DNA from: a virus
Reading direction: 5' to 3' (one strand)
DNA length: 64,000 bases
Virus record (IMG/VR): IMGVR_UViG_3300044729_003379
Location: 1-64,000 of that record
Shown: positions 1 through 64,000 of the stretch, piece by piece
How positions within the stretch are numbered: position 1 is the first letter of the stretch
Layout of the letters: the number at the start of each line of letters is the position of its first letter
Notes under the pieces: generated by a model
What the model was told of the DNA's origin: nothing
What the model saw: only the letters and a program-made list of their open reading frames with translations
The model's database searches: none
Program-made: the position numbers and the translations under genes

Positions 1-19
1 AGCGCGATTGCGTATGGAT

Positions 20-122
20 GCGAAAATCATTCGAACGCCTAAAATAACGTAGGCGCGAAAATCATTCGAACGCCTAAAATAACGTAGGCGCGAAAATCAT
101 TCGAACGCCTAAAATAACGTAG
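20..122. repeat. Three-copy 35-bp tandem repeat
   Basis: A 33-base unit beginning GCGAAAATCATTCG and ending ATAACGTAG occurs at 20-52, 55-87 and 90-122, identical in all three copies and separated only by GC. There are no unique spacers, so it is not a CRISPR array. It sits at the window edge and may extend upstream. Function unknown; iteron-like or recombination-generated. Confidence 0.9.
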
Positions 123-166
123 TGACAACGCAAATGGCCTTGCAACGTAAGTCCTTCATTTTCAAC

Positions 167-205
167 GAGTTACAACGGCGGGACCGGGGCGAGCCGTCGT
201 AACTC
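167..205. repeat. AGTTAC/GCCGTCG hairpin, copy 1
   Basis: GAGTTACAACGGC (167-179) faces GCCGTCGTAACTC (193-205), a 13-bp stem with one mismatch. The same hairpin recurs at 882-922 and, degenerate, at 1990-2028. It lies just beyond the stop of the minus-strand gene 222-383, so on that strand it could act as a 3' structure, although no T-run follows. Confidence 0.7.
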
Positions 206-221
206 TTTCATTTTCAACGAG

Positions 222-383
222 TTACTCGTCTTTTAATTGATCAACCGACCTTTGTTCTTCTTTATGGGTATTATGAAGGCGATTGTTTCTACAGTAAGAA
301 CAGGAGCCATTGTTTCGGCAAGTTTTATCGAAACGTTTAGAATCGTATTTTCTAGGATAGTCTTTCTTTTTTGTTCTGCTCAT
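222..383 (-). CDS. Small basic Cys/His-rich protein, putative zinc finger
   Basis: A 53-residue ORF, ATG at 383 and TAA at 222-224. The N-terminal half is Lys/Arg-rich (MSRTKKKDYPRK) and the centre reads CRNNGSCSYC followed by two His (RLHNTH), a CX5CX2C plus HX2H pattern that could bind one zinc ion. Small phage proteins with a Cys/Gly/Ser-Cys cluster of this kind are familiar, but the function is unknown; nucleic-acid binding is the obvious guess. It reads left like its neighbours and has a matching promoter (401-428), here with a 17-base gap to the ATG, so this gene is not leaderless. No SD is present. Confidence 0.7.
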   Translation of the reverse strand: MSRTKKKDYPRKYDSKRFDKTCRNNGSCSYCRNNRLHNTHKEEQRSVDQLKDE

Positions 384-400
384 TTTGATTTATTGAAGAT

Positions 401-428
401 ATTTTAAGCGATTAAAGAAAAGAAGCAA
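401..428 (-). promoter_or_regulatory. Sigma-70 promoter of gene 222-383
   Basis: On the minus strand: -35 TTGCTT (428-423), 16-bp spacer ending AATCGCT, -10 TAAAAT (406-401). The ATG is 17 bases downstream. Same spacer length and same AATCGCT spacer end as the promoters at 1346 and 2787. Confidence 0.65.
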
Positions 429-433
429 GGGAA

Positions 434-583
434 TTATTCCCCAACAATTTCGACAACCCCGGAAGAGAGGTAGATTGAATTGATTTCAACCTCCTTTCCA
501 TCGATGAGGAGGACAACCTTCGTGTCCTTGCTGGAGTCGGATTCGAAGATGGAAAGGGCGAGTTGGAGTTCTTTGACTGTCAT
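434..583 (-). CDS. Hypothetical small early protein (49 aa)
   Basis: 49 residues, starting MTVKELQLALSIF. An upstream in-frame Met at 688 would give 84 residues, but the extra N-terminus is Cys-rich and unlike a protein, and it would lie across another small gene (637-732). The start at 583 sits six bases after a TATACT -10 box, which fixes it. The predicted fold is a short helix followed by two or three beta strands (VVLLIDGKEVEIN). Not recognised. One of a row of tiny minus-strand genes that look like early host-takeover genes by position and promoter strength. Confidence 0.75.
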   Translation of the reverse strand: MTVKELQLALSIFESDSSKDTKVVLLIDGKEVEINSIYLSSGVVEIVGE

Positions 584-589
584 GATGTT

Positions 590-617
590 AGTATAAGGGT
601 AATTCGATTTAATGCAA
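590..617 (-). promoter_or_regulatory. Leaderless sigma-70 promoter of gene 434-583
   Basis: Minus strand: -35 TTGCAT (617-612), 16-bp spacer, -10 TATACT (595-590), then six bases (AACATC) and the ATG at 583. Transcription would begin at or next to the start codon. Confidence 0.8.
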
Positions 618-636
618 GGGTTTTTTTTCGTGTTTT

Positions 637-732
637 TCAATGACAAACAGCATGGGCGAACCATGCAATGCCAACGATAACAAAACAAGCAACAACAAAA
701 GCAAGGGCAAGATCAAACAGGTCTTTCATCAT
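637..732 (-). CDS. 31-residue membrane microprotein
   Basis: ATG at 732 (a second ATG follows directly at 729), stop TGA at 637-639. The peptide starts MMKDLFDLA and then has one hydrophobic stretch (ALAFVVACFVIVGIAWFA, residues about 9-26), enough for a single transmembrane helix, ending in AVCH. It is far below usual gene-calling limits. Support comes from its promoter: TTGCGC, 16 bp, TTATCT, then six bases to the ATG, the same geometry as its neighbours. A holin-like, inhibitor or toxin role is possible but nothing in the sequence decides this. Confidence 0.6.
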   Translation of the reverse strand: MMKDLFDLALAFVVACFVIVGIAWFAHAVCH

Positions 733-738
733 GAACAA

Positions 739-766
739 AGATAACATAAAAAAAAGAAAGGCGCAA
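739..766 (-). promoter_or_regulatory. Leaderless promoter of microprotein gene 637-732
   Basis: Minus strand: -35 TTGCGC (766-761), 16-bp spacer, -10 TTATCT (744-739), six bases to the ATG at 732. The -10 is weaker than in neighbouring promoters; TATCTT with a 17-bp spacer is an alternative reading. Confidence 0.65.
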
Positions 767-801
767 GTAATTATTTCCTTTTCTTTTCCATGATTGCGCC
801 A

Positions 802-815
802 TGTTCATTTGAACA
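802..815. promoter_or_regulatory. TGTTCA-N2-TGAACA dyad (operator-like)
   Basis: TGTTCATTTGAACA, two perfect 6-bp half-sites around TT. It lies upstream of the promoter at 739-766, between that gene and the hairpin at 863-922. Same dyad family as at 957, 986, 1845, 1932, 2064, 2093 and 3389; likely a binding site for a dimeric regulator. Confidence 0.6.
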
Positions 816-862
816 CCCAAAAAAAGTGTTGACATTGGCACGAATCTTGAATTGATTGCGTT

Positions 863-922
863 GTAACTCGTTCTTTTTCAACGAGTTACGACGGCGCGAC
901 GGGGGCGAGCCGTCGTAACTCG
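863..922. repeat. Paired AGTTAC hairpins, copy 2
   Basis: Two mutually exclusive stems share an arm. GTAACTCGTT (863-872) pairs with AACGAGTTAC (880-889), and CGAGTTACGACGGC (882-895) pairs perfectly over 14 bp with GCCGTCGTAACTCG (909-922). The alternative pairing resembles a switchable or cruciform structure. Function unknown. Confidence 0.75.
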
Positions 923-937
923 TTCTTTTTCAATGAC

Positions 938-1052
938 TTACGAAGGGTTTTTAAACTGTTCATTTGAACACTAAAAGCGGCGTGATGTTCAAATGAACAT
1001 CACACGAAAAAGCGGCATTATATCGCTATATCGCTATATAGCGAAGTATTGA
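938..1052. repeat. Composite repeat element A
   Basis: About 115 bp, almost identical to 2045-2167 (element B). It contains in order a TTACGAAGGG tail, the dyad TGTTCATTTGAACA (957-970), an AAAGCGGCGTGA box, the dyad GATGTTCAAATGAACATC (984-1001), AAAAAGCGGCATTA, and a TATATCGC array ending TATATAGCGA (about 1019-1044). On the minus strand a nine-codon reading frame (MPLFRVMFI) is present in both copies but is probably too short to matter. With its neighbours it fills the 376-base gene-free stretch 733-1108. Confidence 0.75.
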
Positions 1053-1060
1053 CTAACAAA

Positions 1061-1084
1061 GAGAGAAGGTGAAAACCTTCTCTC
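1061..1084. terminator. Terminator hairpin after gene 1109-1339
   Basis: GAGAGAAGGT (1061-1070) and ACCTTCTCTC (1075-1084) form a perfect 10-bp stem with a 4-base loop. It is 25 bases past the stop of the minus-strand gene. A T-run follows on the plus side (TTTTTCC) and TTTGTT on the minus side, so it could work in either direction. Confidence 0.8.
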
Positions 1085-1108
1085 TTTTTCCTTTCTTATT
1101 TGCCAGAT

Positions 1109-1339
1109 TTAGCAATGGTTCACTTGTCTTTCAATCCAGTTTTCACAAAACAAATCGATGAAGTCGATATCTTTAATTTCCATAACATATTCCTTTCCTT
1201 TGCGGGAAACTAAAACGTGATCTTGTCCCACAAGATTTTCAAGTGTCCAATACTCGCCAGCAATGTGAAGAGTAATTTCTTCCCCTTTAAGGGTTTGAGC
1301 CATTGCGATTTGAAGGTCTTTTTTGATTTGTTCTTTCAT
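1109..1339 (-). CDS. Hypothetical small early protein (76 aa)
   Basis: 76 residues, MKEQIKKDLQIAMAQ onward: one N-terminal helix then a run of beta strands (ITLHIAGEYWTLENL, HVLVSRKGKEYVMEI) and an acidic end. It has no recognisable catalytic motif and no family assignment. The start is fixed by a TATACT box six bases upstream, and a strong hairpin terminator follows at 1061-1084, so this is a monocistronic unit. The layout resembles the proteins at 2247 and 2571 (small, strand-rich, acidic), suggesting a loosely related family, but no alignment was possible. Confidence 0.75.
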   Translation of the reverse strand: MKEQIKKDLQIAMAQTLKGEEITLHIAGEYWTLENLVGQDHVLVSRKGKEYVMEIKDIDFIDLFCENWIERQVNHC

Positions 1340-1345
1340 GTTTTA

Positions 1346-1373
1346 AGTATAAGCGATTAAGAGAAAAGCGCAA
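1346..1373 (-). promoter_or_regulatory. Leaderless promoter of gene 1109-1339
   Basis: Minus strand: -35 TTGCGC (1373-1368), 16-bp spacer ending AATCGCT, -10 TATACT (1351-1346), six bases to the ATG at 1339. Confidence 0.8.
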
Positions 1374-1393
1374 GGGTTTTTTTCGTGTTTTTC

Positions 1394-1552
1394 TTAAAGG
1401 GAAAGAATCCATTTGAGAAGAGAACCATCGCAAGAGAAGGAGAAGATCTTTCCTTCGTGCTTCACGCGAAAAAACGAACGCCCCCCAAGCCTTTCATGTT
1501 CAACGTCCATTGCCTTTTTAATCGCCAAGATGTAACCGCTTTCTTCTTTCAT
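1394..1552 (-). CDS. Hypothetical small early protein (52 aa)
   Basis: A 52-residue ORF, ATG at 1552, TAA at 1394-1396. It begins MKEESGYILAIKKAMD, has a basic middle (RLGGRSFFRVKHEGK) and ends in a hydrophobic LLKWILSL. It would be missed by a 60-codon cutoff. The start lies six bases after a TAAATT -10 box with TTGAAC 16 bp upstream, the geometry shared by the whole row of genes. Not recognised. The plus-strand ORF covering this interval is its shadow. Confidence 0.65.
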   Translation of the reverse strand: MKEESGYILAIKKAMDVEHERLGGRSFFRVKHEGKIFSFSCDGSLLKWILSL

Positions 1553-1558
1553 GATGTT

Positions 1559-1586
1559 AATTTACCCTATTTTTGGTTTAGTTCAA
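1559..1586 (-). promoter_or_regulatory. Leaderless promoter of gene 1394-1552
   Basis: Minus strand: -35 TTGAAC (1586-1581), 16-bp spacer, -10 TAAATT (1564-1559), six bases to the ATG. Confidence 0.65.
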
Positions 1587-1599
1587 GTCTTTTTTTCGA

Positions 1600-1764
1600 T
1601 TATTTCGCTTCGATTTCGTCAACCTGATATTCAAGGGAAAGGCGGATACAGGACCACGAATGGCCGGGAAACATCGCCGCGATTTCTTTCGCGATTTTTT
1701 CCAAATCACCTCCGAATTCGGCAACGAATTTAGCGGCGTCTTCGATTTCTTTGATCATGTTCAT
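1600..1764 (-). CDS. Hypothetical 54-aa protein, duplicate copy 1
   Basis: 54 residues, MNMIKEIEDAAKFV onward, ATG at 1764 and TAA at 1600-1602. The central 47 or so residues (an acidic amphipathic helix, then AAMFPGHSWSCIRL) are the same as in the gene at 2828-2992, with essentially one base change over about 150 bp. The last few residues differ (DEIEAK here, DEMAAQ there), and so do the promoter sequences. It is a recent duplication whose two copies kept separate promoters. No function recognised. Confidence 0.75.
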   Translation of the reverse strand: MNMIKEIEDAAKFVAEFGGDLEKIAKEIAAMFPGHSWSCIRLSLEYQVDEIEAK

Positions 1765-1770
1765 GTTGTA

Positions 1771-1798
1771 ATGATACCACTTTAAACCTGATACGCAA
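1771..1798 (-). promoter_or_regulatory. Leaderless promoter of gene 1600-1764
   Basis: Minus strand: -35 TTGCGT (1798-1793), 16-bp spacer, -10 TATCAT (1776-1771), six bases (TACAAC) to the ATG. Confidence 0.7.
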
Positions 1799-1837
1799 GT
1801 TATTTTGTGCTTTTTTTTTCATCAATGTTTCCGCGAT

Positions 1838-2030
1838 TGCGTGATGTTCAATTGAACGCCTTTTTTGTTTATCGCTATATCGCGATATATCTATATCGCT
1901 ATATCGCTATATTGTTTTGCTTTTTAAATGATGTTCAATTGAACACTTTTTTTCTGAGTAGAAATGTCCGTAACTCGTTCATTTTCAACGAGTTACGACG
2001 GCGGGACCGGGTTTTTGCGTCATAACTCGT
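1838..2030. repeat. Composite repeat region C
   Basis: Gene-free stretch holding two dyads, GTTCAATTGAAC (1846-1857) and TGTTCAATTGAACA (1932-1945), around a TATCGC/GATATA array (about 1868-1916), then a degenerate AGTTAC/GACGG hairpin (about 1976-2028). It joins element B to make a 482-base region (1765-2246) with no gene that I can support. Confidence 0.65.
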
Positions 2031-2044
2031 TCATTTTCAACGAG

Positions 2045-2167
2045 TTACGAAGGGTTTTTAAAGTGTTCATTTGAACACTAAAAGCGGCGTGATGTTCAAA
2101 TGAACATTACATGAAAAAGCGGCATTATATCGCTATATCGCTATATCGCTATATAGCGAAGTATTGA
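2045..2167. repeat. Composite repeat element B
   Basis: Near-identical copy of element A (938-1052) with the same order: dyad TGTTCATTTGAACA (2064-2077), AAAGCGGCGTGA, dyad TGTTCAAATGAACA (2093-2106), AAAGCGGCATTA and a TATATCGC array that is one unit longer than in A. An orphan promoter (2165-2192) fires into it on the minus strand. Confidence 0.75.
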
Positions 2168-2192
2168 ATAAGCGATTGAGAGAAAAGCGCAA
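2165..2192 (-). promoter_or_regulatory. Orphan promoter reading into repeat element B
   Basis: Minus strand: -35 TTGCGC (2192-2187), 16-bp spacer ending AATCGCT, -10 TATTCA (2170-2165). It is the same cassette as the gene promoters, but no ATG sits six bases downstream. It would transcribe the dyads and the TATCGC array: either a small RNA or the remnant of a lost gene. Confidence 0.5.
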
Positions 2193-2220
2193 GGGGTTTT
2201 TTTCGATTATTTAAAGGGGA

Positions 2221-2238
2221 GGGAGGCTTTTGCCTCCC
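2221..2238 (-). terminator. Terminator of gene 2247-2483
   Basis: GGGAGGC (2221-2227) pairs with GCCTCCC (2232-2238). It lies nine bases past the minus-strand stop. On that strand the stem continues into CTCCCCTTTAAAT. An equivalent hairpin follows the next gene at 2545-2562. Confidence 0.7.
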
Positions 2239-2246
2239 TTCGCGTT

Positions 2247-2483
2247 TCAGACAAGAGGTTCATTGTTCTTGTTAAGCTTGACAAAGATTTCATCTTGAAA
2301 ATCGCAATCGAGCAATTGGCCCTCTTCAGTTTCAACCACCATCATGGGATAGCCTTGGATATCTTCAATTTCAATTGCCTTGACAATTTCGCCAGTGCCG
2401 ACAATCTGCCAGTTTCCCTCTTCAGAGGGAAAGGGACGAACGAATTGCGTGTAAAGTTTCTTTTCGTAGTATTCTTTGTTCAT
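2247..2483 (-). CDS. Hypothetical small early protein (78 aa)
   Basis: 78 residues, MNKEYYEKKLYTQF onward, a mostly beta-strand acidic protein (GYPMMVVETEEGQLLDCDF). A TATACT box lies six bases before the ATG and a hairpin follows the stop, so it is a self-contained unit. It shares its size, strand pattern and flanking cassette (promoter, gene, GGGAGGC hairpin) with the gene at 2571-2780, as if the pair arose by cassette duplication and divergence. No function recognised. Confidence 0.75.
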   Translation of the reverse strand: MNKEYYEKKLYTQFVRPFPSEEGNWQIVGTGEIVKAIEIEDIQGYPMMVVETEEGQLLDCDFQDEIFVKLNKNNEPLV

Positions 2484-2489
2484 GATGTT

Positions 2490-2517
2490 AGTATAAAGGA
2501 TTTAAGGGAAAGCGCAA
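2490..2517 (-). promoter_or_regulatory. Leaderless promoter of gene 2247-2483
   Basis: Minus strand: -35 TTGCGC (2517-2512), 16-bp spacer, -10 TATACT (2495-2490), six bases to the ATG at 2483. Confidence 0.8.
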
Positions 2518-2544
2518 GGGTTTTTTTCGATTATTTAAAGGGGA

Positions 2545-2562
2545 GGGAGGCTTTCGCCTCCC
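2545..2562 (-). terminator. Terminator of gene 2571-2780
   Basis: GGGAGGC (2545-2551) pairs with GCCTCCC (2556-2562), nine bases past the stop of the minus-strand gene; same sequence context as the hairpin at 2221-2238. Confidence 0.7.
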
Positions 2563-2570
2563 TTTTCTTT

Positions 2571-2780
2571 TCAGACAGCAACGGAATCATTCCACCATAT
2601 AAAACGTTCAACGTCTTTTACAAGAACATCAAACAATTCACCGTCTTCATTCGAGACCGTCAAAACGTCGTCTCTATAAACCTCTTCAAAGAGGTATTGT
2701 TGCCCGTAATGGGTTTGAACAAAAACGTATTCGTTTTTGCTGACACGTTCCGCTTTTTCGATTTGCTCTTTGTTGATCAT
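2571..2780 (-). CDS. Hypothetical small early protein (69 aa)
   Basis: 69 residues, MINKEQIEKAERVS onward, followed by strands such as EYVFVQTHYGQQYLFEEVY and an acidic end. The ATG at 2780 is six bases from a TATACT box. No catalytic motif and no family assignment. The pairing of a short N-terminal helix with a strand-rich acidic body matches the proteins at 1109 and 2247. Independent promoter and terminator suggest separate, probably early, expression. Confidence 0.75.
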   Translation of the reverse strand: MINKEQIEKAERVSKNEYVFVQTHYGQQYLFEEVYRDDVLTVSNEDGELFDVLVKDVERFIWWNDSVAV

Positions 2781-2786
2781 GTTCTA

Positions 2787-2814
2787 AGTATAAGCGATTA
2801 AAGAGGGAAGGCAA
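2787..2814 (-). promoter_or_regulatory. Leaderless promoter of gene 2571-2780
   Basis: Minus strand: -35 TTGCCT (2814-2809), 16-bp spacer ending AATCGCT, -10 TATACT (2792-2787), six bases to the ATG. Confidence 0.8.
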
Positions 2815-2827
2815 GGGTTTTTTTCGA

Positions 2828-2992
2828 TTATTGCGCCGCCATTTCGTCAACCTGATATTCAAGGGAAAGGCGGATACAGGACCATGAATGGCCGGGAAAC
2901 ATCGCCGCGATTTCTTTCGCGATTTTTTCCAAATCACCTCCGAATTCGGCAACGAATTTAGCGGCGTCTTCGATTTCTTTGATCATGTTCAT
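2828..2992 (-). CDS. Hypothetical 54-aa protein, duplicate copy 2
   Basis: Second copy of the gene at 1600-1764, the same length (54 residues) and differing only near the C-terminus (DEMAAQ) plus one silent-looking base. An upstream Met at 3025 exists, but the start at 2992 is five bases after a TATATT -10 box and matches copy 1, so the shorter start is chosen. The sequence has an acidic helix and a conserved PGHSW block. Function unknown; retention of two intact copies with different promoters suggests dosage or timing matters. Confidence 0.75.
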   Translation of the reverse strand: MNMIKEIEDAAKFVAEFGGDLEKIAKEIAAMFPGHSWSCIRLSLEYQVDEMAAQ

Positions 2993-2997
2993 GGGAG

Positions 2998-3025
2998 AAT
3001 ATACAAGAAGAAAAGGGAGAATCAA
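2998..3025 (-). promoter_or_regulatory. Leaderless promoter of gene 2828-2992
   Basis: Minus strand: -35 TTGATT (3025-3020), 16-bp spacer, -10 TATATT (3003-2998), five bases to the ATG at 2992. Confidence 0.75.
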
Positions 3026-3067
3026 GTCTTTTTTTGATTTTCTTTTGACCCTCTAGGCGCTTGCGTT

Positions 3068-3307
3068 TTAGGCAACGCCAAGCGCCAAACGAGCGCGACG
3101 GGCAACAAGCGCCTTCGCGTCTTCAATCGGAAGCAAGACAATTCCCTCACTGGTAAGGGCGGAAATGACCCACTGATAAATGACAACGCCTTCGCCAGCG
3201 GTGCCGTTAGGAACTTGACGCATTGTGGATTTACGGCCCACAAAAGGAATGTCAGAGGTGAAAGGGGCGAAGGTGACAAGGGAGCCAAGGGCAAGGTTTT
3301 CTTTCAT
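3068..3307 (-). CDS. Hypothetical small early protein (79 aa)
   Basis: 79 residues, MKENLALGSLVTFAPF onward. It is more hydrophobic and Ala-rich than its neighbours, with a basic C-terminal segment (LVARRARLALGVA). The DNA is also less AT-rich than the rest of the row. The start is fixed by the TATACT box six bases upstream, so the overlapping 90-residue frame on the same strand is rejected. It is the most upstream gene of the minus-strand early row. No recognised domain. Confidence 0.7.
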   Translation of the reverse strand: MKENLALGSLVTFAPFTSDIPFVGRKSTMRQVPNGTAGEGVVIYQWVISALTSEGIVLLPIEDAKALVARRARLALGVA

Positions 3308-3313
3308 GATGTT

Positions 3314-3341
3314 AGTATAACCGATCCCGCGAAAAGCACAA
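3314..3341 (-). promoter_or_regulatory. Leaderless promoter of gene 3068-3307
   Basis: Minus strand: -35 TTGTGC (3341-3336), 16-bp spacer, -10 TATACT (3319-3314), six bases to the ATG at 3307. Confidence 0.8.
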
Positions 3342-3373
3342 GGGTATTTTCTCTTTTTTTTTCGCGTTTTATT

Positions 3374-3403
3374 TACGCGGTCGCGTAGTGTTCACATGAA
3401 CAC
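3374..3403. promoter_or_regulatory. Two adjacent dyads upstream of the early gene row
   Basis: TACGCG-GT-CGCGTA (3374-3387) is directly followed by GTGTTCA-CA-TGAACAC (3388-3403), the outermost member of the TGTTCA dyad family. The rest of 3404-3614 is pyrimidine/A-rich non-coding sequence with an 8-bp inverted repeat ATCGCATA/TATGCGAT near 3564-3593, and no gene that I can support. Confidence 0.55.
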
Positions 3404-3614
3404 CATAAGGGGGTGGGGTTAATTAAAATCCGACTAGACTAACATAAACCCAAAAAGAGAGGGGGGGTGGGTATTTTTATAAATCCAAACCAATTCCACG
3501 TTATCCAATACCATCCAACACAATTCCAATCCACCCAATTATCTATCCCCTATATATATCCTATCGCATACATTGCGAGACTATATGCGATCACATACAA
3601 AAAAATACCCCTAT

Positions 3615-3836
3615 TTAATCATTCGTTTCAATTCGATGAAACTCAGAAAAGGGTTGAAGAGTATCAATATAAGAAAGGTAATCACAACAATCTCTATCCA
3701 CACCTAAGAACCTCACTCCCCCTTCTTTATCTATAAAAATAATCTCTCCAGTAGCATCACTTTCGGGGGTAATGACTTGAAAGAATCCTGTAGGATATTT
3801 GTCAAATTCGTATAGGAAGTTCATAATTTTGTCCAT
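3615..3836 (-). CDS. Hypothetical protein (73 aa)
   Basis: 73 residues, MDKIMNFLYEFDKY onward, acidic, with CCDYL near residue 50. It overlaps the end of the methyltransferase gene by 16 bases on the same strand, so the two are probably cotranscribed from the promoter at 4395-4423. Met-5 (position 3824) is an alternative start that leaves only a 4-base overlap. No family recognised; the coupling suggests a role alongside the methyltransferase, but that is only inference. Confidence 0.6.
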   Translation of the reverse strand: MDKIMNFLYEFDKYPTGFFQVITPESDATGEIIFIDKEGGVRFLGVDRDCCDYLSYIDTLQPFSEFHRIETND

Positions 3837-4381
3837 TCTTTTTCTTTATAATATCCCGCCCACTGAACATTTGAATAATAACCATACAAATGATTACTCC
3901 AAATTAAACCCAAATTTGGGTATCTGGTTAACATAACGAGTGGGGTTAAATCTGCTTGTTCGTGTTTTTCGTGCGGATTGATCAAGCGTTTGTCTTCAAA
4001 TACGAAATCCACACCTCCTTGTGGGCAAAGATAAGGGACCGCCACAAGAACATTTTGGCACCGATTTAGAACTTCTTTTGATTGTTCTATGGTCAGATGC
4101 TCTAATACATCTCCTAAAATAACCAAATCATAATTGCCCAAATTCCACTTTTCTTCTCTTACATCTCCTATCAAGGCTTGATTATACTTGCTTCTTAAAT
4201 TATAGGCGTCAATATATCCCTCGTAGATTTCGAGGCAGTCTAATTCATACCCGTGAGGTTTTAAAAGATCGGCATAAGTCCCTACCCCCGGACCTACATC
4301 TAGGACTTTTGAATAGTAGGGGAAGTTTTTTTGCACAAACTCAATTGCTTCTTTTTTTCCAAATGGATACGAATGTGGCAT
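3821..4381 (-). CDS. SAM-dependent class I methyltransferase
   Basis: 186 residues from the Met of MPHSYPFGKKEAIEF. Residues about 25-35 hold the SAM-binding motif I, VLDVGPGVGTY. An acidic strand end follows (LDCLEIYEG), and ILGDVLEHL is the motif IV/post-motif region typical of Methyltransf_11/12/23-like folds. The substrate cannot be read from the sequence; small phage enzymes of this type modify sugars, proteins or nucleic acids. The longer frame from 4423 is rejected because it would start inside the promoter and inside the divergent phoH gene. Confidence 0.8.
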   Translation of the reverse strand: MPHSYPFGKKEAIEFVQKNFPYYSKVLDVGPGVGTYADLLKPHGYELDCLEIYEGYIDAYNLRSKYNQALIGDVREEKWNLGNYDLVILGDVLEHLTIEQSKEVLNRCQNVLVAVPYLCPQGGVDFVFEDKRLINPHEKHEQADLTPLVMLTRYPNLGLIWSNHLYGYYSNVQWAGYYKEKEWTKL

Positions 4382-4394
4382 AGTCTTTTCTACA

Positions 4395-4423
4395 CTTATA
4401 TGTGTAATTATTAGAGATGTCAA
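4395..4423 (-). promoter_or_regulatory. Consensus promoter of the methyltransferase gene
   Basis: Minus strand: TTGACA (4423-4418), 17-bp spacer, TATAAG (4400-4395), 13 bases to the ATG at 4381. The -35 box overlaps the start codon of the divergent phoH gene (4417-4419), so the two genes share a compact control point. Confidence 0.8.
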
Positions 4424-5100
4424 GCAGAAAAAGTTTCAAGACGGGTTTGCTCTTGGGCAATGTTGAATTAACCCCTAAGCAACAAAACTTCTTTAAAATC
4501 ATGACCCATAAGGGGACGAAGGTTGTTTTCCTAAGCGGACCAGCGGGAACTTCTAAAACCTTTTTAGCAGTTTATGCCGCCCTTCACCTCTTTAACGAAG
4601 ATTCTAAAAACATAAAAATTCACTACTTGAGGACGGTGGTCGAGTCTGCCCAAAAGAGCTTGGGGTTTTTAAAAGGATCTCTGGAAGACAAATTTGATCC
4701 ATATATGACCCCACTTATGGACAAAATCAATGAGATCTTGAATGAGAAGGAGGTTTCCCTTCTTACAGATCAACACGCCCTTCACGCTGAACCCATTAAC
4801 TTTATTCGTGGACAGGATTGGAAAAACAGGGTGGTTATTGCAGATGAAATGCAAAATGCCACAATACCAGAAATTACAACCATTCTTACCCGAATCAATA
4901 CTAACAGCAAAATTTTTATCTGTGGAGATGAATTCCAAAGTGATATACGAAATACAGGATTTTCTAAAATGTGTAAGACATTCAGCACGGAAGAAGCAAA
5001 TTCTCACGGAATTTATCATCTTCGTTTTGAGAAAGAAGATGTGATGAGAGACCCAGTTATTATTTTCCTTCTAGATCAGATAGAAAAAATTGGCAATTGA
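4417..5100 (+). CDS. phoH: PhoH-like P-loop ATPase
   Basis: 227 residues. GPAGTSKT at residues 41-48 is the Walker A motif, preceded by a VVFLSG strand. VVIADEMQN near residue 142 is the Walker B motif, and ICGDEFQSDI near residue 170 is the sensor strand characteristic of PhoH proteins. The length is close to that of the bare ATPase domain, without PIN or KH extensions. PhoH-like proteins are very common auxiliary genes in large and marine phages; the role is unsettled (RNA metabolism or phosphate stress). It is divergent from the methyltransferase, with which it shares promoter bases. No SD. Confidence 0.9.
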   Translation: MSSRKSFKTGLLLGNVELTPKQQNFFKIMTHKGTKVVFLSGPAGTSKTFLAVYAALHLFNEDSKNIKIHYLRTVVESAQKSLGFLKGSLEDKFDPYMTPLMDKINEILNEKEVSLLTDQHALHAEPINFIRGQDWKNRVVIADEMQNATIPEITTILTRINTNSKIFICGDEFQSDIRNTGFSKMCKTFSTEEANSHGIYHLRFEKEDVMRDPVIIFLLDQIEKIGN

Positions 5101-5125
5101 TTTTCATATAGAAAATCTATATAAT
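5097..5125 (+). promoter_or_regulatory. Consensus promoter before the zinc-ribbon/sigma/terminase operon
   Basis: TTGATT (5097-5102), 17-bp spacer, TATAAT (5120-5125), ATG at 5140. The -35 overlaps the stop codon of phoH. The leader would be only about eight bases and has no SD. Confidence 0.8.
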
Positions 5126-5139
5126 TAAAAGTAAAAATA

Positions 5140-5571
5140 ATGAAAACCGAATATTGTATTAAATGTGGAGGAAAGGCTGAATTTAGTGTTTCCAAACCCA
5201 AATTTTGCCCAAGTTGCGGAGAACCATTTAATCGTGTGGATTCTTCTTTTTCAAGCGCATCTAGAAAACCTGTTCGCAAAAAAGAACACGAAGAAGATTA
5301 TGATGACGACGAAGATGATTTTGATGACGAAGATGATGACTTGAGGGAGTTTAATATTAATTTAGCTGCTCTTAAGAGAAAAAAGATTTTTACTGCCGAA
5401 GTTGGAAGCAATCAAAGAATTACGATTGGAGATTTAACTCCATCCAATTCTCAGGGTAGTAGAGAAACCCGCGCCCCAAGAAGCGGAGAAGAAAATTTAG
5501 AAGGCGCGGATTTATTAAGAAAAATTCAATCTGAGTGCAGAACCGTCAAGTCTCAAACAGAATTGGATTAA
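5140..5571 (+). CDS. Zinc-ribbon protein with acidic linker
   Basis: 143 residues. Cys6/Cys9 and Cys23/Cys26 (CIKCGG, CPSCGE) form a two-knuckle zinc ribbon. A basic segment follows, then a nearly pure Asp/Glu stretch (about residues 50-68) and a C-terminal region (FNINLAALKRKK onward) of unknown fold. The ribbon plus acidic linker suggests nucleic-acid or RNA polymerase contact. It is first in an operon with the sigma-like gene three bases downstream, so a transcription role is plausible but unproven. Confidence 0.75.
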   Translation: MKTEYCIKCGGKAEFSVSKPKFCPSCGEPFNRVDSSFSSASRKPVRKKEHEEDYDDDEDDFDDEDDDLREFNINLAALKRKKIFTAEVGSNQRITIGDLTPSNSQGSRETRAPRSGEENLEGADLLRKIQSECRTVKSQTELD

Positions 5572-5573
5572 TA

Positions 5574-6260
5574 ATGAATTATTCATTTGAAGATAAACTT
5601 GACGAAATAAACGAACTACTTGTTCGTAATCGTGTGAAATGGCAACTGGATGCCCTTTCTTGGATGGATTACGACGATGTTTGTCAAATCATCAGAACCC
5701 ACATTTATACAAAGTGGAGTTTGTGGGATCAAAGTCGAGCTTTTAAACCTTGGTGCAGTAGTGTTATTTCTAATCAAATATTTAATTTGGTCAGAAACAA
5801 TTATGCAAATTTTGCCAAGCCATGTTTGAAGTGTGAATTCAATACTGGTGCAGAGTCCTGTAGTCGAACAAAGAGTTTAAAACAAGATTCTTCGTGTAAG
5901 CTTTATTTAAAATGGGAAAAAAGCAAAAAAAATGCTTATGACATAAAAATTCCAGTAAGCATTAATGATTCAGAAATAATTAATACATTAAAAGAGGTTT
6001 CTTGCTTTAACTATGAAGAAAAGATAGAAGAAATACATTCCAAAATCCTTTCTCAATTGTCAAACACAAGACACAGAGAAATTTATAGAATGTTATATAT
6101 CGAAGGTTTGGAGGAAGAAACTGTTGCCAAAAAAATGAATTTTAAAAAGGATACAACATCAGAACGGAAGTCCAACAGATACAAGCAAATAACTAATCTT
6201 AAAAAGAAATTCTACGAATTAGCCAAGCAAGTAATTATAGAAAATGACATTTTGCCATGA
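5574..6260 (+). CDS. Sigma-70-like factor with a Cys cluster
   Basis: 228 residues from the Met at 5574 (an in-frame Met at 5535 lies inside the previous gene). Residues 30-80 look like sigma region 2 (DYDDVCQIIRTHIYTKW, then AFKPWCSSVISNQIFNLVRNNY). Residues 84-108 insert four Cys (84, 87, 96, 108) that could bind zinc. Residues about 170-225 look like region 4 with a helix-turn-helix (LSNTRHREIYRML, GLEEETVAKKM). Likely a phage sigma factor for late or middle transcription by host RNA polymerase. It lies directly upstream of the virion block, which fits a late-gene role. Confidence 0.65.
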   Translation: MNYSFEDKLDEINELLVRNRVKWQLDALSWMDYDDVCQIIRTHIYTKWSLWDQSRAFKPWCSSVISNQIFNLVRNNYANFAKPCLKCEFNTGAESCSRTKSLKQDSSCKLYLKWEKSKKNAYDIKIPVSINDSEIINTLKEVSCFNYEEKIEEIHSKILSQLSNTRHREIYRMLYIEGLEEETVAKKMNFKKDTTSERKSNRYKQITNLKKKFYELAKQVIIENDILP

Positions 6261-7318
6261 CCCTCTCCCAAGAGCAAAAAGAAAAAGTCTTGGAGGAATT
6301 TAAAAAAAACCAAGACCTCAACCTTATTACCCAAACCGTTTTTAGAGACGAAAGCCTCGATGGAAGAAGTAAGGAGGGTCGGGCTATTCGTTCTTTTTTA
6401 GCAGAACAAGGTAGACAATACAATACCACAAAAAGCGAAAAAAAGAAATTTGTTAATTTCACTGATTCGCAGATTGAATTCATGAGGAGTGATAGGATCA
6501 ACTCTTCTATGAATGTTTTGGAAATAACAAAACTTGTGTTTGGTGATGATGATCTTAAGCCCTTGTCAGCAGAGCATCGCGCAGTTCAAGAGTTTCTATA
6601 CAGACATAGGAACGACATTGTAGACGAATCAGAACTAGCCGCAGACGCAAAATGGTATTGCCCCAAAGTTCCTCTTTCTGCAATTCGAAGAGTGAATAAA
6701 TGGACGGGAGAAAATCTTTCTGAAGACTTTTCGCAACTAACCCTTAAAAACAAGAAGAACATAGAATCCCTTCTTAGATATTATAAGGCGTATAAATTAG
6801 AGCAAGAAATCAACTCCTATAAAACTCTGGGAGATAGAGATTTATTTGAATCAGAATTTGTAAGAGCGGTTTGGAATAAGGACGATCTTACTGCTGACGA
6901 ATTAAACATGTATATGATGCTTTGTTCGAATTATGTAAGAAAAACAAAAATCCAAAAAAGATTGGATCAATTCAATCACATGTTGGAGAGCGAAGATATT
7001 GCTTCGGAAGATTTGTCTGTAAGATTAACAGAACACCTTAAAGCGACTTCTGACGAACTCGATAAGTGTGAAAAACGAATTGATTCGTTGATTGACAAAC
7101 TTAATGGAAGTAGAGCAAAAAGGCTTGAAAAAAATGGAGAAAAGTCAACCAACTTCCTTGCAATAGTTGAGATTTTCCAAAATTACCAAGAAAGAGAAAG
7201 AATGATTTTAGTGGCAGAGATGCAAAACAAACTTATTGAAGAAGAAATCGATAGACTTGAATCAGTTGAAGAATTGAAGGGTCGGGTTTTTGGAATTGGA
7301 AGAGTTGAATTGTTATGA
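6257..7318 (+). CDS. Hypothetical protein, possible small terminase subunit
   Basis: 353 residues, overlapping the sigma gene by 4 bases (ATGA). It is mainly alpha-helical: N-terminal repeats resembling small helix-turn-helix units (about residues 1-60 and 65-115, each ending in an AVQEFLYRHR-like helix), a middle helical region, and a long coiled coil (residues about 230-335). A DNA-binding N-terminus plus a coiled coil, two genes before the large terminase, is what a small terminase looks like. I see no sequence motif that proves it; an operon-specific DNA-binding protein is the alternative. Confidence 0.4.
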   Translation: MTLSQEQKEKVLEEFKKNQDLNLITQTVFRDESLDGRSKEGRAIRSFLAEQGRQYNTTKSEKKKFVNFTDSQIEFMRSDRINSSMNVLEITKLVFGDDDLKPLSAEHRAVQEFLYRHRNDIVDESELAADAKWYCPKVPLSAIRRVNKWTGENLSEDFSQLTLKNKKNIESLLRYYKAYKLEQEINSYKTLGDRDLFESEFVRAVWNKDDLTADELNMYMMLCSNYVRKTKIQKRLDQFNHMLESEDIASEDLSVRLTEHLKATSDELDKCEKRIDSLIDKLNGSRAKRLEKNGEKSTNFLAIVEIFQNYQERERMILVAEMQNKLIEEEIDRLESVEELKGRVFGIGRVELL

Positions 7319-8247
7319 ATTTTAAATGCGTAGAATGCGGAGCCTCCTTTAAAAAAGAGGCGGGTTTACACATCCATGTAAAGATTCATGGAGGAGTCGC
7401 CGCATACTATCAAAAAAACTTTCCAAATAGAGATCGTTTAGATGGTTCCTTGATAAACTTTTCCAATCCAGAACAATACCTTGGTGAGTGTTTTAATTCT
7501 CTAAAAACAAGGAACACCTTTTTAAAAGGATGTTCTAGAAAAGAAGGGAGGGATGTTGTCATTCATGAATTAAGCGCAGACAAAAAGAAATATGGACTTA
7601 CCCACCTTCCTTCTCAAAATTACTACATTCTCAAGAAAAGAGCAGGACTGATTACTTGTGAAAACTTCTTCGAATCAAAGAAAGAACTGGCAGATAATTT
7701 GGGTTTAGATCTTTTCTATGACAAACCTCTTCCAGAGAACTTCTGGACCGTCTCTGAAGAGGAATTAAACAAGATAGAAATCCACAGAGACACAAGAGAA
7801 CAAAAACCCTTTTCTTTTTCTAATTACATCGTAAATAAATTGGATTTTGGTGATTACTGCGCGGGAGGAATTCATTATAACAAAACTTTTATAGACAGGA
7901 AATCGCCAACCGATTTTAAGGGAACCTTTGGGGTTGGTTTTGAGAGATTTACAAAAGAAGTCGAAAGGGCTAAATTATTCAATAGTTTTCTTTTTGTTGT
8001 TGTAGAGTCTTCTATAACGGAAATAATTCGTTCAAATCTTTTAGGAAAATATGCTACAAATTTATCATACGCATTCTCTAATGTAAGAAAGTTATGTTTA
8101 AAATATCCAGAAGTAATTCAATTTGTCTTTTGTAAGACAAGAGAAGATGCACAAGATATAACTAAAAGAATTCTATACTTTGGAATAGATTTGCATAAAT
8201 GTGATATTCAATATTATTTAGACAAAAAATATGTGGGAAAAAGGTAA
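7315..8247 (+). CDS. C2H2 zinc finger fused to ERCC4-type nuclease
   Basis: 310 residues. The N-terminus is a classical CX2CX12HX3H finger (Cys5, Cys8, His21, His25). The C-terminal half has the ERCC4/XPF nuclease signature in order: DTREQKPF, LDFGDYCAGG, FIDRKSPTDF (an ERKxxxD variant), then an arginine/lysine-rich helix and a strand (FLFVVVESS). XPF-type nucleases cut branched or flap DNA. It overlaps its neighbours by 4 and 0-17 bases and lies directly before the large terminase, so a role in resolving replicated concatemers before packaging is plausible. Packaging-linked resolvases are known in other phages, but this domain pairing is unusual. Confidence 0.75.
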   Translation: MNFKCVECGASFKKEAGLHIHVKIHGGVAAYYQKNFPNRDRLDGSLINFSNPEQYLGECFNSLKTRNTFLKGCSRKEGRDVVIHELSADKKKYGLTHLPSQNYYILKKRAGLITCENFFESKKELADNLGLDLFYDKPLPENFWTVSEEELNKIEIHRDTREQKPFSFSNYIVNKLDFGDYCAGGIHYNKTFIDRKSPTDFKGTFGVGFERFTKEVERAKLFNSFLFVVVESSITEIIRSNLLGKYATNLSYAFSNVRKLCLKYPEVIQFVFCKTREDAQDITKRILYFGIDLHKCDIQYYLDKKYVGKR

Positions 8248-8260
8248 ACAAGGCTTTAGA

Positions 8261-10138
8261 ATGGATTATTCGGCAAGCAAAACAAATGCCGAAATTCTGG
8301 AAAAAGAGGGATGGCTTGAGCAAGACGAAGCTAGCGTCCTTCTTTATAAATTCTTAAGAAATAACATAACATTTGCTACCGAATTCTTTCTTGGTATTAA
8401 ATTGTTTCCATTCCAAGCTATTTTGATAAAAGCTTTATTTATTTCAGATTATACAATGCACGTTCTGGCGCGAGGCATGTCAAAAACATTCTCGACGGCT
8501 ATTTATTTGATTTTGGAACTCTTATTCAACCAAGGTTCCAACATAGGGGTTATTGCAGGAACGTTTCGACAGTCTAAAATGATTTTCACAAAAATTGAAG
8601 ATATCTTATCTAAACCAGCGGCAAAGCTTGCGATGGATTGTATAGGAACCAAAAACTACATCCAAAAAGGGACCGATCAATGGACATTGAAAATAGGAAG
8701 AAGTAGGGCTATTGCCCTTCCTCTTGCCAATGGGGAAAGACTGCGAGGCTTTCGTTTTAATCGAATTGTTATTGATGAGTTTTTGACAATGCCAGAAAAG
8801 ATTTTTAACGAAATTATCATGCCCTTCTTGGGTGTTATTGAAAATCCAACGCAACGAAAAGAACTTCGGGATTTGGAGACAAGATTAATTGCCCAAGGAA
8901 AGATGCAAGAGTCAGAAAGATTCGTTTGGCCAAATAACAAACTCATCCTTCTTTCTTCTCCTTCTTTCAAATTTGAATATATGTATAAGCTGTATAAACA
9001 GTTTATTGACCTCATAATGGGTCAACATGATTCTCAAAAATTTAATAGAGAAGAGGCTGGAGCAATATCCGCTTATCGGGCAGTATTTCAGCTTTCTTAT
9101 GATCTTGCTCCTCCAGAACTTTACGACCAAAATCTTCTCGATCAAGCAAGAGCAACAATGAGTAAGGCTCAATTCGACAGAGAGTTTGGCGCACAGTTTG
9201 GCGACGAAGGAGATTCTTATTTCAAAATGAGTCGAATGATGCAATGCACCATTCCAGAAGGAGAATTCCCTGCTGTTGAAATTATTGGAGACCCTGCGGC
9301 AGAATATATTTTATCCCTTGACCCTTCTTGGTCCGAAAGTGAGGAGGCAGACTTTTTCAGTATGCATGTGGGCAAGATTTTAAAACCAGAGAACAAAGTA
9401 GCAATCGTTCATTCTTTTGCTTTAACTGGTCAACCCCTAAAGGTCTATATGACCTATTTTCATTATCTTTATACTCACTTTAATATTGTAGGCTTGATTG
9501 GAGATAGGAACGGCGGTTTACAATTCATAAGCGCATGTAACGAGAGTGAGCTTTTCAAGAATTCTAAAATACAAATTAAGTTTGTGGAAGGAGAGTTTGA
9601 TAAACCAGAAGATTATCACACAGATTTGTTGGCTCTTAAAAATTCAATAAATACAGAAGATCATAAGATTTGTTTTCTTAGAAATCCATCCTCTTCTTGG
9701 ATTAGAACAGCAAATGAAATGCTGCAAGCAAGCATTGATCATAAGCGTATTTTATTTGGTTCTGGGGCATTTTTGGGAGACAAACACTTTGAAGCACAAA
9801 GCAAGGCTAAGATTCCAATTGCCGATTTAAAATGGGAACCAGAATATAGGGCTTCTTCAGAAGATGCTTGTAAGGTGGATTTAATTGATTATTGCAAACA
9901 AAATATTGAACTTACCAAAACTCAAACATCTAATATTGAAGTTACGACAAGCCCCCAAGGAACTCAATCCTTTGACCTTCCTCTTCACATGAGAAAACAA
10001 AGAGGGCCAAATAGACCAAGAAAAGACTTATACTCGTCTTTGGTTCTTTTAAATTGGTGGGCAAAGGTTTATTTTGATTCCTTGGAAGTTAAAGAAGAGA
10101 AAAGGGTTGTTTCTACATTTGTTCCTTTTGCTATCTGA
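8261..10138 (+). CDS. terL: Terminase large subunit
   Basis: 625 residues. The ATPase domain has a variant Walker A (LARGMSKT, residues 69-76), adenine-binding strands (GVIAGTFRQSKM) and Walker B IVIDEF (residues 169-174). The C-terminal RNase H-like nuclease starts at LSLDPSW with Asp354, then GDRNGG and a further acidic strand near LIDYC. It packages and cuts concatemeric DNA. The start at 8231 (635 residues) would overlap the previous gene by 17 bases; the Met at 8261 gives a tighter fit to the operon, but both are possible. The usual GxGKS loop is replaced by a GMSKT form. Confidence 0.9.
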   Translation: MDYSASKTNAEILEKEGWLEQDEASVLLYKFLRNNITFATEFFLGIKLFPFQAILIKALFISDYTMHVLARGMSKTFSTAIYLILELLFNQGSNIGVIAGTFRQSKMIFTKIEDILSKPAAKLAMDCIGTKNYIQKGTDQWTLKIGRSRAIALPLANGERLRGFRFNRIVIDEFLTMPEKIFNEIIMPFLGVIENPTQRKELRDLETRLIAQGKMQESERFVWPNNKLILLSSPSFKFEYMYKLYKQFIDLIMGQHDSQKFNREEAGAISAYRAVFQLSYDLAPPELYDQNLLDQARATMSKAQFDREFGAQFGDEGDSYFKMSRMMQCTIPEGEFPAVEIIGDPAAEYILSLDPSWSESEEADFFSMHVGKILKPENKVAIVHSFALTGQPLKVYMTYFHYLYTHFNIVGLIGDRNGGLQFISACNESELFKNSKIQIKFVEGEFDKPEDYHTDLLALKNSINTEDHKICFLRNPSSSWIRTANEMLQASIDHKRILFGSGAFLGDKHFEAQSKAKIPIADLKWEPEYRASSEDACKVDLIDYCKQNIELTKTQTSNIEVTTSPQGTQSFDLPLHMRKQRGPNRPRKDLYSSLVLLNWWAKVYFDSLEVKEEKRVVSTFVPFAI

Positions 10139-10185
10139 AAGTAACTTTTAAAGTTAAAATTTCAGACTTTTGTGTAAATGGCATT

Positions 10186-12189
10186 ATGCCAAGAAGATAT
10201 ACTAAAAAGAATAACGAGTATTGGAACAATTTGTCCAAGGCAACAATTCCGAATAATAATGAACCTCTTGTTATTGATTTTTCTCCAGAGTTGATTGGAG
10301 AAGGCTATTACGCAGAAGAAAGTGTGGCTAGTAGCCGCTTATCTTCTTCTTCGGGTTCTAGAATCTCTTCAAGAAGTAATTTGATCACCTCTTCTCTTGT
10401 TAGGAAAAGATTTAAGAACATTGACGACGGACTTCTTCCTTGGGATTATTCTGCCGATGGTGTTTCTGTGAGAGATGCTATTGTTCTATCTCAAAAGGCT
10501 TATTTTAATGTTCCAGTTTACAAATCAACAATTGATTTATTATCGGAATTCTCTAATTCAGAGATTTATTTTAAGAAAAATACAGGAACGGATAAAAGCA
10601 GAAAATTTGTAGAAGCTTGGTTGAATAAAATCAAAATTTATGATTTAAAAGATCAATTTTTTAGAGAGATTTATAGAAGCGGAAATGTTTTTATGCTTCA
10701 TTTGGATGCAAAGGTTAATAAAGATTCTATAAAAGCCTTTAGCGAAAGCCCTTTGCCATCTCTTTCTGAAAAAAGAATCCCAGTTCGATATATAATGCTA
10801 AATCCTGCTGATATCGAAGTTACGGAGCAAATGAATTTTGGTGAATATAGTTATGCAAAGGTTTTGACAAATTTTGAAATGGCAAAACTGAAGAATCCTA
10901 CGACGGAAAAAGAAAAAGAGTTATTTAACTCTTTACCGCCAGAAGTCAAAAAAGATATTCGTAATTCGGATAAAAAAGCAAACACCTTCATTGTTAATAA
11001 GGAAATTCAAATTCCTTTGGACGTTATGAAACTGCATCCTGTTTTTTATAAGAAGCAGGATTATGAACCCTTGGCCATTCCTCCGGGTTATTCTGTTTTG
11101 GACGATATTAACAAAAAGATGGAATTGAAGAAGGTTGATCAAGCTATTGCCAGATCAATTGAAAATGTAATCTTGCTTGTTACAATGGGAGCAGAGCCTG
11201 ACAAAGGAGGGATTAATCATCAAAATCTCAAGGCGATGCAAGACATTTTTAAAAGTAAAAGTGTCGGTCGTGTTTTAGTTTCCGATTATACAACTAAAGC
11301 CGAATTCGTTATTCCTGATCTTCAAAAGGTAATGGGTAAGGAAAAGTATGAGGTTCTTAACCAAGATATTCGTGAAGGATTAAATAATATTTTACTTGGA
11401 GAAAGTAAGTATGCCGATACAGAAATTAAATTAAAGATCTTTCTTCAAAGAATCGAAGATGTAAGAGAGAGATTTTTTAAAGACTTTTTACAACAAGAAG
11501 TTGATAGAATTTGTGAAATCATGGGGTTAAAAAAACCGCCGCGTCTTGAATTCAAGAGAACGGATGCCCTTAATTATTCTGAAATGCAAAGACTTATTGC
11601 TAGAATGGTTGAGCTTGGAATTCTCACTCCTCAAGAAGGTATGGACGTTATTGACAAGGGTGTTTTTCCAAATGCCGACGAACTTGGTTCAGAACAACAA
11701 AATTTTGTGGATCAAAGAAAGAAGGGATTTTGGTCTCCATTGGCTCTTGGTGGTTCTATTGGAGAAGTTGATGGAGAATCCTCTAATAAATCAACACAAC
11801 AATCTCAAAATCCAACAGTTTCTGCCCCAACGGGCGGTAGACCAACTGGAACTGGTGTTGAAAAACAAAGCCAAGCCCATTTTGCCGTTGACGCTATTAA
11901 GGCTTCCGTTGAAACCATTTCAAAGTTTCAAAAACAAGCCGAAAACCTTTACAAGGAAAAGCTTTCGCTCAAAAAACTTAGTAAGGATAAAAAGGATTTA
12001 ATTTACGATATTTCCTTAGCCATTATACAGGGTTGCGATAAGAACAAGTGGAATGATAAATTAAATGAAGTCATTGTAAATCCATCAATTCTTGCTTCAT
12101 TAAGTGTAAACCCCAAAATATTAGATATATCTAATGAACACGAATTATCATTAGAAGCATCTAGTATCTTATATCATTCAACAATTTAA
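10186..12189 (+). CDS. Portal protein
   Basis: 667 residues. After a Ser-rich, probably disordered N-terminus (residues 40-70) it shows portal features: VPVYKSTIDLLSEF, FFREIYRSGNVFMLH, PVRYIMLNPADIEV, then a long helical stem region and RFFKDFLQQEVDRI. A Gln/Ser/Thr-rich linker near residue 545 and a helical C-terminal tail follow. The position between the terminase and the protease/capsid genes supports the call. Twelve copies would form the packaging and connector ring. The 47 bases upstream hold an AACTTT-T-AAAGTT dyad but no convincing promoter. Confidence 0.8.
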   Translation: MPRRYTKKNNEYWNNLSKATIPNNNEPLVIDFSPELIGEGYYAEESVASSRLSSSSGSRISSRSNLITSSLVRKRFKNIDDGLLPWDYSADGVSVRDAIVLSQKAYFNVPVYKSTIDLLSEFSNSEIYFKKNTGTDKSRKFVEAWLNKIKIYDLKDQFFREIYRSGNVFMLHLDAKVNKDSIKAFSESPLPSLSEKRIPVRYIMLNPADIEVTEQMNFGEYSYAKVLTNFEMAKLKNPTTEKEKELFNSLPPEVKKDIRNSDKKANTFIVNKEIQIPLDVMKLHPVFYKKQDYEPLAIPPGYSVLDDINKKMELKKVDQAIARSIENVILLVTMGAEPDKGGINHQNLKAMQDIFKSKSVGRVLVSDYTTKAEFVIPDLQKVMGKEKYEVLNQDIREGLNNILLGESKYADTEIKLKIFLQRIEDVRERFFKDFLQQEVDRICEIMGLKKPPRLEFKRTDALNYSEMQRLIARMVELGILTPQEGMDVIDKGVFPNADELGSEQQNFVDQRKKGFWSPLALGGSIGEVDGESSNKSTQQSQNPTVSAPTGGRPTGTGVEKQSQAHFAVDAIKASVETISKFQKQAENLYKEKLSLKKLSKDKKDLIYDISLAIIQGCDKNKWNDKLNEVIVNPSILASLSVNPKILDISNEHELSLEASSILYHSTI

Positions 12190-12193
12190 TAAA

Positions 12194-13699
12194 ATGTGGA
12201 CAGAAGAATCAAACTCAAATTTATCTACTAAAATTGCTGGTTCAATTCGCGTAATTGATTCTAGTGAGTTTAAAAAATACGGAATTACAGAACAATCTGT
12301 TGCTTCTGCTAGAAAAACCTTAATGCCCCCTTCTTTTGATGTAGAGAAGAATATTGACGTTCTTCCTGTTGTTTTTAATTTGGCTGTAGTAAACCGATTT
12401 AACGAAAACGATGACGCAATTAAGACTTCCGTTGCAATGGAGTTGGTAAAACAATTTATCAATAAACCCATCAACATTGAACACATGAAGGATAAAATTG
12501 TTGGGCATATTATAAATGCTTCTTTTTCTGACAAACAACCAGAATACGAATATAACGAAATCGAAGCTTACAAAGACAGGAAAGACCCATTCTATATTTC
12601 CGCTGCTGGAATTATTTATCGTCATATTTTTCCAAAATTAGCCGATGAAATTGTTGAAGCCTCTAACGAAAAAAGCGAAAAATATCAAAGCTTATCAACT
12701 TCTTGGGAAGTTGGTTTTAGAAATTATACATTAGGAATCGGAGAAGGTTCTTTAGAAGAAGTTGAAGAACTGTCAGAAGAAGATGAATCTTATTCTAGTC
12801 TAAAAGATAATTTAAAGGCATATGGAGGAACTGGATATTCCAATAAAGGAAGAGTCAGAAGAATAATTAATGGTCCTGTTTATGGATTAGGCGTTGGTAT
12901 TACTACTTCTCCTGCCGCAAATGTTAAGGGCGTTTATATAATGTTAGAGGAAGAAGAAAACCAAGAAGAAAACGAAGATAATATGGAAAATGAAAAAGAA
13001 AATGATATTAATAATAATGATTCTATTTCCCAAGAACATAAAAAATATGTAAAAGCTAACAAACCATCTCTTTCAATGGACGAAAATCAGTTTAACCAAC
13101 TTATCGCGAAGCTTGAAGAAGCCAAAGCTTCTTCAGAAATCGCCCTTCAGATCAAAAAAGTGTTTGATCAACAGACCGAATGGCAATCAAAAGCCGAGGC
13201 TGCTCAAAAAGATCTTGATTCGACCCGTTCGGAACTTGAGTCCATCAAAAACGAATTTAAACAAACTGCGGAAGAACTTGAATCTCTCAAGAGAGATCTT
13301 GAAGCTAAAGCCGCTGCTGAACTTTTCAATTCCAGAATCCAAACCATTCTTGAGAAATACGAACTGACCGAAGCTCAAGAGAAGGTTGTTATCGAAGATA
13401 TCAAAAATCTTGATTCAAGCGAAGCCTCTTTCGAGAAGTTTCAAGAAAAGGCTGAAATTATTTTCTCCAAACAAAGCAAAGAGGCTCTTGCCTCTCTTGA
13501 AGAAGCAAAAAGAGCCGAAATTGAAAAGGCCGCAGAAAAACTCTTAGAATCCAAGGCTTCTACCTCCGAAGAAACCTTAGAACTTAAAACAGAAGAAGCG
13601 GAAGCCTCTTCTCTCCCCAACAACACTGGAGAAGGTTCTCAAGAACTCACTCTCTTAGACAGAATTAAAAAAACCGGACTTCAAGTTTCAACCAACTAA
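12194..13699 (+). CDS. Prohead protease fused to scaffold-like coiled coil
   Basis: 501 residues in two parts. Residues 1-260 look like a prohead core protease: a His in IEHMKDKIVGHI (about residue 96), a Ser in YQSLSTSWEV (about residue 170), and a strand-rich fold ending at GVYIMLEEE. Residues about 265-501 begin with an Asp/Glu/Asn-rich linker and continue as a long charged coiled coil, as expected of a scaffolding domain. Such protease-scaffold fusions are known in phages that lack a separate scaffold gene, and none is present here. The assignment of catalytic residues is by pattern only. Confidence 0.7.
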   Translation: MWTEESNSNLSTKIAGSIRVIDSSEFKKYGITEQSVASARKTLMPPSFDVEKNIDVLPVVFNLAVVNRFNENDDAIKTSVAMELVKQFINKPINIEHMKDKIVGHIINASFSDKQPEYEYNEIEAYKDRKDPFYISAAGIIYRHIFPKLADEIVEASNEKSEKYQSLSTSWEVGFRNYTLGIGEGSLEEVEELSEEDESYSSLKDNLKAYGGTGYSNKGRVRRIINGPVYGLGVGITTSPAANVKGVYIMLEEEENQEENEDNMENEKENDINNNDSISQEHKKYVKANKPSLSMDENQFNQLIAKLEEAKASSEIALQIKKVFDQQTEWQSKAEAAQKDLDSTRSELESIKNEFKQTAEELESLKRDLEAKAAAELFNSRIQTILEKYELTEAQEKVVIEDIKNLDSSEASFEKFQEKAEIIFSKQSKEALASLEEAKRAEIEKAAEKLLESKASTSEETLELKTEEAEASSLPNNTGEGSQELTLLDRIKKTGLQVSTN

Positions 13700-13723
13700 T
13701 ACAAAATTTAACTAATAACTACT

Positions 13724-14338
13724 ATGGCACAGCAAATTACTCGCTTACTCCCTAATCGCTCCTACGCGGAAGCCGATGTGATCAACTCGTATGCTTTAGA
13801 CGCAAATTCTGGCGAAGCTGGAACTTTCGTTAAAGTGTCCTCTGCAAACCTTTCCGATGATCCTGTCGTGTATGGCAACTTCGGTCCATTCGCCAACACT
13901 CTTGGCAATGCCACTTCGCAATATCCTTATGCTACTCAAAGAGTTGTTGCGACCTCTGGAACCGGGGACGCTGGACAAGTTGTTGGCATGATTCTTAGAG
14001 ACGTTCGCCAATTTGATGAAAATGGTGAAAATCTTCTTTATTATCCCGCCAAAAAGTTTGATCTCCAGTGTGTTCTTTCTGGTGAAGCAAATCCAATTCT
14101 TGCTCGCGGCGTTGTCGAAATTAATGCTCGCGGTCTCGCTGGTGGCGTTTGCCCCGGTGTCGGTCACGCTGCGGTTCTCGCGGCTAATGGTAGGGTTACT
14201 GGGGTTGCTTACTCCTCTCTCACCACTGAACAAAGAAATGCTGTGGTCGGAACCTTTATTGGAACTGGTCTCAGAGAGAGTCAACAAAATACAGACTTCG
14301 CTGCTGGTGCTTATGCCAGACTTAAGTTCTCCGTGTAA
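13724..14338 (+). CDS. Capsid decoration-type protein
   Basis: 204 residues, Gly/Ala/Val-rich, starting MAQQITRLLPNRSYAEADV. Sequence such as GVVEINARGLAGG and GVAYSSLTTEQRNAVVGTF reads as beta-rich with short loops. A small protein of this kind directly before the major capsid gene is usually a head decoration or stabilising protein. Codon use is visibly richer in C/G third positions than in flanking genes, a feature shared with the capsid and tail tube genes and consistent with high expression. No SD; the leader is AT-rich. Confidence 0.65.
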   Translation: MAQQITRLLPNRSYAEADVINSYALDANSGEAGTFVKVSSANLSDDPVVYGNFGPFANTLGNATSQYPYATQRVVATSGTGDAGQVVGMILRDVRQFDENGENLLYYPAKKFDLQCVLSGEANPILARGVVEINARGLAGGVCPGVGHAAVLAANGRVTGVAYSSLTTEQRNAVVGTFIGTGLRESQQNTDFAAGAYARLKFSV

Positions 14339-14367
14339 TCTTAACCAATATAAACTAACAATTTAAA

Positions 14368-15495
14368 ATGAAAATTCGTATTCAAGAAACCCCAGAACAA
14401 ATCGAGCTTATTAAGGCTTGCGCCTCTAAGGATAAGCTGGTCGCGGAGGAAGCAAAAGCTGCTGTTGCAGATTTAGTCGGACCCGTTATCAGTGAAGTTA
14501 TCAATAACGCTCCTACTGTTTCGAATCTTTACTCAACCCTTCCATTTAGCGAAGATGACAATCTTTCGATTGCACTGGACCTCTTCCACGACGTTACTGA
14601 TGAAGATTACATCAGAATTCACTCTCAATCTGTCGCTGGTGGACTTAGCTCAAACGAGCTTTTCCCTGCCCATGACGAACTTAAGTTTAAGACTTACTCG
14701 CTTGATAGCGCAGTTTCTCTTGATAAAAAGTATCTTCGTAAAGGTAGAAGCATCGATCTTTCGAAGGTTTTCACTAGAATGGCCCAAGAGTTTCTTCTTA
14801 AGCAAGAAAAGACTTCCATCAACCAACTTTTAGGTGCGCTTCTTGCTGCGGATACTAAAGTGAATGGAACCGCTGCTGCTGGTAATCACATTATCGATTC
14901 CACTACGGGCGATCAACTTCAACTTGACGACTTTAATCGTCTCATCACTCTTTCCAAGCGTCTTTGGAGTTCTTTCTCCAGCGGCACTCCCGTTAGCGGT
15001 GTGAATGTTGGGATCACTGATCTTCTTGTTTCTCCCGAAATGGTTGAAGAACTCAGAAACATGGCTTACAACCCAGTCAATACTCGTCCGGGTTCTATCA
15101 CAACTTCGGGTGCTACGGCGATTCCCGCTTCTGACGAAATGAGAAGCCAACTCATGAGTCAAGCTGGTCTCCCAACCTTCTTCGGTATCGGAATTATTGA
15201 AATTCTCGAAATGGGTATCGGTCAAAGATACAACAAGATTTTCGCCGCCCTTAATACGGCTGCTGGAAGTCCAGTTACCTTCACTCAAGCTTCTGATGAG
15301 ATCGTTGTCGGTATCGACAGATCGAAAGAAGCCCTTCTTAGACCCGCTATTCGCGAAGAGGGTGTGTCTACTGAAGTCAGCGTTCAAGTCGATGATCAGT
15401 ATGTTGCTCGCCAAAACAAGCTTGGCTGGTATGGAAAGATCAACGAAGGACGTATTATCATCGAAGATCGCGTGTTAACTGGTATCATCGTGTAA
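14368..15495 (+). CDS. Major capsid protein
   Basis: 375 residues. A short N-terminal helical arm is followed by an HK97-like order: E-loop-like region (residues about 60-110), a long spine helix (SKVFTRMAQEFLLKQEK), A-domain and P-domain strands (VNVGITDLLVSPEMVEELRNM) and a C-terminal strand-rich part. The length, the position after protease/decoration, the strong codon bias and a terminator immediately after the gene all support the call. There is no obvious cleavage site for the N-terminal arm. Confidence 0.85.
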   Translation: MKIRIQETPEQIELIKACASKDKLVAEEAKAAVADLVGPVISEVINNAPTVSNLYSTLPFSEDDNLSIALDLFHDVTDEDYIRIHSQSVAGGLSSNELFPAHDELKFKTYSLDSAVSLDKKYLRKGRSIDLSKVFTRMAQEFLLKQEKTSINQLLGALLAADTKVNGTAAAGNHIIDSTTGDQLQLDDFNRLITLSKRLWSSFSSGTPVSGVNVGITDLLVSPEMVEELRNMAYNPVNTRPGSITTSGATAIPASDEMRSQLMSQAGLPTFFGIGIIEILEMGIGQRYNKIFAALNTAAGSPVTFTQASDEIVVGIDRSKEALLRPAIREEGVSTEVSVQVDDQYVARQNKLGWYGKINEGRIIIEDRVLTGIIV

Positions 15496-15526
15496 GATTA
15501 TTGGTGCCATAATATTCCTCACAAAC

Positions 15527-15550
15527 GGCTCACCTTTTAGGTGGGCCTTT
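15527..15550 (+). terminator. Rho-independent terminator after the capsid gene
   Basis: GGCTCACC (15527-15534) pairs with GGTGGGCC (15540-15547), with one G-T pair and a 5-base loop, followed by TTTTGTGC. It separates capsid mRNA from the downstream head-completion genes. Confidence 0.85.
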
Positions 15551-15578
15551 TGTGCTTTAAAAGCAAACAAAAAAACAC

Positions 15579-15584
15579 TATAAT
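15579..15584 (+). promoter_or_regulatory. Leaderless -10 box before gene 15591
   Basis: A perfect TATAAT ends six bases before the ATG at 15591. The -35 region is AT-rich with no good TTGACA match. It restarts transcription after the capsid terminator. Confidence 0.6.
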
Positions 15585-15590
15585 TAGTAT

Positions 15591-15971
15591 ATGAAAAAAC
15601 CTAAGAAAAAAGACGAAGTTGAAATGACTGACGGAAAAAAGAGAAAAACGAAGACCAGAGAAGAACAAGAAAAAGAACTTCAAGAACTTGAAGAAATTCT
15701 TCAAACAGGAAAATACAATCCATATGGCACGACTAATGCAGAAACCTTTCAAAAGAAGCTTTCTGAAATGACTCTGGATGAACTTCGTCTTTTATCTTCA
15801 AGAGTCGGAATTACGCCTATTTCCAGAGAAAGCGTCTTGAGAGAACAACTTATGGAATCATTTAATGATTTTATCAGAAGATCAAGACAAAACATCTCTG
15901 GCCCAAATACCGCTCCTGATATAAACCATCCAGCAATAAAGGACATTAGACACTTAATTGACACTATTTAA
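15591..15971 (+). CDS. Hypothetical head-region protein, SAP-like helical motif
   Basis: 126 residues. The first 45 are highly basic/acidic (a Lys-rich start, then EEQEKELQELEEIL). Residues about 58-95 (MTLDELRLLSSRVG, then LREQLMESFNDF) resemble a SAP/Rho-N type helix-turn-helix that binds nucleic acid. It lies between the capsid gene and the connector genes, where small head-completion or DNA-contacting proteins occur. The exact role is not recognisable. Confidence 0.55.
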   Translation: MKKPKKKDEVEMTDGKKRKTKTREEQEKELQELEEILQTGKYNPYGTTNAETFQKKLSEMTLDELRLLSSRVGITPISRESVLREQLMESFNDFIRRSRQNISGPNTAPDINHPAIKDIRHLIDTI

Positions 15972-15986
15972 GTGTAATTTCTCTAT

Positions 15987-16502
15987 ATGAATGAATTGGG
16001 TTCTATCGCCGCAGATATAGTAACATATAGTTTTCCTGATGACACAGGAAGATTTCCTGTTTCTTATATTTCTGGTTGGTTGCAAACCCACATAGGAGAT
16101 TTAAACTCTCTTACTCATGAAGAATTTTATGTAGATAGCACTGGTGGAATTGGTCCTAGTGGACTACTTTCTCAAGAAAAATCTATTTTCATGGCTTTAT
16201 ATGAGATTGATTATTATCAAAGATCCGCAAGAGAATCTTTGAGAGGAATCATTTGGGGAGGGTCTTCTTCTGCTGCTGATTCAATTGTCATGGTTAGAGA
16301 AGGAGATTCAACAATTCAAAAGGTTTCAAAGGCCACTATCTCTAAGAGTTTTATTGAATTTTCTAAGGATGCTCAGGAAAGGTTGGACAATCTAATTTTC
16401 CAGTATAATTCTATGAAAACTAATCCAACCTCTTTGGCTGGAGAAGACGGTATTGAGTTTTCTGAAGGGATAGATTCTTATGATCCAAGAAGGGGATATT
16501 AA
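15987..16502 (+). CDS. Hypothetical head-tail connector protein
   Basis: 171 residues, MNELGSIAADIVTYSF onward. A helical first half includes LLSQEKSIFMALYEIDYYQRSARES. Mixed composition follows, and the C-terminus ends EGIDSYDPRRGY. Synteny (after the capsid, before the HK97 gp10-like gene) fits a head completion or adaptor protein. No direct family motif was recognised. Confidence 0.55.
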   Translation: MNELGSIAADIVTYSFPDDTGRFPVSYISGWLQTHIGDLNSLTHEEFYVDSTGGIGPSGLLSQEKSIFMALYEIDYYQRSARESLRGIIWGGSSSAADSIVMVREGDSTIQKVSKATISKSFIEFSKDAQERLDNLIFQYNSMKTNPTSLAGEDGIEFSEGIDSYDPRRGY

Positions 16503-16504
16503 TT

Positions 16505-16942
16505 ATGGCTTCTTTTTTTTCTGATGCAGAAAAACTTTCTATAGATGGTCTTTTTAACGACCTTCACGATACATTTAAAACGATTATTTATGTTTTCGTT
16601 GAAGAAGCTTCTTCTGTTTTATCAGATACAGATTACAATCCTTTATATAATAGAATAGGAAATCAATCTAGAACTTCCGCAGATATTATTAGGGTAAAAC
16701 ACGAAATAGAAGCAAGGGTTTATTACCCACCCTCGACCCAAGAAGAAAGACTGCCAGATGTTATGCTTCCTTCTTCTGATGATAAATGCAGAATAAAAAT
16801 TGCAGCTAACGACTATGAAATAGTTAAAAGGGCTTCTGTAATAGAAGTGGATGGGGAAAATTACAAAATAGATTCAAAATCTTCTCCGATTGGTCCCTTC
16901 TCAATAAATTACGTCCAAGTAATGCTTCAAAGAATCGCTTAA
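16505..16942 (+). CDS. Hypothetical head closure/connector protein
   Basis: 145 residues. A helical start (FFSDAEKLSIDGLFNDLHDTF) is followed by strands (HEIEARVYYPP, KIAANDYEIVKRASVIEVDGENYKID), the small beta-barrel look of a head-closure (stopper) protein. It overlaps the next gene by one base (TAATG) and follows the previous one by two bases. Assignment is by position and fold impression only. Confidence 0.5.
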   Translation: MASFFSDAEKLSIDGLFNDLHDTFKTIIYVFVEEASSVLSDTDYNPLYNRIGNQSRTSADIIRVKHEIEARVYYPPSTQEERLPDVMLPSSDDKCRIKIAANDYEIVKRASVIEVDGENYKIDSKSSPIGPFSINYVQVMLQRIA

Positions 16943-17535
16943 TGAGAAACAAGATATCAGTATCTATCAATAGATCTCTTCTTACTTCTGCAATGACAGA
17001 AGGAAGAAATGGCAAATCTGTTTCTCGTTTAATAAGAAATCAATGGCAAACAAAAATAGAAGAAGCCCAGCGGCAAATGATTTCTTCTTACGAAGAAAAT
17101 TCTATTACTAAAGAAATAGATAGTGGACCCACTGCCTCCAACACTTCTCAAACGTTAAATGGCAAAGGAAACTTATTTTCTTTCATTGGCTTTCCAGAAG
17201 GAAGTAATCCAACAGAAGAGGTTAAAAATATCTTAAGAAACAAGATAAACTTTATTGTAAAACCCTTATCAAACGGAAAGTTTTCTATACAAATCCAAGC
17301 TCCAACAAAACAAGAGATTTATAACGTAAGTCCTATTCCTTGGAACCCCGGAAGAAGTTGGGTAGATGCTATAGAGAAAGGTATTTCTGGTCTTGGTAGT
17401 TATGTTTATAAGCCTTCGGAAATTTCTCGTTCTGGAACAGGTATTCAAGTAAAAAATTCCGTAGGAGGTCGTTTTGCTAATAGAAGTTATATCTCTACAA
17501 TTTTAAAAGAATTTGAAAGAAACATCTCAAAATGA
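16942..17535 (+). CDS. HK97 gp10-like neck/tail completion protein
   Basis: 197 residues. Residues about 130-160 contain PWNPGRSWVDAIEKGISGL and the end carries GGRFANRSYISTILKEFER, resembling the C-terminal part of tail-completion proteins of the HK97 gp10 type. The N-terminus is basic (SVSINRSLLTSAMTEGR). It overlaps the next gene by 4 bases. It probably joins head to tail. Confidence 0.55.
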   Translation: MRNKISVSINRSLLTSAMTEGRNGKSVSRLIRNQWQTKIEEAQRQMISSYEENSITKEIDSGPTASNTSQTLNGKGNLFSFIGFPEGSNPTEEVKNILRNKINFIVKPLSNGKFSIQIQAPTKQEIYNVSPIPWNPGRSWVDAIEKGISGLGSYVYKPSEISRSGTGIQVKNSVGGRFANRSYISTILKEFERNISK

Positions 17536-18398
17536 AAGCACAATTTGCAACAGAACTAGCTTCTTCTTTTTATTTATGGCTTGAAAACAAGTTGTTGTTG
17601 CCAAATTTTAAGGCGTATGCAACGAACAAGTCAAATTCCTTTTCATATGTCTCTTCTTTTATTGATGTGCCAAGTGGATATGCGGCTTATCAAGGTAAAT
17701 TTAGACAATTGGTTGCCGATCAATCTGTTGATGTGCCTAATTCTGGAATTTTTGTGAATGGTTCTTTTGTTTCTGGTAACGCACCAAATCTTTATATAGA
17801 CTACGATAATGGAAGAGTTGTTTTTCCTTTGAATTCTGGAACAGGGCTAACTGTAACAGCAAACAATACAATTAAAGAAGTAAATACTTATTTTACAGAA
17901 GATGACGAAGAACAAATTATTGTGACAAGTGATTTCATCGATTCTTCTGAAACTTCAAGCACCAACCTCTTCTCTAAAACAAAAAAGAGAGACGAAAAGA
18001 CATTTATACTTCCTGCTTGTTTTGTTAGATTTATAAATAACGAAAATGAAGAATTCTCATTTGGTGGAGAAGAAAAAACCACATCAAGAATTCAAGTCAT
18101 AGTAATGGCCTTTGACAATGCAACATTAGACAATCTCCTTTCTTTATTAGCGGACTCTGTAAGAGAATGCATTACAAGAGTTCCTTATGAACAGTTTCCT
18201 TATGGAAGATTTTTTGATGTAAAATCTTTTCCCTATTCTTATTCAAACTTTATTTCAAATTATACCTCAAAATCATATATTGAAAGTGTAAATACATCTA
18301 AAATAAATAGTTCAGTTGTGCTGAATAAATACAACAAAGACGTTTTAGTGGGGTTAGTTGATTTTGATATTTCAACTTATCGATTCCCCCGCCTTTAA
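17532..18398 (+). CDS. Tail terminator-type protein
   Basis: 288 residues, MKAQFATELASSFYLWLENKL onward, strand-rich, with an internal acidic stretch near residue 115 and a block (TSRIQVIVMAFDNATLDNLLSL) like the strand-helix of tail terminator proteins. It is longer than the usual 130-200 residues. The position directly before the tail tube gene, where the terminator is found in most siphophages, is the main argument. Confidence 0.5.
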   Translation: MKAQFATELASSFYLWLENKLLLPNFKAYATNKSNSFSYVSSFIDVPSGYAAYQGKFRQLVADQSVDVPNSGIFVNGSFVSGNAPNLYIDYDNGRVVFPLNSGTGLTVTANNTIKEVNTYFTEDDEEQIIVTSDFIDSSETSSTNLFSKTKKRDEKTFILPACFVRFINNENEEFSFGGEEKTTSRIQVIVMAFDNATLDNLLSLLADSVRECITRVPYEQFPYGRFFDVKSFPYSYSNFISNYTSKSYIESVNTSKINSSVVLNKYNKDVLVGLVDFDISTYRFPRL

Positions 18399-18455
18399 TT
18401 TTCCCAAGTCGGGTTTTATACTGTAAAGACTTATAACTCATACCCCTTTTAAATC

Positions 18456-19631
18456 ATGTCTTCCCGTGTTAGAAAAATTTCCGCAAACAAAGCTGTTTAC
18501 GCCACAAAAACAGGAGTTTTTGTCCACGCAAGCAGCGGTATTGAAGCAACTCAGCTTCACAGAATTAACAATTTTACTTTCGAAGTTGATATCGCGGGTT
18601 CTCGACAAGATATTAGAGAATTCGGTCAGCTTGCTCGTATCGGTTCTTTGATTAATTCCGATCTTACTCCCACTTGTTCTTTTGATTACTACTTGACTGA
18701 CGGGGAAAACGAATCCCATCTTGGATTCGAAATTAAAAACTCTATTGTTGCTAACGCGGCTTCTGTTCAAGGTATTTCTGGTATTCTTACCGAAGACCCA
18801 AGATATAGAGAAAGAAATATTTTCATCGCTACGGTTGGTGAGGGTAAGGATGCTTTTGATGCCGATTCTTGGGCCAGCGAAACAGAAATTGATGTTGTTG
18901 GATTTGGAAATGCTTTCATTACCGATTACACCGTTGATCTTTCGGTTGGCGAAATTCCAACCGCTAGCGTTTCCTACGATTGTGGCAACATTCAATTCTA
19001 TACTGGAAACAGCACCGGATTAGCCAATCCGTCAATTAAAGCTTCGAACGGCGCTCCTGCCGATAACGGTTTAATTGGTCTTCCTGTTCCTAATTCTGGA
19101 AACTCCTTGGTTGACGTTTTAAGAGCGGGTCAAATTGAAGTTAACCTTTCTTCTGCAACCGCACTTGGTATTGGTGGGGTTGATCTCGCCACGCTTCACC
19201 CTCAGTCGGTTTCTATTTCGGTTCCTCTTGCCAGAGAACCCCTTGAAGAGTTGGGTGCGGTCCTTCCTTATGCGAGACCTCTCACCTTCCCAATTGACGT
19301 TACCCTCTCTGTTAGCGCCATTACTTCAAATCAAACAGAGGGTAATATCGCCGCCCTTTTAACTGGTTGTGGTGGTCAAGAGACGAGAGACATTCGCGTT
19401 ACTCTTAAGGATAGATGTGATAGTTCTACCTCAAGACTCGTTTACATCTTAAAAGATGCGGTTCTTGATTCTCAGAACTTCTCACAAGATCTAGACGGCA
19501 ATGAAACCGTGGACTTACAGTTCTCGGCCCAAATCGGTGGAGCCAATACTCAAACGGCTGGTATTTTCATGAGCGGTTCCTACAACCTTGCAAATGGAAG
19601 CATCTTAAATCCAACTCGTTATACGCTGTAA
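18456..19631 (+). CDS. Major tail tube protein
   Basis: 391 residues, strand-rich, with a Gly/Ala/Ser-rich composition. Two similar halves can be sensed (residues 30-190 and 220-380), each with VSISVPLAREPLEE-like or FDYYLTDGENE-like tube strands, suggesting a double tube domain. It is flanked by a terminator at 19661-19686 and shares the C/G-ending codon preference of the capsid gene, so it is probably made in large amounts. No sheath gene follows, which argues for a non-contractile tail. Confidence 0.75.
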   Translation: MSSRVRKISANKAVYATKTGVFVHASSGIEATQLHRINNFTFEVDIAGSRQDIREFGQLARIGSLINSDLTPTCSFDYYLTDGENESHLGFEIKNSIVANAASVQGISGILTEDPRYRERNIFIATVGEGKDAFDADSWASETEIDVVGFGNAFITDYTVDLSVGEIPTASVSYDCGNIQFYTGNSTGLANPSIKASNGAPADNGLIGLPVPNSGNSLVDVLRAGQIEVNLSSATALGIGGVDLATLHPQSVSISVPLAREPLEELGAVLPYARPLTFPIDVTLSVSAITSNQTEGNIAALLTGCGGQETRDIRVTLKDRCDSSTSRLVYILKDAVLDSQNFSQDLDGNETVDLQFSAQIGGANTQTAGIFMSGSYNLANGSILNPTRYTL

Positions 19632-19660
19632 TAAAATAGCTAAACCAATTTTTGGTTTGA

Positions 19661-19686
19661 AGGCTCGCCAAGCGAGCCTTTTTTTT
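19661..19686 (+). terminator. Rho-independent terminator after the tail tube gene
   Basis: AAGGCTCGC (19661-19669), loop CAA, GCGAGCCTT (19673-19681): a perfect 9-bp stem running into a T-run. A strong terminator. Confidence 0.92.
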
Positions 19687-19700
19687 GTGTATATATCAAT

Positions 19701-20183
19701 ATGACGGGACAATACATTGGATTTCACAATCAAAATTTTGCTGGCACGGCATCTATAACGGTGCAAGTTCCTGATAGTGGTTTTTCTCTTAAATTTGGAA
19801 GAGTTGGGTCTTGGGCTTCTCCTCCTTATGATCCATTTGTTGAAGTTGTTTCTTTTTCTGGATACAGTGGATATTTGTTTGATCAAAGAGGAAACATGGT
19901 TGGGGGTTATTTAAAGGGGGATCAGTTTGATTTGGAGTTTGACGTTTTTTACGGTAGTGGTCAACTCAATAGAATGTCTTACAAAATAAACAATGTTTTA
20001 ATTGCTAACAACATACCAATTAATTCTGGTGACGTATTTATTGACGCGGTTATCTTCGAAGACTATGGCGATCAAAACAATCTATTTATGCCAATGAAAT
20101 TTGAAACAGGTTCTCCAACAGCAATTGCTGGTAATACTGGATTGTATTTATTAGCCGATGGTTTTTATTTAGTTGGTTCTTGA
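19701..20183 (+). CDS. Hypothetical tail-associated protein
   Basis: 160 residues, beta-rich and rich in Gly, Phe and Tyr (SGFSLKFGRVGSW, SGYSGYLFDQRGNMVGGYL). It lies between the tube and the chaperone-type gene and has its own leaderless-looking start (TATATA at 19690-19695, five bases before the ATG). It could be a minor tail or adhesion protein with a jelly-roll fold. Not recognised. Confidence 0.55.
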   Translation: MTGQYIGFHNQNFAGTASITVQVPDSGFSLKFGRVGSWASPPYDPFVEVVSFSGYSGYLFDQRGNMVGGYLKGDQFDLEFDVFYGSGQLNRMSYKINNVLIANNIPINSGDVFIDAVIFEDYGDQNNLFMPMKFETGSPTAIAGNTGLYLLADGFYLVGS

Positions 20184-20208
20184 TTTTTAATCAAAAAGAA
20201 GATATAAT
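20180..20208 (+). promoter_or_regulatory. Consensus promoter before the tail-chaperone/tape-measure genes
   Basis: TTGATT (20180-20185), 17-bp spacer, TATAAT (20203-20208), nine bases to the ATG at 20218. The -35 overlaps the stop codon of the previous gene. The leader would be two or three bases at most. Confidence 0.85.
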
Positions 20209-20217
20209 ATTGTATAT

Positions 20218-20988
20218 ATGAAAGATTTATACTCGTTTACGGTTTCTATTGTTTCTCCTATTTCTAAAAAGAAGGAGAAGGTTGAGGTTGTCATCAAGAA
20301 GCCCAATCATTCGATGATTGAAAACGCGGAATTCTTTTATGCATCAAAGTTTAACGAGTATTTGAATGCAGGATTTCTTTCGAAAGCAATGGTTCAGAAA
20401 AAGCTTTCTGATCTTGGTGGTATCCTTGGAAAGGGAGAAGAAGAAAACATCACCAATGAAATTACTAATATCTTTGATGCCCAAAGGATTGTGGAATTCT
20501 TCTCTTCTTCAAAAGAAGCGGATCTTTCGGAAGAACAAAAAAGTAAACTCGATAAAGCAAAGAAGCTCATCGCCAAATCAAGAAAGACTTTGACGGAATA
20601 TAATGTTCATGCCGCATCTATGTTTAATCAAACGGCAGATGTTAAAGCTCAAGAGAAATTAATTAAGTGGTTTGCCCTTTTCTGTTCTTTTTACAGAGAG
20701 ACTGTTGGAGATAAAACTAATGATTTCGAAATCTTCGAAGGGGCGACTCTTAAGGAAAAGGAAGAGTTTTACAACAAAATTCTTGACGAAGAATTTGACC
20801 AATCTGATGTTGATTTGAACAGAAAGGCTTTAATTATTGGAGAAGCCGCGAGAACAATTGGTCAAGTTATTGCTATTTGGTATAATGGATTAGGGTCTGA
20901 CCAGAAAGAAATCAAGAGACAACTTGATGCTTTAGAAAAAGAAGAAGAGCTTAATGAGGATATTATTAACAGCATTACCGATGAATGA
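20218..20988 (+). CDS. Tail assembly chaperone-type protein
   Basis: 256 residues, mainly helical and charged. The N-terminal 40 residues (YSFTVSIVSPISKKKEKVEVVIKKP) form a strand pair, followed by helices to an acidic C-terminus. Its place just upstream of the tape measure, and its overlap (ATGA) with a second helical gene, are what the gpG/gpGT tail assembly chaperone pair looks like. No slippery heptamer for a programmed frameshift was found, so the second protein appears to start independently. Confidence 0.6.
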   Translation: MKDLYSFTVSIVSPISKKKEKVEVVIKKPNHSMIENAEFFYASKFNEYLNAGFLSKAMVQKKLSDLGGILGKGEEENITNEITNIFDAQRIVEFFSSSKEADLSEEQKSKLDKAKKLIAKSRKTLTEYNVHAASMFNQTADVKAQEKLIKWFALFCSFYRETVGDKTNDFEIFEGATLKEKEEFYNKILDEEFDQSDVDLNRKALIIGEAARTIGQVIAIWYNGLGSDQKEIKRQLDALEKEEELNEDIINSITDE

Positions 20989-21851
20989 AAGACATTCATT
21001 ATATTCTTCTTGCTGAAATAGTTCAAAAATATTCAGTATTAGAGCTTCCCAAAAAAAGCATATACTTCAAGCATCCTTCTTTAAAAGATTCGTTCAGAGA
21101 AGCCTTGGGAAGGAAAGAGTTTCTAAAGGAAGCCGAAATGATCGGCTTGAAAAGCCGCGAAGAACTTTTAAATGTGGCTTATCAAAGCGGTCGTTGGACA
21201 AAGGAAAAGGATGCCCTTCTTGATGATCTTGAGTTTGCTATTAATAGCAGAAACAAAGTTCTCAAAAAGATAGAAGACAATAACATGAAAAAAGAAATCC
21301 TTTCTCAAATTGAGAGGGATTCGACAGAATTAAATGCTTTATCGAAAGAAAAAAGGGCATTGACTTCTGCTTCAAAAGAGGTTTTCATAGAACAAAAACT
21401 GATTAAAAAAAGCTTTTCTTCAAGGCTCTTTTATGATTTAGATTTCTTGGAACCAATTGATATTGAAGACTTGAACGCTTGTTACAACCAATATATAGAA
21501 AAGGTTGTATCTTTGAGTGATCGCGATAATTTGTTATGGGTTTCTTTTATTCCTGATTTTATTGATTTGTTTATTTTCAATACAGATGTATCTTGTATTT
21601 TCGACGAAAAGGGTATAAATCTAACAATTTTCCAAAAGAACGTTTTGTCTTATGGTAGTCTTCTTGTAACAAAGCTTAGAAACAGCTATAATATGCCAGA
21701 TTCCATAAGGAATAATCCCATAAAAATATACGAGTGGAGCGAAGGTTCTTCTAAGTCGAAAAGTGTAGATGACTCTGACTTTAACATTAGAGAAAAGGTT
21801 AAGAAGTCCGGTGGATTGGAAAAAATGAAACCCGAGGACAAATTGACATAA
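20985..21851 (+). CDS. Second tail assembly chaperone-type protein
   Basis: 288 residues, helical, with a central charged coiled coil (residues about 75-135) and a more mixed C-terminal half. It overlaps the preceding gene by 4 bases and precedes the tape measure by 30 bases. The role is inferred from position: tape-measure chaperone partner or hinge protein. Confidence 0.5.
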   Translation: MKDIHYILLAEIVQKYSVLELPKKSIYFKHPSLKDSFREALGRKEFLKEAEMIGLKSREELLNVAYQSGRWTKEKDALLDDLEFAINSRNKVLKKIEDNNMKKEILSQIERDSTELNALSKEKRALTSASKEVFIEQKLIKKSFSSRLFYDLDFLEPIDIEDLNACYNQYIEKVVSLSDRDNLLWVSFIPDFIDLFIFNTDVSCIFDEKGINLTIFQKNVLSYGSLLVTKLRNSYNMPDSIRNNPIKIYEWSEGSSKSKSVDDSDFNIREKVKKSGGLEKMKPEDKLT

Positions 21852-21881
21852 CAAAACATTACATAAAGTGTAATGTAGTGT

Positions 21882-24800
21882 ATGGCAACGGCTCCAGTTA
21901 ATGTAAATGCCAATTTAAACTTTAATCCACAAAGTTTAAATGCAGCAAGTAGGCAGGTTCAATCTGCCTTTGGGAATATTAATATTCCCACCAAACCTCT
22001 TGCGGCGTTTAATAATTCTTTAGGAAGAATTACTGGACAAGCCTCTGAATTTGACAAATCAATCAATGCAGCTACTGCGCGTGTGTTCGCCTTCGGCGCG
22101 GCTGTTACCATCATTAATGGTATCTCCTCTTCTTTTAAATCTCTTGTTTCGGCGACGATAGAGGTTGAAAAGAGAATCACTGAAATTGGGGCAGTTCTTC
22201 AAACAACATCTTCCCAATTAAATGAATTCAAAAATGAAATTTTCGATGTTGCCAAAAATACTGGTCAAGCATTTTCTACCGTAGCCGACGCTGCTCAAGA
22301 ATTAGCAAGACAGGGTTTGTCGGCAGAAGAAACAGCGAAAAGATTAAATGCCTCGCTTATCTTAACAAGAATTTCTGGATTGGATGCAGAAGATTCTGTT
22401 AAAGCTTTAACTTCGGCTATTAACGGATTTGCTTCCGCTGGTTTATCTGCTGAACAAATTGTTAATAAATTGGTTGCCGTCGATACGGCCTTTGCCGTTT
22501 CCGCGAAAGACCTTGCAGACGGTTTCTCCCGCGCAGGTTCTACCGCAGAAGATGCTGGGGTTTCTTTTGATGAACTTCTTGGCTTAATTACTTCCGTTCA
22601 ACAAACGACTGCGAGAGGTGGTGCCGTTATTGGCAACGCCTTTAAATCTATTTTTGCAAGACTTTCAAGAGGAACCGTTATTGAAGATTTGAAAGCCCTT
22701 GGTGTTGAAATTGATCAAAGTCAAACAGGTGTTCAAAAATTACAAGCCCTCGCAACGGCTCTTCAAGGGATTTCTGATCCGACTCAAGCTAATGCAATTA
22801 AAGAACTTGCTGGTGGAGTTTTCCAAATTAACGTTGTTTCTGCTGCTTTAAAAGATTTATCAAATGAATCTTCTATTTTTGCACAAGCATCAAGAACGGC
22901 TGGAGAAGCTTCAAATGAAGCCTTCCAGAAAAATGCTGAATTGAATAAAACATTAGCTGCTCAATTTAATTCCTTAATTCAAGGATTAACTGAGTTGGGT
23001 TCGAAGATCGGGGATCTTTCTATTGCTCCTGTTATAGAAAAACTCCTCACGGGGGCAAATCAACTTATCGAAATCTTAAACAAGGTTTTCGATCCAGAGC
23101 AAGGCAACAAATTCATTCAAGGGTTTTTTAAAGGAATTGGTAATTTCTTGGCTGGTCCGGGTTTGATTTTGATTTCTGCGGCTTTCTTTAAATTGTTTCA
23201 ACTTGTGGCCAAGTTTGCAAAGGAAGGTATTTCAGACTTGTTTAAAATTGGAACCGAACAAGAGAAGATTAAAAATATTGAAGCAGGAATCGTCTCCCTT
23301 CTTCAAAAAGACGCTAATTTAAGACAGGTTCTTGCTAGTGCAACTGCTACTCAAGCCCAAAAAGAACAAGCAGTTATCAACGCTATTAAACAAGAAAATA
23401 TTCTCTTGACTCAACAGCAACAGATATTAAATAGTATTGCTTCTGCTGCAAGAACCGCTGGTGTTGGAGGATTTACTCCTAGTGGTGGGTTTTCTAAACG
23501 AAGTGGTAAAGGTAAATTTGCTGCTGGGTTTATGGAAGAAGAGGCAATGGCCAAGGCTTTAGGTGCTTCTAGTTCTGTAAAAGCCAAATATGGAAAAGGA
23601 ACAATTGATGGACAAAAGTTCATCATGAATAATCAAGAGGTTGAAATTCCAAACTTTGGTGGTGGAAAAGATAGTGCGGTTATTCCTACTTATGCTAGTG
23701 GTTTTGTTCCGAATTTTAATAAAAGGCCAAGACCTGTAAAAGTATCTTATAATCAACCATTAACAAAAAATGAAATAGAAGAATTTGGTATTAAAAAAGA
23801 CGAGATCGACAGCTTTAACAAAAAAATTAATTCTTTATCTGGCAAGTCATGGACATCACTTGATAATATCACGAAGAATAGCAAAAATCAAACAGATATA
23901 GCTGCGGCAAAAATTCTTTTAGCAAGAAGAGGCAAACAAAAAGAACAGAATCTGGAACAAGCTTTTGTTGGCTCTGCATTAAAACCATTAGATATAATGG
24001 CTCCAGAATTTGGATATTTAATTCCAGAATTCAAAAGATCACAGGAAATCGACCCAACCCAAAAATATAATACAAAAGATAAATGGAAGGGTAAGGTGGT
24101 TCATTTTAATTTATTAAACACACCTCTTCGCGGACCTTTTCCAGAAAAAATAATAGAATCAGAAAATAAAGATGAAGACATAGCTGATTCTGTTATGAAC
24201 AAGATAATTAGCGAAACCGTAAAATATGCCGACAAAATTGGCGATCCAATATTTCAAACGCCTAATTTAAGCGCAATAAAAAAGGGTCTTGGAGAAGGAG
24301 GCAATAGAGGTGCTTATGGAGCCGTTCTAGGCGCTGCTGGTGCAGCATTTGAAGCAGCTATGGTAGCTGGGCTAGGTATTGATAATGCAAATGTGCCAAA
24401 ACTTGGAGAAGCAGATTTTGATGTTGAAAATGTTTCTCCTTCGTTAGAAAAGTTATTCAATATATCAAATATATCTAGGGCAGATTTTAAAGTGAAAGAC
24501 TCAGAAACGGGTATTTCAAGTTTCGGAAGAAAGATTTTAAATACAGGAAAATATAATAATGTTTTAAAAGATTATCTAAATTTACCAGACGAAAACGAAA
24601 AAGAAACTTCCAAAAGGCCAAGAAAGAAGAACAGGACAAGAGCATCTGGTTTCATCCCAAATTTTAACTCCTTAAACAAAGGAGTTCCTATTTCTCAAAT
24701 TCGCGCACATTTTGATGAATTCGGAAATCCAATTGCCGTAACCAATAAACGAGATGAACCAAATGGATTAAAAGATGCAATAAAGAGAGAGAAAAGAGGG

Positions 24801-27701
24801 GAGAGTATGTTTGCTGGGGGTTTTATTCCTAACTTTGCCGTTCCTAAAAAGGTTAAATTAAAATCGAGAAATGCAGGACAGGCAACAGGGGTTCCAGAAG
24901 AAAGTGGTGGAGTTTTTGGCAAAAGCGCGGTAACTGGATTAGCTATTTCTTCTCTTATTTCTGTTGGAATAAATCCTCTTACTGAATCTTTAAAAATAAG
25001 CTCAGAACAAATCCAAAAAGAAATAGATAAAAGAGACGAGTTAAATTCAAAATTAGATGAAGAGAAGCAAAAAGAAAAGCAAGACCCGTCTGTAATTAAG
25101 GATTTAGAAAAACAGATTGAATCTTTGAATAAGTCTGTTTCAACAATGGAGTCAACAAATGCCTCTATAGAAAAAACGGTTGGGACAATCGCTGGGGTTG
25201 CTAATATTGCATCAACGTTAAGTGGGTTTATTGATTTTAAAAAATCATTTACAAAAATAGGCCCAGCTTTATCAAGAGGCGCTCCTAGCCTCGGATTAGC
25301 TGCGGCAGGTGGCGCTGGCGGTGCTGGTGGTGCTGCTGCTGGGACAGGATTGCTTGGGGTTGGTGCTGGAACTGTTGTTGGTTTAGGCGCTGCTGCTTTA
25401 GCTGTAGGAGTCGGGATCGGAGAGGCGATTAAATTTGTGGTAGGTTCAGAAATTGAAAAAGCAGAACAAAAAGCCAATGCCCCATTTCAAAAAGCTAGAG
25501 AAATGTCTGGCGTTGGTTTTAGAGCAGAAAGATTTGCTCAAAAACAAAAAGAACTTGCCGATTTACAAAGACAACGCCAAGAATTAGATCAACAAAGAGT
25601 TGATATTAAAAATTCAGTAAATAGAACGGTTGTAAATCCTTATGCAGAAAGAGAGATTTTCGATAAAACAAACATCTTAGGAACAGAAGGAATTGTCGAT
25701 TTTACTAAAGAAGTTAATTCCTTGTCTCAAGGAATGGATGATATTTCAAAAATGCAAATGTCTAGAAAACCTCAGACTTTGCAGGGAGAAATAAGAACAG
25801 CAAGAATGTTTAGCGATAAACAATTTGAAAGACAAAAAGAAGAAAGATCCTTAGAATTTAGAAGCAAGCAAGTTTCTTCTTCTCTTGAATCTGGAAAGAT
25901 TCTTGAACAATTAATTCCAAAGAAAGTTGATATTCCTACAAATGTTACCGATGATGTTTTAAAGGGTTTAGAAAAACAATTATCTGAGGAATCTCAGAAG
26001 TTCCAAGATACAGAAAAGGTTTCAAAATTGGGTTCAGAAATTCAAAAATTATATGGAGATTTGGCTAAGATTCCTTATGGAATTAGAGATCCAAAATTTA
26101 ATGAAGAAGTCGCTCTTAAACAAAAACAAATAGAAGTAAAAACAGAACAACAAAGAAAAGAATCAGTAAAACCATTACTAGCAGAAAGCGATGAAAAAAG
26201 AATAGCTGATCTCCAAAAACAAATCGAAGCAAGAAAATCTGTCGAAACAAGAAAACAAGCTGAGTCCAGAAAAACTGGATTAATGCAAGATGTTACAAAA
26301 TCATTCGGTAATTTATTGAATATTGATTTTAATAAATTTAAGAACTCTGATGGTAACTTTACGTCGCAATCTATAAACGATTTTTCTGCGGCACAAAAAG
26401 ATGCACTCAAAGACCTTGATAGCAAAGTTGCTTCTTTGGAAGCAGCCTTGGGCGAAACAGCAACGGAAGATCAAAAGAAAACAAACGCAGAATTTATACA
26501 AAAGTATAAAGAAAACGCACAACAATTAGCAAAAGACCAATCAGACGCCTTTAGACAAGCTTCAATTGCTGATTTTCAAAATAGACAAAATATATTAAGA
26601 CAAGAACAGGAGCTTCTCAATAAATTTATTGATGATTTTAATGCCAGCTTCGGACAAAATCTTGATTCGGTAATTTCTAGCTTAGATAATCTCAGAAATG
26701 CAACACCAATTGCTCAGGCTAGAGATTTCTCTATAGGAAAGATTGGACAGGGAAGTATTACTAGAAAACCCGGAAGTGCAACTTTAGGGGGTGGAACCTT
26801 GGGTCAAAGGTCAGACATTTTTGCATCTAGACTTAACACAGTTAAACAGTTTGAAAGCCAATTTTCTCAATCTCAATTATCTGGATTGCTTGACCCAGTT
26901 CAACAAGCCAAGTTTAGAAGTAATTTAGCTGGACAAACATTGGGTGGTGGATCAGTTTCTGCCATACAACAGGACTTAATCACACCAGCGGCCCAACAAT
27001 TAATTGGAAAAGACGGAGTTCTTTCTCAGGTTTCTAAAACAGCAAACGCAGGTGCATTAAATCAAGGCGCAGGTTTACAGCTTGAAAACCTTATCAAAGG
27101 ATTAAAGGGGTTAGCTGGACAGACTAAAGATAACTCCCTTCTTCAAAAAATATCTGAACTCGAAAAACTTAGAGGAGGAAGTGCTTCTGATATTGTCAGC
27201 GGAATTTCTGGACTTGATCTTGATAAATTCAAATCTCTTGGAGAATCTGGTCAATTATCTGGTCAACAGCTTCAAATAGAAGCCTTATCTGGCATAACTG
27301 GTTTGGGGAAAATGTTAAACGGAGAAGCCCTTCTTAATGAACAGCAAAAGTTAACACAATCTAATCAAGAATTAACAAAGGCAATTCAATCATTAAGCGA
27401 TTTCCTCAAAGAAAGAGGGCTTAGTCCTCTTGACGAAAAGGGAAATGTTAAATCTCCATCTATTGAAGTTGTTGAATCAGAGGAAGCAAATAAAGAGCAA
27501 ATTGCCGCAATTAAACAAAAGGCGAAAGAACTCGATGACGCGATTATTATTGCTACTCAAAGTGTTCGTTCTTCAAAAGACGCCTATATAGAGGCTTCTA
27601 AAGCATATTCTGCGCTTGTTCAAAATATAACAAATAATCCAATTCCATCAGGAAAACCGGGTTCTACTGGAGAACCAGATCCGAATACGCAACCAAGATA
27701 A
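21882..27701 (+). CDS. Tail tape measure protein with inserted module
   Basis: 1939 residues. Residues about 90-390 are a TP901-type tape-measure core (AADAAQELARQGLSAEE, then GFSRAGSTAEDAGVSFDEL, RGGAVIGNAFKSIFARLSRG). Hydrophobic helices follow at about 420-445. GF(V/I)PNF motifs stand at residues 607-613, 923-929 and 980-986. The 614-922 segment between the first two is a separate globular module with Glu824, Asp845 and Asp868-Phe-Lys870 in PD-(D/E)XK-like order. A Gly/Ala-rich membrane-like region (about 1140-1190) and long coiled coils complete the protein. At about 0.15 nm per residue the tail would be near 290 nm. The large antisense frames inside are shadows. Confidence 0.9.
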   Translation: MATAPVNVNANLNFNPQSLNAASRQVQSAFGNINIPTKPLAAFNNSLGRITGQASEFDKSINAATARVFAFGAAVTIINGISSSFKSLVSATIEVEKRITEIGAVLQTTSSQLNEFKNEIFDVAKNTGQAFSTVADAAQELARQGLSAEETAKRLNASLILTRISGLDAEDSVKALTSAINGFASAGLSAEQIVNKLVAVDTAFAVSAKDLADGFSRAGSTAEDAGVSFDELLGLITSVQQTTARGGAVIGNAFKSIFARLSRGTVIEDLKALGVEIDQSQTGVQKLQALATALQGISDPTQANAIKELAGGVFQINVVSAALKDLSNESSIFAQASRTAGEASNEAFQKNAELNKTLAAQFNSLIQGLTELGSKIGDLSIAPVIEKLLTGANQLIEILNKVFDPEQGNKFIQGFFKGIGNFLAGPGLILISAAFFKLFQLVAKFAKEGISDLFKIGTEQEKIKNIEAGIVSLLQKDANLRQVLASATATQAQKEQAVINAIKQENILLTQQQQILNSIASAARTAGVGGFTPSGGFSKRSGKGKFAAGFMEEEAMAKALGASSSVKAKYGKGTIDGQKFIMNNQEVEIPNFGGGKDSAVIPTYASGFVPNFNKRPRPVKVSYNQPLTKNEIEEFGIKKDEIDSFNKKINSLSGKSWTSLDNITKNSKNQTDIAAAKILLARRGKQKEQNLEQAFVGSALKPLDIMAPEFGYLIPEFKRSQEIDPTQKYNTKDKWKGKVVHFNLLNTPLRGPFPEKIIESENKDEDIADSVMNKIISETVKYADKIGDPIFQTPNLSAIKKGLGEGGNRGAYGAVLGAAGAAFEAAMVAGLGIDNANVPKLGEADFDVENVSPSLEKLFNISNISRADFKVKDSETGISSFGRKILNTGKYNNVLKDYLNLPDENEKETSKRPRKKNRTRASGFIPNFNSLNKGVPISQIRAHFDEFGNPIAVTNKRDEPNGLKDAIKREKRGESMFAGGFIPNFAVPKKVKLKSRNAGQATGVPEESGGVFGKSAVTGLAISSLISVGINPLTESLKISSEQIQKEIDKRDELNSKLDEEKQKEKQDPSVIKDLEKQIESLNKSVSTMESTNASIEKTVGTIAGVANIASTLSGFIDFKKSFTKIGPALSRGAPSLGLAAAGGAGGAGGAAAGTGLLGVGAGTVVGLGAAALAVGVGIGEAIKFVVGSEIEKAEQKANAPFQKAREMSGVGFRAERFAQKQKELADLQRQRQELDQQRVDIKNSVNRTVVNPYAEREIFDKTNILGTEGIVDFTKEVNSLSQGMDDISKMQMSRKPQTLQGEIRTARMFSDKQFERQKEERSLEFRSKQVSSSLESGKILEQLIPKKVDIPTNVTDDVLKGLEKQLSEESQKFQDTEKVSKLGSEIQKLYGDLAKIPYGIRDPKFNEEVALKQKQIEVKTEQQRKESVKPLLAESDEKRIADLQKQIEARKSVETRKQAESRKTGLMQDVTKSFGNLLNIDFNKFKNSDGNFTSQSINDFSAAQKDALKDLDSKVASLEAALGETATEDQKKTNAEFIQKYKENAQQLAKDQSDAFRQASIADFQNRQNILRQEQELLNKFIDDFNASFGQNLDSVISSLDNLRNATPIAQARDFSIGKIGQGSITRKPGSATLGGGTLGQRSDIFASRLNTVKQFESQFSQSQLSGLLDPVQQAKFRSNLAGQTLGGGSVSAIQQDLITPAAQQLIGKDGVLSQVSKTANAGALNQGAGLQLENLIKGLKGLAGQTKDNSLLQKISELEKLRGGSASDIVSGISGLDLDKFKSLGESGQLSGQQLQIEALSGITGLGKMLNGEALLNEQQKLTQSNQELTKAIQSLSDFLKERGLSPLDEKGNVKSPSIEVVESEEANKEQIAAIKQKAKELDDAIIIATQSVRSSKDAYIEASKAYSALVQNITNNPIPSGKPGSTGEPDPNTQPR

Positions 27702-27704
27702 CAA

Positions 27705-29237
27705 ATGCCTCTTTTCGTTACAAAAATCAATTCAGAATCTACTGATGTAAATTTTACATACCTCAACGGAGAGTCTATTTGGGGTTATGTGATTTCGTCG
27801 AGTTATGAATTCGATATTTCAGACACTACCTATACAGATGGTGACGATATTTTATACGAAGGAAAAGATGCGTTAGATAGGGTTTATTTGAACCAAAATA
27901 TCGTTGGCAAAATAGGATCGAACGAAATAATAAATGGATTAGTTACCTCTATTTCTTATCCAGAAACTCCAAGCGTAGGAAGAACAACTGCCTCTATTTC
28001 TATTCAAGAAAGAAAGAGGGTTGATTCTCACGGTGCCTTGGAAAGCGTTATCAACAACATTCCTTCTCCCCAAGATGTTGAATCTTTTAGTGAAACTTTT
28101 TCTTTTGAACGAAGTGAAAACTCTTATTCTAGGACTAGGAACGTTTCTTTAAAATACAAACAAGATGCTGGCCATTTCTTTTTGGACAAAGCCAAGATTT
28201 TTGTGCAAAATATGTTTTTCGAATCTAGACCGTCATTTGGGTATCAGAATGATGGTATTTCTGAAAATGCAAGATTCAATCTTAATTTAAAACCAATCTT
28301 TACAGAAGAAATTGATTTATTAAATAAAGAGATTTCTTTTTCAGAAACGGTCAACACCAATAGGATTAATTTACAAAACCTATCTTCCGAGTCTGTTAAG
28401 ATAAATCAAAGCACAGACGAAAATGGATACAAAAGTAAAACCTACACAGCAACATTGAAGGCTTTGCAGGAACCGCTTGAATCCAATATAAACAATATCA
28501 TCAAAACGTTTGTAGACGAAGTTTACCAAGAAAATTCAGCCGAATTCAAATATCCAGTATCCATTAGTAAAACCCTTAATTCTGATGGGGGAACTGCTGA
28601 AGTCTCTGTTTCTTTTAATAGTAATCCTAGTTTGAATTCAATTACCAATGCATTATATACGGTTTCTAAAACAAGAGAAGGAGAATGGGATGAATACTCA
28701 TTTTCGATGACGATAAAATCAAAAGGTATTTCTAATTTCTCTGCATTTATAAATGCCAAAAATTATTGGATACAAAATAAAGATATTGGATTAACAAAAG
28801 TTCTTTCTTTATTTCCAGAAGCCGCCTCTTTTTCTTTATATGAAAAAAGTATAAAGGTTTCTTTTGACGAATTCAATAGAACGGTTCAACACGATGTTGT
28901 TTATACTACTAATCCAGATTATCAATCAAATGGAAACATTTTAAAACAAGCCATAACGGTTTCTGATCAAAAAGGGGTGGAGAGATTTGCAATTGTTCCT
29001 ATTTTAGGAGAAAGGGAATTGTTAAGGAGGAGAGCTAATTCAAAAACACTTTCTTCTCGTTCTGTAAATGTGACAATGACTTCTAAGGATTTAAAATCGT
29101 TAGAATCTCAAGCCTTGACAATTGCCCAATCTTATGTTCCTACCGCTGCTTATTATTACATTAGTAATAAAACTACAAAATTTGACCCCATTAATGGTGT
29201 ATCTACAGCTACAGTGAACTTCGATTATTTTGATTAA
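27705..29237 (+). CDS. Distal tail/baseplate protein with internal repeats
   Basis: 510 residues, almost entirely beta, MPLFVTKINSESTDVNF onward. Repeating strand blocks of about 110-120 residues (for example ISFSETVNTNRIN, VSISKTLNSDGGTAEVSVSF, IKVSFDEFNRTVQHDVVY) have the alternating pattern of stacked tail domains. It starts three bases after the tape measure stop and overlaps the next gene by one base. Probably part of the tail tip complex. It looks related to the following gene, but this needs an alignment. Confidence 0.6.
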   Translation: MPLFVTKINSESTDVNFTYLNGESIWGYVISSSYEFDISDTTYTDGDDILYEGKDALDRVYLNQNIVGKIGSNEIINGLVTSISYPETPSVGRTTASISIQERKRVDSHGALESVINNIPSPQDVESFSETFSFERSENSYSRTRNVSLKYKQDAGHFFLDKAKIFVQNMFFESRPSFGYQNDGISENARFNLNLKPIFTEEIDLLNKEISFSETVNTNRINLQNLSSESVKINQSTDENGYKSKTYTATLKALQEPLESNINNIIKTFVDEVYQENSAEFKYPVSISKTLNSDGGTAEVSVSFNSNPSLNSITNALYTVSKTREGEWDEYSFSMTIKSKGISNFSAFINAKNYWIQNKDIGLTKVLSLFPEAASFSLYEKSIKVSFDEFNRTVQHDVVYTTNPDYQSNGNILKQAITVSDQKGVERFAIVPILGERELLRRRANSKTLSSRSVNVTMTSKDLKSLESQALTIAQSYVPTAAYYYISNKTTKFDPINGVSTATVNFDYFD

Positions 29238-30811
29238 TGTCAAAAGAAATTTCATACGGAAATTACACATTTCCTCATCCATACCCTTTTTTGGGTATTA
29301 GTCATGAACCAGTTATTGTTAGTGGGGTTCTTGATCATAGTATTCTTACAGCTTCTCTTGTTGGAGAGTTAACTGGATGTAACTTAACCAGTTTAAAAAG
29401 GCAAAAGGATAATTTGATTTTGGCATTATCGACGGGTTTTCAAACTCTTATTGTTGGGGAAAAGACGTATAGTTATGCACAACCTGTTTCTGTTTCTTTT
29501 TCTTCTTCAAATATAAGGAACACACTTCCTTATTCAATTGATTTTACAATACAAAACGAGACTGACTTTTCTCAATTTTACGGAATAAGAGACCCAATTG
29601 ATACTTGGTCTTTTAACGAAGCAGAAGATAGAACCGTTTCTGCGGTTCATACCGTAAGTGCCTACGGAAATAAAATCACAGGAGATTCTTTTACCAATGC
29701 ATCTAATTTTGTGAATTCAAGAACAACTGGATTCGATATAAATTTGGCTAGTTTTTTTTCTGGCAAATCTCCAATTTTAATCAGCAAGAACGAAGAAATA
29801 AACAGATTTGAAAACTTTTACTCTGTTGTTGAGAATTGGAAGTGTTCTATTTCTCCGAATGATTTTGATAAACAAGATAGTATAGTTAGAGCAAATTGTT
29901 CAATTAATTACGACCAAGATGGAGTGTTGAACATTTCTGTGAATGGAACAATTGAAGGTGGAATTAGCGGTTCCGCATCTACTGGGTATTTTACAGACAG
30001 TGACGCAAAACTGTTTGCACAAAATGCGCTAGCTAATTGTAAGAGTGAAATTGAAAATGATTTATATGGATTACTTTTTACAAGCGCGACAAGTAATTCT
30101 TATGATATAGATACTGGAAATAACTCAATTTCCTTCTCTTATGAATTTTCCAACGCCCATGATATAAGACCAACCGGGGTTTTGCATGATTATTCTTCTT
30201 CTGTTTCTGCCAATAAAGATTCTTCCGAAATAACAGTTTCAACACAAGGAAGAGTTTATTACAAAGGTTTAAATAATCAAGTTACTGGTTCTAGTCCAGA
30301 ACTCGAAACTAAGTTTCAAATGGTAAATGCTTATTTTAGTGGGGTAAATCCATTTATTCAATCGTTTTATACTCATGATTTATTCATAACAAATATTACT
30401 GATTATTCTTTATTGCCTCTTAACGCTTCCGTCAGATCCCTAAATGTGACGAAAGACCCATTTTCTCCTTCTATTGATTACGATTATACTTATTCTAATT
30501 TTATTGATTTCTTTTCTGGAAATCTTTTAAACCCAAGTATTTCTATAAATACAGAACAGGAATATTCAAAACACGCAATTCAACAAACTGTAGATAATTC
30601 TTTTGCAGTCCAAAGAATCTATACATCGAACAAAAAGGTTTCTGTATCTGTTAATGGGCAAATTCCTAGTGGTAAAAATGTAAATACAGTTGTAAATATT
30701 GTAAGCGGATACATTAAAAACTATTCGGTTCCAAATGGATTTTTGACAGAAAACTCTATAGAAACAGGAAACGGACAACTTGCGATGAGTCAATCATTTT
30801 TCTTTAAATAA
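29237..30811 (+). CDS. Baseplate/tail tip protein, probable relative of the previous gene
   Basis: 524 residues, beta-rich, with strand blocks of similar spacing to the upstream gene (SINYDQDGVLNISVNGTIEGG, NSISFSYEFSNAHDI, KVSVSVNGQIPSGK). The N-terminus contains PYPFLGISHEPVIVSG. It is joined to its neighbours by one-base overlaps (TAATG). Likely another tail tip component; whether the pair arose by duplication is open. Confidence 0.55.
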   Translation: MSKEISYGNYTFPHPYPFLGISHEPVIVSGVLDHSILTASLVGELTGCNLTSLKRQKDNLILALSTGFQTLIVGEKTYSYAQPVSVSFSSSNIRNTLPYSIDFTIQNETDFSQFYGIRDPIDTWSFNEAEDRTVSAVHTVSAYGNKITGDSFTNASNFVNSRTTGFDINLASFFSGKSPILISKNEEINRFENFYSVVENWKCSISPNDFDKQDSIVRANCSINYDQDGVLNISVNGTIEGGISGSASTGYFTDSDAKLFAQNALANCKSEIENDLYGLLFTSATSNSYDIDTGNNSISFSYEFSNAHDIRPTGVLHDYSSSVSANKDSSEITVSTQGRVYYKGLNNQVTGSSPELETKFQMVNAYFSGVNPFIQSFYTHDLFITNITDYSLLPLNASVRSLNVTKDPFSPSIDYDYTYSNFIDFFSGNLLNPSISINTEQEYSKHAIQQTVDNSFAVQRIYTSNKKVSVSVNGQIPSGKNVNTVVNIVSGYIKNYSVPNGFLTENSIETGNGQLAMSQSFFFK

Positions 30812-32142
30812 TGAATAAAGCTTTTGAAAATTTAATAGATGCTTATGTCTTTGGTTCCACTGGCACATTGATGTTATATTACGATATGAACACCTTTGGA
30901 GTCGAAAATGGTAGTGGATATGTAAAAAACGTATCTCCATCATCTACGGTTGGATACAATAATGCCTTTCTGGATTCTGGAAAGAACACGGGAATGTTCA
31001 GAAGTGGCAATTATAGCGGCTGCAATTTGGCATATTCTAAACTTACAATTGATTCATTTAATAATGGCTTTTTAAATACAGGAAACACAGATTGGTATGC
31101 TACTTTTCTATTTTCATTTACCAAAACACACCAAGAGGATGGAGTTTTATTTGGATGCTTAAATAAAGATACTATTGATTATTATGGACTTTCTGGAACC
31201 TATGGAAGGGGATTTAATATTGGAGTTAATGATAGAAATCAATTATTTTTCCAAGGTATAGATTTTGAACAAGGACCATATATCATAACATCAGATTCTT
31301 TTGAATTAGCAAATAAAAATCTGTGTTCTGTAGTTATAAATCCAAGTAACGTTTCTTTTGGTTATTATGATTTAGGTTCTGATCGTTTTTATGAACAAAC
31401 AAAAATAACAAATATTAATATTGAAAATATTTTTAGTAACGAGAAATTTTATATTGGAGGTTCTAATTTTTATTATAAAAATCCTTCTTTTAGTGGTTAT
31501 ATTGATAATTTTGCAATATTATCTGGTGATTATCATCCAAGCACATTGAAATCGTTAATGTCTGGATTTGTATCAATGGAGATTATTGATACTGGTTCTC
31601 TAGATTTTTCTTCTTTAATAACTGGATATGAAATAGAAATAATACAGGAAACAGGTATAACAGGTTATGTTGCAACTTTAACTGGTTCTAAGAATTTATA
31701 TACTACTGGTTATTTTTTTGAAAGAGTTCCCATCTCCTCTTCTAATAGCACACCAATTGTTGAAGGAAATAGAATTATAACTGGTTATTCTTTAGCAAAT
31801 GGAATTATTTACAATGAAGAAATTGGAAATATTTATGTTACTGATCAATACGTTACATCTGGAAACGATGCACACGCAACACTTGGTTTAATATCTGAAC
31901 TATTGACATTTCAAACTGGTGGAAAAACATTATTGAAATATAAAGTTAATCAGACAGGTGTTTTACCTCTTTATAGACTTGATGCATTAACTGGTTTTAT
32001 TGGTCCTACTGGTTTATCAATTGATCCATTAACACAACAACAATTTATAGAAGGAAGCACTGGATATGATTATGTTCTTAATACAGGATTAATGAATGAA
32101 TATCAACACAATTACATTTACTATCTAAGCGAAAGATTATGA
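30811..32142 (+). CDS. Tail protein with LamG/concanavalin-like domain
   Basis: 443 residues. Residues about 75-260 have the look of a laminin-G/concanavalin A-like jelly roll: DWYATFLFSFTKTHQ, GVLFGCLNKD, RNQLFFQG, FYIGGSNFYYKNPSFSGYID and FAILSGDYHP. A Thr/Gly/Tyr-rich C-terminal half (repeated TGY and TGL words) follows. Carbohydrate or receptor recognition at the tail tip is likely. The DNA from here to 35.4 kb is markedly more AT-rich than the capsid genes. Confidence 0.6.
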   Translation: MNKAFENLIDAYVFGSTGTLMLYYDMNTFGVENGSGYVKNVSPSSTVGYNNAFLDSGKNTGMFRSGNYSGCNLAYSKLTIDSFNNGFLNTGNTDWYATFLFSFTKTHQEDGVLFGCLNKDTIDYYGLSGTYGRGFNIGVNDRNQLFFQGIDFEQGPYIITSDSFELANKNLCSVVINPSNVSFGYYDLGSDRFYEQTKITNINIENIFSNEKFYIGGSNFYYKNPSFSGYIDNFAILSGDYHPSTLKSLMSGFVSMEIIDTGSLDFSSLITGYEIEIIQETGITGYVATLTGSKNLYTTGYFFERVPISSSNSTPIVEGNRIITGYSLANGIIYNEEIGNIYVTDQYVTSGNDAHATLGLISELLTFQTGGKTLLKYKVNQTGVLPLYRLDALTGFIGPTGLSIDPLTQQQFIEGSTGYDYVLNTGLMNEYQHNYIYYLSERL

Positions 32143-32855
32143 TAGAATACTATTTAAATACAGGAGTCGAAGATGACTCAGACAACTATTACAGAAATAC
32201 TCAATTATCTAATGCGAGTGTTTTTATTGATTCTAATAATAAATTTATAAATCAAGTTTATGCAGATGGACAGACTCTTTTAGAGGACGATGTTACAGAA
32301 ACATCGTTAAGCACTTCAATTAAAACTTATACGCATAGTGGTGATTTTTATATTGATTCCTTTTCTTTAAAAAATTCTGGTGATTATTATAATTTTGAAG
32401 GCATTGAAACAGTAAATTATGACATAATGCAATCTGGAAAAAGACCATTCTTTGAATCTGATAATTTTAATAATTTATTGAATGGATTTGCAAATAAAAT
32501 TGCTGGACAAGTAAGTGGAGATCTATTTTTTATTAATGGAATTAAATTAATAAGTGGTATTCATTATTATGTTCATAATGGAATTTTTGAGTGGAATGAT
32601 GGTAATCCAACATCTTTAGAACTCAGTGGAATAATGTTTTCTATGCCAAATAATTTTGATGTTATCATAACTGGTCAGTATGACATATATAATCAAAATT
32701 TTAAAATAGGAACAACAGTTGCCTATTTAAATGGTGTAAGATTATATCAAGATGATTTATTGGAAACATCAACAATAAATACTCTAATAAATACAGGAAT
32801 TGAAGCAAAAATAAGATTCTCACCAAAGAGACAAGAACAAATTATCTTCTTTTGA
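32139..32855 (+). CDS. Hypothetical tail tip protein
   Basis: 238 residues, Asn/Tyr/Ser-rich and strand-rich (FYIDSFSLKNSGDYYNF, KIGTTVAYLNGVRLYQDDLLE). The phrase VAYLNGVRLYQDDL resembles the short lobes seen in fibre and tail-tip proteins. It overlaps the previous gene by 4 bases and precedes the next by three. Structural by context. Confidence 0.5.
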   Translation: MIEYYLNTGVEDDSDNYYRNTQLSNASVFIDSNNKFINQVYADGQTLLEDDVTETSLSTSIKTYTHSGDFYIDSFSLKNSGDYYNFEGIETVNYDIMQSGKRPFFESDNFNNLLNGFANKIAGQVSGDLFFINGIKLISGIHYYVHNGIFEWNDGNPTSLELSGIMFSMPNNFDVIITGQYDIYNQNFKIGTTVAYLNGVRLYQDDLLETSTINTLINTGIEAKIRFSPKRQEQIIFF

Positions 32856-32858
32856 ATT

Positions 32859-35426
32859 ATGCCTAATTATGTAAATAACGCACCTTTGGGTTCTGCTTTT
32901 GGCGGAAAAATAGCTACATTAAATTATAACTATTCTCCAAACGAGGGTCCATCTTCAGCAACAATTACAATAGTTAGTGAAAATAATAGATATATAGAAC
33001 CTATTCTTCTTTCTAATTTTAATATTCCAATTTTAAATATTCCAATGGTGATTGTTGAGGTTCAATATAATGACGACAGCACAGCAAGAACATTACAAAT
33101 AGAATTGATTGATAAAACCTCTTTATATCTTGATACTAATTTAATTCTTGTTAATGGTGTTCATTCATCAGGTGTAGAAGGTAATTCTAGCTCTTCAAAT
33201 TCTTTTCATTTTTATCCAAAAACAACAGGAACAATTAATAATAATTCATTTGGTAATAAGGGAAGGCTTTCTATAACTTCGGGAGGAAGTGGTGGAAGAA
33301 ATTGTAGGTATATAGGTGGACTTAGAAGCACAGTAAAAGTTTCATCTGCTTGGGATGGGGATACCCAATTATTTAAAAATAATACACAACCATATACAAC
33401 AGTTGTTTTTCAAGACAATAAATTCAGACAAGATTTAAGTGGAAAAAAAGCAGGTTCAATACTTCCAATTTTTCAAAAATTTGGAGATACTAGCAATTTT
33501 GAAGTTTCAAATGAATGGGGCTATACTTTTAATCAATTATGTAATAATATTTCTATTCCAATAAGGAATAAACCAAATATTAACGATAATTATTATTTTA
33601 ATCAAGCTGGAACATGTAGATCTGTATTATCTGGTGTTCTTTCTTCTTTAGGAAAGAGTTTTTACATTAATCCTTTTGATGGAAGTATAAATATCATTGA
33701 TAATGGTTTTATTAATCAGATTAATAGAACATTATCTTTAAAATATACTTCTTTACTCAAAGAGTCTTTTTCTGATAATTCTATTACATCTATAAATATA
33801 AAAAAGTCATGTAAAGAAACCACAGGAAGACATACTGTATTAACTGGTTCTTATGAAAACAATGTAGATAAATCAGGAGGTGGGGGTTCTGGAGATACAA
33901 ATATTCCAGATAAACCACAATATAGAACATTTTATAAATATTCAAATGTTGACGTTATTTCTCCAAGTGAAAGAAAGTTTTTCCAAAAAATACTTCCTTT
34001 GTTTTGGTTTAATTTTTCACAAAGATCTGTTGATGATTTTATTTATGCATTAGCAAAATTAGAAGATCCTACTACTTGGTCAGAAAAAAGTGGTGATGAA
34101 TCAATTTATTCTGGAAATACAGATTCTAATGGAAACACCATGATAGATAAAACAAATCCAAAAGCAACTTTAAGACCTTCTGATTTAAATAAATCTGGAG
34201 AAGATTTAGAGGCTTTATTAAGTTCTGAATATATAAGCATAATGTTGGAAAATATTTCAAGCGGAAATATTCCAGACAAATTTGATTTAAATCAAGAGAT
34301 TGATATATACCCAAATACTAGAAGAGCAAAAGTTGGAGAAAATTTTACACTTAATGCTGCTGCTGTTTCTCCTTATGAAAAAATATCACCATATATTGAA
34401 GGTATAAACATGGCTTTATTTACTCTTCATGTTACTAAACCAATTTCAAAGAAAAAAGCCCTATCTATGAATTGGGCAAGTCCATCTAGTGGGCAAAAAG
34501 ACCCAATTAATAATAATATAAAAATAGCTGGTCCATATGCATCTGATACAAAAATATCAGATATTCCAGAATTAGCTCCATTAAATTTTATTCTTTCTAG
34601 ATTTGGAAAAGAAACAAAAATAACAATAGGTAAAATGGCAAAAGATGCTGCTGGAAATTTTAGATCTAACCAATCTGGAGATGTTTCAACAGGTTATCAT
34701 TTTATAGCAATAAAAGACATTGCTGCTATTCTTCCTAAGAATTTAGGAACAATTCCAAATGACATTATTAAATCTATTGAAATGAATGTTTTTTCAAGCG
34801 CACCAATAAATGAAAGTTCAACTGGTCCTATTTTGGCTCTAACAAAAAGAGGACAAACAAGTATAAAAAATATCGCAGAAAAAAATGCTCAAATATTTCA
34901 AGAAATTGTTGACAATATAAGAAGGTCTACAAATACAAATTTTAGAATTCCATATACTAAACTAGATGAAAATGACGCTTCTTATGAATATCCAGATAAT
35001 ACAGCATCTGAACCAGAATTACCAGAGGTAAAATCAATAAGAACAATACCAACAAAGCAACCAACATCTGGAGATGCTGGTATGACAAAAATTGAATTAG
35101 ATACTTACCAAGGTTCAATAGAAGATCTTAGTTATATTGATGATAGTTTCTTTAAAGAAACTCCGGGTCCATCTTTTGAAGCTTCAATTACTTTTTTTAG
35201 ACCTCCAATAAAATCTGATTTAGATGTTTTTTCTGGTTTGTCTTCAATTTCTTGCTCATTTAAAGGAGATGGAGTAGAGACTAATGTTTCATATAGCACT
35301 AGAAATTATTTAAACATGGATAAATCTTTAGTTCAACAGCTTACAAGAGGAAGCTCTATTCCTGCTCCAAGATTTGGTCCAAATTTTATAAATAAACCAG
35401 CATTTATAAAAAATAGAAAATCATAA
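32859..35426 (+). CDS. Large tail tip/hub-type protein
   Basis: 855 residues. The N-terminal 100 residues (LGSAFGGKIATLNYNYSPNE, then ATITIVSENN) are strand-rich and hub-like. A central part contains SVLSGVLSSLGKSFYINPFDGSINI, similar in style to the domain of tail hub proteins that handles a bound loop. A Ser/Gly linker (GGGGSGDTN) separates the C-terminal half. It ends the plus-strand virion block and its last six bases overlap the convergent minus-strand gene. It is probably the central hub or receptor-binding platform. Confidence 0.55.
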   Translation: MPNYVNNAPLGSAFGGKIATLNYNYSPNEGPSSATITIVSENNRYIEPILLSNFNIPILNIPMVIVEVQYNDDSTARTLQIELIDKTSLYLDTNLILVNGVHSSGVEGNSSSSNSFHFYPKTTGTINNNSFGNKGRLSITSGGSGGRNCRYIGGLRSTVKVSSAWDGDTQLFKNNTQPYTTVVFQDNKFRQDLSGKKAGSILPIFQKFGDTSNFEVSNEWGYTFNQLCNNISIPIRNKPNINDNYYFNQAGTCRSVLSGVLSSLGKSFYINPFDGSINIIDNGFINQINRTLSLKYTSLLKESFSDNSITSINIKKSCKETTGRHTVLTGSYENNVDKSGGGGSGDTNIPDKPQYRTFYKYSNVDVISPSERKFFQKILPLFWFNFSQRSVDDFIYALAKLEDPTTWSEKSGDESIYSGNTDSNGNTMIDKTNPKATLRPSDLNKSGEDLEALLSSEYISIMLENISSGNIPDKFDLNQEIDIYPNTRRAKVGENFTLNAAAVSPYEKISPYIEGINMALFTLHVTKPISKKKALSMNWASPSSGQKDPINNNIKIAGPYASDTKISDIPELAPLNFILSRFGKETKITIGKMAKDAAGNFRSNQSGDVSTGYHFIAIKDIAAILPKNLGTIPNDIIKSIEMNVFSSAPINESSTGPILALTKRGQTSIKNIAEKNAQIFQEIVDNIRRSTNTNFRIPYTKLDENDASYEYPDNTASEPELPEVKSIRTIPTKQPTSGDAGMTKIELDTYQGSIEDLSYIDDSFFKETPGPSFEASITFFRPPIKSDLDVFSGLSSISCSFKGDGVETNVSYSTRNYLNMDKSLVQQLTRGSSIPAPRFGPNFINKPAFIKNRKS

Positions 35427-36281
35427 TATCCAAGAGTTTTCAGTTTTTTCAATTTCTTGAAAGTTATGATTTAAGAAGTGATATCTATAAAAGTTTTTCC
35501 AAACTCTGTGCGAGTTTATAAATGTTTTAAAAGTATCATAATCCATTTCTTTCAAGAAATAAATGAATCCTTTTAGAGATTCTAAGCTATTTGTATCAAA
35601 ACCCTTTGAAACAGCTTCGCTTCTAATAAACTGTCTTATCATTTCTGCTCTTTGAAATTGCTCAAATTGATTTTCCAATCCCAAAAGCAAATGATTTGAT
35701 CTTCCATAAATCCAAGCGTATTTAGCTTCATGATTTATTTTGTTATCAAAAGGTCTACCTCCCTCTTCTCCATCTTTTATTCTCCAAGTGATTTCTTTCT
35801 TACTTTCATCGTGGGTGTTTTTGATATCTATAGCCTGTTGTTGTGCGCCTACTAAACCCCAATGAGGACTTCCATTAAAAACCATAGAATCATTCCATTT
35901 GAAGGCAAAACCCTTTCCATAATTAAAAATAGACTTTATTCCATTGAAATCGTGGGCATAAATCCACTCTTTTATGTTTCTTGCCCATTTTTGATTAATT
36001 CTTTCCATAGAATCCCTCAAGATGAACCAATCACCGTTCTTCATTGGCCCTTCTCGTAAGAAAGTATTCATCTGTAGGTCGTGATCGTTCGTCCAAGGTC
36101 TCAGGATGACAGAACCCGCTCCCTTTCTTTCTTGAAGCAATTTATAACAAGCATCGTCCTCATTGAAATCTCGACTATCATATCCAAAGATTAATCCATC
36201 AACATATTCCCAAATCGGGTCTGTTAATTCTTTGATATTTTGGTATTCATTTTTATTTGTAATTCCACAAAGATAAATCAT
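35421..36281 (-). CDS. Glycosyltransferase-like protein
   Basis: 286 residues from the ATG at 36281. This start has a rare good SD (GGGAGG, seven bases before the ATG) inside the end of the upstream gene. The sequence (MIYLCGITNKNEYQN, ELTDPIWEYVDGLIFGYDS, KNGDWFILRDSMERI) looks like a GT-A family 2 fold in which the usual DxD is replaced by LRDSMER. Last gene of the minus-strand sugar/nucleotide operon. The substrate is unknown; it may not be catalytic. Confidence 0.55.
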   Translation of the reverse strand: MIYLCGITNKNEYQNIKELTDPIWEYVDGLIFGYDSRDFNEDDACYKLLQERKGAGSVILRPWTNDHDLQMNTFLREGPMKNGDWFILRDSMERINQKWARNIKEWIYAHDFNGIKSIFNYGKGFAFKWNDSMVFNGSPHWGLVGAQQQAIDIKNTHDESKKEITWRIKDGEEGGRPFDNKINHEAKYAWIYGRSNHLLLGLENQFEQFQRAEMIRQFIRSEAVSKGFDTNSLESLKGFIYFLKEMDYDTFKTFINSHRVWKNFYRYHFLNHNFQEIEKTENSWIL

Positions 36282-36283
36282 AA

Positions 36284-37072
36284 TCAATCCTCCCAATATT
36301 TAAAAACGTGGTCTTTCCATCCAAACGGAACTTCTCCGTTTTCTGGCCAATTTCCAGAAATAGCCTTTTCCCATTGCTCATCGCTTAGTGGGGGAAAAGA
36401 GTATTTTTCTTTTGGAGTTTTTAAACAGATGAGTTGTTTGGTGTCTGTTCTGTGTTTCCACATTGATCCGTCTGGATTTGTTCTAATGCTCCACTTTCCT
36501 CTATCTATAAATGGTGGGACTTTTTGGGAGCCGATTTCATATGTAACAGAAATATAAGAAAGGCCACGCTCTTCGATGTTTTCTTGAACGCATTGTTCAG
36601 TCCATTTTATATGATCCCAAGGACCGGGACCACCAATGCTTTTTGGAATACTGTTATAAAAATCTACAGAAATAAACTGCGCCCTCTCACTGTATTTACC
36701 GTGTCCTTGATCTCCTGAGAGGTCGATGTGTGAAATTTTATATTTCTGTAATAGATTTTCAAATTCTTCTATTTCTTTTTGTGTTATTTTTGTATAGAGA
36801 AGATGATCAACTTGAATATAAAATGCGTATTTGCTTTTGCATTGAGCAAATAATTGTATTGTTCCTGCTCCACAACCAACATTTGTTGTGTTATTAATTA
36901 CCTCATCTTGATCCGACAACAACCCTTCTTCTTTAAAAGAGTCTGCATATCTTTCCCCGCCATTATTTAATATGGTAATCTTCTTGTCAAACAAGGCGTT
37001 TACTTTTAACGAAAACAACAAATCTCTCAATTCATTTTCTCTATTAAAATCAAGAATTAATATTTCAGTCAT
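36284..37072 (-). CDS. GT2-like glycosyltransferase
   Basis: 262 residues. The N-terminus MTEILILDFNRENEL and ITILNNGGERY, then NTTNVGCGAGTIQLFAQCKSKYAFYIQVDHLLY, follow the family 2 glycosyltransferase order: strand, acidic turn, donor-binding region, QVDHLL in place of DxD. It overlaps the upstream gene by 8 bases. It probably adds a sugar to a phage or host glycan together with the neighbouring GT genes. Confidence 0.65.
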   Translation of the reverse strand: MTEILILDFNRENELRDLLFSLKVNALFDKKITILNNGGERYADSFKEEGLLSDQDEVINNTTNVGCGAGTIQLFAQCKSKYAFYIQVDHLLYTKITQKEIEEFENLLQKYKISHIDLSGDQGHGKYSERAQFISVDFYNSIPKSIGGPGPWDHIKWTEQCVQENIEERGLSYISVTYEIGSQKVPPFIDRGKWSIRTNPDGSMWKHRTDTKQLICLKTPKEKYSFPPLSDEQWEKAISGNWPENGEVPFGWKDHVFKYWED

Positions 37073-37487
37073 CAGATTTTTCTCTTTTAAACAATGGGCC
37101 AGATAAGTCTACTGATATTCCATTTTTTTCTATTTTAGTTGGCTTGTCGTGAAAGTGTTTTACTTTATTTTTCTTTTGATAATCGTCAAAATACTTTCTT
37201 TTAACAGGATCTTCGTGACCAAGTTTGTCCTTTCTTTTTTCAGAAAGTTCTTTAGAAGCATCCCACAAATCTCCAACAGTTCCTTTTCTTCTTCCGGTAA
37301 TTTCTGTTGCTTTATTTAAATCAAATGGATTGATTGTTCCAATTCTTTCTGCGCTAACTTGGGGTGCGGTTAAAACTCTCTTCCACTCCAATCCTTCTTC
37401 ATCAAAATATTCGTGTTTGTCATTCATTCTTTGAATGACTTCTACATACTCGTCTTTGTTTGGGTGCTTGTAGATATAGGTTGGCAT
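37065..37487 (-). CDS. FmdB-like small protein lacking zinc cysteines
   Basis: 140 residues. MPTYIYKHPNKDEYVEVIQRM matches the strand-turn-strand start of FmdB/zinc-ribbon proteins (usually MPTYEYxC), but the Cys residues are absent. EGLEWKRVLTAPQVS and a basic helical remainder follow. Similar Cys-less small proteins occur in large marine phages. It sits between glycosyltransferase genes with 1- and 8-base overlaps. Function unknown. Confidence 0.5.
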   Translation of the reverse strand: MPTYIYKHPNKDEYVEVIQRMNDKHEYFDEEGLEWKRVLTAPQVSAERIGTINPFDLNKATEITGRRKGTVGDLWDASKELSEKRKDKLGHEDPVKRKYFDDYQKKNKVKHFHDKPTKIEKNGISVDLSGPLFKREKSDD

Positions 37488-38593
37488 TATAATTGTTTTG
37501 CAATGTTTAAAATGCTATTGACTGTTTTTTCGTATGTGAAAAATTCGCGAAGTTCTTTTCCGCTATCTTCTTTGTAATTATTTAAAAAGATATCTTCAGA
37601 TTCTTTGATTGCGGCAGAAATAGATTCTGGTTTAAAGTAATGAAAACAACCTTGGTTATATTCCATTCCACGATGGAAGAAAACCCCATCATAACATTCT
37701 TCGATTCCACTCGGTTCAAGTTTAATTAAATTTGAATTACTAAATTCGTTAACCCAATCTAGATGTGCGCCACCCAATCCGACCACACAAACCTTATTCA
37801 TACAAGCAGCGTTAAAGCTTGGAAGATTCCATCCCTCATTCCCACAACATCCAGAAAGATCAATGTCAATAGAATTAATGAATTGATTTACTTGTGAATT
37901 TGTTTCAAGAGTGGGTAGAAAGTTGATATTACTGTAGTGCTTTCCTTCTAGGGTATTGATGATTATTTGATCAAAGGTTTCTTTTGGAAAGAAGGGGTTA
38001 TTGATTAGGCATGTTAACTGATATTTGTTGTTGTTACCATAAAGCTTCAACCACTCTCTAATTACAGTCTGTGTATTTTTTCTCTTTTCTAATTTTCCAC
38101 AAATTCCGAAATGAATTACGTCTGGCTTTTTTACGTCTTCAACATAAAAATCTTCATCGAAACCAAGAGGCACGAAATAAAATTTGTCTGGATTTACTTT
38201 TCCAGTCTTTAAGAAAGCGTCAATAGCTTCGGTGGAGGAAAAAATAACAGCATCTTGTTGATTTACAAGATTAATTTCTGTTTCTGTTGGCATATCAACC
38301 TCATAAAACGAGAAAAGAATTTGCTTTTTTGCAACCCTTCTTTCACAACCGTTGATATGCCAAACTTTTAAAGCGATATCTTCTGCGCTAAATTCTTTAT
38401 TGAAGTTTTGTATTTTATTAACAATCTCTCTTTTGAGATTTTCATTTGCGCGATCAAAAGATTGAAAGGAAATTTGGTTTACACATTGAGGTAAACACAT
38501 TGATTTTAATTCACCTCTCCTTGATAATTCTCTTGCAATGTTGAATGTAACGTTTCCAAGAGATAGGTTATTGATTGGTCCTTCAAGAATCAT
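37487..38593 (-). CDS. Family 4-type glycosyltransferase
   Basis: 368 residues. A GT-B fold is indicated by FYFVPLGFDEDFYV and HFGICGKLEKRKNTQTVIREWLKLYG (the donor-domain start after the linker), then IDIDLSGCCGNEGWNLPSFNAACMNKVCVVG, where the acidic residue of NEGWNLPSFNA takes the place of the E-x7-E motif. It overlaps the sigma-like gene by 4 bases. It probably transfers a hexose to a surface glycan or a virion protein. Confidence 0.75.
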   Translation of the reverse strand: MILEGPINNLSLGNVTFNIARELSRRGELKSMCLPQCVNQISFQSFDRANENLKREIVNKIQNFNKEFSAEDIALKVWHINGCERRVAKKQILFSFYEVDMPTETEINLVNQQDAVIFSSTEAIDAFLKTGKVNPDKFYFVPLGFDEDFYVEDVKKPDVIHFGICGKLEKRKNTQTVIREWLKLYGNNNKYQLTCLINNPFFPKETFDQIIINTLEGKHYSNINFLPTLETNSQVNQFINSIDIDLSGCCGNEGWNLPSFNAACMNKVCVVGLGGAHLDWVNEFSNSNLIKLEPSGIEECYDGVFFHRGMEYNQGCFHYFKPESISAAIKESEDIFLNNYKEDSGKELREFFTYEKTVNSILNIAKQL

Positions 38594-39159
38594 GATATTG
38601 TATCCTTTATTTCTTTTAAAATTGTTTTACCTATTTGTTCTATTCTTTGTGGCTTTAAATTAAATTGATCAGCAATGTCTATAAGCTTTCTTTCTTTTTG
38701 AAATCTTTCGTAAAAGATTTTGCAATCTCTTTCGCAAAACTTCTTTTTCACAACGTTATCAATTATAGAGCAGATTTCCTTTTTTTCAAGCTCATGAACA
38801 ATTGATTTGTTGTCTTCTATATTGTTTACATCAAGCTCTAAATCGTCAATAAATTCTTTGTCTGCCTTTTTGTTTTCTGAGGTTCTTTTTGATTTGCATT
38901 TATACTTGGTTATGTTTGCAAGCCAAGTATGAAATTGAGATTTCTCATTAGAGAAGGAGGAAATTGCATCCCAGAAAAATGAATATTTGTCTTCAAGAAT
39001 TTCCTGCATCCAAAAATTCTTTCTATTTTGAGGACAATATCTTGATACCGTGTCTACAAAAATTCCAGAGTGTCTTTCTATTAGTTCGTTAAAGGCTTCG
39101 TTGCTTTGTTCTTCCTTCGCCATTCTGACCAATTCATTGTCATCCAAATCTATAATCAT
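38590..39159 (-). CDS. Sigma-70-like (ECF-type) factor
   Basis: 189 residues. Residues 1-95 resemble sigma region 2 (DDNELVRMAKEEQSNEAFNELIERH, then FWDAISSFSNEKSQFHTWLANITKYKCKSK, the helix that binds core and the -10). Residues about 125-185 resemble region 4 with a helix-turn-helix (LIDIADQFNLKPQRIEQIGKTI). This is the second sigma-like protein of the window. It is in an operon with dUTPase and dNMP kinase, so it may serve early-to-middle switching. Which promoters it reads is unknown. Confidence 0.65.
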   Translation of the reverse strand: MIIDLDDNELVRMAKEEQSNEAFNELIERHSGIFVDTVSRYCPQNRKNFWMQEILEDKYSFFWDAISSFSNEKSQFHTWLANITKYKCKSKRTSENKKADKEFIDDLELDVNNIEDNKSIVHELEKKEICSIIDNVVKKKFCERDCKIFYERFQKERKLIDIADQFNLKPQRIEQIGKTILKEIKDTIS

Positions 39160-39767
39160 AAGAAAAATCCAATGTATTTATCTAAAATTTCCTTGCATTT
39201 TTTAGAGATCTCAGAATTCATCTTACTTTCTTCTTCAAAAGAAGCAATAGAAATAACCTCTGACGCGGCTTTTGCCAATAATGGTTCGTTTTTCTTTTCG
39301 AATTCATTATTTGGCTTAATAGGTTTTCCGTCAATTGCTTTTCTTTTTAAATGAATATGCAATCCCTTATTTTCCTTCACCCAAAATGATTCATCTTTTT
39401 CTTCTGATGCAAATCTTAAATCACTAACAATGCAAACGTCAATATCTGACATTGTGTTTAGTTTTTTACACAGATAATCGATCCAATATTGATTATTTGT
39501 CATGTTTCTTCTGATATTTCCATGAGCAATCAACAAGGGTCGAATTAGCTCCTTTTCTTTTGGATCTTCGGTCCAAACGGAGATTCCGTATTTTTCTTGA
39601 ACAAACTCTTCAAGCTCCTGTCGGACGCCTTCTGCAAAAGAAAATTGTTTGCATCTTAAATTTGGAAACTCCCTTCCAATATCAATTATCATTTGTCGAG
39701 TAAATGAATCTTTCCCAACTCTTGCTGGGCCAGAGAAAGCAATTATTTTTTGTTTTACTTTTTGCAT
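39156..39767 (-). CDS. Deoxynucleoside monophosphate kinase
   Basis: 203 residues from the Met of MQKVKQKIIAF at 39767; the longer frame starts inside dUTPase and is rejected. The P-loop is GPARVGKDS (about residues 12-20), then FSFAEGVRQELEEF, a lid-like basic region, and CIVSDLRFASE, which is the acidic motif of T4 gp1-type dNMP kinases. It phosphorylates dNMPs, including the dUMP-derived dTMP pathway products, next to dUTPase. Confidence 0.8.
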   Translation of the reverse strand: MQKVKQKIIAFSGPARVGKDSFTRQMIIDIGREFPNLRCKQFSFAEGVRQELEEFVQEKYGISVWTEDPKEKELIRPLLIAHGNIRRNMTNNQYWIDYLCKKLNTMSDIDVCIVSDLRFASEEKDESFWVKENKGLHIHLKRKAIDGKPIKPNNEFEKKNEPLLAKAASEVISIASFEEESKMNSEISKKCKEILDKYIGFFL

Positions 39768-39774
39768 AATCAAA

Positions 39775-40257
39775 TTATTTACCAGTTGAACCAAAACCTC
39801 CATGCCCTCTGTTGGAGTCGGATAATGCTGTTGCAGGATACAAGACTGATTCAACTTCTTTAAAGAAGAAGAGTTGGGCTATTTTATCTCCTTTTTTGTA
39901 AATGTATTTTTCATCGATTCTGATATCGATACTATAAGAATTTTCCGATAGACAAAAATCAGTTTCCGAAGGTAAGTATCGGAACCTTAGTTTAATTTCC
40001 CCTCTGTAATTGTTGTCTATGATTGCAGGAGAATTAGCCAACATTAAGCGAGTGTTACTGATGCTACTTCTTGGCACAATTAATGCATGAACGTCTTTGC
40101 TTAGTGGGTTGATAAATAGATTTGTGCCATATTCGATATACCTTCTTTCTGGATCGAAAAAAGGATCTGTTGACGCCACTAGATCGTATCCAAGGTCTCC
40201 CGGCCTTGGAAGCTTGATGTTTTTGTAACCTTCTTTTAAGACAGAAATATCCTCCAT
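39775..40257 (-). CDS. dut: dUTPase
   Basis: 160 residues with all five dUTPase motifs in order: PGDLGYDL (1), PRSSISNT (2), SPAIIDNNYRGEI (3, with the catalytic Asp), KGDKIAQLFF (4) and RGHGGFGSTGK (5). Trimeric dUTPases hydrolyse dUTP to dUMP, preventing uracil incorporation. It is the first gene of the minus-strand operon, and its ATG is five bases from a -10 box (leaderless). Confidence 0.95.
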   Translation of the reverse strand: MEDISVLKEGYKNIKLPRPGDLGYDLVASTDPFFDPERRYIEYGTNLFINPLSKDVHALIVPRSSISNTRLMLANSPAIIDNNYRGEIKLRFRYLPSETDFCLSENSYSIDIRIDEKYIYKKGDKIAQLFFFKEVESVLYPATALSDSNRGHGGFGSTGK

Positions 40258-40262
40258 ATGGG

Positions 40263-40291
40263 AGATTAGTATAGTTTTAGCAAAAAGTCAA
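40263..40291 (-). promoter_or_regulatory. Leaderless promoter of the dUTPase operon
   Basis: Minus strand: TTGACT (40291-40286), 17-bp spacer, TAATCT (40268-40263), five bases to the ATG. An overlapping TATACT (40273-40268) is too close to the -35 (12 bp) but could act with another upstream element. Confidence 0.7.
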
Positions 40292-40324
40292 GAAGTTTTT
40301 TCAGAAAAATAATTAATTTTTTAC

Positions 40325-40353
40325 TTGACAAACCCAAAAATATCCCATATAAT
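40325..40353 (+). promoter_or_regulatory. Perfect consensus promoter reading into repeats
   Basis: TTGACA (40325-40330), 17-bp spacer, TATAAT (40348-40353). No ORF starts within the next 260 bases. The first transcribed bases are the GTTACGTCGTAACA repeats and hairpins, so it could make a structured leader or a small RNA. Confidence 0.8.
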
Positions 40354-40357
40354 ACGT

Positions 40358-40545
40358 CACATAGACGACGTAAATGTTACGTCGTAACAGTTACGTCGTA
40401 ACAGTTACGATACTATATAATATATTTATGTTGCGAGCTTGCGAGCAACATGGTAGCGAACGAAGAGAGCTACCATAATACGTCACAACGACGACGTAAC
40501 GTATACGACGCATCGTTACGTCTATGTAACGTAATTGCGTCGTAT
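40358..40545. repeat. GTTACG/CGTAAC repeat and hairpin region
   Basis: GTTACGTCGTAACA is tandemly repeated at 40376-40389 and 40390-40403, with a third partial copy; each unit is a GTTAC-gtc-GTAAC dyad. Hairpins follow: ATGTTGC/GCAACAT (40428-40451), ATGGTAGC/GCTACCAT (40450-40476), and GACGTAACG/CGTTACGTC (40493-40501 with 40514-40522). Together with the promoters it fills the 365-base gene-free gap 40258-40622 between the divergent dUTPase and RNR operons. Candidate origin, operator cluster or small RNA. Confidence 0.75.
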
Positions 40546-40577
40546 AAATTGAAAAATAAGATTTTTCAATTTTTCTC

Positions 40578-40606
40578 TTTACAAATCGGACTTTTTATTG
40601 TAAGAT
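40578..40606 (+). promoter_or_regulatory. Promoter of the nrdB operon
   Basis: TTTACA (40578-40583), 17-bp spacer, TAAGAT (40601-40606), 16 bases to the ATG at 40623. No clear SD (GGTG twelve bases upstream is weak). Confidence 0.65.
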
Positions 40607-40622
40607 AGGTGACGCCTAAATT

Positions 40623-41612
40623 ATGAAAGAAAAGAAGAGGGATTTGTTTGTTGAACGCGCCCATTTTAAACCATTCGATTATCCTGAGTGTGAACAGTTT
40701 TGTGATGCAATTAACGAGTCTTATTGGACGCACAAAGAATGGTCCTTTTCCCAAGATGTTCAACAGTTTCACATAGAACTTGATGATTATCAAAGAGAGA
40801 TTATTAAGAAGTGTCTCCTTCTTATTTCTCAGGTAGAAGTTTCTGTCAAAACTTTTTGGGGCAATCTGTATAGACACGTTCCTCTTCCAGAAATTAACAT
40901 GGTCGGGGCAACATTTTCGGAAAGCGAGGTCCGTCATGAAAGAGCATATTCCCACCTTCTTGAAAAACTGGGCCTCAACGAAGAATTTGAAAAGATTTAC
41001 GATATTCCAGCCGTAATTGACAGACACAATTACTTGAAAAGATACAAAGACTATTCTAACGCCAGATTAGAAGAAAAGTTTCTAAAATCAATCATCCTTT
41101 TTTCTTTATTCATTGAAAACGTGTCCTTGTTTTCTCAGTTCTTCATCATTATGTCTTTTAATAAACACAGAAAGATGTTGAAAGATATCAACAATGCTGT
41201 CGCCGCGACAAGCAAAGAAGAAGCAATTCATGGAGCCTTCGGTAGTTGGTTGATTAACCAAATCAAAGAAGAACACCCCGAATTTTTTACGGACGAACTT
41301 AAATCAATGATTGAAAATTATTGTTTAAAAGCTTTTACCGCTGAAGAAAAGGTTCTTGATTGGATTTTTGATCAAGGAGATTCTGATTTCATTAAAAAAG
41401 ACCAAGTTAAGGAATTTATCAAAAATAGATTAAATTATTCCTTGACAGGAATAGGTCTTAACGCTATATTCGAAGTAGACAAAGAAGTTATCAATAAAAC
41501 AAAGTGGTTTGATGAAGAATTGTTAAGCGATGTTCATGTTGACTTTTTCGACCAAAGACCAACCGCATATTCAAGAAAAAACAAATCAATTACCGCTGAC
41601 GATCTTTTTTGA
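40623..41612 (+). CDS. nrdB: Ribonucleotide reductase class Ia, small subunit
   Basis: 329 residues. The di-iron and radical site is visible: Glu102-x2-His105 with the tyrosyl radical Tyr109 (EVRHERAY), Glu165 (LFIENVSLF), and Glu200-x2-His203 (KEEAIHG); the first ligand is probably Glu72. The C-terminus SITADDLF is the type of acidic tail that docks into the large subunit. It supplies dNTPs together with nrdA, 20 bases downstream. Confidence 0.95.
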   Translation: MKEKKRDLFVERAHFKPFDYPECEQFCDAINESYWTHKEWSFSQDVQQFHIELDDYQREIIKKCLLLISQVEVSVKTFWGNLYRHVPLPEINMVGATFSESEVRHERAYSHLLEKLGLNEEFEKIYDIPAVIDRHNYLKRYKDYSNARLEEKFLKSIILFSLFIENVSLFSQFFIIMSFNKHRKMLKDINNAVAATSKEEAIHGAFGSWLINQIKEEHPEFFTDELKSMIENYCLKAFTAEEKVLDWIFDQGDSDFIKKDQVKEFIKNRLNYSLTGIGLNAIFEVDKEVINKTKWFDEELLSDVHVDFFDQRPTAYSRKNKSITADDLF

Positions 41613-41632
41613 TTTTTTAGATTTTAATTATT

Positions 41633-43279
41633 ATGAGCAAGATTCAGTGGTTAAACAAACCTGCAAAGATTTTCCTTAAAAATGGATACCTAGAAGAAGA
41701 AGAATCCCCGGAACTAAGGATCGAAGATTTGGTAAAAACTGCTAAAAATATTTTAGGAGATTTTTGGGATGCCGATCAATTTTTGGAAAACATTGAGGCG
41801 GGAGATTATTTGTTTTCGACTCCAGTTTGGGCTAATTTTGGAAGAAAAAGGGGATTGCCGATTTCTTGTTTCAATAGCTATTTAAGCGATACAATGGATT
41901 CAATTCTTTTTAATCTTGCAGAGGTCGCGACAATGACCAAGAATGGAGGTGGAACCAGCGGTTATTTTGGAGAATTACGTCCTCGCGGAGCGGCCATTTC
42001 TTCTGGTGGGAAGTCGGATGGAGTGGTCAATTTCATGAGACTCTTTGATACGGCGATGATAACATGCAAGCAAGCATCTATTCGTCGGGGGGTAATGGGA
42101 TGTTATTTACCGATTGATCACGGAGATATTAATGAATTTTTAAAGATCAAACAAGAAGGAAGCCCAATTCAAGATCTGTTTACCGGAGTTTGCGTTACAG
42201 ACGAATTCATGAAGGGAATGATCGATGGCGACAAAAAGAAAAGAGATGTTTGGGCTAAGGTTTTAAAGAGCAGATCCGAAGTTGGAATGCCCTATATCTT
42301 CTTTACAGACAATGCTAATAAAGGAGCGCCGAAAGTTTATAAAGATAAGGGCAGGAAAATTCATGGAAGCAATGTCTGCTCGGAAATAATGCTTTCTTCC
42401 AACGAAGAAGAATCTTTTGTATGTTGTTTATCTTCAATGAATTTACTCAATTATGATAGATGGAAAGATACAAATGCTGTTGAATTACTGGCGTATTTTT
42501 TGGACGCAGTTTTGACTGAATTTATTAACAAAGCCAAAGACATTCATTTTATGGAAAGGTCTGTAAGGTTCGCGGAAAATCAGAGGGCCATTGGTATTGG
42601 AGCAACGGGTTGGCACTCCCTACTTCAAAGCAAAATGATTGCTTTTGAGTCCCTTGAAGCGCAGATGCTTAATTGTGAGATTTTCGAGACGATGAATAAA
42701 CAGTCTCTTGAGGCTTCCAAAAAGGCGGCAAAACAATTAGGGGAGCCAGAGATGCTGAAAGGGTATGGAGAAAGATGGGCGACTCGTCATGCAGTAGCCC
42801 CAAACACCTCTTCGGCATTTATTTTAGGTCAAGGATCGCAATCTATTGAGCCGTTCAAGTCGAATTATTATGTAAAGGATTTGGCCAAATTTAAATACAC
42901 ATTTAAAAACCCTTATCTAGAAAAAGTCCTAGAAGAAAAAGGACTTAATATAGACGAAACTTGGGACTCAATTCTCCTTAAGAATGGATCGGTTCAACAC
43001 CTCCCCTTCTTGTCTCAACATGAAAAAGATGTTTTTAGGACATTTACAGAAATTGGCGCGAAGGAAACCGTAATCCAAGCAGCGCAAAGACAGAAGTATA
43101 TTGATCAGGGACAAAGCTTGAATCTTATGATCCCCCCCGATACGACGACTAAAGATATCAATTCCCTCATTATTTTTGCTTGGGAGAGCGGAATTAAGAG
43201 TTTATATTATCAACACAGCACAAATGCGGCACAAGCTTTCTACAGAAAGCTAAACGAGTGTAGTAATTGTGAAGGGTAA
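41633..43279 (+). CDS. nrdA: Ribonucleotide reductase class I, large subunit (no ATP cone)
   Basis: 548 residues. The active-site trio is present as Asn247-Cys249-Glu251 (SNVCSEI), with redox Cys79 (ISCFNSYL) and Cys264/265 (FVCCLSSMNL), the Tyr pair in SLYYQHST, and a C-terminal CSNC (Cys543, Cys546) for reduction by thioredoxin/glutaredoxin. It is about 200 residues shorter than the E. coli enzyme and starts directly with the ten-stranded barrel region, so the N-terminal ATP cone that gives overall dATP inhibition is missing. Confidence 0.93.
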   Translation: MSKIQWLNKPAKIFLKNGYLEEEESPELRIEDLVKTAKNILGDFWDADQFLENIEAGDYLFSTPVWANFGRKRGLPISCFNSYLSDTMDSILFNLAEVATMTKNGGGTSGYFGELRPRGAAISSGGKSDGVVNFMRLFDTAMITCKQASIRRGVMGCYLPIDHGDINEFLKIKQEGSPIQDLFTGVCVTDEFMKGMIDGDKKKRDVWAKVLKSRSEVGMPYIFFTDNANKGAPKVYKDKGRKIHGSNVCSEIMLSSNEEESFVCCLSSMNLLNYDRWKDTNAVELLAYFLDAVLTEFINKAKDIHFMERSVRFAENQRAIGIGATGWHSLLQSKMIAFESLEAQMLNCEIFETMNKQSLEASKKAAKQLGEPEMLKGYGERWATRHAVAPNTSSAFILGQGSQSIEPFKSNYYVKDLAKFKYTFKNPYLEKVLEEKGLNIDETWDSILLKNGSVQHLPFLSQHEKDVFRTFTEIGAKETVIQAAQRQKYIDQGQSLNLMIPPDTTTKDINSLIIFAWESGIKSLYYQHSTNAAQAFYRKLNECSNCEG

Positions 43280-43281
43280 TT

Positions 43282-43479
43282 ATGAAAATCTTATCAAGCA
43301 ATTCAGTAAAACTTTGTCCGTGCAATCCTAAAAACAATTGCCCAGAGGTAATTCTTTTGGAAAATGGATGGATTCAAATTAAAGACGATTTTGGTTCTTC
43401 TGTAAAAATGACCCTTGAAGAAGCAAAGGAAATCTCAGAAGCTTTGGCGTTTTTACAAAAAGAATCAAATGAAAAGTAA
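43282..43479 (+). CDS. Hypothetical protein (65 aa)
   Basis: 65 residues, MKILSSNSVKLCPC onward, with Cys in KLCPCNPKNNCPEV near the N-terminus (three Cys within 12 residues) and a strand-helix remainder (ILLENGWIQIKDDFG, MTLEEAKEISEALAFL). It begins two bases after nrdA and overlaps the next gene by 11 bases, so it is in the RNR operon. A metal-binding or redox accessory role is possible but not shown. Confidence 0.6.
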   Translation: MKILSSNSVKLCPCNPKNNCPEVILLENGWIQIKDDFGSSVKMTLEEAKEISEALAFLQKESNEK

Positions 43480-43789
43480 ATTAGCATTAGTAATTTTACT
43501 ATTTTTGTTCTCATTAACAGTTTATTGCGAAGACAGTAAGGAACAGAAGTTAGCAAAAGAAATATCTACAGGAATAGAGGAAACAACAAAAGAAATCGGA
43601 GATGGAAGATTTGTTTTGATTTCATTTATTAATGGAAGCATTGAAATAATCCAACCGATTAAGCCTCAAAAAGAGTGGACGAAGGAATACAAGCAAGCTC
43701 TTGAAGAGAAGATAGAATCTACAATTAAAAGAGGTGGAATTGTTTTTCAATTACTTCAATTAAAAGAAAAGCAAGGAAAGTTGATTTAA
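43469..43789 (+). CDS. Exported small protein with signal peptide
   Basis: 106 residues from the ATG at 43469. A textbook signal peptide: MKSK, then a hydrophobic core (LALVILLFLFSLTV) ending YCEDSK at about residues 20-23. The mature part is charged with a strand (GRFVLISFINGSIEII) and two helices. The longer frame from 43415 is out of the operon logic. Exported phage proteins near RNR genes are often lysis or exclusion related, but nothing specific is visible. Confidence 0.6.
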   Translation: MKSKLALVILLFLFSLTVYCEDSKEQKLAKEISTGIEETTKEIGDGRFVLISFINGSIEIIQPIKPQKEWTKEYKQALEEKIESTIKRGGIVFQLLQLKEKQGKLI

Positions 43790-44082
43790 TGAAAGATTTT
43801 GTTGAATCTGTATTATTTTTTGTTGGGGCTTCTTTCATTCTAAAATATGGCGCTCCAACAAAATTTATAAGAACCTTTTTTTCTAGGTGGAAATGGGGTT
43901 CTGATTTGTTTTCCTGTGGGCTTTGTTTAGGAACATGGGTCGGAATATTTTCGATTCCAATGCTTTATAAGGAAATTAATTGGTGGATGATACCATTTAT
44001 TTCTGCTATTGTTTCTTGGTTTGCGGATTTATTTTCAATGTTTCTTGTTAAGATTATGAATTCTTACCAAGTTGATATTTGA
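43789..44082 (+). CDS. Small membrane protein, DUF1360-like
   Basis: 97 residues with two or three hydrophobic segments (VESVLFFVGASFIL, FIRTFFSRW boundary, WWMIPFISAIVSWFADLF) and a central SCGLCLGTWVGIF, the Cys-x2-Cys and Gly-x-Trp pattern of DUF1360 proteins. The function is unknown in that family. It overlaps the signal-peptide gene by one base and the convergent fibre gene by 19 bases. Confidence 0.6.
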   Translation: MKDFVESVLFFVGASFILKYGAPTKFIRTFFSRWKWGSDLFSCGLCLGTWVGIFSIPMLYKEINWWMIPFISAIVSWFADLFSMFLVKIMNSYQVDI

Positions 44083-45137
44083 ATTCTTCCCCACATATTA
44101 TCACCTGTTGCGATATATAAGAAACGACCACTATAGGCAACTCGACCCCTTTCTCCAGTAGATGTAGAAGTTGTTGGGACATATCTAGTGCAATTATTTG
44201 AAGATAAAAATGTCATTCCATCACAAAAGTCAGTTGTGCTTTTGAATGTTTTTTCACCAGAAATTTCCTGTATTCCTGTTCTGTAAACAGGAAGAGAGGA
44301 ATCTATTGCATTATTAATAGTAGCTAAAGCTCCTCCTGTATAAGTATTAAATCTTGTATTTGTTACATAATTTCCAGTAACAAAGCCACTTATTTGACTT
44401 GTTTTCGTATTTAAATCAAAGAAGGTAACTGCATTTTGTCCAGTAATGACTACTGTATTATTAAATACAGCACCACCAGAAGCAGACACAGATGCACAAG
44501 AAAGAGCGCCTGTAGCCGTTATCGTTGTTCCAACTAATAAGCTAGAAGCAATAGATACACTTGTTCCATAAACAGAATTTCCACAAAAAATATTACCAGT
44601 TACATTTAAAGAATTTCCTACAGACAAAGAACTAGAAAAATAAGCAGCATTATCGACAAAAAATCCTCCTGTAAAATCAAAAATAACAGAATTTTCAGCT
44701 ATACTTGATTTATAATTTGATGTAGAATCTGCAAAAACAAAAGATCCATTATGATTAACGGCGATATTTTTTCCAGCACAAAGAGAATTACTTACACTGT
44801 TTATATCAGAAGACTGACCAAACAACATGATATTATTTTCTCCATAAACAGTAGAATTAGAAGCAGAAAGAATAATGCAATTATTTCCAGATACTATATT
44901 GTTTGATCCTGCAAAAATTCTGTTTCCATTTTCATAATTAAAGATATTATTTGTGTCATTTGGGTATATGACAGGCATATCATTAACCTTAAGCGTCCCA
45001 TCAAAATTAAAGTCGCCAGTAAGAGTTTCTGGTAGATAGAAATTAAAAGAATTAATACCAGATTCAATAACTAAATTACCAGAAGGGGTAATCATTTCAT
45101 ATGGTTCATATTGTTCTGGCTTAATCCTGTTTTTCAT
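44064..45137 (-). CDS. Tail fibre-type protein (trimeric adhesin-like)
   Basis: 357 residues. Residues about 60-130 carry repeated small polar segments (AGSNNIVSGNNCIILS, ENNIMLFGQSSDIN) like the head repeats of trimeric autotransporter adhesins. The middle has regularly spaced Ser/Ala/Val units (SLSVGNSLNVTGNIF), and the end reads GRFLYIATGDNMWGRIQI, a common C-terminal tip in marine phage fibres. It is alone on the minus strand inside the replication/nucleotide region, away from the virion block, which suggests acquisition or mobility of a host-range gene. Confidence 0.65.
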   Translation of the reverse strand: MKNRIKPEQYEPYEMITPSGNLVIESGINSFNFYLPETLTGDFNFDGTLKVNDMPVIYPNDTNNIFNYENGNRIFAGSNNIVSGNNCIILSASNSTVYGENNIMLFGQSSDINSVSNSLCAGKNIAVNHNGSFVFADSTSNYKSSIAENSVIFDFTGGFFVDNAAYFSSSLSVGNSLNVTGNIFCGNSVYGTSVSIASSLLVGTTITATGALSCASVSASGGAVFNNTVVITGQNAVTFFDLNTKTSQISGFVTGNYVTNTRFNTYTGGALATINNAIDSSLPVYRTGIQEISGEKTFKSTTDFCDGMTFLSSNNCTRYVPTTSTSTGERGRVAYSGRFLYIATGDNMWGRIQISTW

Positions 45138-45165
45138 TTGAAAAAATACACAAATTTCTTATATT
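45138..45165 (+). promoter_or_regulatory. Promoter of the SSB-like gene
   Basis: TTGAAA (45138-45143), 16-bp spacer, TATATT (45160-45165), 18 bases to the ATG at 45184, with AAAAGG about ten bases before the ATG as a weak SD. Confidence 0.6.
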
Positions 45166-45183
45166 CTGAAAAGGTAATACACT

Positions 45184-45741
45184 ATGATTTACACCATTTA
45201 CAAACCAAATAAGAATATTAATGGAGGATTGGCAACTTTTCGCGTTAAAAAGCAAAAAGAAGAAAAGGATTGGAAATCGACTCTTTTTATTGAATTGCTT
45301 AAGCAGAATTCTTGGAATAGCGAAAAACATACAGGAACATTTGACAAGGAAACAAGAAAGTTTATTACCCTAAGCGTCTCTGAAGCTGGAGAGTTTATCA
45401 ATACATTCAAAACATTTATCCCATTTTCATCCTTTCACAAAACAACTAAAGGTTCTTCTTCTATTTCTTTAATTCCTTATGAATGGAATAGAACGGTTAA
45501 TGGAAAAGAATACAAGACAACCTGTTTTGGACTTTCTGTAAAGTCTAATAATGTTGAATACAAAATTCCGATTACTCCGGGAGAAGCTCAGGCTTTGGTT
45601 CTTCTTTTAGAGCATTTTGTTAAAGAAAGCGCAGCCCTTCTTCTCAAGGAGGAAGAAAATAGAAGAAAAGAAGGGAATACGATAAGCAAAGAAAAAGAGA
45701 CTCAAGAAGAAGAACTTTCCGAAGCAGATGTTCCATTTTAA
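45184..45741 (+). CDS. Single-stranded DNA-binding protein candidate
   Basis: 185 residues. The N-terminal 140 residues are strand-rich with Lys and aromatic residues (LATFRVKKQKEE, TGTFDKETRKFITLSV, PYEWNRTVNGKEYKTT), like PC4/Whirly-type or OB-like ssDNA-binding folds. The C-terminus is a charged linker ending EADVPF, an acidic tail with terminal Pro-Phe exactly as in bacterial SSB proteins, where it docks replication partners. Its place with replication genes fits. No classic OB signature was identified, so the fold is inferred. Confidence 0.6.
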   Translation: MIYTIYKPNKNINGGLATFRVKKQKEEKDWKSTLFIELLKQNSWNSEKHTGTFDKETRKFITLSVSEAGEFINTFKTFIPFSSFHKTTKGSSSISLIPYEWNRTVNGKEYKTTCFGLSVKSNNVEYKIPITPGEAQALVLLLEHFVKESAALLLKEEENRRKEGNTISKEKETQEEELSEADVPF

Positions 45742-47651
45742 TGAATAAAAAAAGGAAAATCTTATTTTGGTCTAATGGTAGCTCCTTGAAAACAGGATTT
45801 GGAGCTAACGTAAGAAACATATTAAAAACTCTTCATAAAGATCCTGATCTTGAGGTTTATGAAGCGTCAAATGGTTTTCCTCTTAATAAAGAAATCAAGA
45901 CCCCGTGGAAGTCCTTTGGAACTTATCCGGTTGATCAGGGTGTTTTAAATGAGATCAACGGAGACGAAGGAAAGAAAAGATTAGCTTATTATGGCAATTA
46001 TGCCATAGATAAAATTATTGAAGAAGTTAAGCCAGACGTTATTTTTGGAATCGAGGATATTTGGGCATTTGATATTGCAAAAAAGAAGTGGCATGGAAAT
46101 GTTCCATTTGTTGCGTGGATTACTGTTGATTCATTGCCAATTTTAGAACAGGCGAAAATTCTCCACTCAAAGAGCGACAAGTTTTTGGTTTGGGCGACAT
46201 TTGCCGAAGAACAAATGAAGAAGGATGGGTATGATGTAGAAACCCTACATGGGGCAATCGATTATTCTTCTTTCTTTCCTCTTTCTCCAGAAACAAAAAA
46301 GAATCTTAGACAAAATGTAGGAATACAAGATTCTGATTTTGTTATTGGTTTTGTTTTTAAAAATCAATTGAGGAAATCTGTTCCAAACTTATTGGATGGA
46401 TTTAAAAGATTTAAAGAAAAATGCCCAAAAAACATCAATCCAAAACTTCTTTTACATACAGAATGGGAAAGAGACGGGAATTGTTGGGATATAGAATCAT
46501 ACATTAAAGAGAAAGGTATTGACAAAAAAGATGTTTTAACAACGTATATTTGCGACAAATGCAATAGATATCATATCTTGCCTTATCAAGGGTCTGGTCT
46601 TGACTGTCCATTTTGTTCTTCTCAAAAAAGCTTTGGTCCTAAAAGAGGGATGGTTTCTGTTTCAGAAAAACAATTAAATGAAATTTATAATGTTATGGAC
46701 GTTTATTGCCACCCCTTTACAAGTGGTGGACAAGAGTTACCCATTCAAGAAGCAAAAGCCGCAGGTTTGATTACTTTAGTTACGGAATATTCTTGTGGAA
46801 CTGATTCATGCTATCCAGAACAAGGAGGTCTTCCTCTTTCTTGGCACGAATATAGAGAACCTTTTACAAATTTCATCAAGGCGACAACTGATCCAGAATC
46901 CATTTGTAAAAATTTGTTAACCGTTTTAAATATGTCAGAAACGGAAAAACAACAAATGATTGAAAATGCAATAACGCATGTCAACAACAATTTCTCAATA
47001 GAGAAAATCTGCCAAAGAATTAAAGAAATTGCTTTTGAATTTCCAGAATGTAAATGGGACTTCGATTTTACTGAAAAACAAACAAATCCAGATTATGTTC
47101 CAGACAACTCTATCGAGGTAGATGAAGAGTGGCTTATAGATGCTTTTTATGGGATTTTTGGAAAGAAATTCAAGAAAACAGAATACGATATTATAGAAAA
47201 TACTAAGTTAATCAAAAAGGACGGCAGAGATTCTGTTCTTGAATATTTAAAACAACACGCAATTAAATTAAATCTTGATTTAAAATTAAAACAAACATCA
47301 TTGGCGGATATTCTTGGAGAAGAAGATAAAGACAGAAGAATTGCTATTATAATCCCAGAGTCTGCTGGAGACGTTTTAATGATAAACGGATTAATGGAAG
47401 GTTTAAAAAACTTATACCCAGACGACAATATCTACGTCTTTACAAAACCTGAGTTCTTCTGTATGATTGATGATAACCCGTTTGTTCATCGCGTGTTGCC
47501 GTTTAGAAATGGACTTGATAATCTATTATATTTAGAAGGAATAGGAAATCACGAAGGATTTTTTAGAATGGCTTTCTTGCCACATGTAGGAAGTCAAAAA
47601 TATCTAAACTATCTACACAATGGCCAAGACATCAATGCTTTCAATATTTAA
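45741..47651 (+). CDS. Family 4-type glycosyltransferase plus N-half of a GT9-like domain
   Basis: 636 residues. Residues 1-420 are GT-B: FWSNGSSLKTGFGANVRNIL, DVIFGIEDIWAFD, a zinc ribbon inserted in the middle (ICDKCNRY, DCPFCSS) and GGQELPIQEAKAAG (E-x7-E type). Residues about 530-636 start RIAIIIPESAGDVLMINGL, the N-terminal domain of heptosyltransferase-like GT9 enzymes. The protein stops at a TAA after NAFNI, and its C-terminal half continues in the same frame in the next ORF. See findings for the interruption. Confidence 0.75.
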   Translation: MNKKRKILFWSNGSSLKTGFGANVRNILKTLHKDPDLEVYEASNGFPLNKEIKTPWKSFGTYPVDQGVLNEINGDEGKKRLAYYGNYAIDKIIEEVKPDVIFGIEDIWAFDIAKKKWHGNVPFVAWITVDSLPILEQAKILHSKSDKFLVWATFAEEQMKKDGYDVETLHGAIDYSSFFPLSPETKKNLRQNVGIQDSDFVIGFVFKNQLRKSVPNLLDGFKRFKEKCPKNINPKLLLHTEWERDGNCWDIESYIKEKGIDKKDVLTTYICDKCNRYHILPYQGSGLDCPFCSSQKSFGPKRGMVSVSEKQLNEIYNVMDVYCHPFTSGGQELPIQEAKAAGLITLVTEYSCGTDSCYPEQGGLPLSWHEYREPFTNFIKATTDPESICKNLLTVLNMSETEKQQMIENAITHVNNNFSIEKICQRIKEIAFEFPECKWDFDFTEKQTNPDYVPDNSIEVDEEWLIDAFYGIFGKKFKKTEYDIIENTKLIKKDGRDSVLEYLKQHAIKLNLDLKLKQTSLADILGEEDKDRRIAIIIPESAGDVLMINGLMEGLKNLYPDDNIYVFTKPEFFCMIDDNPFVHRVLPFRNGLDNLLYLEGIGNHEGFFRMAFLPHVGSQKYLNYLHNGQDINAFNI

Positions 47652-47654
47652 ATC

Positions 47655-48782
47655 ATGCACCTTTCAACTTTATACGCTAGAGACTTAGGGGTTTTTCCGA
47701 GTAAACCTATAATTAAAGAACACTTCTTTCCACTTCCTTGTGAAAAATATATTACATTTCACAACTCTGAAAAAATTCAATCAAAATCTTATTCTTACTG
47801 GACAGAGGTTTTTGATATTCTAAAGAAATACCTAGACCCTTTTGGGATTAAAATCGTCCAAGTAGGAGCCAAGGAAGATAAGAAAGTAGAGGGTGTTCAT
47901 TATTACTTGAACAACACGACGTTTAAGCAATCATTTTTCATTATAAAAAACGGACTTCTTCATCTTGGGATAGATTCAAGTCCCGCACATATTGCTTCCG
48001 CATATAATAAACCAACGGTTTCAATCTATGCACATACATACGCAAATACCTGTTTTCCATTATGGAATGAAAATAAGATAATGATAGAACCAGAGAGAGG
48101 AAGAACCAAGCCTTCCTTTTCTTTAGTTGAAAACCCAAAAACGATTGACAAGATTGAACCGGAAGTAATAGTTCAAGCAACACTTAATCTATTGGGAATA
48201 AATCAAACAATTACATATAGAACATTAAACATTGGAAAGTTTTTCCTAGACAAAGAGATCAATGTAATTCCAGACGAAATCGTTCCGCAGGTAGATGTTG
48301 ACAACGCATCAATAAATATTCGTTTAGACATGATTCATGACGAGTCTTTCTTGATCAAGTTCTTAAATAAGAATAGTTGCAATATAAACATTTATTGCTC
48401 AAATCCGATAGAAAATACAAAAGTTTTAATGTCTTATAAATCTAAGATTAATAAGATTAATTATTATTCCAATGCGTTTAATGCAGATTTTGTTTATTTT
48501 TTAACATCAAACGTTTTCGATTTAAAACTGCTTTGCACTTCGCCAGATTCTTTAAACGAACAACGATTGAATTTCTTTGATCACGAAATTGATTTATTTG
48601 ACTTGGTTAAAATCTCACAGGAAAATAAATCAAAGTATTTCGAATTAGTTAAAAATGGTATAAAAATCAAAACAGGCAGAATTTATGTAAAGGGCCAAGA
48701 GCAATTTAAAACCATAGGAGAAAATTTCGATGATTGGAAATTTTGGCTTGACTTTGATCACATGATGGTTTATAATGAGTAA
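47655..48782 (+). CDS. C-half of the GT9-like glycosyltransferase
   Basis: 375 residues, beginning one codon after the stop of the previous gene (TAA ATC ATG), in the same frame. Residues about 95-140 carry the GT9 C-terminal donor motif: KNGLLHLGIDSSPAHIASAY, NKPTVSIYAHTYANT. This completes the domain begun upstream. Residues 190-375 are an unassigned beta/alpha region. It could be a translated second chain by reinitiation, or the downstream part of a gene broken by one stop codon. Confidence 0.65.
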   Translation: MHLSTLYARDLGVFPSKPIIKEHFFPLPCEKYITFHNSEKIQSKSYSYWTEVFDILKKYLDPFGIKIVQVGAKEDKKVEGVHYYLNNTTFKQSFFIIKNGLLHLGIDSSPAHIASAYNKPTVSIYAHTYANTCFPLWNENKIMIEPERGRTKPSFSLVENPKTIDKIEPEVIVQATLNLLGINQTITYRTLNIGKFFLDKEINVIPDEIVPQVDVDNASINIRLDMIHDESFLIKFLNKNSCNINIYCSNPIENTKVLMSYKSKINKINYYSNAFNADFVYFLTSNVFDLKLLCTSPDSLNEQRLNFFDHEIDLFDLVKISQENKSKYFELVKNGIKIKTGRIYVKGQEQFKTIGENFDDWKFWLDFDHMMVYNE

Positions 48783-48784
48783 TT

Positions 48785-49549
48785 ATGGCATCAAAAAAAT
48801 CTACCGTAGATAATTCCTTTGGACCCAATCTTTATAAAAGAGACGATAATGGGTTGCTTGAAAACATTCAATACCATTTTAACGAAGACGGAAGCGTTAA
48901 TTGGAGAAAGATGATCAGCGATGAACATCTTTATGTTAACAAAGATAGATTTCCAGATGGAAATGTTCCAAATTCCGTAGATGGGCTTGATGATTCAAAA
49001 TTAATTATCAAGCTTTCTGGAATTAAAGAATTAGCTAAATTAAGGGGTTTTAGTGATGTTTCTTATCAGGTCAAGGGGGAGAGATTTAACCCAGTAGTCG
49101 TTTGTAGTATTCGCTTCATTCCAAACTATGAGACAGGATTTAAGGAGGTTTGCTTTCAAGATGTCGCGGCGGCTTCTTCTGAGAACACAGATTCCTTTGG
49201 TCAAAGATTTCTTGAATCAATTGCAACAAACAGAGCATTTGTTCGATGTGTTCGGAATTTCTTAAATATTCATATTGTTGGACAAGATGAGTTGCCCAAG
49301 GGAGACGGCAAACCCAACGCCATTCAAGAAATCAAATACGGAATGGGTCCGCTTGATACTCTACATAATTCTCTTTCTTTAATTGGAATTTCTGATTTTG
49401 ATGGATTTCAAGAACTATTAAGAGGATTTTGGAAGGATGGGTTATACAAAAACCCAGAAGTAAAAAACTGGAGTAGATTTGAAGATATTCCACCAAAAGA
49501 ATGTAGAACACTAATCTCCATCATAAAAGGTGCAAAAATTGGATTTTAA
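48785..49549 (+). CDS. Conserved phage protein, possible ssDNA-annealing (Rad52-like) factor
   Basis: 254 residues. The central region GIKELAKLRGFSDVSYQVKG, VCSIRFIPNYETG, then FLESIATNRAFVRCVRNFLNIHIVG has the strand-then-basic-helix order of Rad52/Sak-type annealing proteins (A-x-T-x-A-x-x-R-x-x-R). The rest is not informative. It lies among recombination/replication genes before the recombinase. The assignment is tentative. Confidence 0.4.
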   Translation: MASKKSTVDNSFGPNLYKRDDNGLLENIQYHFNEDGSVNWRKMISDEHLYVNKDRFPDGNVPNSVDGLDDSKLIIKLSGIKELAKLRGFSDVSYQVKGERFNPVVVCSIRFIPNYETGFKEVCFQDVAAASSENTDSFGQRFLESIATNRAFVRCVRNFLNIHIVGQDELPKGDGKPNAIQEIKYGMGPLDTLHNSLSLIGISDFDGFQELLRGFWKDGLYKNPEVKNWSRFEDIPPKECRTLISIIKGAKIGF

Positions 49550-50332
49550 ATGAACTTTTTTGATCAAAGAAATCCAAACAAATACCTTCATATAAAGAGT
49601 CTCTTGACTCCTTATAATATCTGGAGTTCAATAACCTGTCCAGATAAACTTACTCTAAAGAGATACGGAAGAAAAGATGGCAGTTACGTTTTACTAAAAG
49701 AACTCACAGAAGAAAAAAAAGATCTATATTGTCTTTCTTATGGAATTGGAAATGATCCTTTTGGAGTTTCTTTTGAACAGGAGATAATTAAACACGTTAA
49801 AGAAGTTCATATGTTCGACGGTTCAATAGAAAAACCGCCAATAGAACTTTGCGATAAAATGTTTTTTCATCCAGTTTATTTGGATAAACAAAATTTCAAG
49901 CAACACATTTTAGATGAAAAAGATATTATCCTAAAAATGGATATAGAAGGAAATGAGTATGATTGGTTGACAGATGAAAATTTAGACATCATTTCAAATC
50001 AGGTTTCTCAGTTTTGTGTAGAAATTCATTCTTTAATACAAGAGGTTCCCGATGGATGGGTTTTAGAATCAGCAATTCAAGACGCGAAGAAAAATCCAGA
50101 TAAAATTGTTGAATTTTTAAGAAAATTAAATGATCGATTTACAATTGTTCACATACATGGAAATAATCATAGTCCTTTGTATGGAGATCTTCCTGATTGT
50201 TTAGAAATTACATATATAAATAATTCATTAATCTCTAAAAAAGAAAAGAGATTTGAGTCTTTCCCAATTATTGGGATGGATGAACCAAATTTAGATTATA
50301 GACAAGATTATACGTTAAATTGGTGGATTTAA
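49550..50332 (+). CDS. FkbM-type SAM methyltransferase
   Basis: 260 residues. YCLSYGIGNDPFGVSFE is the SAM-binding glycine-rich loop and KMDIEGNEYDWL is the signature acid-Gly motif of FkbM/Methyltransf_21 enzymes. These usually O-methylate sugars or secondary metabolites. It is placed directly before GDP-mannose dehydratase, supporting modification of a deoxysugar. Confidence 0.75.
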   Translation: MNFFDQRNPNKYLHIKSLLTPYNIWSSITCPDKLTLKRYGRKDGSYVLLKELTEEKKDLYCLSYGIGNDPFGVSFEQEIIKHVKEVHMFDGSIEKPPIELCDKMFFHPVYLDKQNFKQHILDEKDIILKMDIEGNEYDWLTDENLDIISNQVSQFCVEIHSLIQEVPDGWVLESAIQDAKKNPDKIVEFLRKLNDRFTIVHIHGNNHSPLYGDLPDCLEITYINNSLISKKEKRFESFPIIGMDEPNLDYRQDYTLNWWI

Positions 50333-50333
50333 T

Positions 50334-51389
50334 ATGAAAGCTTTAATTACAGGAGTTACAGGCCAAGATGGAAGTTTTATGGCGGACTTCCTTCTTAAAA
50401 ATACAAACCTTGACGTTATTGGAACGGCAAGAAGACTAAGCGTTCCAAACCACGAAAATATCAAACACTTGAAAGATGAAAAAAGATTCCGCCTAATTGA
50501 TTTAGATGTAACTGATAGCGAAAATATTTCAGAAGTTATTCAAAAAGAAAAACCAGATTATTTTATCAACTTTGCCGCGAATTCTTTTGTTGGCAACAGT
50601 TGGTCAATGCCAGTAAACCACATGCAAACAAACTGTATTGCTGTTTTGCATCAGTTGGAGGCTATTAAAAAACATGCTCCGCATTGTAGGTATTACAATG
50701 CGGGTTCTTCTGAGCAGTTTGGTGACGTTAACTATTGTCCACAAGACATTAATCACCCATTTAAACCAAGGTCTCCATACGGAGTAGCAAAAAGCGCAGC
50801 CCATCATTTGGTAAAGGTTTATAGGGAATCTTTTGATCTTTACGCAGTTCAAGGAATCCTATTTAATCACGAAGGAATTAGAAGAGGGGAAGAATTTGTT
50901 ACTAGAAAGATAACAAAAAATGTTGCAAGAATTTATCATTCAATAAAAAACGGACAACCCTTTTCTCCACTTAAAGTTGGCAACATCTTCTCAGAAAGAG
51001 ATTGGAGTGACGCGGAGGATTTTGTTGAAGGAATTTGGTTAATGTTAAACCAAGAAAAACCAAAGGATTACATCCTGTCTTCAAACGAATGCTACCAAAT
51101 AAAAGAATTTATAGAATTGGCATTTAGTGCGGCAAAAATAGAAGGACAGTGGGTTGGTCTTGGGGAGAACATGAAATATATAATTCCAAATTATATTTTA
51201 GAGATCAGCAACTTAAATAGTCTTGTTTTAGTTGAAATCGATAAAGATTTTTATAGACCAGCAGAGGTTGATATCCTTTTAGGAGATTCAACTCCAGCAA
51301 GAGAAGAGCTTGGGTGGAAACCAAAAACCTGTTTTTATGATTTGGTAAAAAAGATGGTTGACAACGACATAAAACAGTATATAATATGA
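50334..51389 (+). CDS. gmd: GDP-mannose 4,6-dehydratase
   Basis: 351 residues. NADP-binding GVTGQDGS (residues 7-14), the catalytic Ser of AGSSEQFG, Tyr-x3-Lys in YGVAKSAAHH, then LFNHEGIRRGEEFVTRKIT and RDWSDAEDFVEG, and FYRPAEVDILLGD near the C-terminus, all canonical for Gmd. It converts GDP-mannose to GDP-4-keto-6-deoxymannose, the precursor of fucose, rhamnose and similar sugars. It is the sugar-nucleotide source for the neighbouring glycosyltransferases. Confidence 0.93.
   Translation: MKALITGVTGQDGSFMADFLLKNTNLDVIGTARRLSVPNHENIKHLKDEKRFRLIDLDVTDSENISEVIQKEKPDYFINFAANSFVGNSWSMPVNHMQTNCIAVLHQLEAIKKHAPHCRYYNAGSSEQFGDVNYCPQDINHPFKPRSPYGVAKSAAHHLVKVYRESFDLYAVQGILFNHEGIRRGEEFVTRKITKNVARIYHSIKNGQPFSPLKVGNIFSERDWSDAEDFVEGIWLMLNQEKPKDYILSSNECYQIKEFIELAFSAAKIEGQWVGLGENMKYIIPNYILEISNLNSLVLVEIDKDFYRPAEVDILLGDSTPAREELGWKPKTCFYDLVKKMVDNDIKQYII
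51358..51385 (+). promoter_or_regulatory. Leaderless consensus promoter
   Basis: TTGACA (51358-51363), 16-bp spacer, TATAAT (51380-51385), seven bases to the ATG at 51393. It lies inside the end of gmd and starts the replication block. Confidence 0.88.
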
Positions 51390-51392
51390 TAT

Positions 51393-51728
51393 ATGTCGAA
51401 GTCTCCTACGTTCTTCCAAGAGCGAAAGAATTTTATATCCCGTATGATCAAGCCGGGATCAAAAGTTCTCTATGCTAGAGAACAAAAGTTTGCTAAACAA
51501 ATATTTGAAGAATGGCCTGTTGACTTTTTAAATAAAGTTAAACCTCCATTTGAAATGAATTCTATTGGTTGGTTTATAACCAAAGAAGGAAAAAAGTATT
51601 TGAAATTAAAACTCATGGAGTTTAATTATAAACCAGAATCCGCCGAAATTATCAAAGGATACGAAAAAGTTGGCGAAGATTGGAACGGAGAATTCACAAG
51701 AAAATCATTAAGAAAGTTTTTATCATAA
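51393..51728 (+). CDS. Hypothetical protein (111 aa)
   Basis: 111 residues, basic, MSKSPTFFQERKNFISR onward, with GWFITKEGKKYLKLKLMEF and a helical end. It is driven by a consensus leaderless promoter and starts one base before the recombinase gene's region (gap to 51730 is one base). Its small size, high Lys content and neighbours suggest a replication accessory factor; not recognised. Confidence 0.65.
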   Translation: MSKSPTFFQERKNFISRMIKPGSKVLYAREQKFAKQIFEEWPVDFLNKVKPPFEMNSIGWFITKEGKKYLKLKLMEFNYKPESAEIIKGYEKVGEDWNGEFTRKSLRKFLS

Positions 51729-51729
51729 C

Positions 51730-52800
51730 ATGGATACATCAAAAAAACAATTAGAAAACTTCCTAAACAAAAACAAAAGCGATCACTTTAATTTCCAAGA
51801 TACAATTAATTGGATTTGTCCAACTGGTTCTTTATTATTTGATTCGCAATTAGGAGGAGGTTATAAGCCGGGAGCTTATAAAGTCAATGGAGCTTCTTTT
51901 GCTGGAAAGACGCATTGTGTCTTAAATTGCATCAAGAATGCGCTTGATATAATTCCTAAAGCAAAGGGCTTATGGATTGATGCAGAAGGAAGGCTTGACA
52001 AAGATATTAAAGAAAGGGCAGGTATTAGCTTTGTTTATGATGCCTCTGAATGGGAAGTTGGAACCTGTTTTGTTCTTCAAACAAACATTTTCGAAACAGC
52101 AATCAACTTAATTAATGATCTTGTAAAAAATAACGTTGATGATAATAGGTATATTATGTGCATCGATTCCATGGACTGTCTGATTAGAAGAGATGATGAA
52201 TCAAAGACAGCAGAAGAGGCAGGAAAAGTTGGAGCAGCCGGATTGTTAACATCTTTGATGTTTAAAAAGGCAAACCTTGTCCTTAATAAGAAGGGTCATT
52301 GTTTGTTCATGATTAATCAATTAAGATCATCGATTGATGTTAGCCAATATACTCCGAAGGATCAAAATGCGAGCGTTGGAGGGGGTGGAACAAACGCACC
52401 AGTTCACGCGGCTAATCAAATTTGGAATTTCTTAGGAAGAACAAAGAGTTCTACAATCTTTGATGGAGATACAACTCTTGGACATTATTGTAGGATTAAA
52501 ATCTCTAAGGGGGTTCAAGAAAGAACAGATGTGAGCATTAGCTATCCAGTTCGTCATGGAAGAAAGGGAGGAACATCTGTTTGGAAAGAATATGAAATTA
52601 TAGACCTCCTTCTTCAATGGGGATTTCTTGAAAAGAAAGGTTCATGGATTAATTCTGATTCAGAGCTTACCAAGTTTCTTGGAGAAGAATTTAAGGCACA
52701 AGGCATGACAAAAACTTATCAAATGTTGGAAGAAGATACTGGTTTGTGCGGAAAAATGGAAGAGTTCTGTAAAGAAAACATTTTCGATAAAATGAAATGA
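51730..52800 (+). CDS. RecA/UvsX-like recombinase
   Basis: 356 residues. Walker A GASFAGKT (residues 54-61), the DAEGRLDKD region, Walker B strand IMCIDSMDCL, the L1-like region TAEEAGKVGAAGLL, and the L2-like glycine loop ASVGGGGTN followed by HAANQIW: the order of RecA family proteins. It forms nucleoprotein filaments for recombination-dependent replication and repair. It overlaps the next gene by 4 bases. Confidence 0.88.
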   Translation: MDTSKKQLENFLNKNKSDHFNFQDTINWICPTGSLLFDSQLGGGYKPGAYKVNGASFAGKTHCVLNCIKNALDIIPKAKGLWIDAEGRLDKDIKERAGISFVYDASEWEVGTCFVLQTNIFETAINLINDLVKNNVDDNRYIMCIDSMDCLIRRDDESKTAEEAGKVGAAGLLTSLMFKKANLVLNKKGHCLFMINQLRSSIDVSQYTPKDQNASVGGGGTNAPVHAANQIWNFLGRTKSSTIFDGDTTLGHYCRIKISKGVQERTDVSISYPVRHGRKGGTSVWKEYEIIDLLLQWGFLEKKGSWINSDSELTKFLGEEFKAQGMTKTYQMLEEDTGLCGKMEEFCKENIFDKMK

Positions 52801-53198
52801 TTTTTAAAAATCACAGAGGAAAAGAAATTAAGGTAGCAAAAGCCAATAAATATAAGATTGATTGGGACTCTGGTTGCCGTTCTAAAATACAAAAACAAGT
52901 AAAGGACATTTTATACAAATATTGGAAAGGAGATTTGGTCTACGAAGAATTTCCTGTGGCTGGAACAAGATTAACGCTTGACTTTTACAATGCTTCGTGC
53001 AATATTGCGATAGAAGTCGATGGAATGCAGCATTATCAGTATAATGAATTCTTTCACAATAAAAATAGAAACAATTTTTTGGAACAATTAAAAAGAGATG
53101 ATTTTAAAGAGAGTTTTTGTTCAACAAATTCAATTACTCTTTATAGAATTAGAGAAGACAAAAACGTGCAAGAACAAATAAACAATTTAAAACTATGA
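52797..53198 (+). CDS. PD-(D/E)XK-type endonuclease, Vsr/DUF559-like
   Basis: 133 residues. A basic N-terminus with KYKIDWDSGCRSKIQKQVKD is followed by LTLDFYN, the acidic pair IAIEVDGMQHYQ (E-V-D-G-x-x-H, as in Vsr and DUF559 nucleases), then FLEQLKRDDFKESFC and a strand ITLYRIRED. It is likely a small structure- or mismatch-directed nuclease, perhaps resolving recombination intermediates made by the adjacent recombinase. Overlaps of 4 bases on both sides. Confidence 0.65.
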   Translation: MIFKNHRGKEIKVAKANKYKIDWDSGCRSKIQKQVKDILYKYWKGDLVYEEFPVAGTRLTLDFYNASCNIAIEVDGMQHYQYNEFFHNKNRNNFLEQLKRDDFKESFCSTNSITLYRIREDKNVQEQINNLKL

Positions 53199-53440
53199 AT
53201 AATGAAGAAGAGGAAGATGGAAATGATGAACTTGAGGTTTTTTCCGAATCTCTATTATGTAAAATTTATGATAGCACAGGGAACAAGAGAGGATGCAATA
53301 AGGGATTCTTGATGTTCATGGTAAACCACAATGGAGAGATTATTTATGTGTCAAAGTTCTCAGACACGGTAACACAAATTGCTTTAACAGAAACCGCTAA
53401 AAAAATCCTGTTAGAAGAAGATTTCCAAGAAGATGATTAA
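53195..53440 (+). CDS. Hypothetical acidic protein (81 aa)
   Basis: 81 residues, very acidic at both ends (EEEEDGNDELE at the start, EEDFQEDD at the end) with one strand pair (LCKIYDSTGNKRGC, FLMFMVNHNGEIIYVSKF). It overlaps both neighbours (nuclease and DnaB helicase). Possibly a helicase-loading or inhibitor protein, but this is context only. Confidence 0.55.
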   Translation: MNNEEEEDGNDELEVFSESLLCKIYDSTGNKRGCNKGFLMFMVNHNGEIIYVSKFSDTVTQIALTETAKKILLEEDFQEDD

Positions 53441-54974
53441 GTCGTTCGAATTAGAAAGAAAGGTTTTATCTGGGCTTTTACAGCACCCAAAATCTTGGTC
53501 TGAAGTTTCAACTTTCTTGGTTGAAGAAGACTTCTACGCTGAAGACAGCAAGGTTCATATAACCTTGTTTAAGATGATTAGGAATGCATTAAATAGTAAA
53601 GAAGCTATTGATGACACCATTCTGATTGATCGTCTAGCCAGACTCAATACGACTTTTCCAGATTCTATTGATCGAGACGAATACATTAGGTCTTTGGTTT
53701 TCAATAAAATTTCAACAGATGTTTTCTTAAACTCAGTCAAAGAGCTTAAAAAATACACCTTCAAACGAAAGGCTTTAAACATTTGTAATAAAATAGAACA
53801 ATTCACAAAAACAGTAGACCCATCAAAACCCTATTCTTTTATTGTAGAAGAAATTGATAGAATTTACAATAATGATATTCGTGGATTTGAAATGGGAGAA
53901 GCCAAACTTGTAAATTTGGCCAAGATTGCAGAAGAGATTATTGAAGACAGGGGAGACAATCCACCAGAAGAAGTTGGGGCAATGGGTCCATTCCCAACCA
54001 TTAATAAAATTTATGGTTCTCTTGTGAGGCCGGGGAACTGCACTTGTTTTGCCGCTAGAGCTAAAAGTGGAAAAACCACGTTAATGATAGATATGTTATT
54101 GAAGATCTCTTACGAAAATAAGTTGCCGATTCTGCATTTCGATAATGGGGAAATGAGTGAAGAGGAACTCGTTTTTAGAATGGTCTCTGGAATATCTGGT
54201 GTTCCCGTTTATCTTCTTGAAAGTGGCAAATGGAGAACTCACGGATACAAGGATCTTTCCGCCAAGGAAGTCGTTAGCCGTGTTCGGGCGGTATGGGAAA
54301 GAATGAAGGGTATCACGATTCTTTATGAGAACGTAGCAGGAATGACATCGGAAGAGATGGTCTCCCTTCTTAAAAGAATTTACTTTTCAGAAATTGGAAG
54401 AGGCAATCCTCTCATCTTTTCCTTTGACTATCTCAAGACAGATTTCAACAATCTAGGAAAAGGTTCTGATTGGGCTTTTGTTGGAAAACTACTCCACCAT
54501 TTTAAACAAACAATTAGCAGAGAACTCAAATTCGACGGTAAACCAACAGTAGCTATGGTAACGTCTGTTCAAACAAACAGGTCTGGCATTGTTACAAATA
54601 GAAATTCGGATACAGTTGTCGATGACGAAAGCGTTATTGCGTTATCTGACAACATCATTCAATTCGTTTCTCACCTATTCCTTCTTAGGAAGAAGACAAT
54701 GGATGAAATTGTTGAAGAAGGACCAGAGTTTGGCACCCACAAGTTAAAATGCTTGGCAGCAAGACATTTAGGAGAAGATTCTTTTGGTCACATTAATCCT
54801 GTTGATTGGGTTGATGGTAGCAAAAAAGATAATTGGATCAACTTAAAATTTGACAACTTTAATGTTGAAGAAAAGGGCGATGCTCGCGATATTATTAGAG
54901 CAATAAACGGAGAAGATGTTGGAGCAATTAGATCAATGGGGGCAGAAAATGAACTTCCAGAATCTTTAAGATGA
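53433..54974 (+). CDS. DnaB-like replicative helicase
   Basis: 513 residues. The N-terminal helical domain is DnaB-like (FELERKVLSGLLQHPKSW, DDTILIDRLARLN). The C-terminal RecA-like ATPase has Walker A in ARAKSGKTTLM (about residues 207-217), HFDNGEMSEEELVFRMVSG as the following motif, Walker B IFSFDYLKTD, and later motif DNIIQFVSHLFLLRK. A 5'-3' hexameric helicase at the fork. Its stop codon overlaps the primase start by 4 bases. Confidence 0.88.
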   Translation: MIKSFELERKVLSGLLQHPKSWSEVSTFLVEEDFYAEDSKVHITLFKMIRNALNSKEAIDDTILIDRLARLNTTFPDSIDRDEYIRSLVFNKISTDVFLNSVKELKKYTFKRKALNICNKIEQFTKTVDPSKPYSFIVEEIDRIYNNDIRGFEMGEAKLVNLAKIAEEIIEDRGDNPPEEVGAMGPFPTINKIYGSLVRPGNCTCFAARAKSGKTTLMIDMLLKISYENKLPILHFDNGEMSEEELVFRMVSGISGVPVYLLESGKWRTHGYKDLSAKEVVSRVRAVWERMKGITILYENVAGMTSEEMVSLLKRIYFSEIGRGNPLIFSFDYLKTDFNNLGKGSDWAFVGKLLHHFKQTISRELKFDGKPTVAMVTSVQTNRSGIVTNRNSDTVVDDESVIALSDNIIQFVSHLFLLRKKTMDEIVEEGPEFGTHKLKCLAARHLGEDSFGHINPVDWVDGSKKDNWINLKFDNFNVEEKGDARDIIRAINGEDVGAIRSMGAENELPESLR

Positions 54975-55984
54975 CCGATTATGGATCAATTTTAAGAAAC
55001 ATAGGCTATAATCTGATCGATAGGGGTTCTTATTGGCAGACAAACGCTATCTTCCGCAATGGAGACAACAAAACATCAATCAGAATTTACAAAGACACCG
55101 GAGTTTGGAGCGACTTTGTTGAAGGAAACAAACCTCTCCCATTCGAAACATTACTAAAGAAAACATTAAAGACAAATGATGTATCAAAATACATAGAACA
55201 ACAAAATACGTCATTTACCTTTTACAAAAAAATAGATAAACTTTTGAAAGAAGAAAAAACATTTCACGATAGTTGCTTAAAAAAACTATTACCAGACAGG
55301 CACTATTTTGAGTCAAGAGGCATCCCTAGTTGGGTTCAAGAAGAATACCAATGCGGGTTGGCAACTTCTGGCAAGCTATATCAACGCATCGTTTTTCCAG
55401 TTAGGAGAAATGATGGGAAAATACATGGATTCATTGGCAGAAAGGTTGTAGACAACAAACCAGAATCTCCAAAGTGGTTGAATTTTGGAAAAACCTGTGA
55501 TTGGTTTTATCCATATTTTTCTGTAGAAGGCGTTGAGGAACAAATAGAAGAAGAAAAGAGGGTTTTTGTAATAGAATCTATCGGAGATTCTATGTCTTTA
55601 TATAGATCGGGTGTAAAGAACAACATCGTTTGTTTTACAAACAATATTAAACCAAAAATAACATCGAGATTATCAAATCTTTCGGTAGATATTGTTTTAT
55701 CATTAAATAATGATTCTGGCCAAAACAGAGGATTCGACGGGGCTTTGGCAAGTTTTATAAAACTTGCTGATACAATCGATTTAGAAAGAATATGGTTTTG
55801 TCCACCTCCAGTTGAAGATTTTGGAATGATGAATGATCAACAAATTCGTGAATGGAGAAGTTCTTTAGATTTTTCAAATTCTTCGAAGGAGTCTCTTCTT
55901 CAATTGATTGGTTATGCTCCAAAAGCAAAACTTGCAGCAAACTTGCTTCCAAAATTAAAGAAAATAGAAAAAAGCTTGGAATGA
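54971..55984 (+). CDS. DnaG-type primase (no zinc finger)
   Basis: 337 residues. A short N-terminal strand region resembles the primase core entry (GSYWQTNAIFRNGDN, VWSDFVEG). GIPSWVQEEYQCGLA and IVFPVRRNDGKIHGFIGRKV are the RNA-polymerase-domain signatures. The TOPRIM domain has VFVIESIGDSMSLYRSGV and a reduced second motif in LNNDSGQNRG. There is no N-terminal Cys zinc finger. It makes primers for the phage fork with the helicase just upstream. Confidence 0.8.
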   Translation: MTDYGSILRNIGYNLIDRGSYWQTNAIFRNGDNKTSIRIYKDTGVWSDFVEGNKPLPFETLLKKTLKTNDVSKYIEQQNTSFTFYKKIDKLLKEEKTFHDSCLKKLLPDRHYFESRGIPSWVQEEYQCGLATSGKLYQRIVFPVRRNDGKIHGFIGRKVVDNKPESPKWLNFGKTCDWFYPYFSVEGVEEQIEEEKRVFVIESIGDSMSLYRSGVKNNIVCFTNNIKPKITSRLSNLSVDIVLSLNNDSGQNRGFDGALASFIKLADTIDLERIWFCPPPVEDFGMMNDQQIREWRSSLDFSNSSKESLLQLIGYAPKAKLAANLLPKLKKIEKSLE

Positions 55985-57033
55985 AGAACTATTTGTCTGC
56001 ATCAAAGATCAAAAAACTACAAGAATGTAGTTGGCAATATTATTGTCGTTATATATTGAAACTTCCAGACGACTCCAATGACGGAGCAAAAATGGGATCG
56101 ATTTGTCATAATGTTTTTGAATATCTTGGAAAAGATAAACATAAAAGACATTTCAATAAAATAATTAAAGCCGAAACAATTAAGGGAAGTGAAGTTGTCA
56201 GTAGATATGTAAATATTTGTGCCAATAAAGAAAGTGTCAATTCAGAGACCCACCTTACTTTAATTGATAAAATGATTTTAGAAGGACTCAAGTATGATTT
56301 CTATGGAAAGAAACTTGGAAAACCAATTGAAGCCTTGTCTGAAATTGACTTCGATTTAACGATAGACGAGAAAGATAAGAAATACAGAATCGTTGGATTT
56401 ATTGATAAGTTGTTCTTATATAAGAATGGAGCGGTTATAATCCGAGACTTCAAAAGTTCAAAGAAGAAGTTTGAGGGAAAGGAAGTTTATGATAACGTGC
56501 AAGACTTGATGTATAGACTTGCCGTTAAAAAGCTATACCCAGAACATTATAATCCAAAGATGGAATTCGTCTTTCTTCAATTTTCATGTGAAAATGGAGA
56601 CGGTATTATTGAAACACCTAGCGTTTGCGATAAAGAATTAGAAGGTTTTGAATATTTCCTTACAGACGTTCAAAATGTCGTTGATCATTTTGACGAAAAG
56701 ATAGCCACACAAAACATGGCCTATGACAAAGGTTATGTAAACAAGGACCAAGGTTTCTCAGGAAGATTAGTTTGTGGAAGATCAGATCATCCAGAAGAAA
56801 AGAAAATAGATGGAACGAACAAATGGTATTGCAGAATGAAGTTCCCCTTCTTTTATTGGGTTTTATTAGACGAAAAAAATAACATAATCAATTCTGCAAA
56901 AACTGAGGAAGAATTGGGTTTTCCTGCAAAAAACCAGAGAATAGAAAAAAGATTCTACAAGGGATGCCCTAAGTTTAAATTTCTTGAATACTCTCAAGAA
57001 ATGAATATGAAAGCAAAAAACGAAGGATTTTAA
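55981..57033 (+). CDS. Cas4/RecB-like PD-(D/E)XK exonuclease
   Basis: 350 residues from the ATG at 55981, overlapping the primase stop. LSASKIKKLQECSWQYYCRYIL and GSICHNVFEYLGKD at the start, then FIDKLFLYKNGAVIIRDFKSSK (the D-x(n)-D-x-K nuclease core) and a QDLMYRLAV helix, are typical of PD-(D/E)XK nucleases of the RecB/AddB/Cas4 family. Cys16 and the late Cys (VCGRS, YCRMK, GCPKF) could bind a 4Fe-4S cluster, but the spacing is unusual. Probably processes DNA ends for recombination. Confidence 0.78.
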   Translation: MKNYLSASKIKKLQECSWQYYCRYILKLPDDSNDGAKMGSICHNVFEYLGKDKHKRHFNKIIKAETIKGSEVVSRYVNICANKESVNSETHLTLIDKMILEGLKYDFYGKKLGKPIEALSEIDFDLTIDEKDKKYRIVGFIDKLFLYKNGAVIIRDFKSSKKKFEGKEVYDNVQDLMYRLAVKKLYPEHYNPKMEFVFLQFSCENGDGIIETPSVCDKELEGFEYFLTDVQNVVDHFDEKIATQNMAYDKGYVNKDQGFSGRLVCGRSDHPEEKKIDGTNKWYCRMKFPFFYWVLLDEKNNIINSAKTEEELGFPAKNQRIEKRFYKGCPKFKFLEYSQEMNMKAKNEGF

Positions 57034-57043
57034 CAAAAAATAC

Positions 57044-57071
57044 TTGACTTCCTAAAGAAAGATGGTATTAT
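57044..57071 (+). promoter_or_regulatory. Leaderless promoter of the 57079 gene
   Basis: TTGACT (57044-57049), 16-bp spacer, TATTAT (57066-57071), seven bases to the ATG at 57079. Confidence 0.8.
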
Positions 57072-57078
57072 TTCGTAT

Positions 57079-57357
57079 ATGAAAATCTCTGAATATAAAA
57101 TTGCTCGCGCAAAACTCTACATGACAGAGGACGATAAGAAAGTCCTTGAAGAACAAATTAAGGAAAACAAAATTTCACCAGAAATGAAAAGCCGTTTGGA
57201 TTCTTTGATTTTTAGACTACTTCCAAAACGTCTTCGTAGAAAGAATGGGTGTTTCGGAAGCCCCGGCCTCAATCGAAAAGAAAAGAGAAAGAAATTAATT
57301 CAACAAAAGATTCAAGAAATCGTTGATCAACAAAAAGAAGAAGAGTCTAAAGAATGA
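57079..57357 (+). CDS. Hypothetical basic protein (92 aa)
   Basis: 92 residues, MKISEYKIARAKLYM onward, very Lys/Arg-rich and helical, with a GCFGSPGLNRKEK turn in the middle and a charged C-terminal helix (EIVDQQKEEE). It overlaps the PHP-domain gene by 4 bases and so is translationally coupled with it. It may be a small polymerase-associated or DNA-binding protein. Not recognised. Confidence 0.6.
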   Translation: MKISEYKIARAKLYMTEDDKKVLEEQIKENKISPEMKSRLDSLIFRLLPKRLRRKNGCFGSPGLNRKEKRKKLIQQKIQEIVDQQKEEESKE

Positions 57358-58019
57358 TTCCTATTTTTAAGTCTCATTTTTCTATCGGAAGATCTATTCT
57401 TAATTTAGAAAAGATTTTCGAATACGATCAAGACAAGATCGTATTGGTAGAAGATTCTATGGCTAGTTTTCGTAAGGCCAAAAAGACGGCCCTTAAAGCA
57501 AAAAAAAGATTCATATTTGGTCTTCGGTTGGAAGTAAAAAGCGACGGCGACAGCAGCAAGTTGATCTTCTTCGCGAAAAGCAATAAGGGAATAGATTCTC
57601 TTCGCCGTATTTATACGAAAACGTTCACCGAACAAAATGGGGTTTACCAATTAAACAAAGAGGATCTTCAAGAGATAGAAATTGCTGTTCCATTTTATGA
57701 CTCTTTTTTGCATAAGTCTATTCATAATTTTGGTTGCTTTGAATTAGATTTACCGGAAAACGTTACTTTTTTTGTTGAGAGAAATAATCATCCGTTTGAT
57801 TTTCAAATAGAAAATGCAATCAACAAATTTGGAGGAAAAACTGTTTTAGTAAAGTCCATCTTTTACGACAAGAAAGAAGATTTCAAAGCCTTTCAATTTT
57901 GTAAAGCAATTTGTAATAGAAAAATAGGTAGGTCTCCCGTATTTAACAGGCCAGAATTAGAAGAATGTTCTAGTGATGAATTTTGTTGGGAGTCCTTGCA
58001 AGAATATAGCAAGCAATAG
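57354..58019 (+). CDS. Orphan PHP-like domain of DNA polymerase III alpha
   Basis: 221 residues that align by eye with the N-terminal PHP domain of bacterial DnaE. SHFSIGRSIL (residues 7-16) is the degenerate motif 1 strand; IVLVEDSMASFRKAK with RFIFGLRLEV (residues 29-61) matches the TDHGNMFG...GCE segment; then KLIFFAKSNKGIDSLRRIY and, near the C-terminus, SIFYDKKEDFKAFQFCKAI (usually HYLxxEDxxAHxxLxxI). The metal-binding His residues are mostly replaced, so any phosphatase or exonuclease activity is probably lost. The polymerase core itself starts 4.3 kb downstream without this domain. The gene ends in TAG, one of only two that do. Confidence 0.72.
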   Translation: MIPIFKSHFSIGRSILNLEKIFEYDQDKIVLVEDSMASFRKAKKTALKAKKRFIFGLRLEVKSDGDSSKLIFFAKSNKGIDSLRRIYTKTFTEQNGVYQLNKEDLQEIEIAVPFYDSFLHKSIHNFGCFELDLPENVTFFVERNNHPFDFQIENAINKFGGKTVLVKSIFYDKKEDFKAFQFCKAICNRKIGRSPVFNRPELEECSSDEFCWESLQEYSKQ

Positions 58020-58037
58020 TAAACGTGTTTTTAATTT

Positions 58038-58298
58038 ATGAATATTACGAAAACCCAATGGAAGGGACTGCAAAAAGAATGGTTCGATTGCGAATACGCG
58101 GCCATGCAACCTGTGGACGCGGTGCGTATGCGGTTGACCAACGAAACCAACGAGGTCGAGCGGCTGGCAAACGGAATTGCGCTGGCGCTGCACAAAAATC
58201 GACACTTGGCGGATGGCGATAATTGCACACTCATCGACTTAAAGCGACTGGTCCCAGACTGGGAAGCGCGTCTGTTTTATCTTCTGCCTAACAATTAG
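58038..58298 (+). CDS. GC-rich foreign hypothetical ORF (86 aa)
   Basis: 86 residues, MNITKTQWKGLQKEWF onward, with a TAG stop. Direct counting gives 36 of 60 G+C at 58081-58140 and 34 of 60 at 58141-58200, against 18 of 60 at 57841-57900. Codons such as GCG, CTG, CGG and GTG are used, unlike any neighbour. The first few codons are AT-rich and merge into the local sequence. It appears recently acquired from a GC-richer genome. There is no function I can name (a helical protein with a possible Trp-anchored N-terminus). Confidence 0.6.
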   Translation: MNITKTQWKGLQKEWFDCEYAAMQPVDAVRMRLTNETNEVERLANGIALALHKNRHLADGDNCTLIDLKRLVPDWEARLFYLLPNN

Positions 58299-58362
58299 AT
58301 CAGACTTCCAAAGGATAGTCTGTATCGAAAGTTCCAGATTGTAAAGTTTGTAGAAAAAAGTC

Positions 58363-58390
58363 TTGACAACAGCAAAATTTGTGATACATC
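58363..58390 (+). promoter_or_regulatory. Leaderless promoter of gene 58396
   Basis: TTGACA (58363-58368), 16-bp spacer, TACATC (58385-58390), five bases to the ATG at 58396. Upstream, CAGACT/AGTCTG (58301-58322) makes a short hairpin after the GC-rich ORF. Confidence 0.7.
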
Positions 58391-58395
58391 ATATC

Positions 58396-58875
58396 ATGAA
58401 TATACACAATACAATTTTAACCTCAGTTAAAGATCAAGATGATTATGGGTGTTTTGAATTCGAAACAAAGAAATTCTCAGACTTGTCTAAAGTTGAGCTA
58501 CAATCTATTTTGAATTACATTCTTAGTCTTAATATAGATCAAGAAACAATTCTCAACAGAAACGGCTTTTATTCCTTAGAACAGGTCAAAGAGAAGAAGG
58601 GGTTGAAGTTCACAAATAAAGACGATATTTTCTACAGAAGGAATTATAATTTTGAAAAAATTACTCTTGGCAAAAAATTAAACGACTATCAATTAGAAGA
58701 ACTCAGTCAGTGGAAACAGGTCTTTGTTTTAGTTGAAATGCCTAAAGAAATCAAAGATCAACTTGAAGTTTTCGAACAAAAGAAAAAGGAAAAGAAAAAG
58801 AAATTAGAAGAAGCCAAGAAAACAAGAGAAATAAAAAAGGCCAAAAAACTTCTAGAGCAATATGGGGAAAAATAA
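58396..58875 (+). CDS. Hypothetical protein with basic C-terminal helix (159 aa)
   Basis: 159 residues from MNIHNTILTSVKDQDD; an in-frame Met at 58363 lies inside the -35 box and is rejected. The first 110 residues are mixed alpha/beta (CFEFETKKFSDLSKVELQSIL, NRNGFYSLEQVKEKKG). The C-terminus is a long Lys/Glu coiled coil (KKKEKKKKLEEAKK). Not recognised. Confidence 0.6.
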   Translation: MNIHNTILTSVKDQDDYGCFEFETKKFSDLSKVELQSILNYILSLNIDQETILNRNGFYSLEQVKEKKGLKFTNKDDIFYRRNYNFEKITLGKKLNDYQLEELSQWKQVFVLVEMPKEIKDQLEVFEQKKKEKKKKLEEAKKTREIKKAKKLLEQYGEK

Positions 58876-58876
58876 A

Positions 58877-59254
58877 ATGACATTATACGCAATTATAATC
58901 AAAGATACTCAAGAACTTTTAAACCCCAAAACATTTAAAAGTTATTGGAAAAATTATGGTAATAATAGTTTATATGGATGGAGGGTTCCAAAAAAAGTTT
59001 ATGATTCCATTGGAAGAGCTAAAGCTGGATTTTCTCATGTTCCAGAAGAAATGAAAGATAAATTAGCCATCGCAGAATTTAAGATTTCAGACATTCTTAT
59101 TGAAGGGACGGAATTAAAAAAGATTCAAGATGAAAAAAAAGAAAGGCAAGAAAAAGAAAGGGAGCAGAGAAATTTGAGATATAAATTAGAAAGAGCAGAA
59201 AAAGAATTAAAACAAGCCGAAGAAAATCTGAGGAATCTTCTTGACAAATCATAA
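58877..59254 (+). CDS. Hypothetical protein with coiled-coil C-terminus (125 aa)
   Basis: 125 residues from MTLYAIIIKDTQEL; the upstream Met at 58862 would overlap the previous gene by 14 bases. The N-terminal half (NYGNNSLYGWRVPKKVYDSIGRAK) is aromatic and could contact a nucleic acid or peptide. The C-terminal half is a charged coiled coil, similar in style to the preceding protein, so the two may act as a pair. Not recognised. Confidence 0.6.
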   Translation: MTLYAIIIKDTQELLNPKTFKSYWKNYGNNSLYGWRVPKKVYDSIGRAKAGFSHVPEEMKDKLAIAEFKISDILIEGTELKKIQDEKKERQEKEREQRNLRYKLERAEKELKQAEENLRNLLDKS

Positions 59255-59268
59255 GAAAGCATTATATT
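59241..59268 (+). promoter_or_regulatory. Leaderless promoter of gene 59274
   Basis: TTGACA (59241-59246), 16-bp spacer, TATATT (59263-59268), five bases (GAATC) to the ATG at 59274; it lies across the end of the previous gene. Confidence 0.85.
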
Positions 59269-59273
59269 GAATC

Positions 59274-59639
59274 ATGCCATGTAACTGCGATCATTTAAAG
59301 GCAACCCAACTTGAGGTTGAAACCAGCAAAGTAGCCTGTCTTTTGGGAGAACTAAGAGGGGTTAAAATTAATAAACATTCTTGGGAGGGATACCACCCAG
59401 ATGTTTACGGAAATGTTGATAAGAAACTAGCCGATAAACTTACGAAGGAACTTTGTTCAATCCTTCAAAAAGAAGACGTTTCAAAATATAGTCTCGAAAT
59501 GCAAATTTGGTGGAGAGACCACCAAGAGGCTGATAGAAAGAGAATTGAGAAAGAGTTTAAAGAAAAAAAAGACAAAGAAGCAAAAAACAAAGCATTATCA
59601 AAATTGTCCGAATACGAGAAAAGGCTTTTGGGACTATGA
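59274..59639 (+). CDS. Conserved phage hypothetical protein (121 aa)
   Basis: 121 residues: MPCNCDHLKATQLEVE onward, with VACLLGELRG, then WEGYHPDVYG and SLEMQIWWRDHQEADR. This set of blocks (CNCD, CLL-x-EL, GYHP-x-VY, YSLEMQ-WW-x-DH) recurs in many unrelated phages as a small protein of unknown function, by recollection rather than search. The N-terminal Cys pair could bind metal. The C-terminus is a charged helix. Confidence 0.65.
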   Translation: MPCNCDHLKATQLEVETSKVACLLGELRGVKINKHSWEGYHPDVYGNVDKKLADKLTKELCSILQKEDVSKYSLEMQIWWRDHQEADRKRIEKEFKEKKDKEAKNKALSKLSEYEKRLLGL

Positions 59640-59833
59640 AATTAAATCTGACAATCTTAATTATCTCGTTGGCTTTAACAGGATGTGAACGTCCAACAAC
59701 CCAACAAAGATGCAATCATAAATTCTCAAATTGGGGAGAACCAATTACTCATACAAATTGGAATGGATCAATTTCTAAACAATTTAGATCGTGTTCTTTG
59801 TGTGGAGAGGCAGAAAGTCGAATGATTTTTTAA
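59636..59833 (+). CDS. Small lipoprotein with Cys/His cluster
   Basis: 65 residues. The N-terminus MKLNLTILIISLALTGC has a hydrophobic core and a lipobox LALTGC (Cys17 would be the lipidated residue). The mature part has CNHKFSNWGE and SCSLCGEAESR, three Cys and a His that could bind zinc. Phage lipoproteins commonly block superinfection or act in lysis. It is the only clear lipoprotein here, overlapping its upstream neighbour by 4 bases. Confidence 0.65.
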   Translation: MKLNLTILIISLALTGCERPTTQQRCNHKFSNWGEPITHTNWNGSISKQFRSCSLCGEAESRMIF

Positions 59834-59860
59834 TTTTGGAACATCAAATAGAAAAAGACA

Positions 59861-61162
59861 ATGCTCACGAATAAATTAGATAATCCAAACTATCGAGCCA
59901 AGATCGTTAAGATTGATCGACTTGAGCCTCATCCAAATGCAGATAAACTGCAAATTACTGTTGTAGATTTCCAACGCATTATTGTTGGAATTGATACAAA
60001 GATTGGTGATTTGTTTGTATATTTTCCATTAGAGTCTCAGATTAATGATGAATTTATTTCATTTTTTAATGGGTATTCTGATGCAGAATCTAATTTGGAT
60101 AAAACCAAGAAGGGATTCTTTGGAAAGAAGGGAAGAGTTAAGGCGACCAGACTGAGGGGAGAAATTAGCGAGGGATACCTTCATCCCCTTTCTTCTTTCA
60201 ATACATTTCTTGCCGAAAAAGGCGTCAAATTCCAAGCTACCGAAAATAATATTGGAACCGAATTTGATTCAGTTGGTGACTTGTTGATTTGCCAAAAATA
60301 TATCATCAAACAAAAAGGAGAACCGGGATCAAGAAAACAAAAAGAAGCAAAGGTCTTAGAAAGACTTGTCGAGGGTCAGTTGCGTCTTCACGCAGATACA
60401 GAAGCCCTTAAAAAGAATATGCATAAGATTAATCCTGATGATTTTATTTCAATTTCTTATAAAATGCATGGGTGTAATTTTACTTTTGCAAAAGTTCTTT
60501 GCAAAAAGAAGTTGAACATTTTCGAGAAGATTCTCAAAAAATGCGGCGTTAATATTGTTGATAAAGAATACGATTGGTGTGCTGCGAGCCGCAGGGTCGT
60601 GAAAAATATCGAAGGAGAAAAAGAGCATCAACACTTTTATTCTTATGATGTTTGGACAGAAGCGATGCACAAAATCAAAGACAAAATCCAAAATGGATAC
60701 ACTTTGTATGGAGAGATTGTTGGGCATCTTCCCTCTGGATCAGCAATTCAGGGATTATATGATTATGGTTGTAAACCAAATGAATACAAAATCTTTGTGT
60801 TCAGAATAACTTATACGACGCCTGATGGCAGCGTGATTGAACTTACCCGCCCTCAAATCGATAGATATTGTGCCAAATATGAACTAGAGACCACCCCTCT
60901 TTTTTACTACGGTCGCGCAGAGGGGGTTTATCCCGAACTGGATGTAAAAGAACATTGGCACGAAAACTTCTTAAACAATCTTATTAGAGATTATAATGAG
61001 AAGGACTGCTTCATGTGCCGCAATAAAGTTTCAGAAGAAGGGGTGGTATTGGCAAAAGACGGCTTGACATTTGAAGCTTTCAAGCTTAAGAGTATTAGAT
61101 TTCTTGAAGAAGAAACAAAGCTACTAGATAAGGAACAAACAAATATCGAAGATGAGAATTGA
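59861..61162 (+). CDS. RNA ligase, Rnl5/DraRnl-like
   Basis: 433 residues. An N-terminal OB-like domain (residues 1-115: AKIVKIDRLEPHPNADKLQ, IIVGIDTKIGDLFVYFPL) precedes the nucleotidyltransferase. The adenylated lysine is Lys201 in SYKMHG; motif IIIa is YTLYGEIVG, motif IV EGVVLAKDG, and motif V FEAFKLKS. An N-terminal OB domain before the ligase core is the arrangement of the Deinococcus radiodurans ligase, while T4 Rnl1 and Rnl2 lack it. Phage RNA ligases repair tRNAs cut by host defences; no polynucleotide kinase is seen in this window. Confidence 0.82.
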   Translation: MLTNKLDNPNYRAKIVKIDRLEPHPNADKLQITVVDFQRIIVGIDTKIGDLFVYFPLESQINDEFISFFNGYSDAESNLDKTKKGFFGKKGRVKATRLRGEISEGYLHPLSSFNTFLAEKGVKFQATENNIGTEFDSVGDLLICQKYIIKQKGEPGSRKQKEAKVLERLVEGQLRLHADTEALKKNMHKINPDDFISISYKMHGCNFTFAKVLCKKKLNIFEKILKKCGVNIVDKEYDWCAASRRVVKNIEGEKEHQHFYSYDVWTEAMHKIKDKIQNGYTLYGEIVGHLPSGSAIQGLYDYGCKPNEYKIFVFRITYTTPDGSVIELTRPQIDRYCAKYELETTPLFYYGRAEGVYPELDVKEHWHENFLNNLIRDYNEKDCFMCRNKVSEEGVVLAKDGLTFEAFKLKSIRFLEEETKLLDKEQTNIEDEN

Positions 61163-61454
61163 ATTGCCAAAGTTATTTGAAGAACCCGTTTTCGTTGACT
61201 TTGATGTTGATGAAAAGAAGAGAAGAATTTATTTCACTTGGGATTTCGGAATGACAGAAGATTTTTCACTTGATATGATCTTCTTGGGTATCTACAGAAT
61301 TGACGACCCGACGAAAAAGGTCATTAGACTTTGCGAATATGATTTAAACCATGCATTTGAGCATTTGCAAGAAGATCCAAATTATAGAGCTTATCATTGG
61401 GCGCTTTATGGAAATCTAAAAGATAGAAAGTGGATTAAGAATGATTCCCTATAA
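61152..61454 (+). CDS. Hypothetical protein (100 aa)
   Basis: 100 residues, MRIELPKLFEEPVFVDFD onward, mixed alpha/beta and acidic, with aromatic strands (RRIYFTWDFGMTEDFSL) and an ending LYGNLKDRKWIKNDSL. It overlaps the RNA ligase by 11 bases and the DnaQ gene by 14 bases. Not recognised; translational coupling suggests a shared role in nucleic acid processing. Confidence 0.6.
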   Translation: MRIELPKLFEEPVFVDFDVDEKKRRIYFTWDFGMTEDFSLDMIFLGIYRIDDPTKKVIRLCEYDLNHAFEHLQEDPNYRAYHWALYGNLKDRKWIKNDSL

Positions 61455-62058
61455 TCAAAAATACTGCATCTTTGACTTCGAAACAGAGGGGTTGAATTTG
61501 AAATATAGTCGCCCTTGGGAATTGTCTTACATTCTAACAAGTGGATCGAAAGTAGAAAAACAGGAACAAATCTACATCGATATTCCTGATTTAAATTTGT
61601 CGAAGGAAATCATTGAACTAACCTCTTTCGATAAACAAAAATATGAAGCCAAAAAGGTTATTCCAGAAACGGCTTGGAAAAAGTTTTCGAAATACCTCTT
61701 TGATCAAGACTACATTTTAGTTGGGCAAAACATCTTAAGATTTGACGTTTATATGATTAAGATCTTGGCTGATATTGTGAATGAACCTCTGGACTTTTCT
61801 TTCATGAACAGAATGCTTGATACCCGCCCTCTTTACCTTTCTTATAAAGAAGGGTTGGATAGGCCAAAAAACTCTTCTCTTTTAGAGTGGCAATACAAAA
61901 TTCTTAACGACAGAACCATTAAAACAAAATCAAGCCAATTAACAATGCTTAAAGCTTTTGGGATAGATTTCGACAAAAATCTCTTGCACGATGCCCTTTA
62001 TGATTGTAAAATGAGCTTGGAAATTTTCCTTCAACTTAAAAAAACACTAAAACTATGA
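61441..62058 (+). CDS. DnaQ-type 3'-5' exonuclease (proofreading)
   Basis: 205 residues. Motif I is CIFDFETEGLN with Asp12 and Glu14. Motif II is VGQNILRFDVYMI with the Asp of RFD. Motif III is HDALYDCKMSLEIF with the His and Asp of a DEDDh nuclease. This is the epsilon-like proofreading subunit that usually pairs with DnaE, whose polymerase core follows two genes later. Confidence 0.85.
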   Translation: MIPYNQKYCIFDFETEGLNLKYSRPWELSYILTSGSKVEKQEQIYIDIPDLNLSKEIIELTSFDKQKYEAKKVIPETAWKKFSKYLFDQDYILVGQNILRFDVYMIKILADIVNEPLDFSFMNRMLDTRPLYLSYKEGLDRPKNSSLLEWQYKILNDRTIKTKSSQLTMLKAFGIDFDKNLLHDALYDCKMSLEIFLQLKKTLKL

Positions 62059-62330
62059 CAGTATACGAAGCAAGAAAACAGGGCTACAAAGTTAGAGTTA
62101 ATCACGTTAGAGACCTAGAGTATATTCTAGACCCAAATAGTCTAGAGGGACCATACATTAAAGCCTTCCCAGTTGTTTCTCCAAAAGGAGGTAAGACAGT
62201 TGTTGAAGTCAGAGACCTAGAAGGTAATGAAAAATTTGGAGTAGCTTATTGCCACAAACAAGACAATTATAACAAGAAGATCGGAACCAAATTAGCTCTC
62301 GAAAGAGCATTGTCTCCTCTAAACGATTGA
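62055..62330 (+). CDS. Hypothetical protein (91 aa)
   Basis: 91 residues, MTVYEARKQGYKVRVNH onward, strand-rich (GGKTVVEVRDLEGNEKFGVAYCH) with a helix at the end. It overlaps DnaQ by 4 bases and precedes the polymerase by three. Not recognised; perhaps a small polymerase accessory or DNA-binding protein. Confidence 0.55.
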   Translation: MTVYEARKQGYKVRVNHVRDLEYILDPNSLEGPYIKAFPVVSPKGGKTVVEVRDLEGNEKFGVAYCHKQDNYNKKIGTKLALERALSPLND

Positions 62331-62333
62331 CGC

Positions 62334-64000
62334 ATGTTTGAAGATTTTTCAGACTACGATGACTGCGAACCCGCTGGACTTGAATTGCCAAAAATTCATT
62401 TATCAGATGAAATGCTTCAAAGTCTTGATTTGCAAAAGGACGCTTCTTCGAAAGAAATCTTGAGCAGATTAATTAGACTTGGCATTCAAAAAAAGGGTAT
62501 CGATAAACTTCCAAATAAACAAGAATATTTCGCAAGAGCTAAACAAGAGCTAGATACTTTCGAAGAATTGGGTTTTACTGATTATATTCTGTTAAATTGG
62601 GATATTGTCAAATTTGCCAAAGAATCCAACATTCCAGTTGGAGAAGGAAGAGGAAGTGCCGCCGGAAGTCTAGTATTGTATCTTTTAGATGTTGTAGAAA
62701 AAGACCCTCTGCAACACAGCCTTTTCTTTGAAAGATTTGTCAGTAAAAATAGAGCAAAGAAGATAACAGACAAACATGGCAAGGTGTTTCTCGACGGGTC
62801 TTTGGCTCCAGACGTAGATACAGACGTATCTTATGATCAAAGACAATTGGTGATTGAATATATTGAAAATACACATGTAGGAAAAACATCCAAAATCCTT
62901 ACATTCAACACCCTTTCTTCAAAACTTCTAATCAAAGAAGCTGTCAAATATTTCGACAATTCTTCAGAAGAAGAGGCAAACAGAATCTCTTCCATGATTC
63001 CCAAAGAACATGGCATTGTTTCTTCTTTACAGAAAGCAAAAGAAACAGAGGGAGAGTTTCAAGAATGGTGCAACAAGAATCTTAAGATTTTTAATATTGC
63101 CAAAAAAATTGAAGGCTTAAACAAAAATACAGGAGTTCACCCATCCGGTATTGCTATTTGTTCCCAAAACATCAAAAACGTTGTCCCTCTACAATTGACA
63201 AAAGAAGGAGAACTGATCTCTGGATATGAGATGGATGACGTTGCGGATTTGATGGTTAAGTTTGATATCTTGGGACTTAGAACCCTTACTATCGCAGATA
63301 AGTGTTGCGAAAAAATTGGAATAAAACTTTCTGATATCGATTCTGAAGACCCATTTATTTATGAAGTCTTACAGGATTTCAATCATCCTTGTGGGTTGTT
63401 TCAAATTTCTGCTGACACAAACTTTGAAGTAACAAGAGCAGTAAAACCTGATAATTTATCAGAACTGTCTGACGTTGTTGCTTTGGCTAGACCGGGAGCG
63501 TTGGACTATGTTGATCAATATGTCCAGAATAAAAATGCGCCTAGAGATCTAGATTTGCATAGAGAGTTGGATGCTATCCTTTCTTCTACAAAAAACACAA
63601 TTTTGTATCAAGAGCAGTTGATGAAAATTGCGAATAAGGTTTTCGGTTTGTCTCTTGAAGATGCCGAAACTTTAAGAAGAATTGTCGGGAAGAAGAAGGT
63701 GGACGAAATGCCAGCATGGAGGGATAAGATTTTTGACGCTGGAGCAAAAAGCGGGTTATCAGATGATATTTGCGAATTCTACTGGAATAGTTTGGAAGCA
63801 AGTGCAAATTATAGCTTCAACAAATCTCACAGTATTTGTTATGCATCTCTTGCTGCAAAAACAGTATATTTAAAATACAAATATCCTCAACAATTTTTCT
63901 GTTCAATTTTAGAAGTAGCAGAATTTGAGCCAGAACCGTTAAAGGTTATTGCCGAAGTTTGTAAAGAACTTCCTTATTTTGGAATTGAATTACTCCCCCC
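62334..64000 (+). CDS. dnaE: DNA polymerase III alpha (DnaE) core, 5' part, no PHP domain
   Basis: Open from the ATG at 62334 through the window end (555 codons; the 3' end is missing). The frame starts just after the PHP-domain boundary. The core shows VGEGRGSAAGSLVLY (residues about 102-116), catalytic Asp160 and Asp162 in PDVDTDV, HP-SGIAI, and the third Asp311 in KFDILGLRTLT, then NTILYQEQLMKIA and LRRIVGKKK. There is thus a true C-family polymerase, with palm and fingers but no N-terminal PHP. The PHP domain is encoded separately at 57354-58019. Together with DnaQ, primase and helicase it makes the phage fork. Confidence 0.88.
   Translation, partial: MFEDFSDYDDCEPAGLELPKIHLSDEMLQSLDLQKDASSKEILSRLIRLGIQKKGIDKLPNKQEYFARAKQELDTFEELGFTDYILLNWDIVKFAKESNIPVGEGRGSAAGSLVLYLLDVVEKDPLQHSLFFERFVSKNRAKKITDKHGKVFLDGSLAPDVDTDVSYDQRQLVIEYIENTHVGKTSKILTFNTLSSKLLIKEAVKYFDNSSEEEANRISSMIPKEHGIVSSLQKAKETEGEFQEWCNKNLKIFNIAKKIEGLNKNTGVHPSGIAICSQNIKNVVPLQLTKEGELISGYEMDDVADLMVKFDILGLRTLTIADKCCEKIGIKLSDIDSEDPFIYEVLQDFNHPCGLFQISADTNFEVTRAVKPDNLSELSDVVALARPGALDYVDQYVQNKNAPRDLDLHRELDAILSSTKNTILYQEQLMKIANKVFGLSLEDAETLRRIVGKKKVDEMPAWRDKIFDAGAKSGLSDDICEFYWNSLEASANYSFNKSHSICYASLAAKTVYLKYKYPQQFFCSILEVAEFEPEPLKVIAEVCKELPYFGIELLP

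Follow-up and report, generated by a model that had tools for sequence, protein, structure and literature searches.

A free, degenerate PHP domain and a PHP-less DnaE as predicted separate parts of a DNA polymerase III core in uncultivated tailed phages

In a broad clade of uncultivated tailed phages the PHP domain of DNA polymerase III alpha is encoded as a protein of its own, apart from a PHP-less DnaE, with the gene of a DnaQ-like exonuclease between the two; on present sequence evidence this separation is fixed across the clade. The window in which it was noticed consists of 64,000 bases (1-64000) of a 73,726-base IMG/VR virus record, the terminase and tape-measure genes of which indicate a tailed phage. 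A PHP domain on the polymerase chain has been called universal or strictly conserved in bacterial C-family members (PMC12926913, PMC3666897), yet here an inactive PHP has been cut loose while staying under strong selection, which bears on why inactive PHP domains are retained. As the domain is separate, what it does other than catalysis can be probed by omission and add-back with the polymerase left untouched.

The first-pass annotation of the window had read the 221-residue product of 57354..58019 (plus strand) as an orphan PHP domain and had proposed a profile search against PF02811 as a check. Its coordinates are right, and the assignment is upheld by a match to phrog_405 (DnaE family, PHP part; E 7e-6), by profile-profile comparison and by a fold search. 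The proposed check came out less clearly: alone, the window protein is a weak PF02811 match of 22.5 bits against a Pfam cut-off of 26.4, whereas the protein of the relative L003 reaches 40.9 bits and the cut-off is exceeded in 10 of 32 related contigs. A profile of the orphan family, with 77 members aligned, matches canonical DnaE columns 11-252 (E 6e-6). At the sequence level the PHP profile gave too faint a match in the PDB (E 0.096), and identity was settled by the AlphaFold model of the window protein (pLDDT 89.1, pTM 0.87), whose first 19 PDB matches are all Pol III alpha or PolC (E 1.8e-11 to 2.6e-6), led by 2hnh, the E. coli alpha subunit (E 1.8e-11, TM 0.78 over the query). Non-polymerase PHP enzymes follow at E 3e-4 or worse. 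Since Pol III alpha comes first and other PHP proteins match far more weakly, the orphan is of the DnaE type and not another PHP phosphoesterase, and profiles and predicted fold together confirm the assignment of the product as a free DnaE-type PHP domain. PFYDS is an invariant motif of the family.

The active PHP exonuclease motif comprises nine ligands, HHDHEH[C/H]DH (PMC12926913). It had been claimed that most of the metal ligands were lost in the orphan; the loss is real, and its extent was understated, as the aligned family retains essentially none of the nine and, whatever the register, has at most one or two positions with a possible ligand. The positions of the Glu, His, Cys, Asp and final His are taken by R, K, F, S/T and Y/F, and the residues next after alignment positions 40 and 65 are D and R. 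No first histidine pair is left when the family is aligned with the PHP of Rhizobium phage RHEph10. H8, offered as a metal ligand by the automatic alignment, was rejected, because anchoring on the YS motif and on RHEph10 puts it at the canonical E11. RHEph10 itself (L187:3978-7391) has a fused DnaE with a degenerate PHP, in which RTDFSLGESIL, an SLGESIL-type motif, stands where the orphan has KSHYSIGKSIL, and both have R at the position of the Glu ligand. The RHEph10 fused PHP may possibly be linked to the origin of the orphan family, to judge from these residues.

The polymerase gene begins at 62334 on the plus strand and runs past the window (62334..64000) to contig base 64889, encoding 851 aa with palm, thumb, fingers and OB fold. 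As had been noticed at first reading, it starts where the PHP domain ends: the DnaE family profile aligns to canonical columns 294-1095 (E 6e-102). The PHP and DnaE profiles thus tile canonical DnaE without overlap, so that only the PHP and a linker of about 40 columns are absent from the polymerase. The window protein matches PF07733 (E 7e-59) and PF17657 (E 5e-33), and the structural matches of its model (pLDDT 87) are Taq, M. tuberculosis and E. coli alpha. D160, D162 and D311 are invariant across the family and correspond, by motif, to the catalytic aspartates of the E. coli enzyme. A complete PHP domain, the finding named beforehand as speaking against a split, was encoded neither in frame with the polymerase nor elsewhere in the 73.7-kb contig. 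A second PHP was likewise absent from 32 related long contigs (72-200 kb, which may be partial), each of which had no more than a single PF02811 match, in a frame similar in size to the orphan. The break had been described as free of intein sequence, and indeed no extra segment resembling an intein half is present at the PHP C-terminus or the polymerase N-terminus. A product rejoined by an intein was therefore rejected: intein segments are lacking, a third gene lies between the parts and the three frames are complete.

This third gene (61441..62058, plus strand) encodes a DnaQ-like DEDDh 3'-5' exonuclease of 205 aa, identified by RNase_T (E 3e-14), by phrog_192, the DNA polymerase exonuclease subunit (E 1e-21), by residue conservation and by its position between PHP and polymerase. 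All five DEDDh residues (D12, E14, D102, H183, D188) stand at 100% in the family. The protein stops some 17 residues beyond its last motif and is without the C-terminal tail by which E. coli epsilon binds the alpha PHP, so any contact with the PHP would have to differ from that in E. coli.

In the window the two halves are 4.3 kb apart with, as first estimated, about eight genes between them (eight or nine frames by our count). That distance is correct for the window and atypical of the family, most relatives having the exonuclease gene alone in between. The genes between PHP and exonuclease (58020..61440, plus strand), among them an RNA ligase (59861-61162), are not part of the core and vary among relatives; the cassette looks scattered here because genes have been inserted into a three-gene unit of PHP, exonuclease and DnaE. 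Upstream on the same strand (53433..57033), and in the same order in L003, lie further replication genes, namely a DnaB-like helicase (53433-54974), a DnaG-like primase (54971-55984) and a PDDEXK/Cas4-like nuclease (55852-57033). The primase and nuclease frames (54971-57033) share 133 bp as listed, and an internal ATG, that of MKNYLSASKIKKLQ, is probably the true start of the nuclease.

Scans of IMG/VR found 228 relatives with the PHP pair as query, 80 of which were fetched, and at least 442 with the polymerase pair, of which 80 were fetched. Profiles built from the fetched loci hit 162 PHP frames and 164 polymerase frames, none shared between the two sets, and no frame in about 160 loci matches both profiles. 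The two-piece polymerase is accordingly found in about 160 related loci and the fused form in none; since some loci are near-identical or lie within one contig, the non-redundant number is better given by the 81 triples left below 90% polymerase identity. The 80 loci reached by the polymerase query only, and thus not selected for a split, also lack a fused PHP. The order PHP, exonuclease, DnaE on one strand holds in 156 of 156 evaluable loci, 153 scored directly and three in which the first possible start of the exonuclease overlaps the PHP end slightly beyond the margin. The gap between PHP and polymerase is 555-656 bp, room for the exonuclease alone, in roughly two thirds of the loci and ranges from 555 bp to the 4314 bp of the window, which is the extreme. 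With each frame taken to begin at its earliest possible start codon, common overlaps are 4 or 14 bases between PHP and exonuclease and 4, 19 or 1 between exonuclease and polymerase.

Median dN/dS values of 0.066 (PHP), 0.052 (exonuclease) and 0.045 (polymerase) show purifying selection on all three genes. That the orphan is a gene fragment in decay, or an artefact of assembly or frameshift, is scarcely credible. The weak Pfam score and vanished metal ligands speak for it, but conservation and selection already contradict it, with an identical break in the 81 non-redundant loci, the low dN/dS of the PHP gene, a confident fold and the gene of an exonuclease separating the two halves. Distance matrices of the PHP and the exonuclease correlate with that of the polymerase at r 0.87 and r 0.91, respectively; such agreement, like the conserved gene order, would arise from co-inheritance alone as well.

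With PHP, exonuclease and DnaE in separate genes, what is one polypeptide in bacteria would here be assembled from free subunits. We consider it likely that they form a Pol III core of three subunits, with the inactive PHP as a scaffold held to the polymerase by non-covalent contacts and a separate exonuclease as proofreader; the binding as such, the stabilisation and the exonuclease contact are all inferred. One gene cluster would then supply the phage with its own Pol III core. The free PHP, its metal binding lost, would have become a structural subunit, docking at the place that the fused PHP holds in bacterial alpha, where it might stabilise the polymerase and help to position the exonuclease, to which proofreading would fall alone. 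Barros et al. reported an association between ligand loss in PHP domains and separate proofreaders, and also a stabilising effect of the inactive E. coli PHP on the entire polymerase (PMC3666897). The ligand loss throughout the orphan family together with the invariant DEDDh residues of the exonuclease matches that association. Against the proposed core stand the missing epsilon-like tail of the exonuclease, the score of the window PHP below the Pfam cut-off, the sufficiency of co-inheritance to explain synteny and matched distances, and the lack of an isolate match in the phage collection searched.

Two other roles of the free PHP have to be weighed. It could act mainly on the exonuclease, adapting or regulating it, or belong to a PHP-exonuclease proofreading module engaged part of the time, and not be a constant part of the polymerase. 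The PHP and exonuclease genes adjoin and often overlap, the PHP is the epsilon-binding site in E. coli, and the alpha-epsilon chimeras 4gx8 and 4gx9 are among the structure matches. This role is nevertheless unlikely, given an exonuclease without an epsilon-like tail and an E. coli PHP that is integrated with the whole polymerase and unfolds with it as one unit (PMC3666897). Still less probable is an action apart from the phage polymerase, for instance by imitating the PHP of the host alpha and so drawing off the host's proofreader or interfering with its replisome. In favour of this, the orphan is free, lacks the ligands of an enzyme and has in PFYDS an invariant motif of its own, but the PHP accompanies exonuclease and polymerase in every evaluable locus, and the alpha of the same genomes is without a PHP domain. 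A subunit of the polymerase core remains the preferred reading. An extension of it, rather doubtful though not far-fetched, is that the scaffold exchanges freely and that its binding and release with the exonuclease could switch the polymerase between states, such as proofreading and fast synthesis, an arrangement that would then be fixed throughout this broad clade.

Among known systems the E. coli Pol III core (alpha, epsilon) is alike in combining a DnaE whose PHP is catalytically inactive with a separate DEDDh exonuclease, and differs in that its PHP lies within alpha and has lost its ligands less completely. PolC of Firmicutes carries PHP, exonuclease and polymerase on one chain, the exonuclease being inserted into the PHP part. 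There, too, the three belong to one enzyme; in the phages they are three genes, the exonuclease gene lies between those of PHP and polymerase, and the polymerase is DnaE-like. In Microbacterium phage OverHedge, which we take to be a member of cluster EF, DnaE is divided at the domain boundary seen in the window, gp55 (345 aa) being the PHP and gp56 (767 aa) the DnaE without it; its PHP, however, keeps ligand-like residues and looks metal-binding, and the genes adjoin without an exonuclease. The two alpha genes of Microbacterium cluster EF have been remarked on (PMC7302621). Cellulophaga phage phiST (gp44/45) and Mycobacterium phage Cuke (gp86/87) also make Pol III alpha from two genes, but there the cut is inside the polymerase part and the N-terminal piece is the PHP region joined to some polymerase. 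The split DnaE of cyanobacteria is encoded by two genes and rejoined by protein splicing through a split intein; it is cut elsewhere than the phage enzyme, which is without intein segments.

In a tree of the polymerase core the 29 window-type sequences make up a single, long-branched clade (100/100); phiST falls elsewhere, and so do OverHedge and Cuke, which group together. From this placement the separations most likely arose independently. Fused DnaE was found in phages of Streptomyces, Bacillus, Rhodococcus, Rhizobium and Pseudomonas, in Bixzunavirus and in other phages. Navo and SarahRose, the best-covering isolate DnaE matches, seemed to lack a PHP from the match start but have it fused in frame. 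The records MT836213.1 and OQ572403.1, filed as phage, look like bacterial DNA at this place, with housekeeping genes around their fused DnaE. Splitting of phage DnaE is thus known from annotation, once at the PHP/polymerase boundary. The open-access papers searched do not describe a PHP subunit that is free, and in them the fixation of this split over a broad clade, a fully degenerate PHP and a proofreader gene in between are undescribed, hence new. Hundreds of uncultured phages gain a recognisable replicase core, part of which goes unnamed in ordinary annotation.

The orphan PHP was absent from the isolate phages searched with two orphan PHP queries and the C-terminal motif, and a host scan of genome contigs gave matches only in metagenome-assembled contigs of mixed taxa. 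Nine of the latter (L169-L177) have been assigned to metagenome-assembled genomes of bacteria and even of archaea and are most likely phage contigs. A search of 12 long contigs for a sliding clamp (PF00712) found none.

Some relatives show further interruptions of DnaE. In L034 (9372-13250), L050 and L052 (both 9372-12576) it is present as two frames (591-594 and 395 aa) 0.2-0.9 kb apart, and Rfam at the gathering threshold reported no intron in L034 or L050. In L111 (9995-13042) an intein-like start (CFVSGQSVKLYNGD) breaks the polymerase at GRG and the rest follows in a later frame, while the 1262-aa DnaE of L041 (9926-13714) appears, by eye only, to contain an intein-like insertion after the IRR motif, starting with CVTGDTRF and ending with IIHN before CVGKKK.
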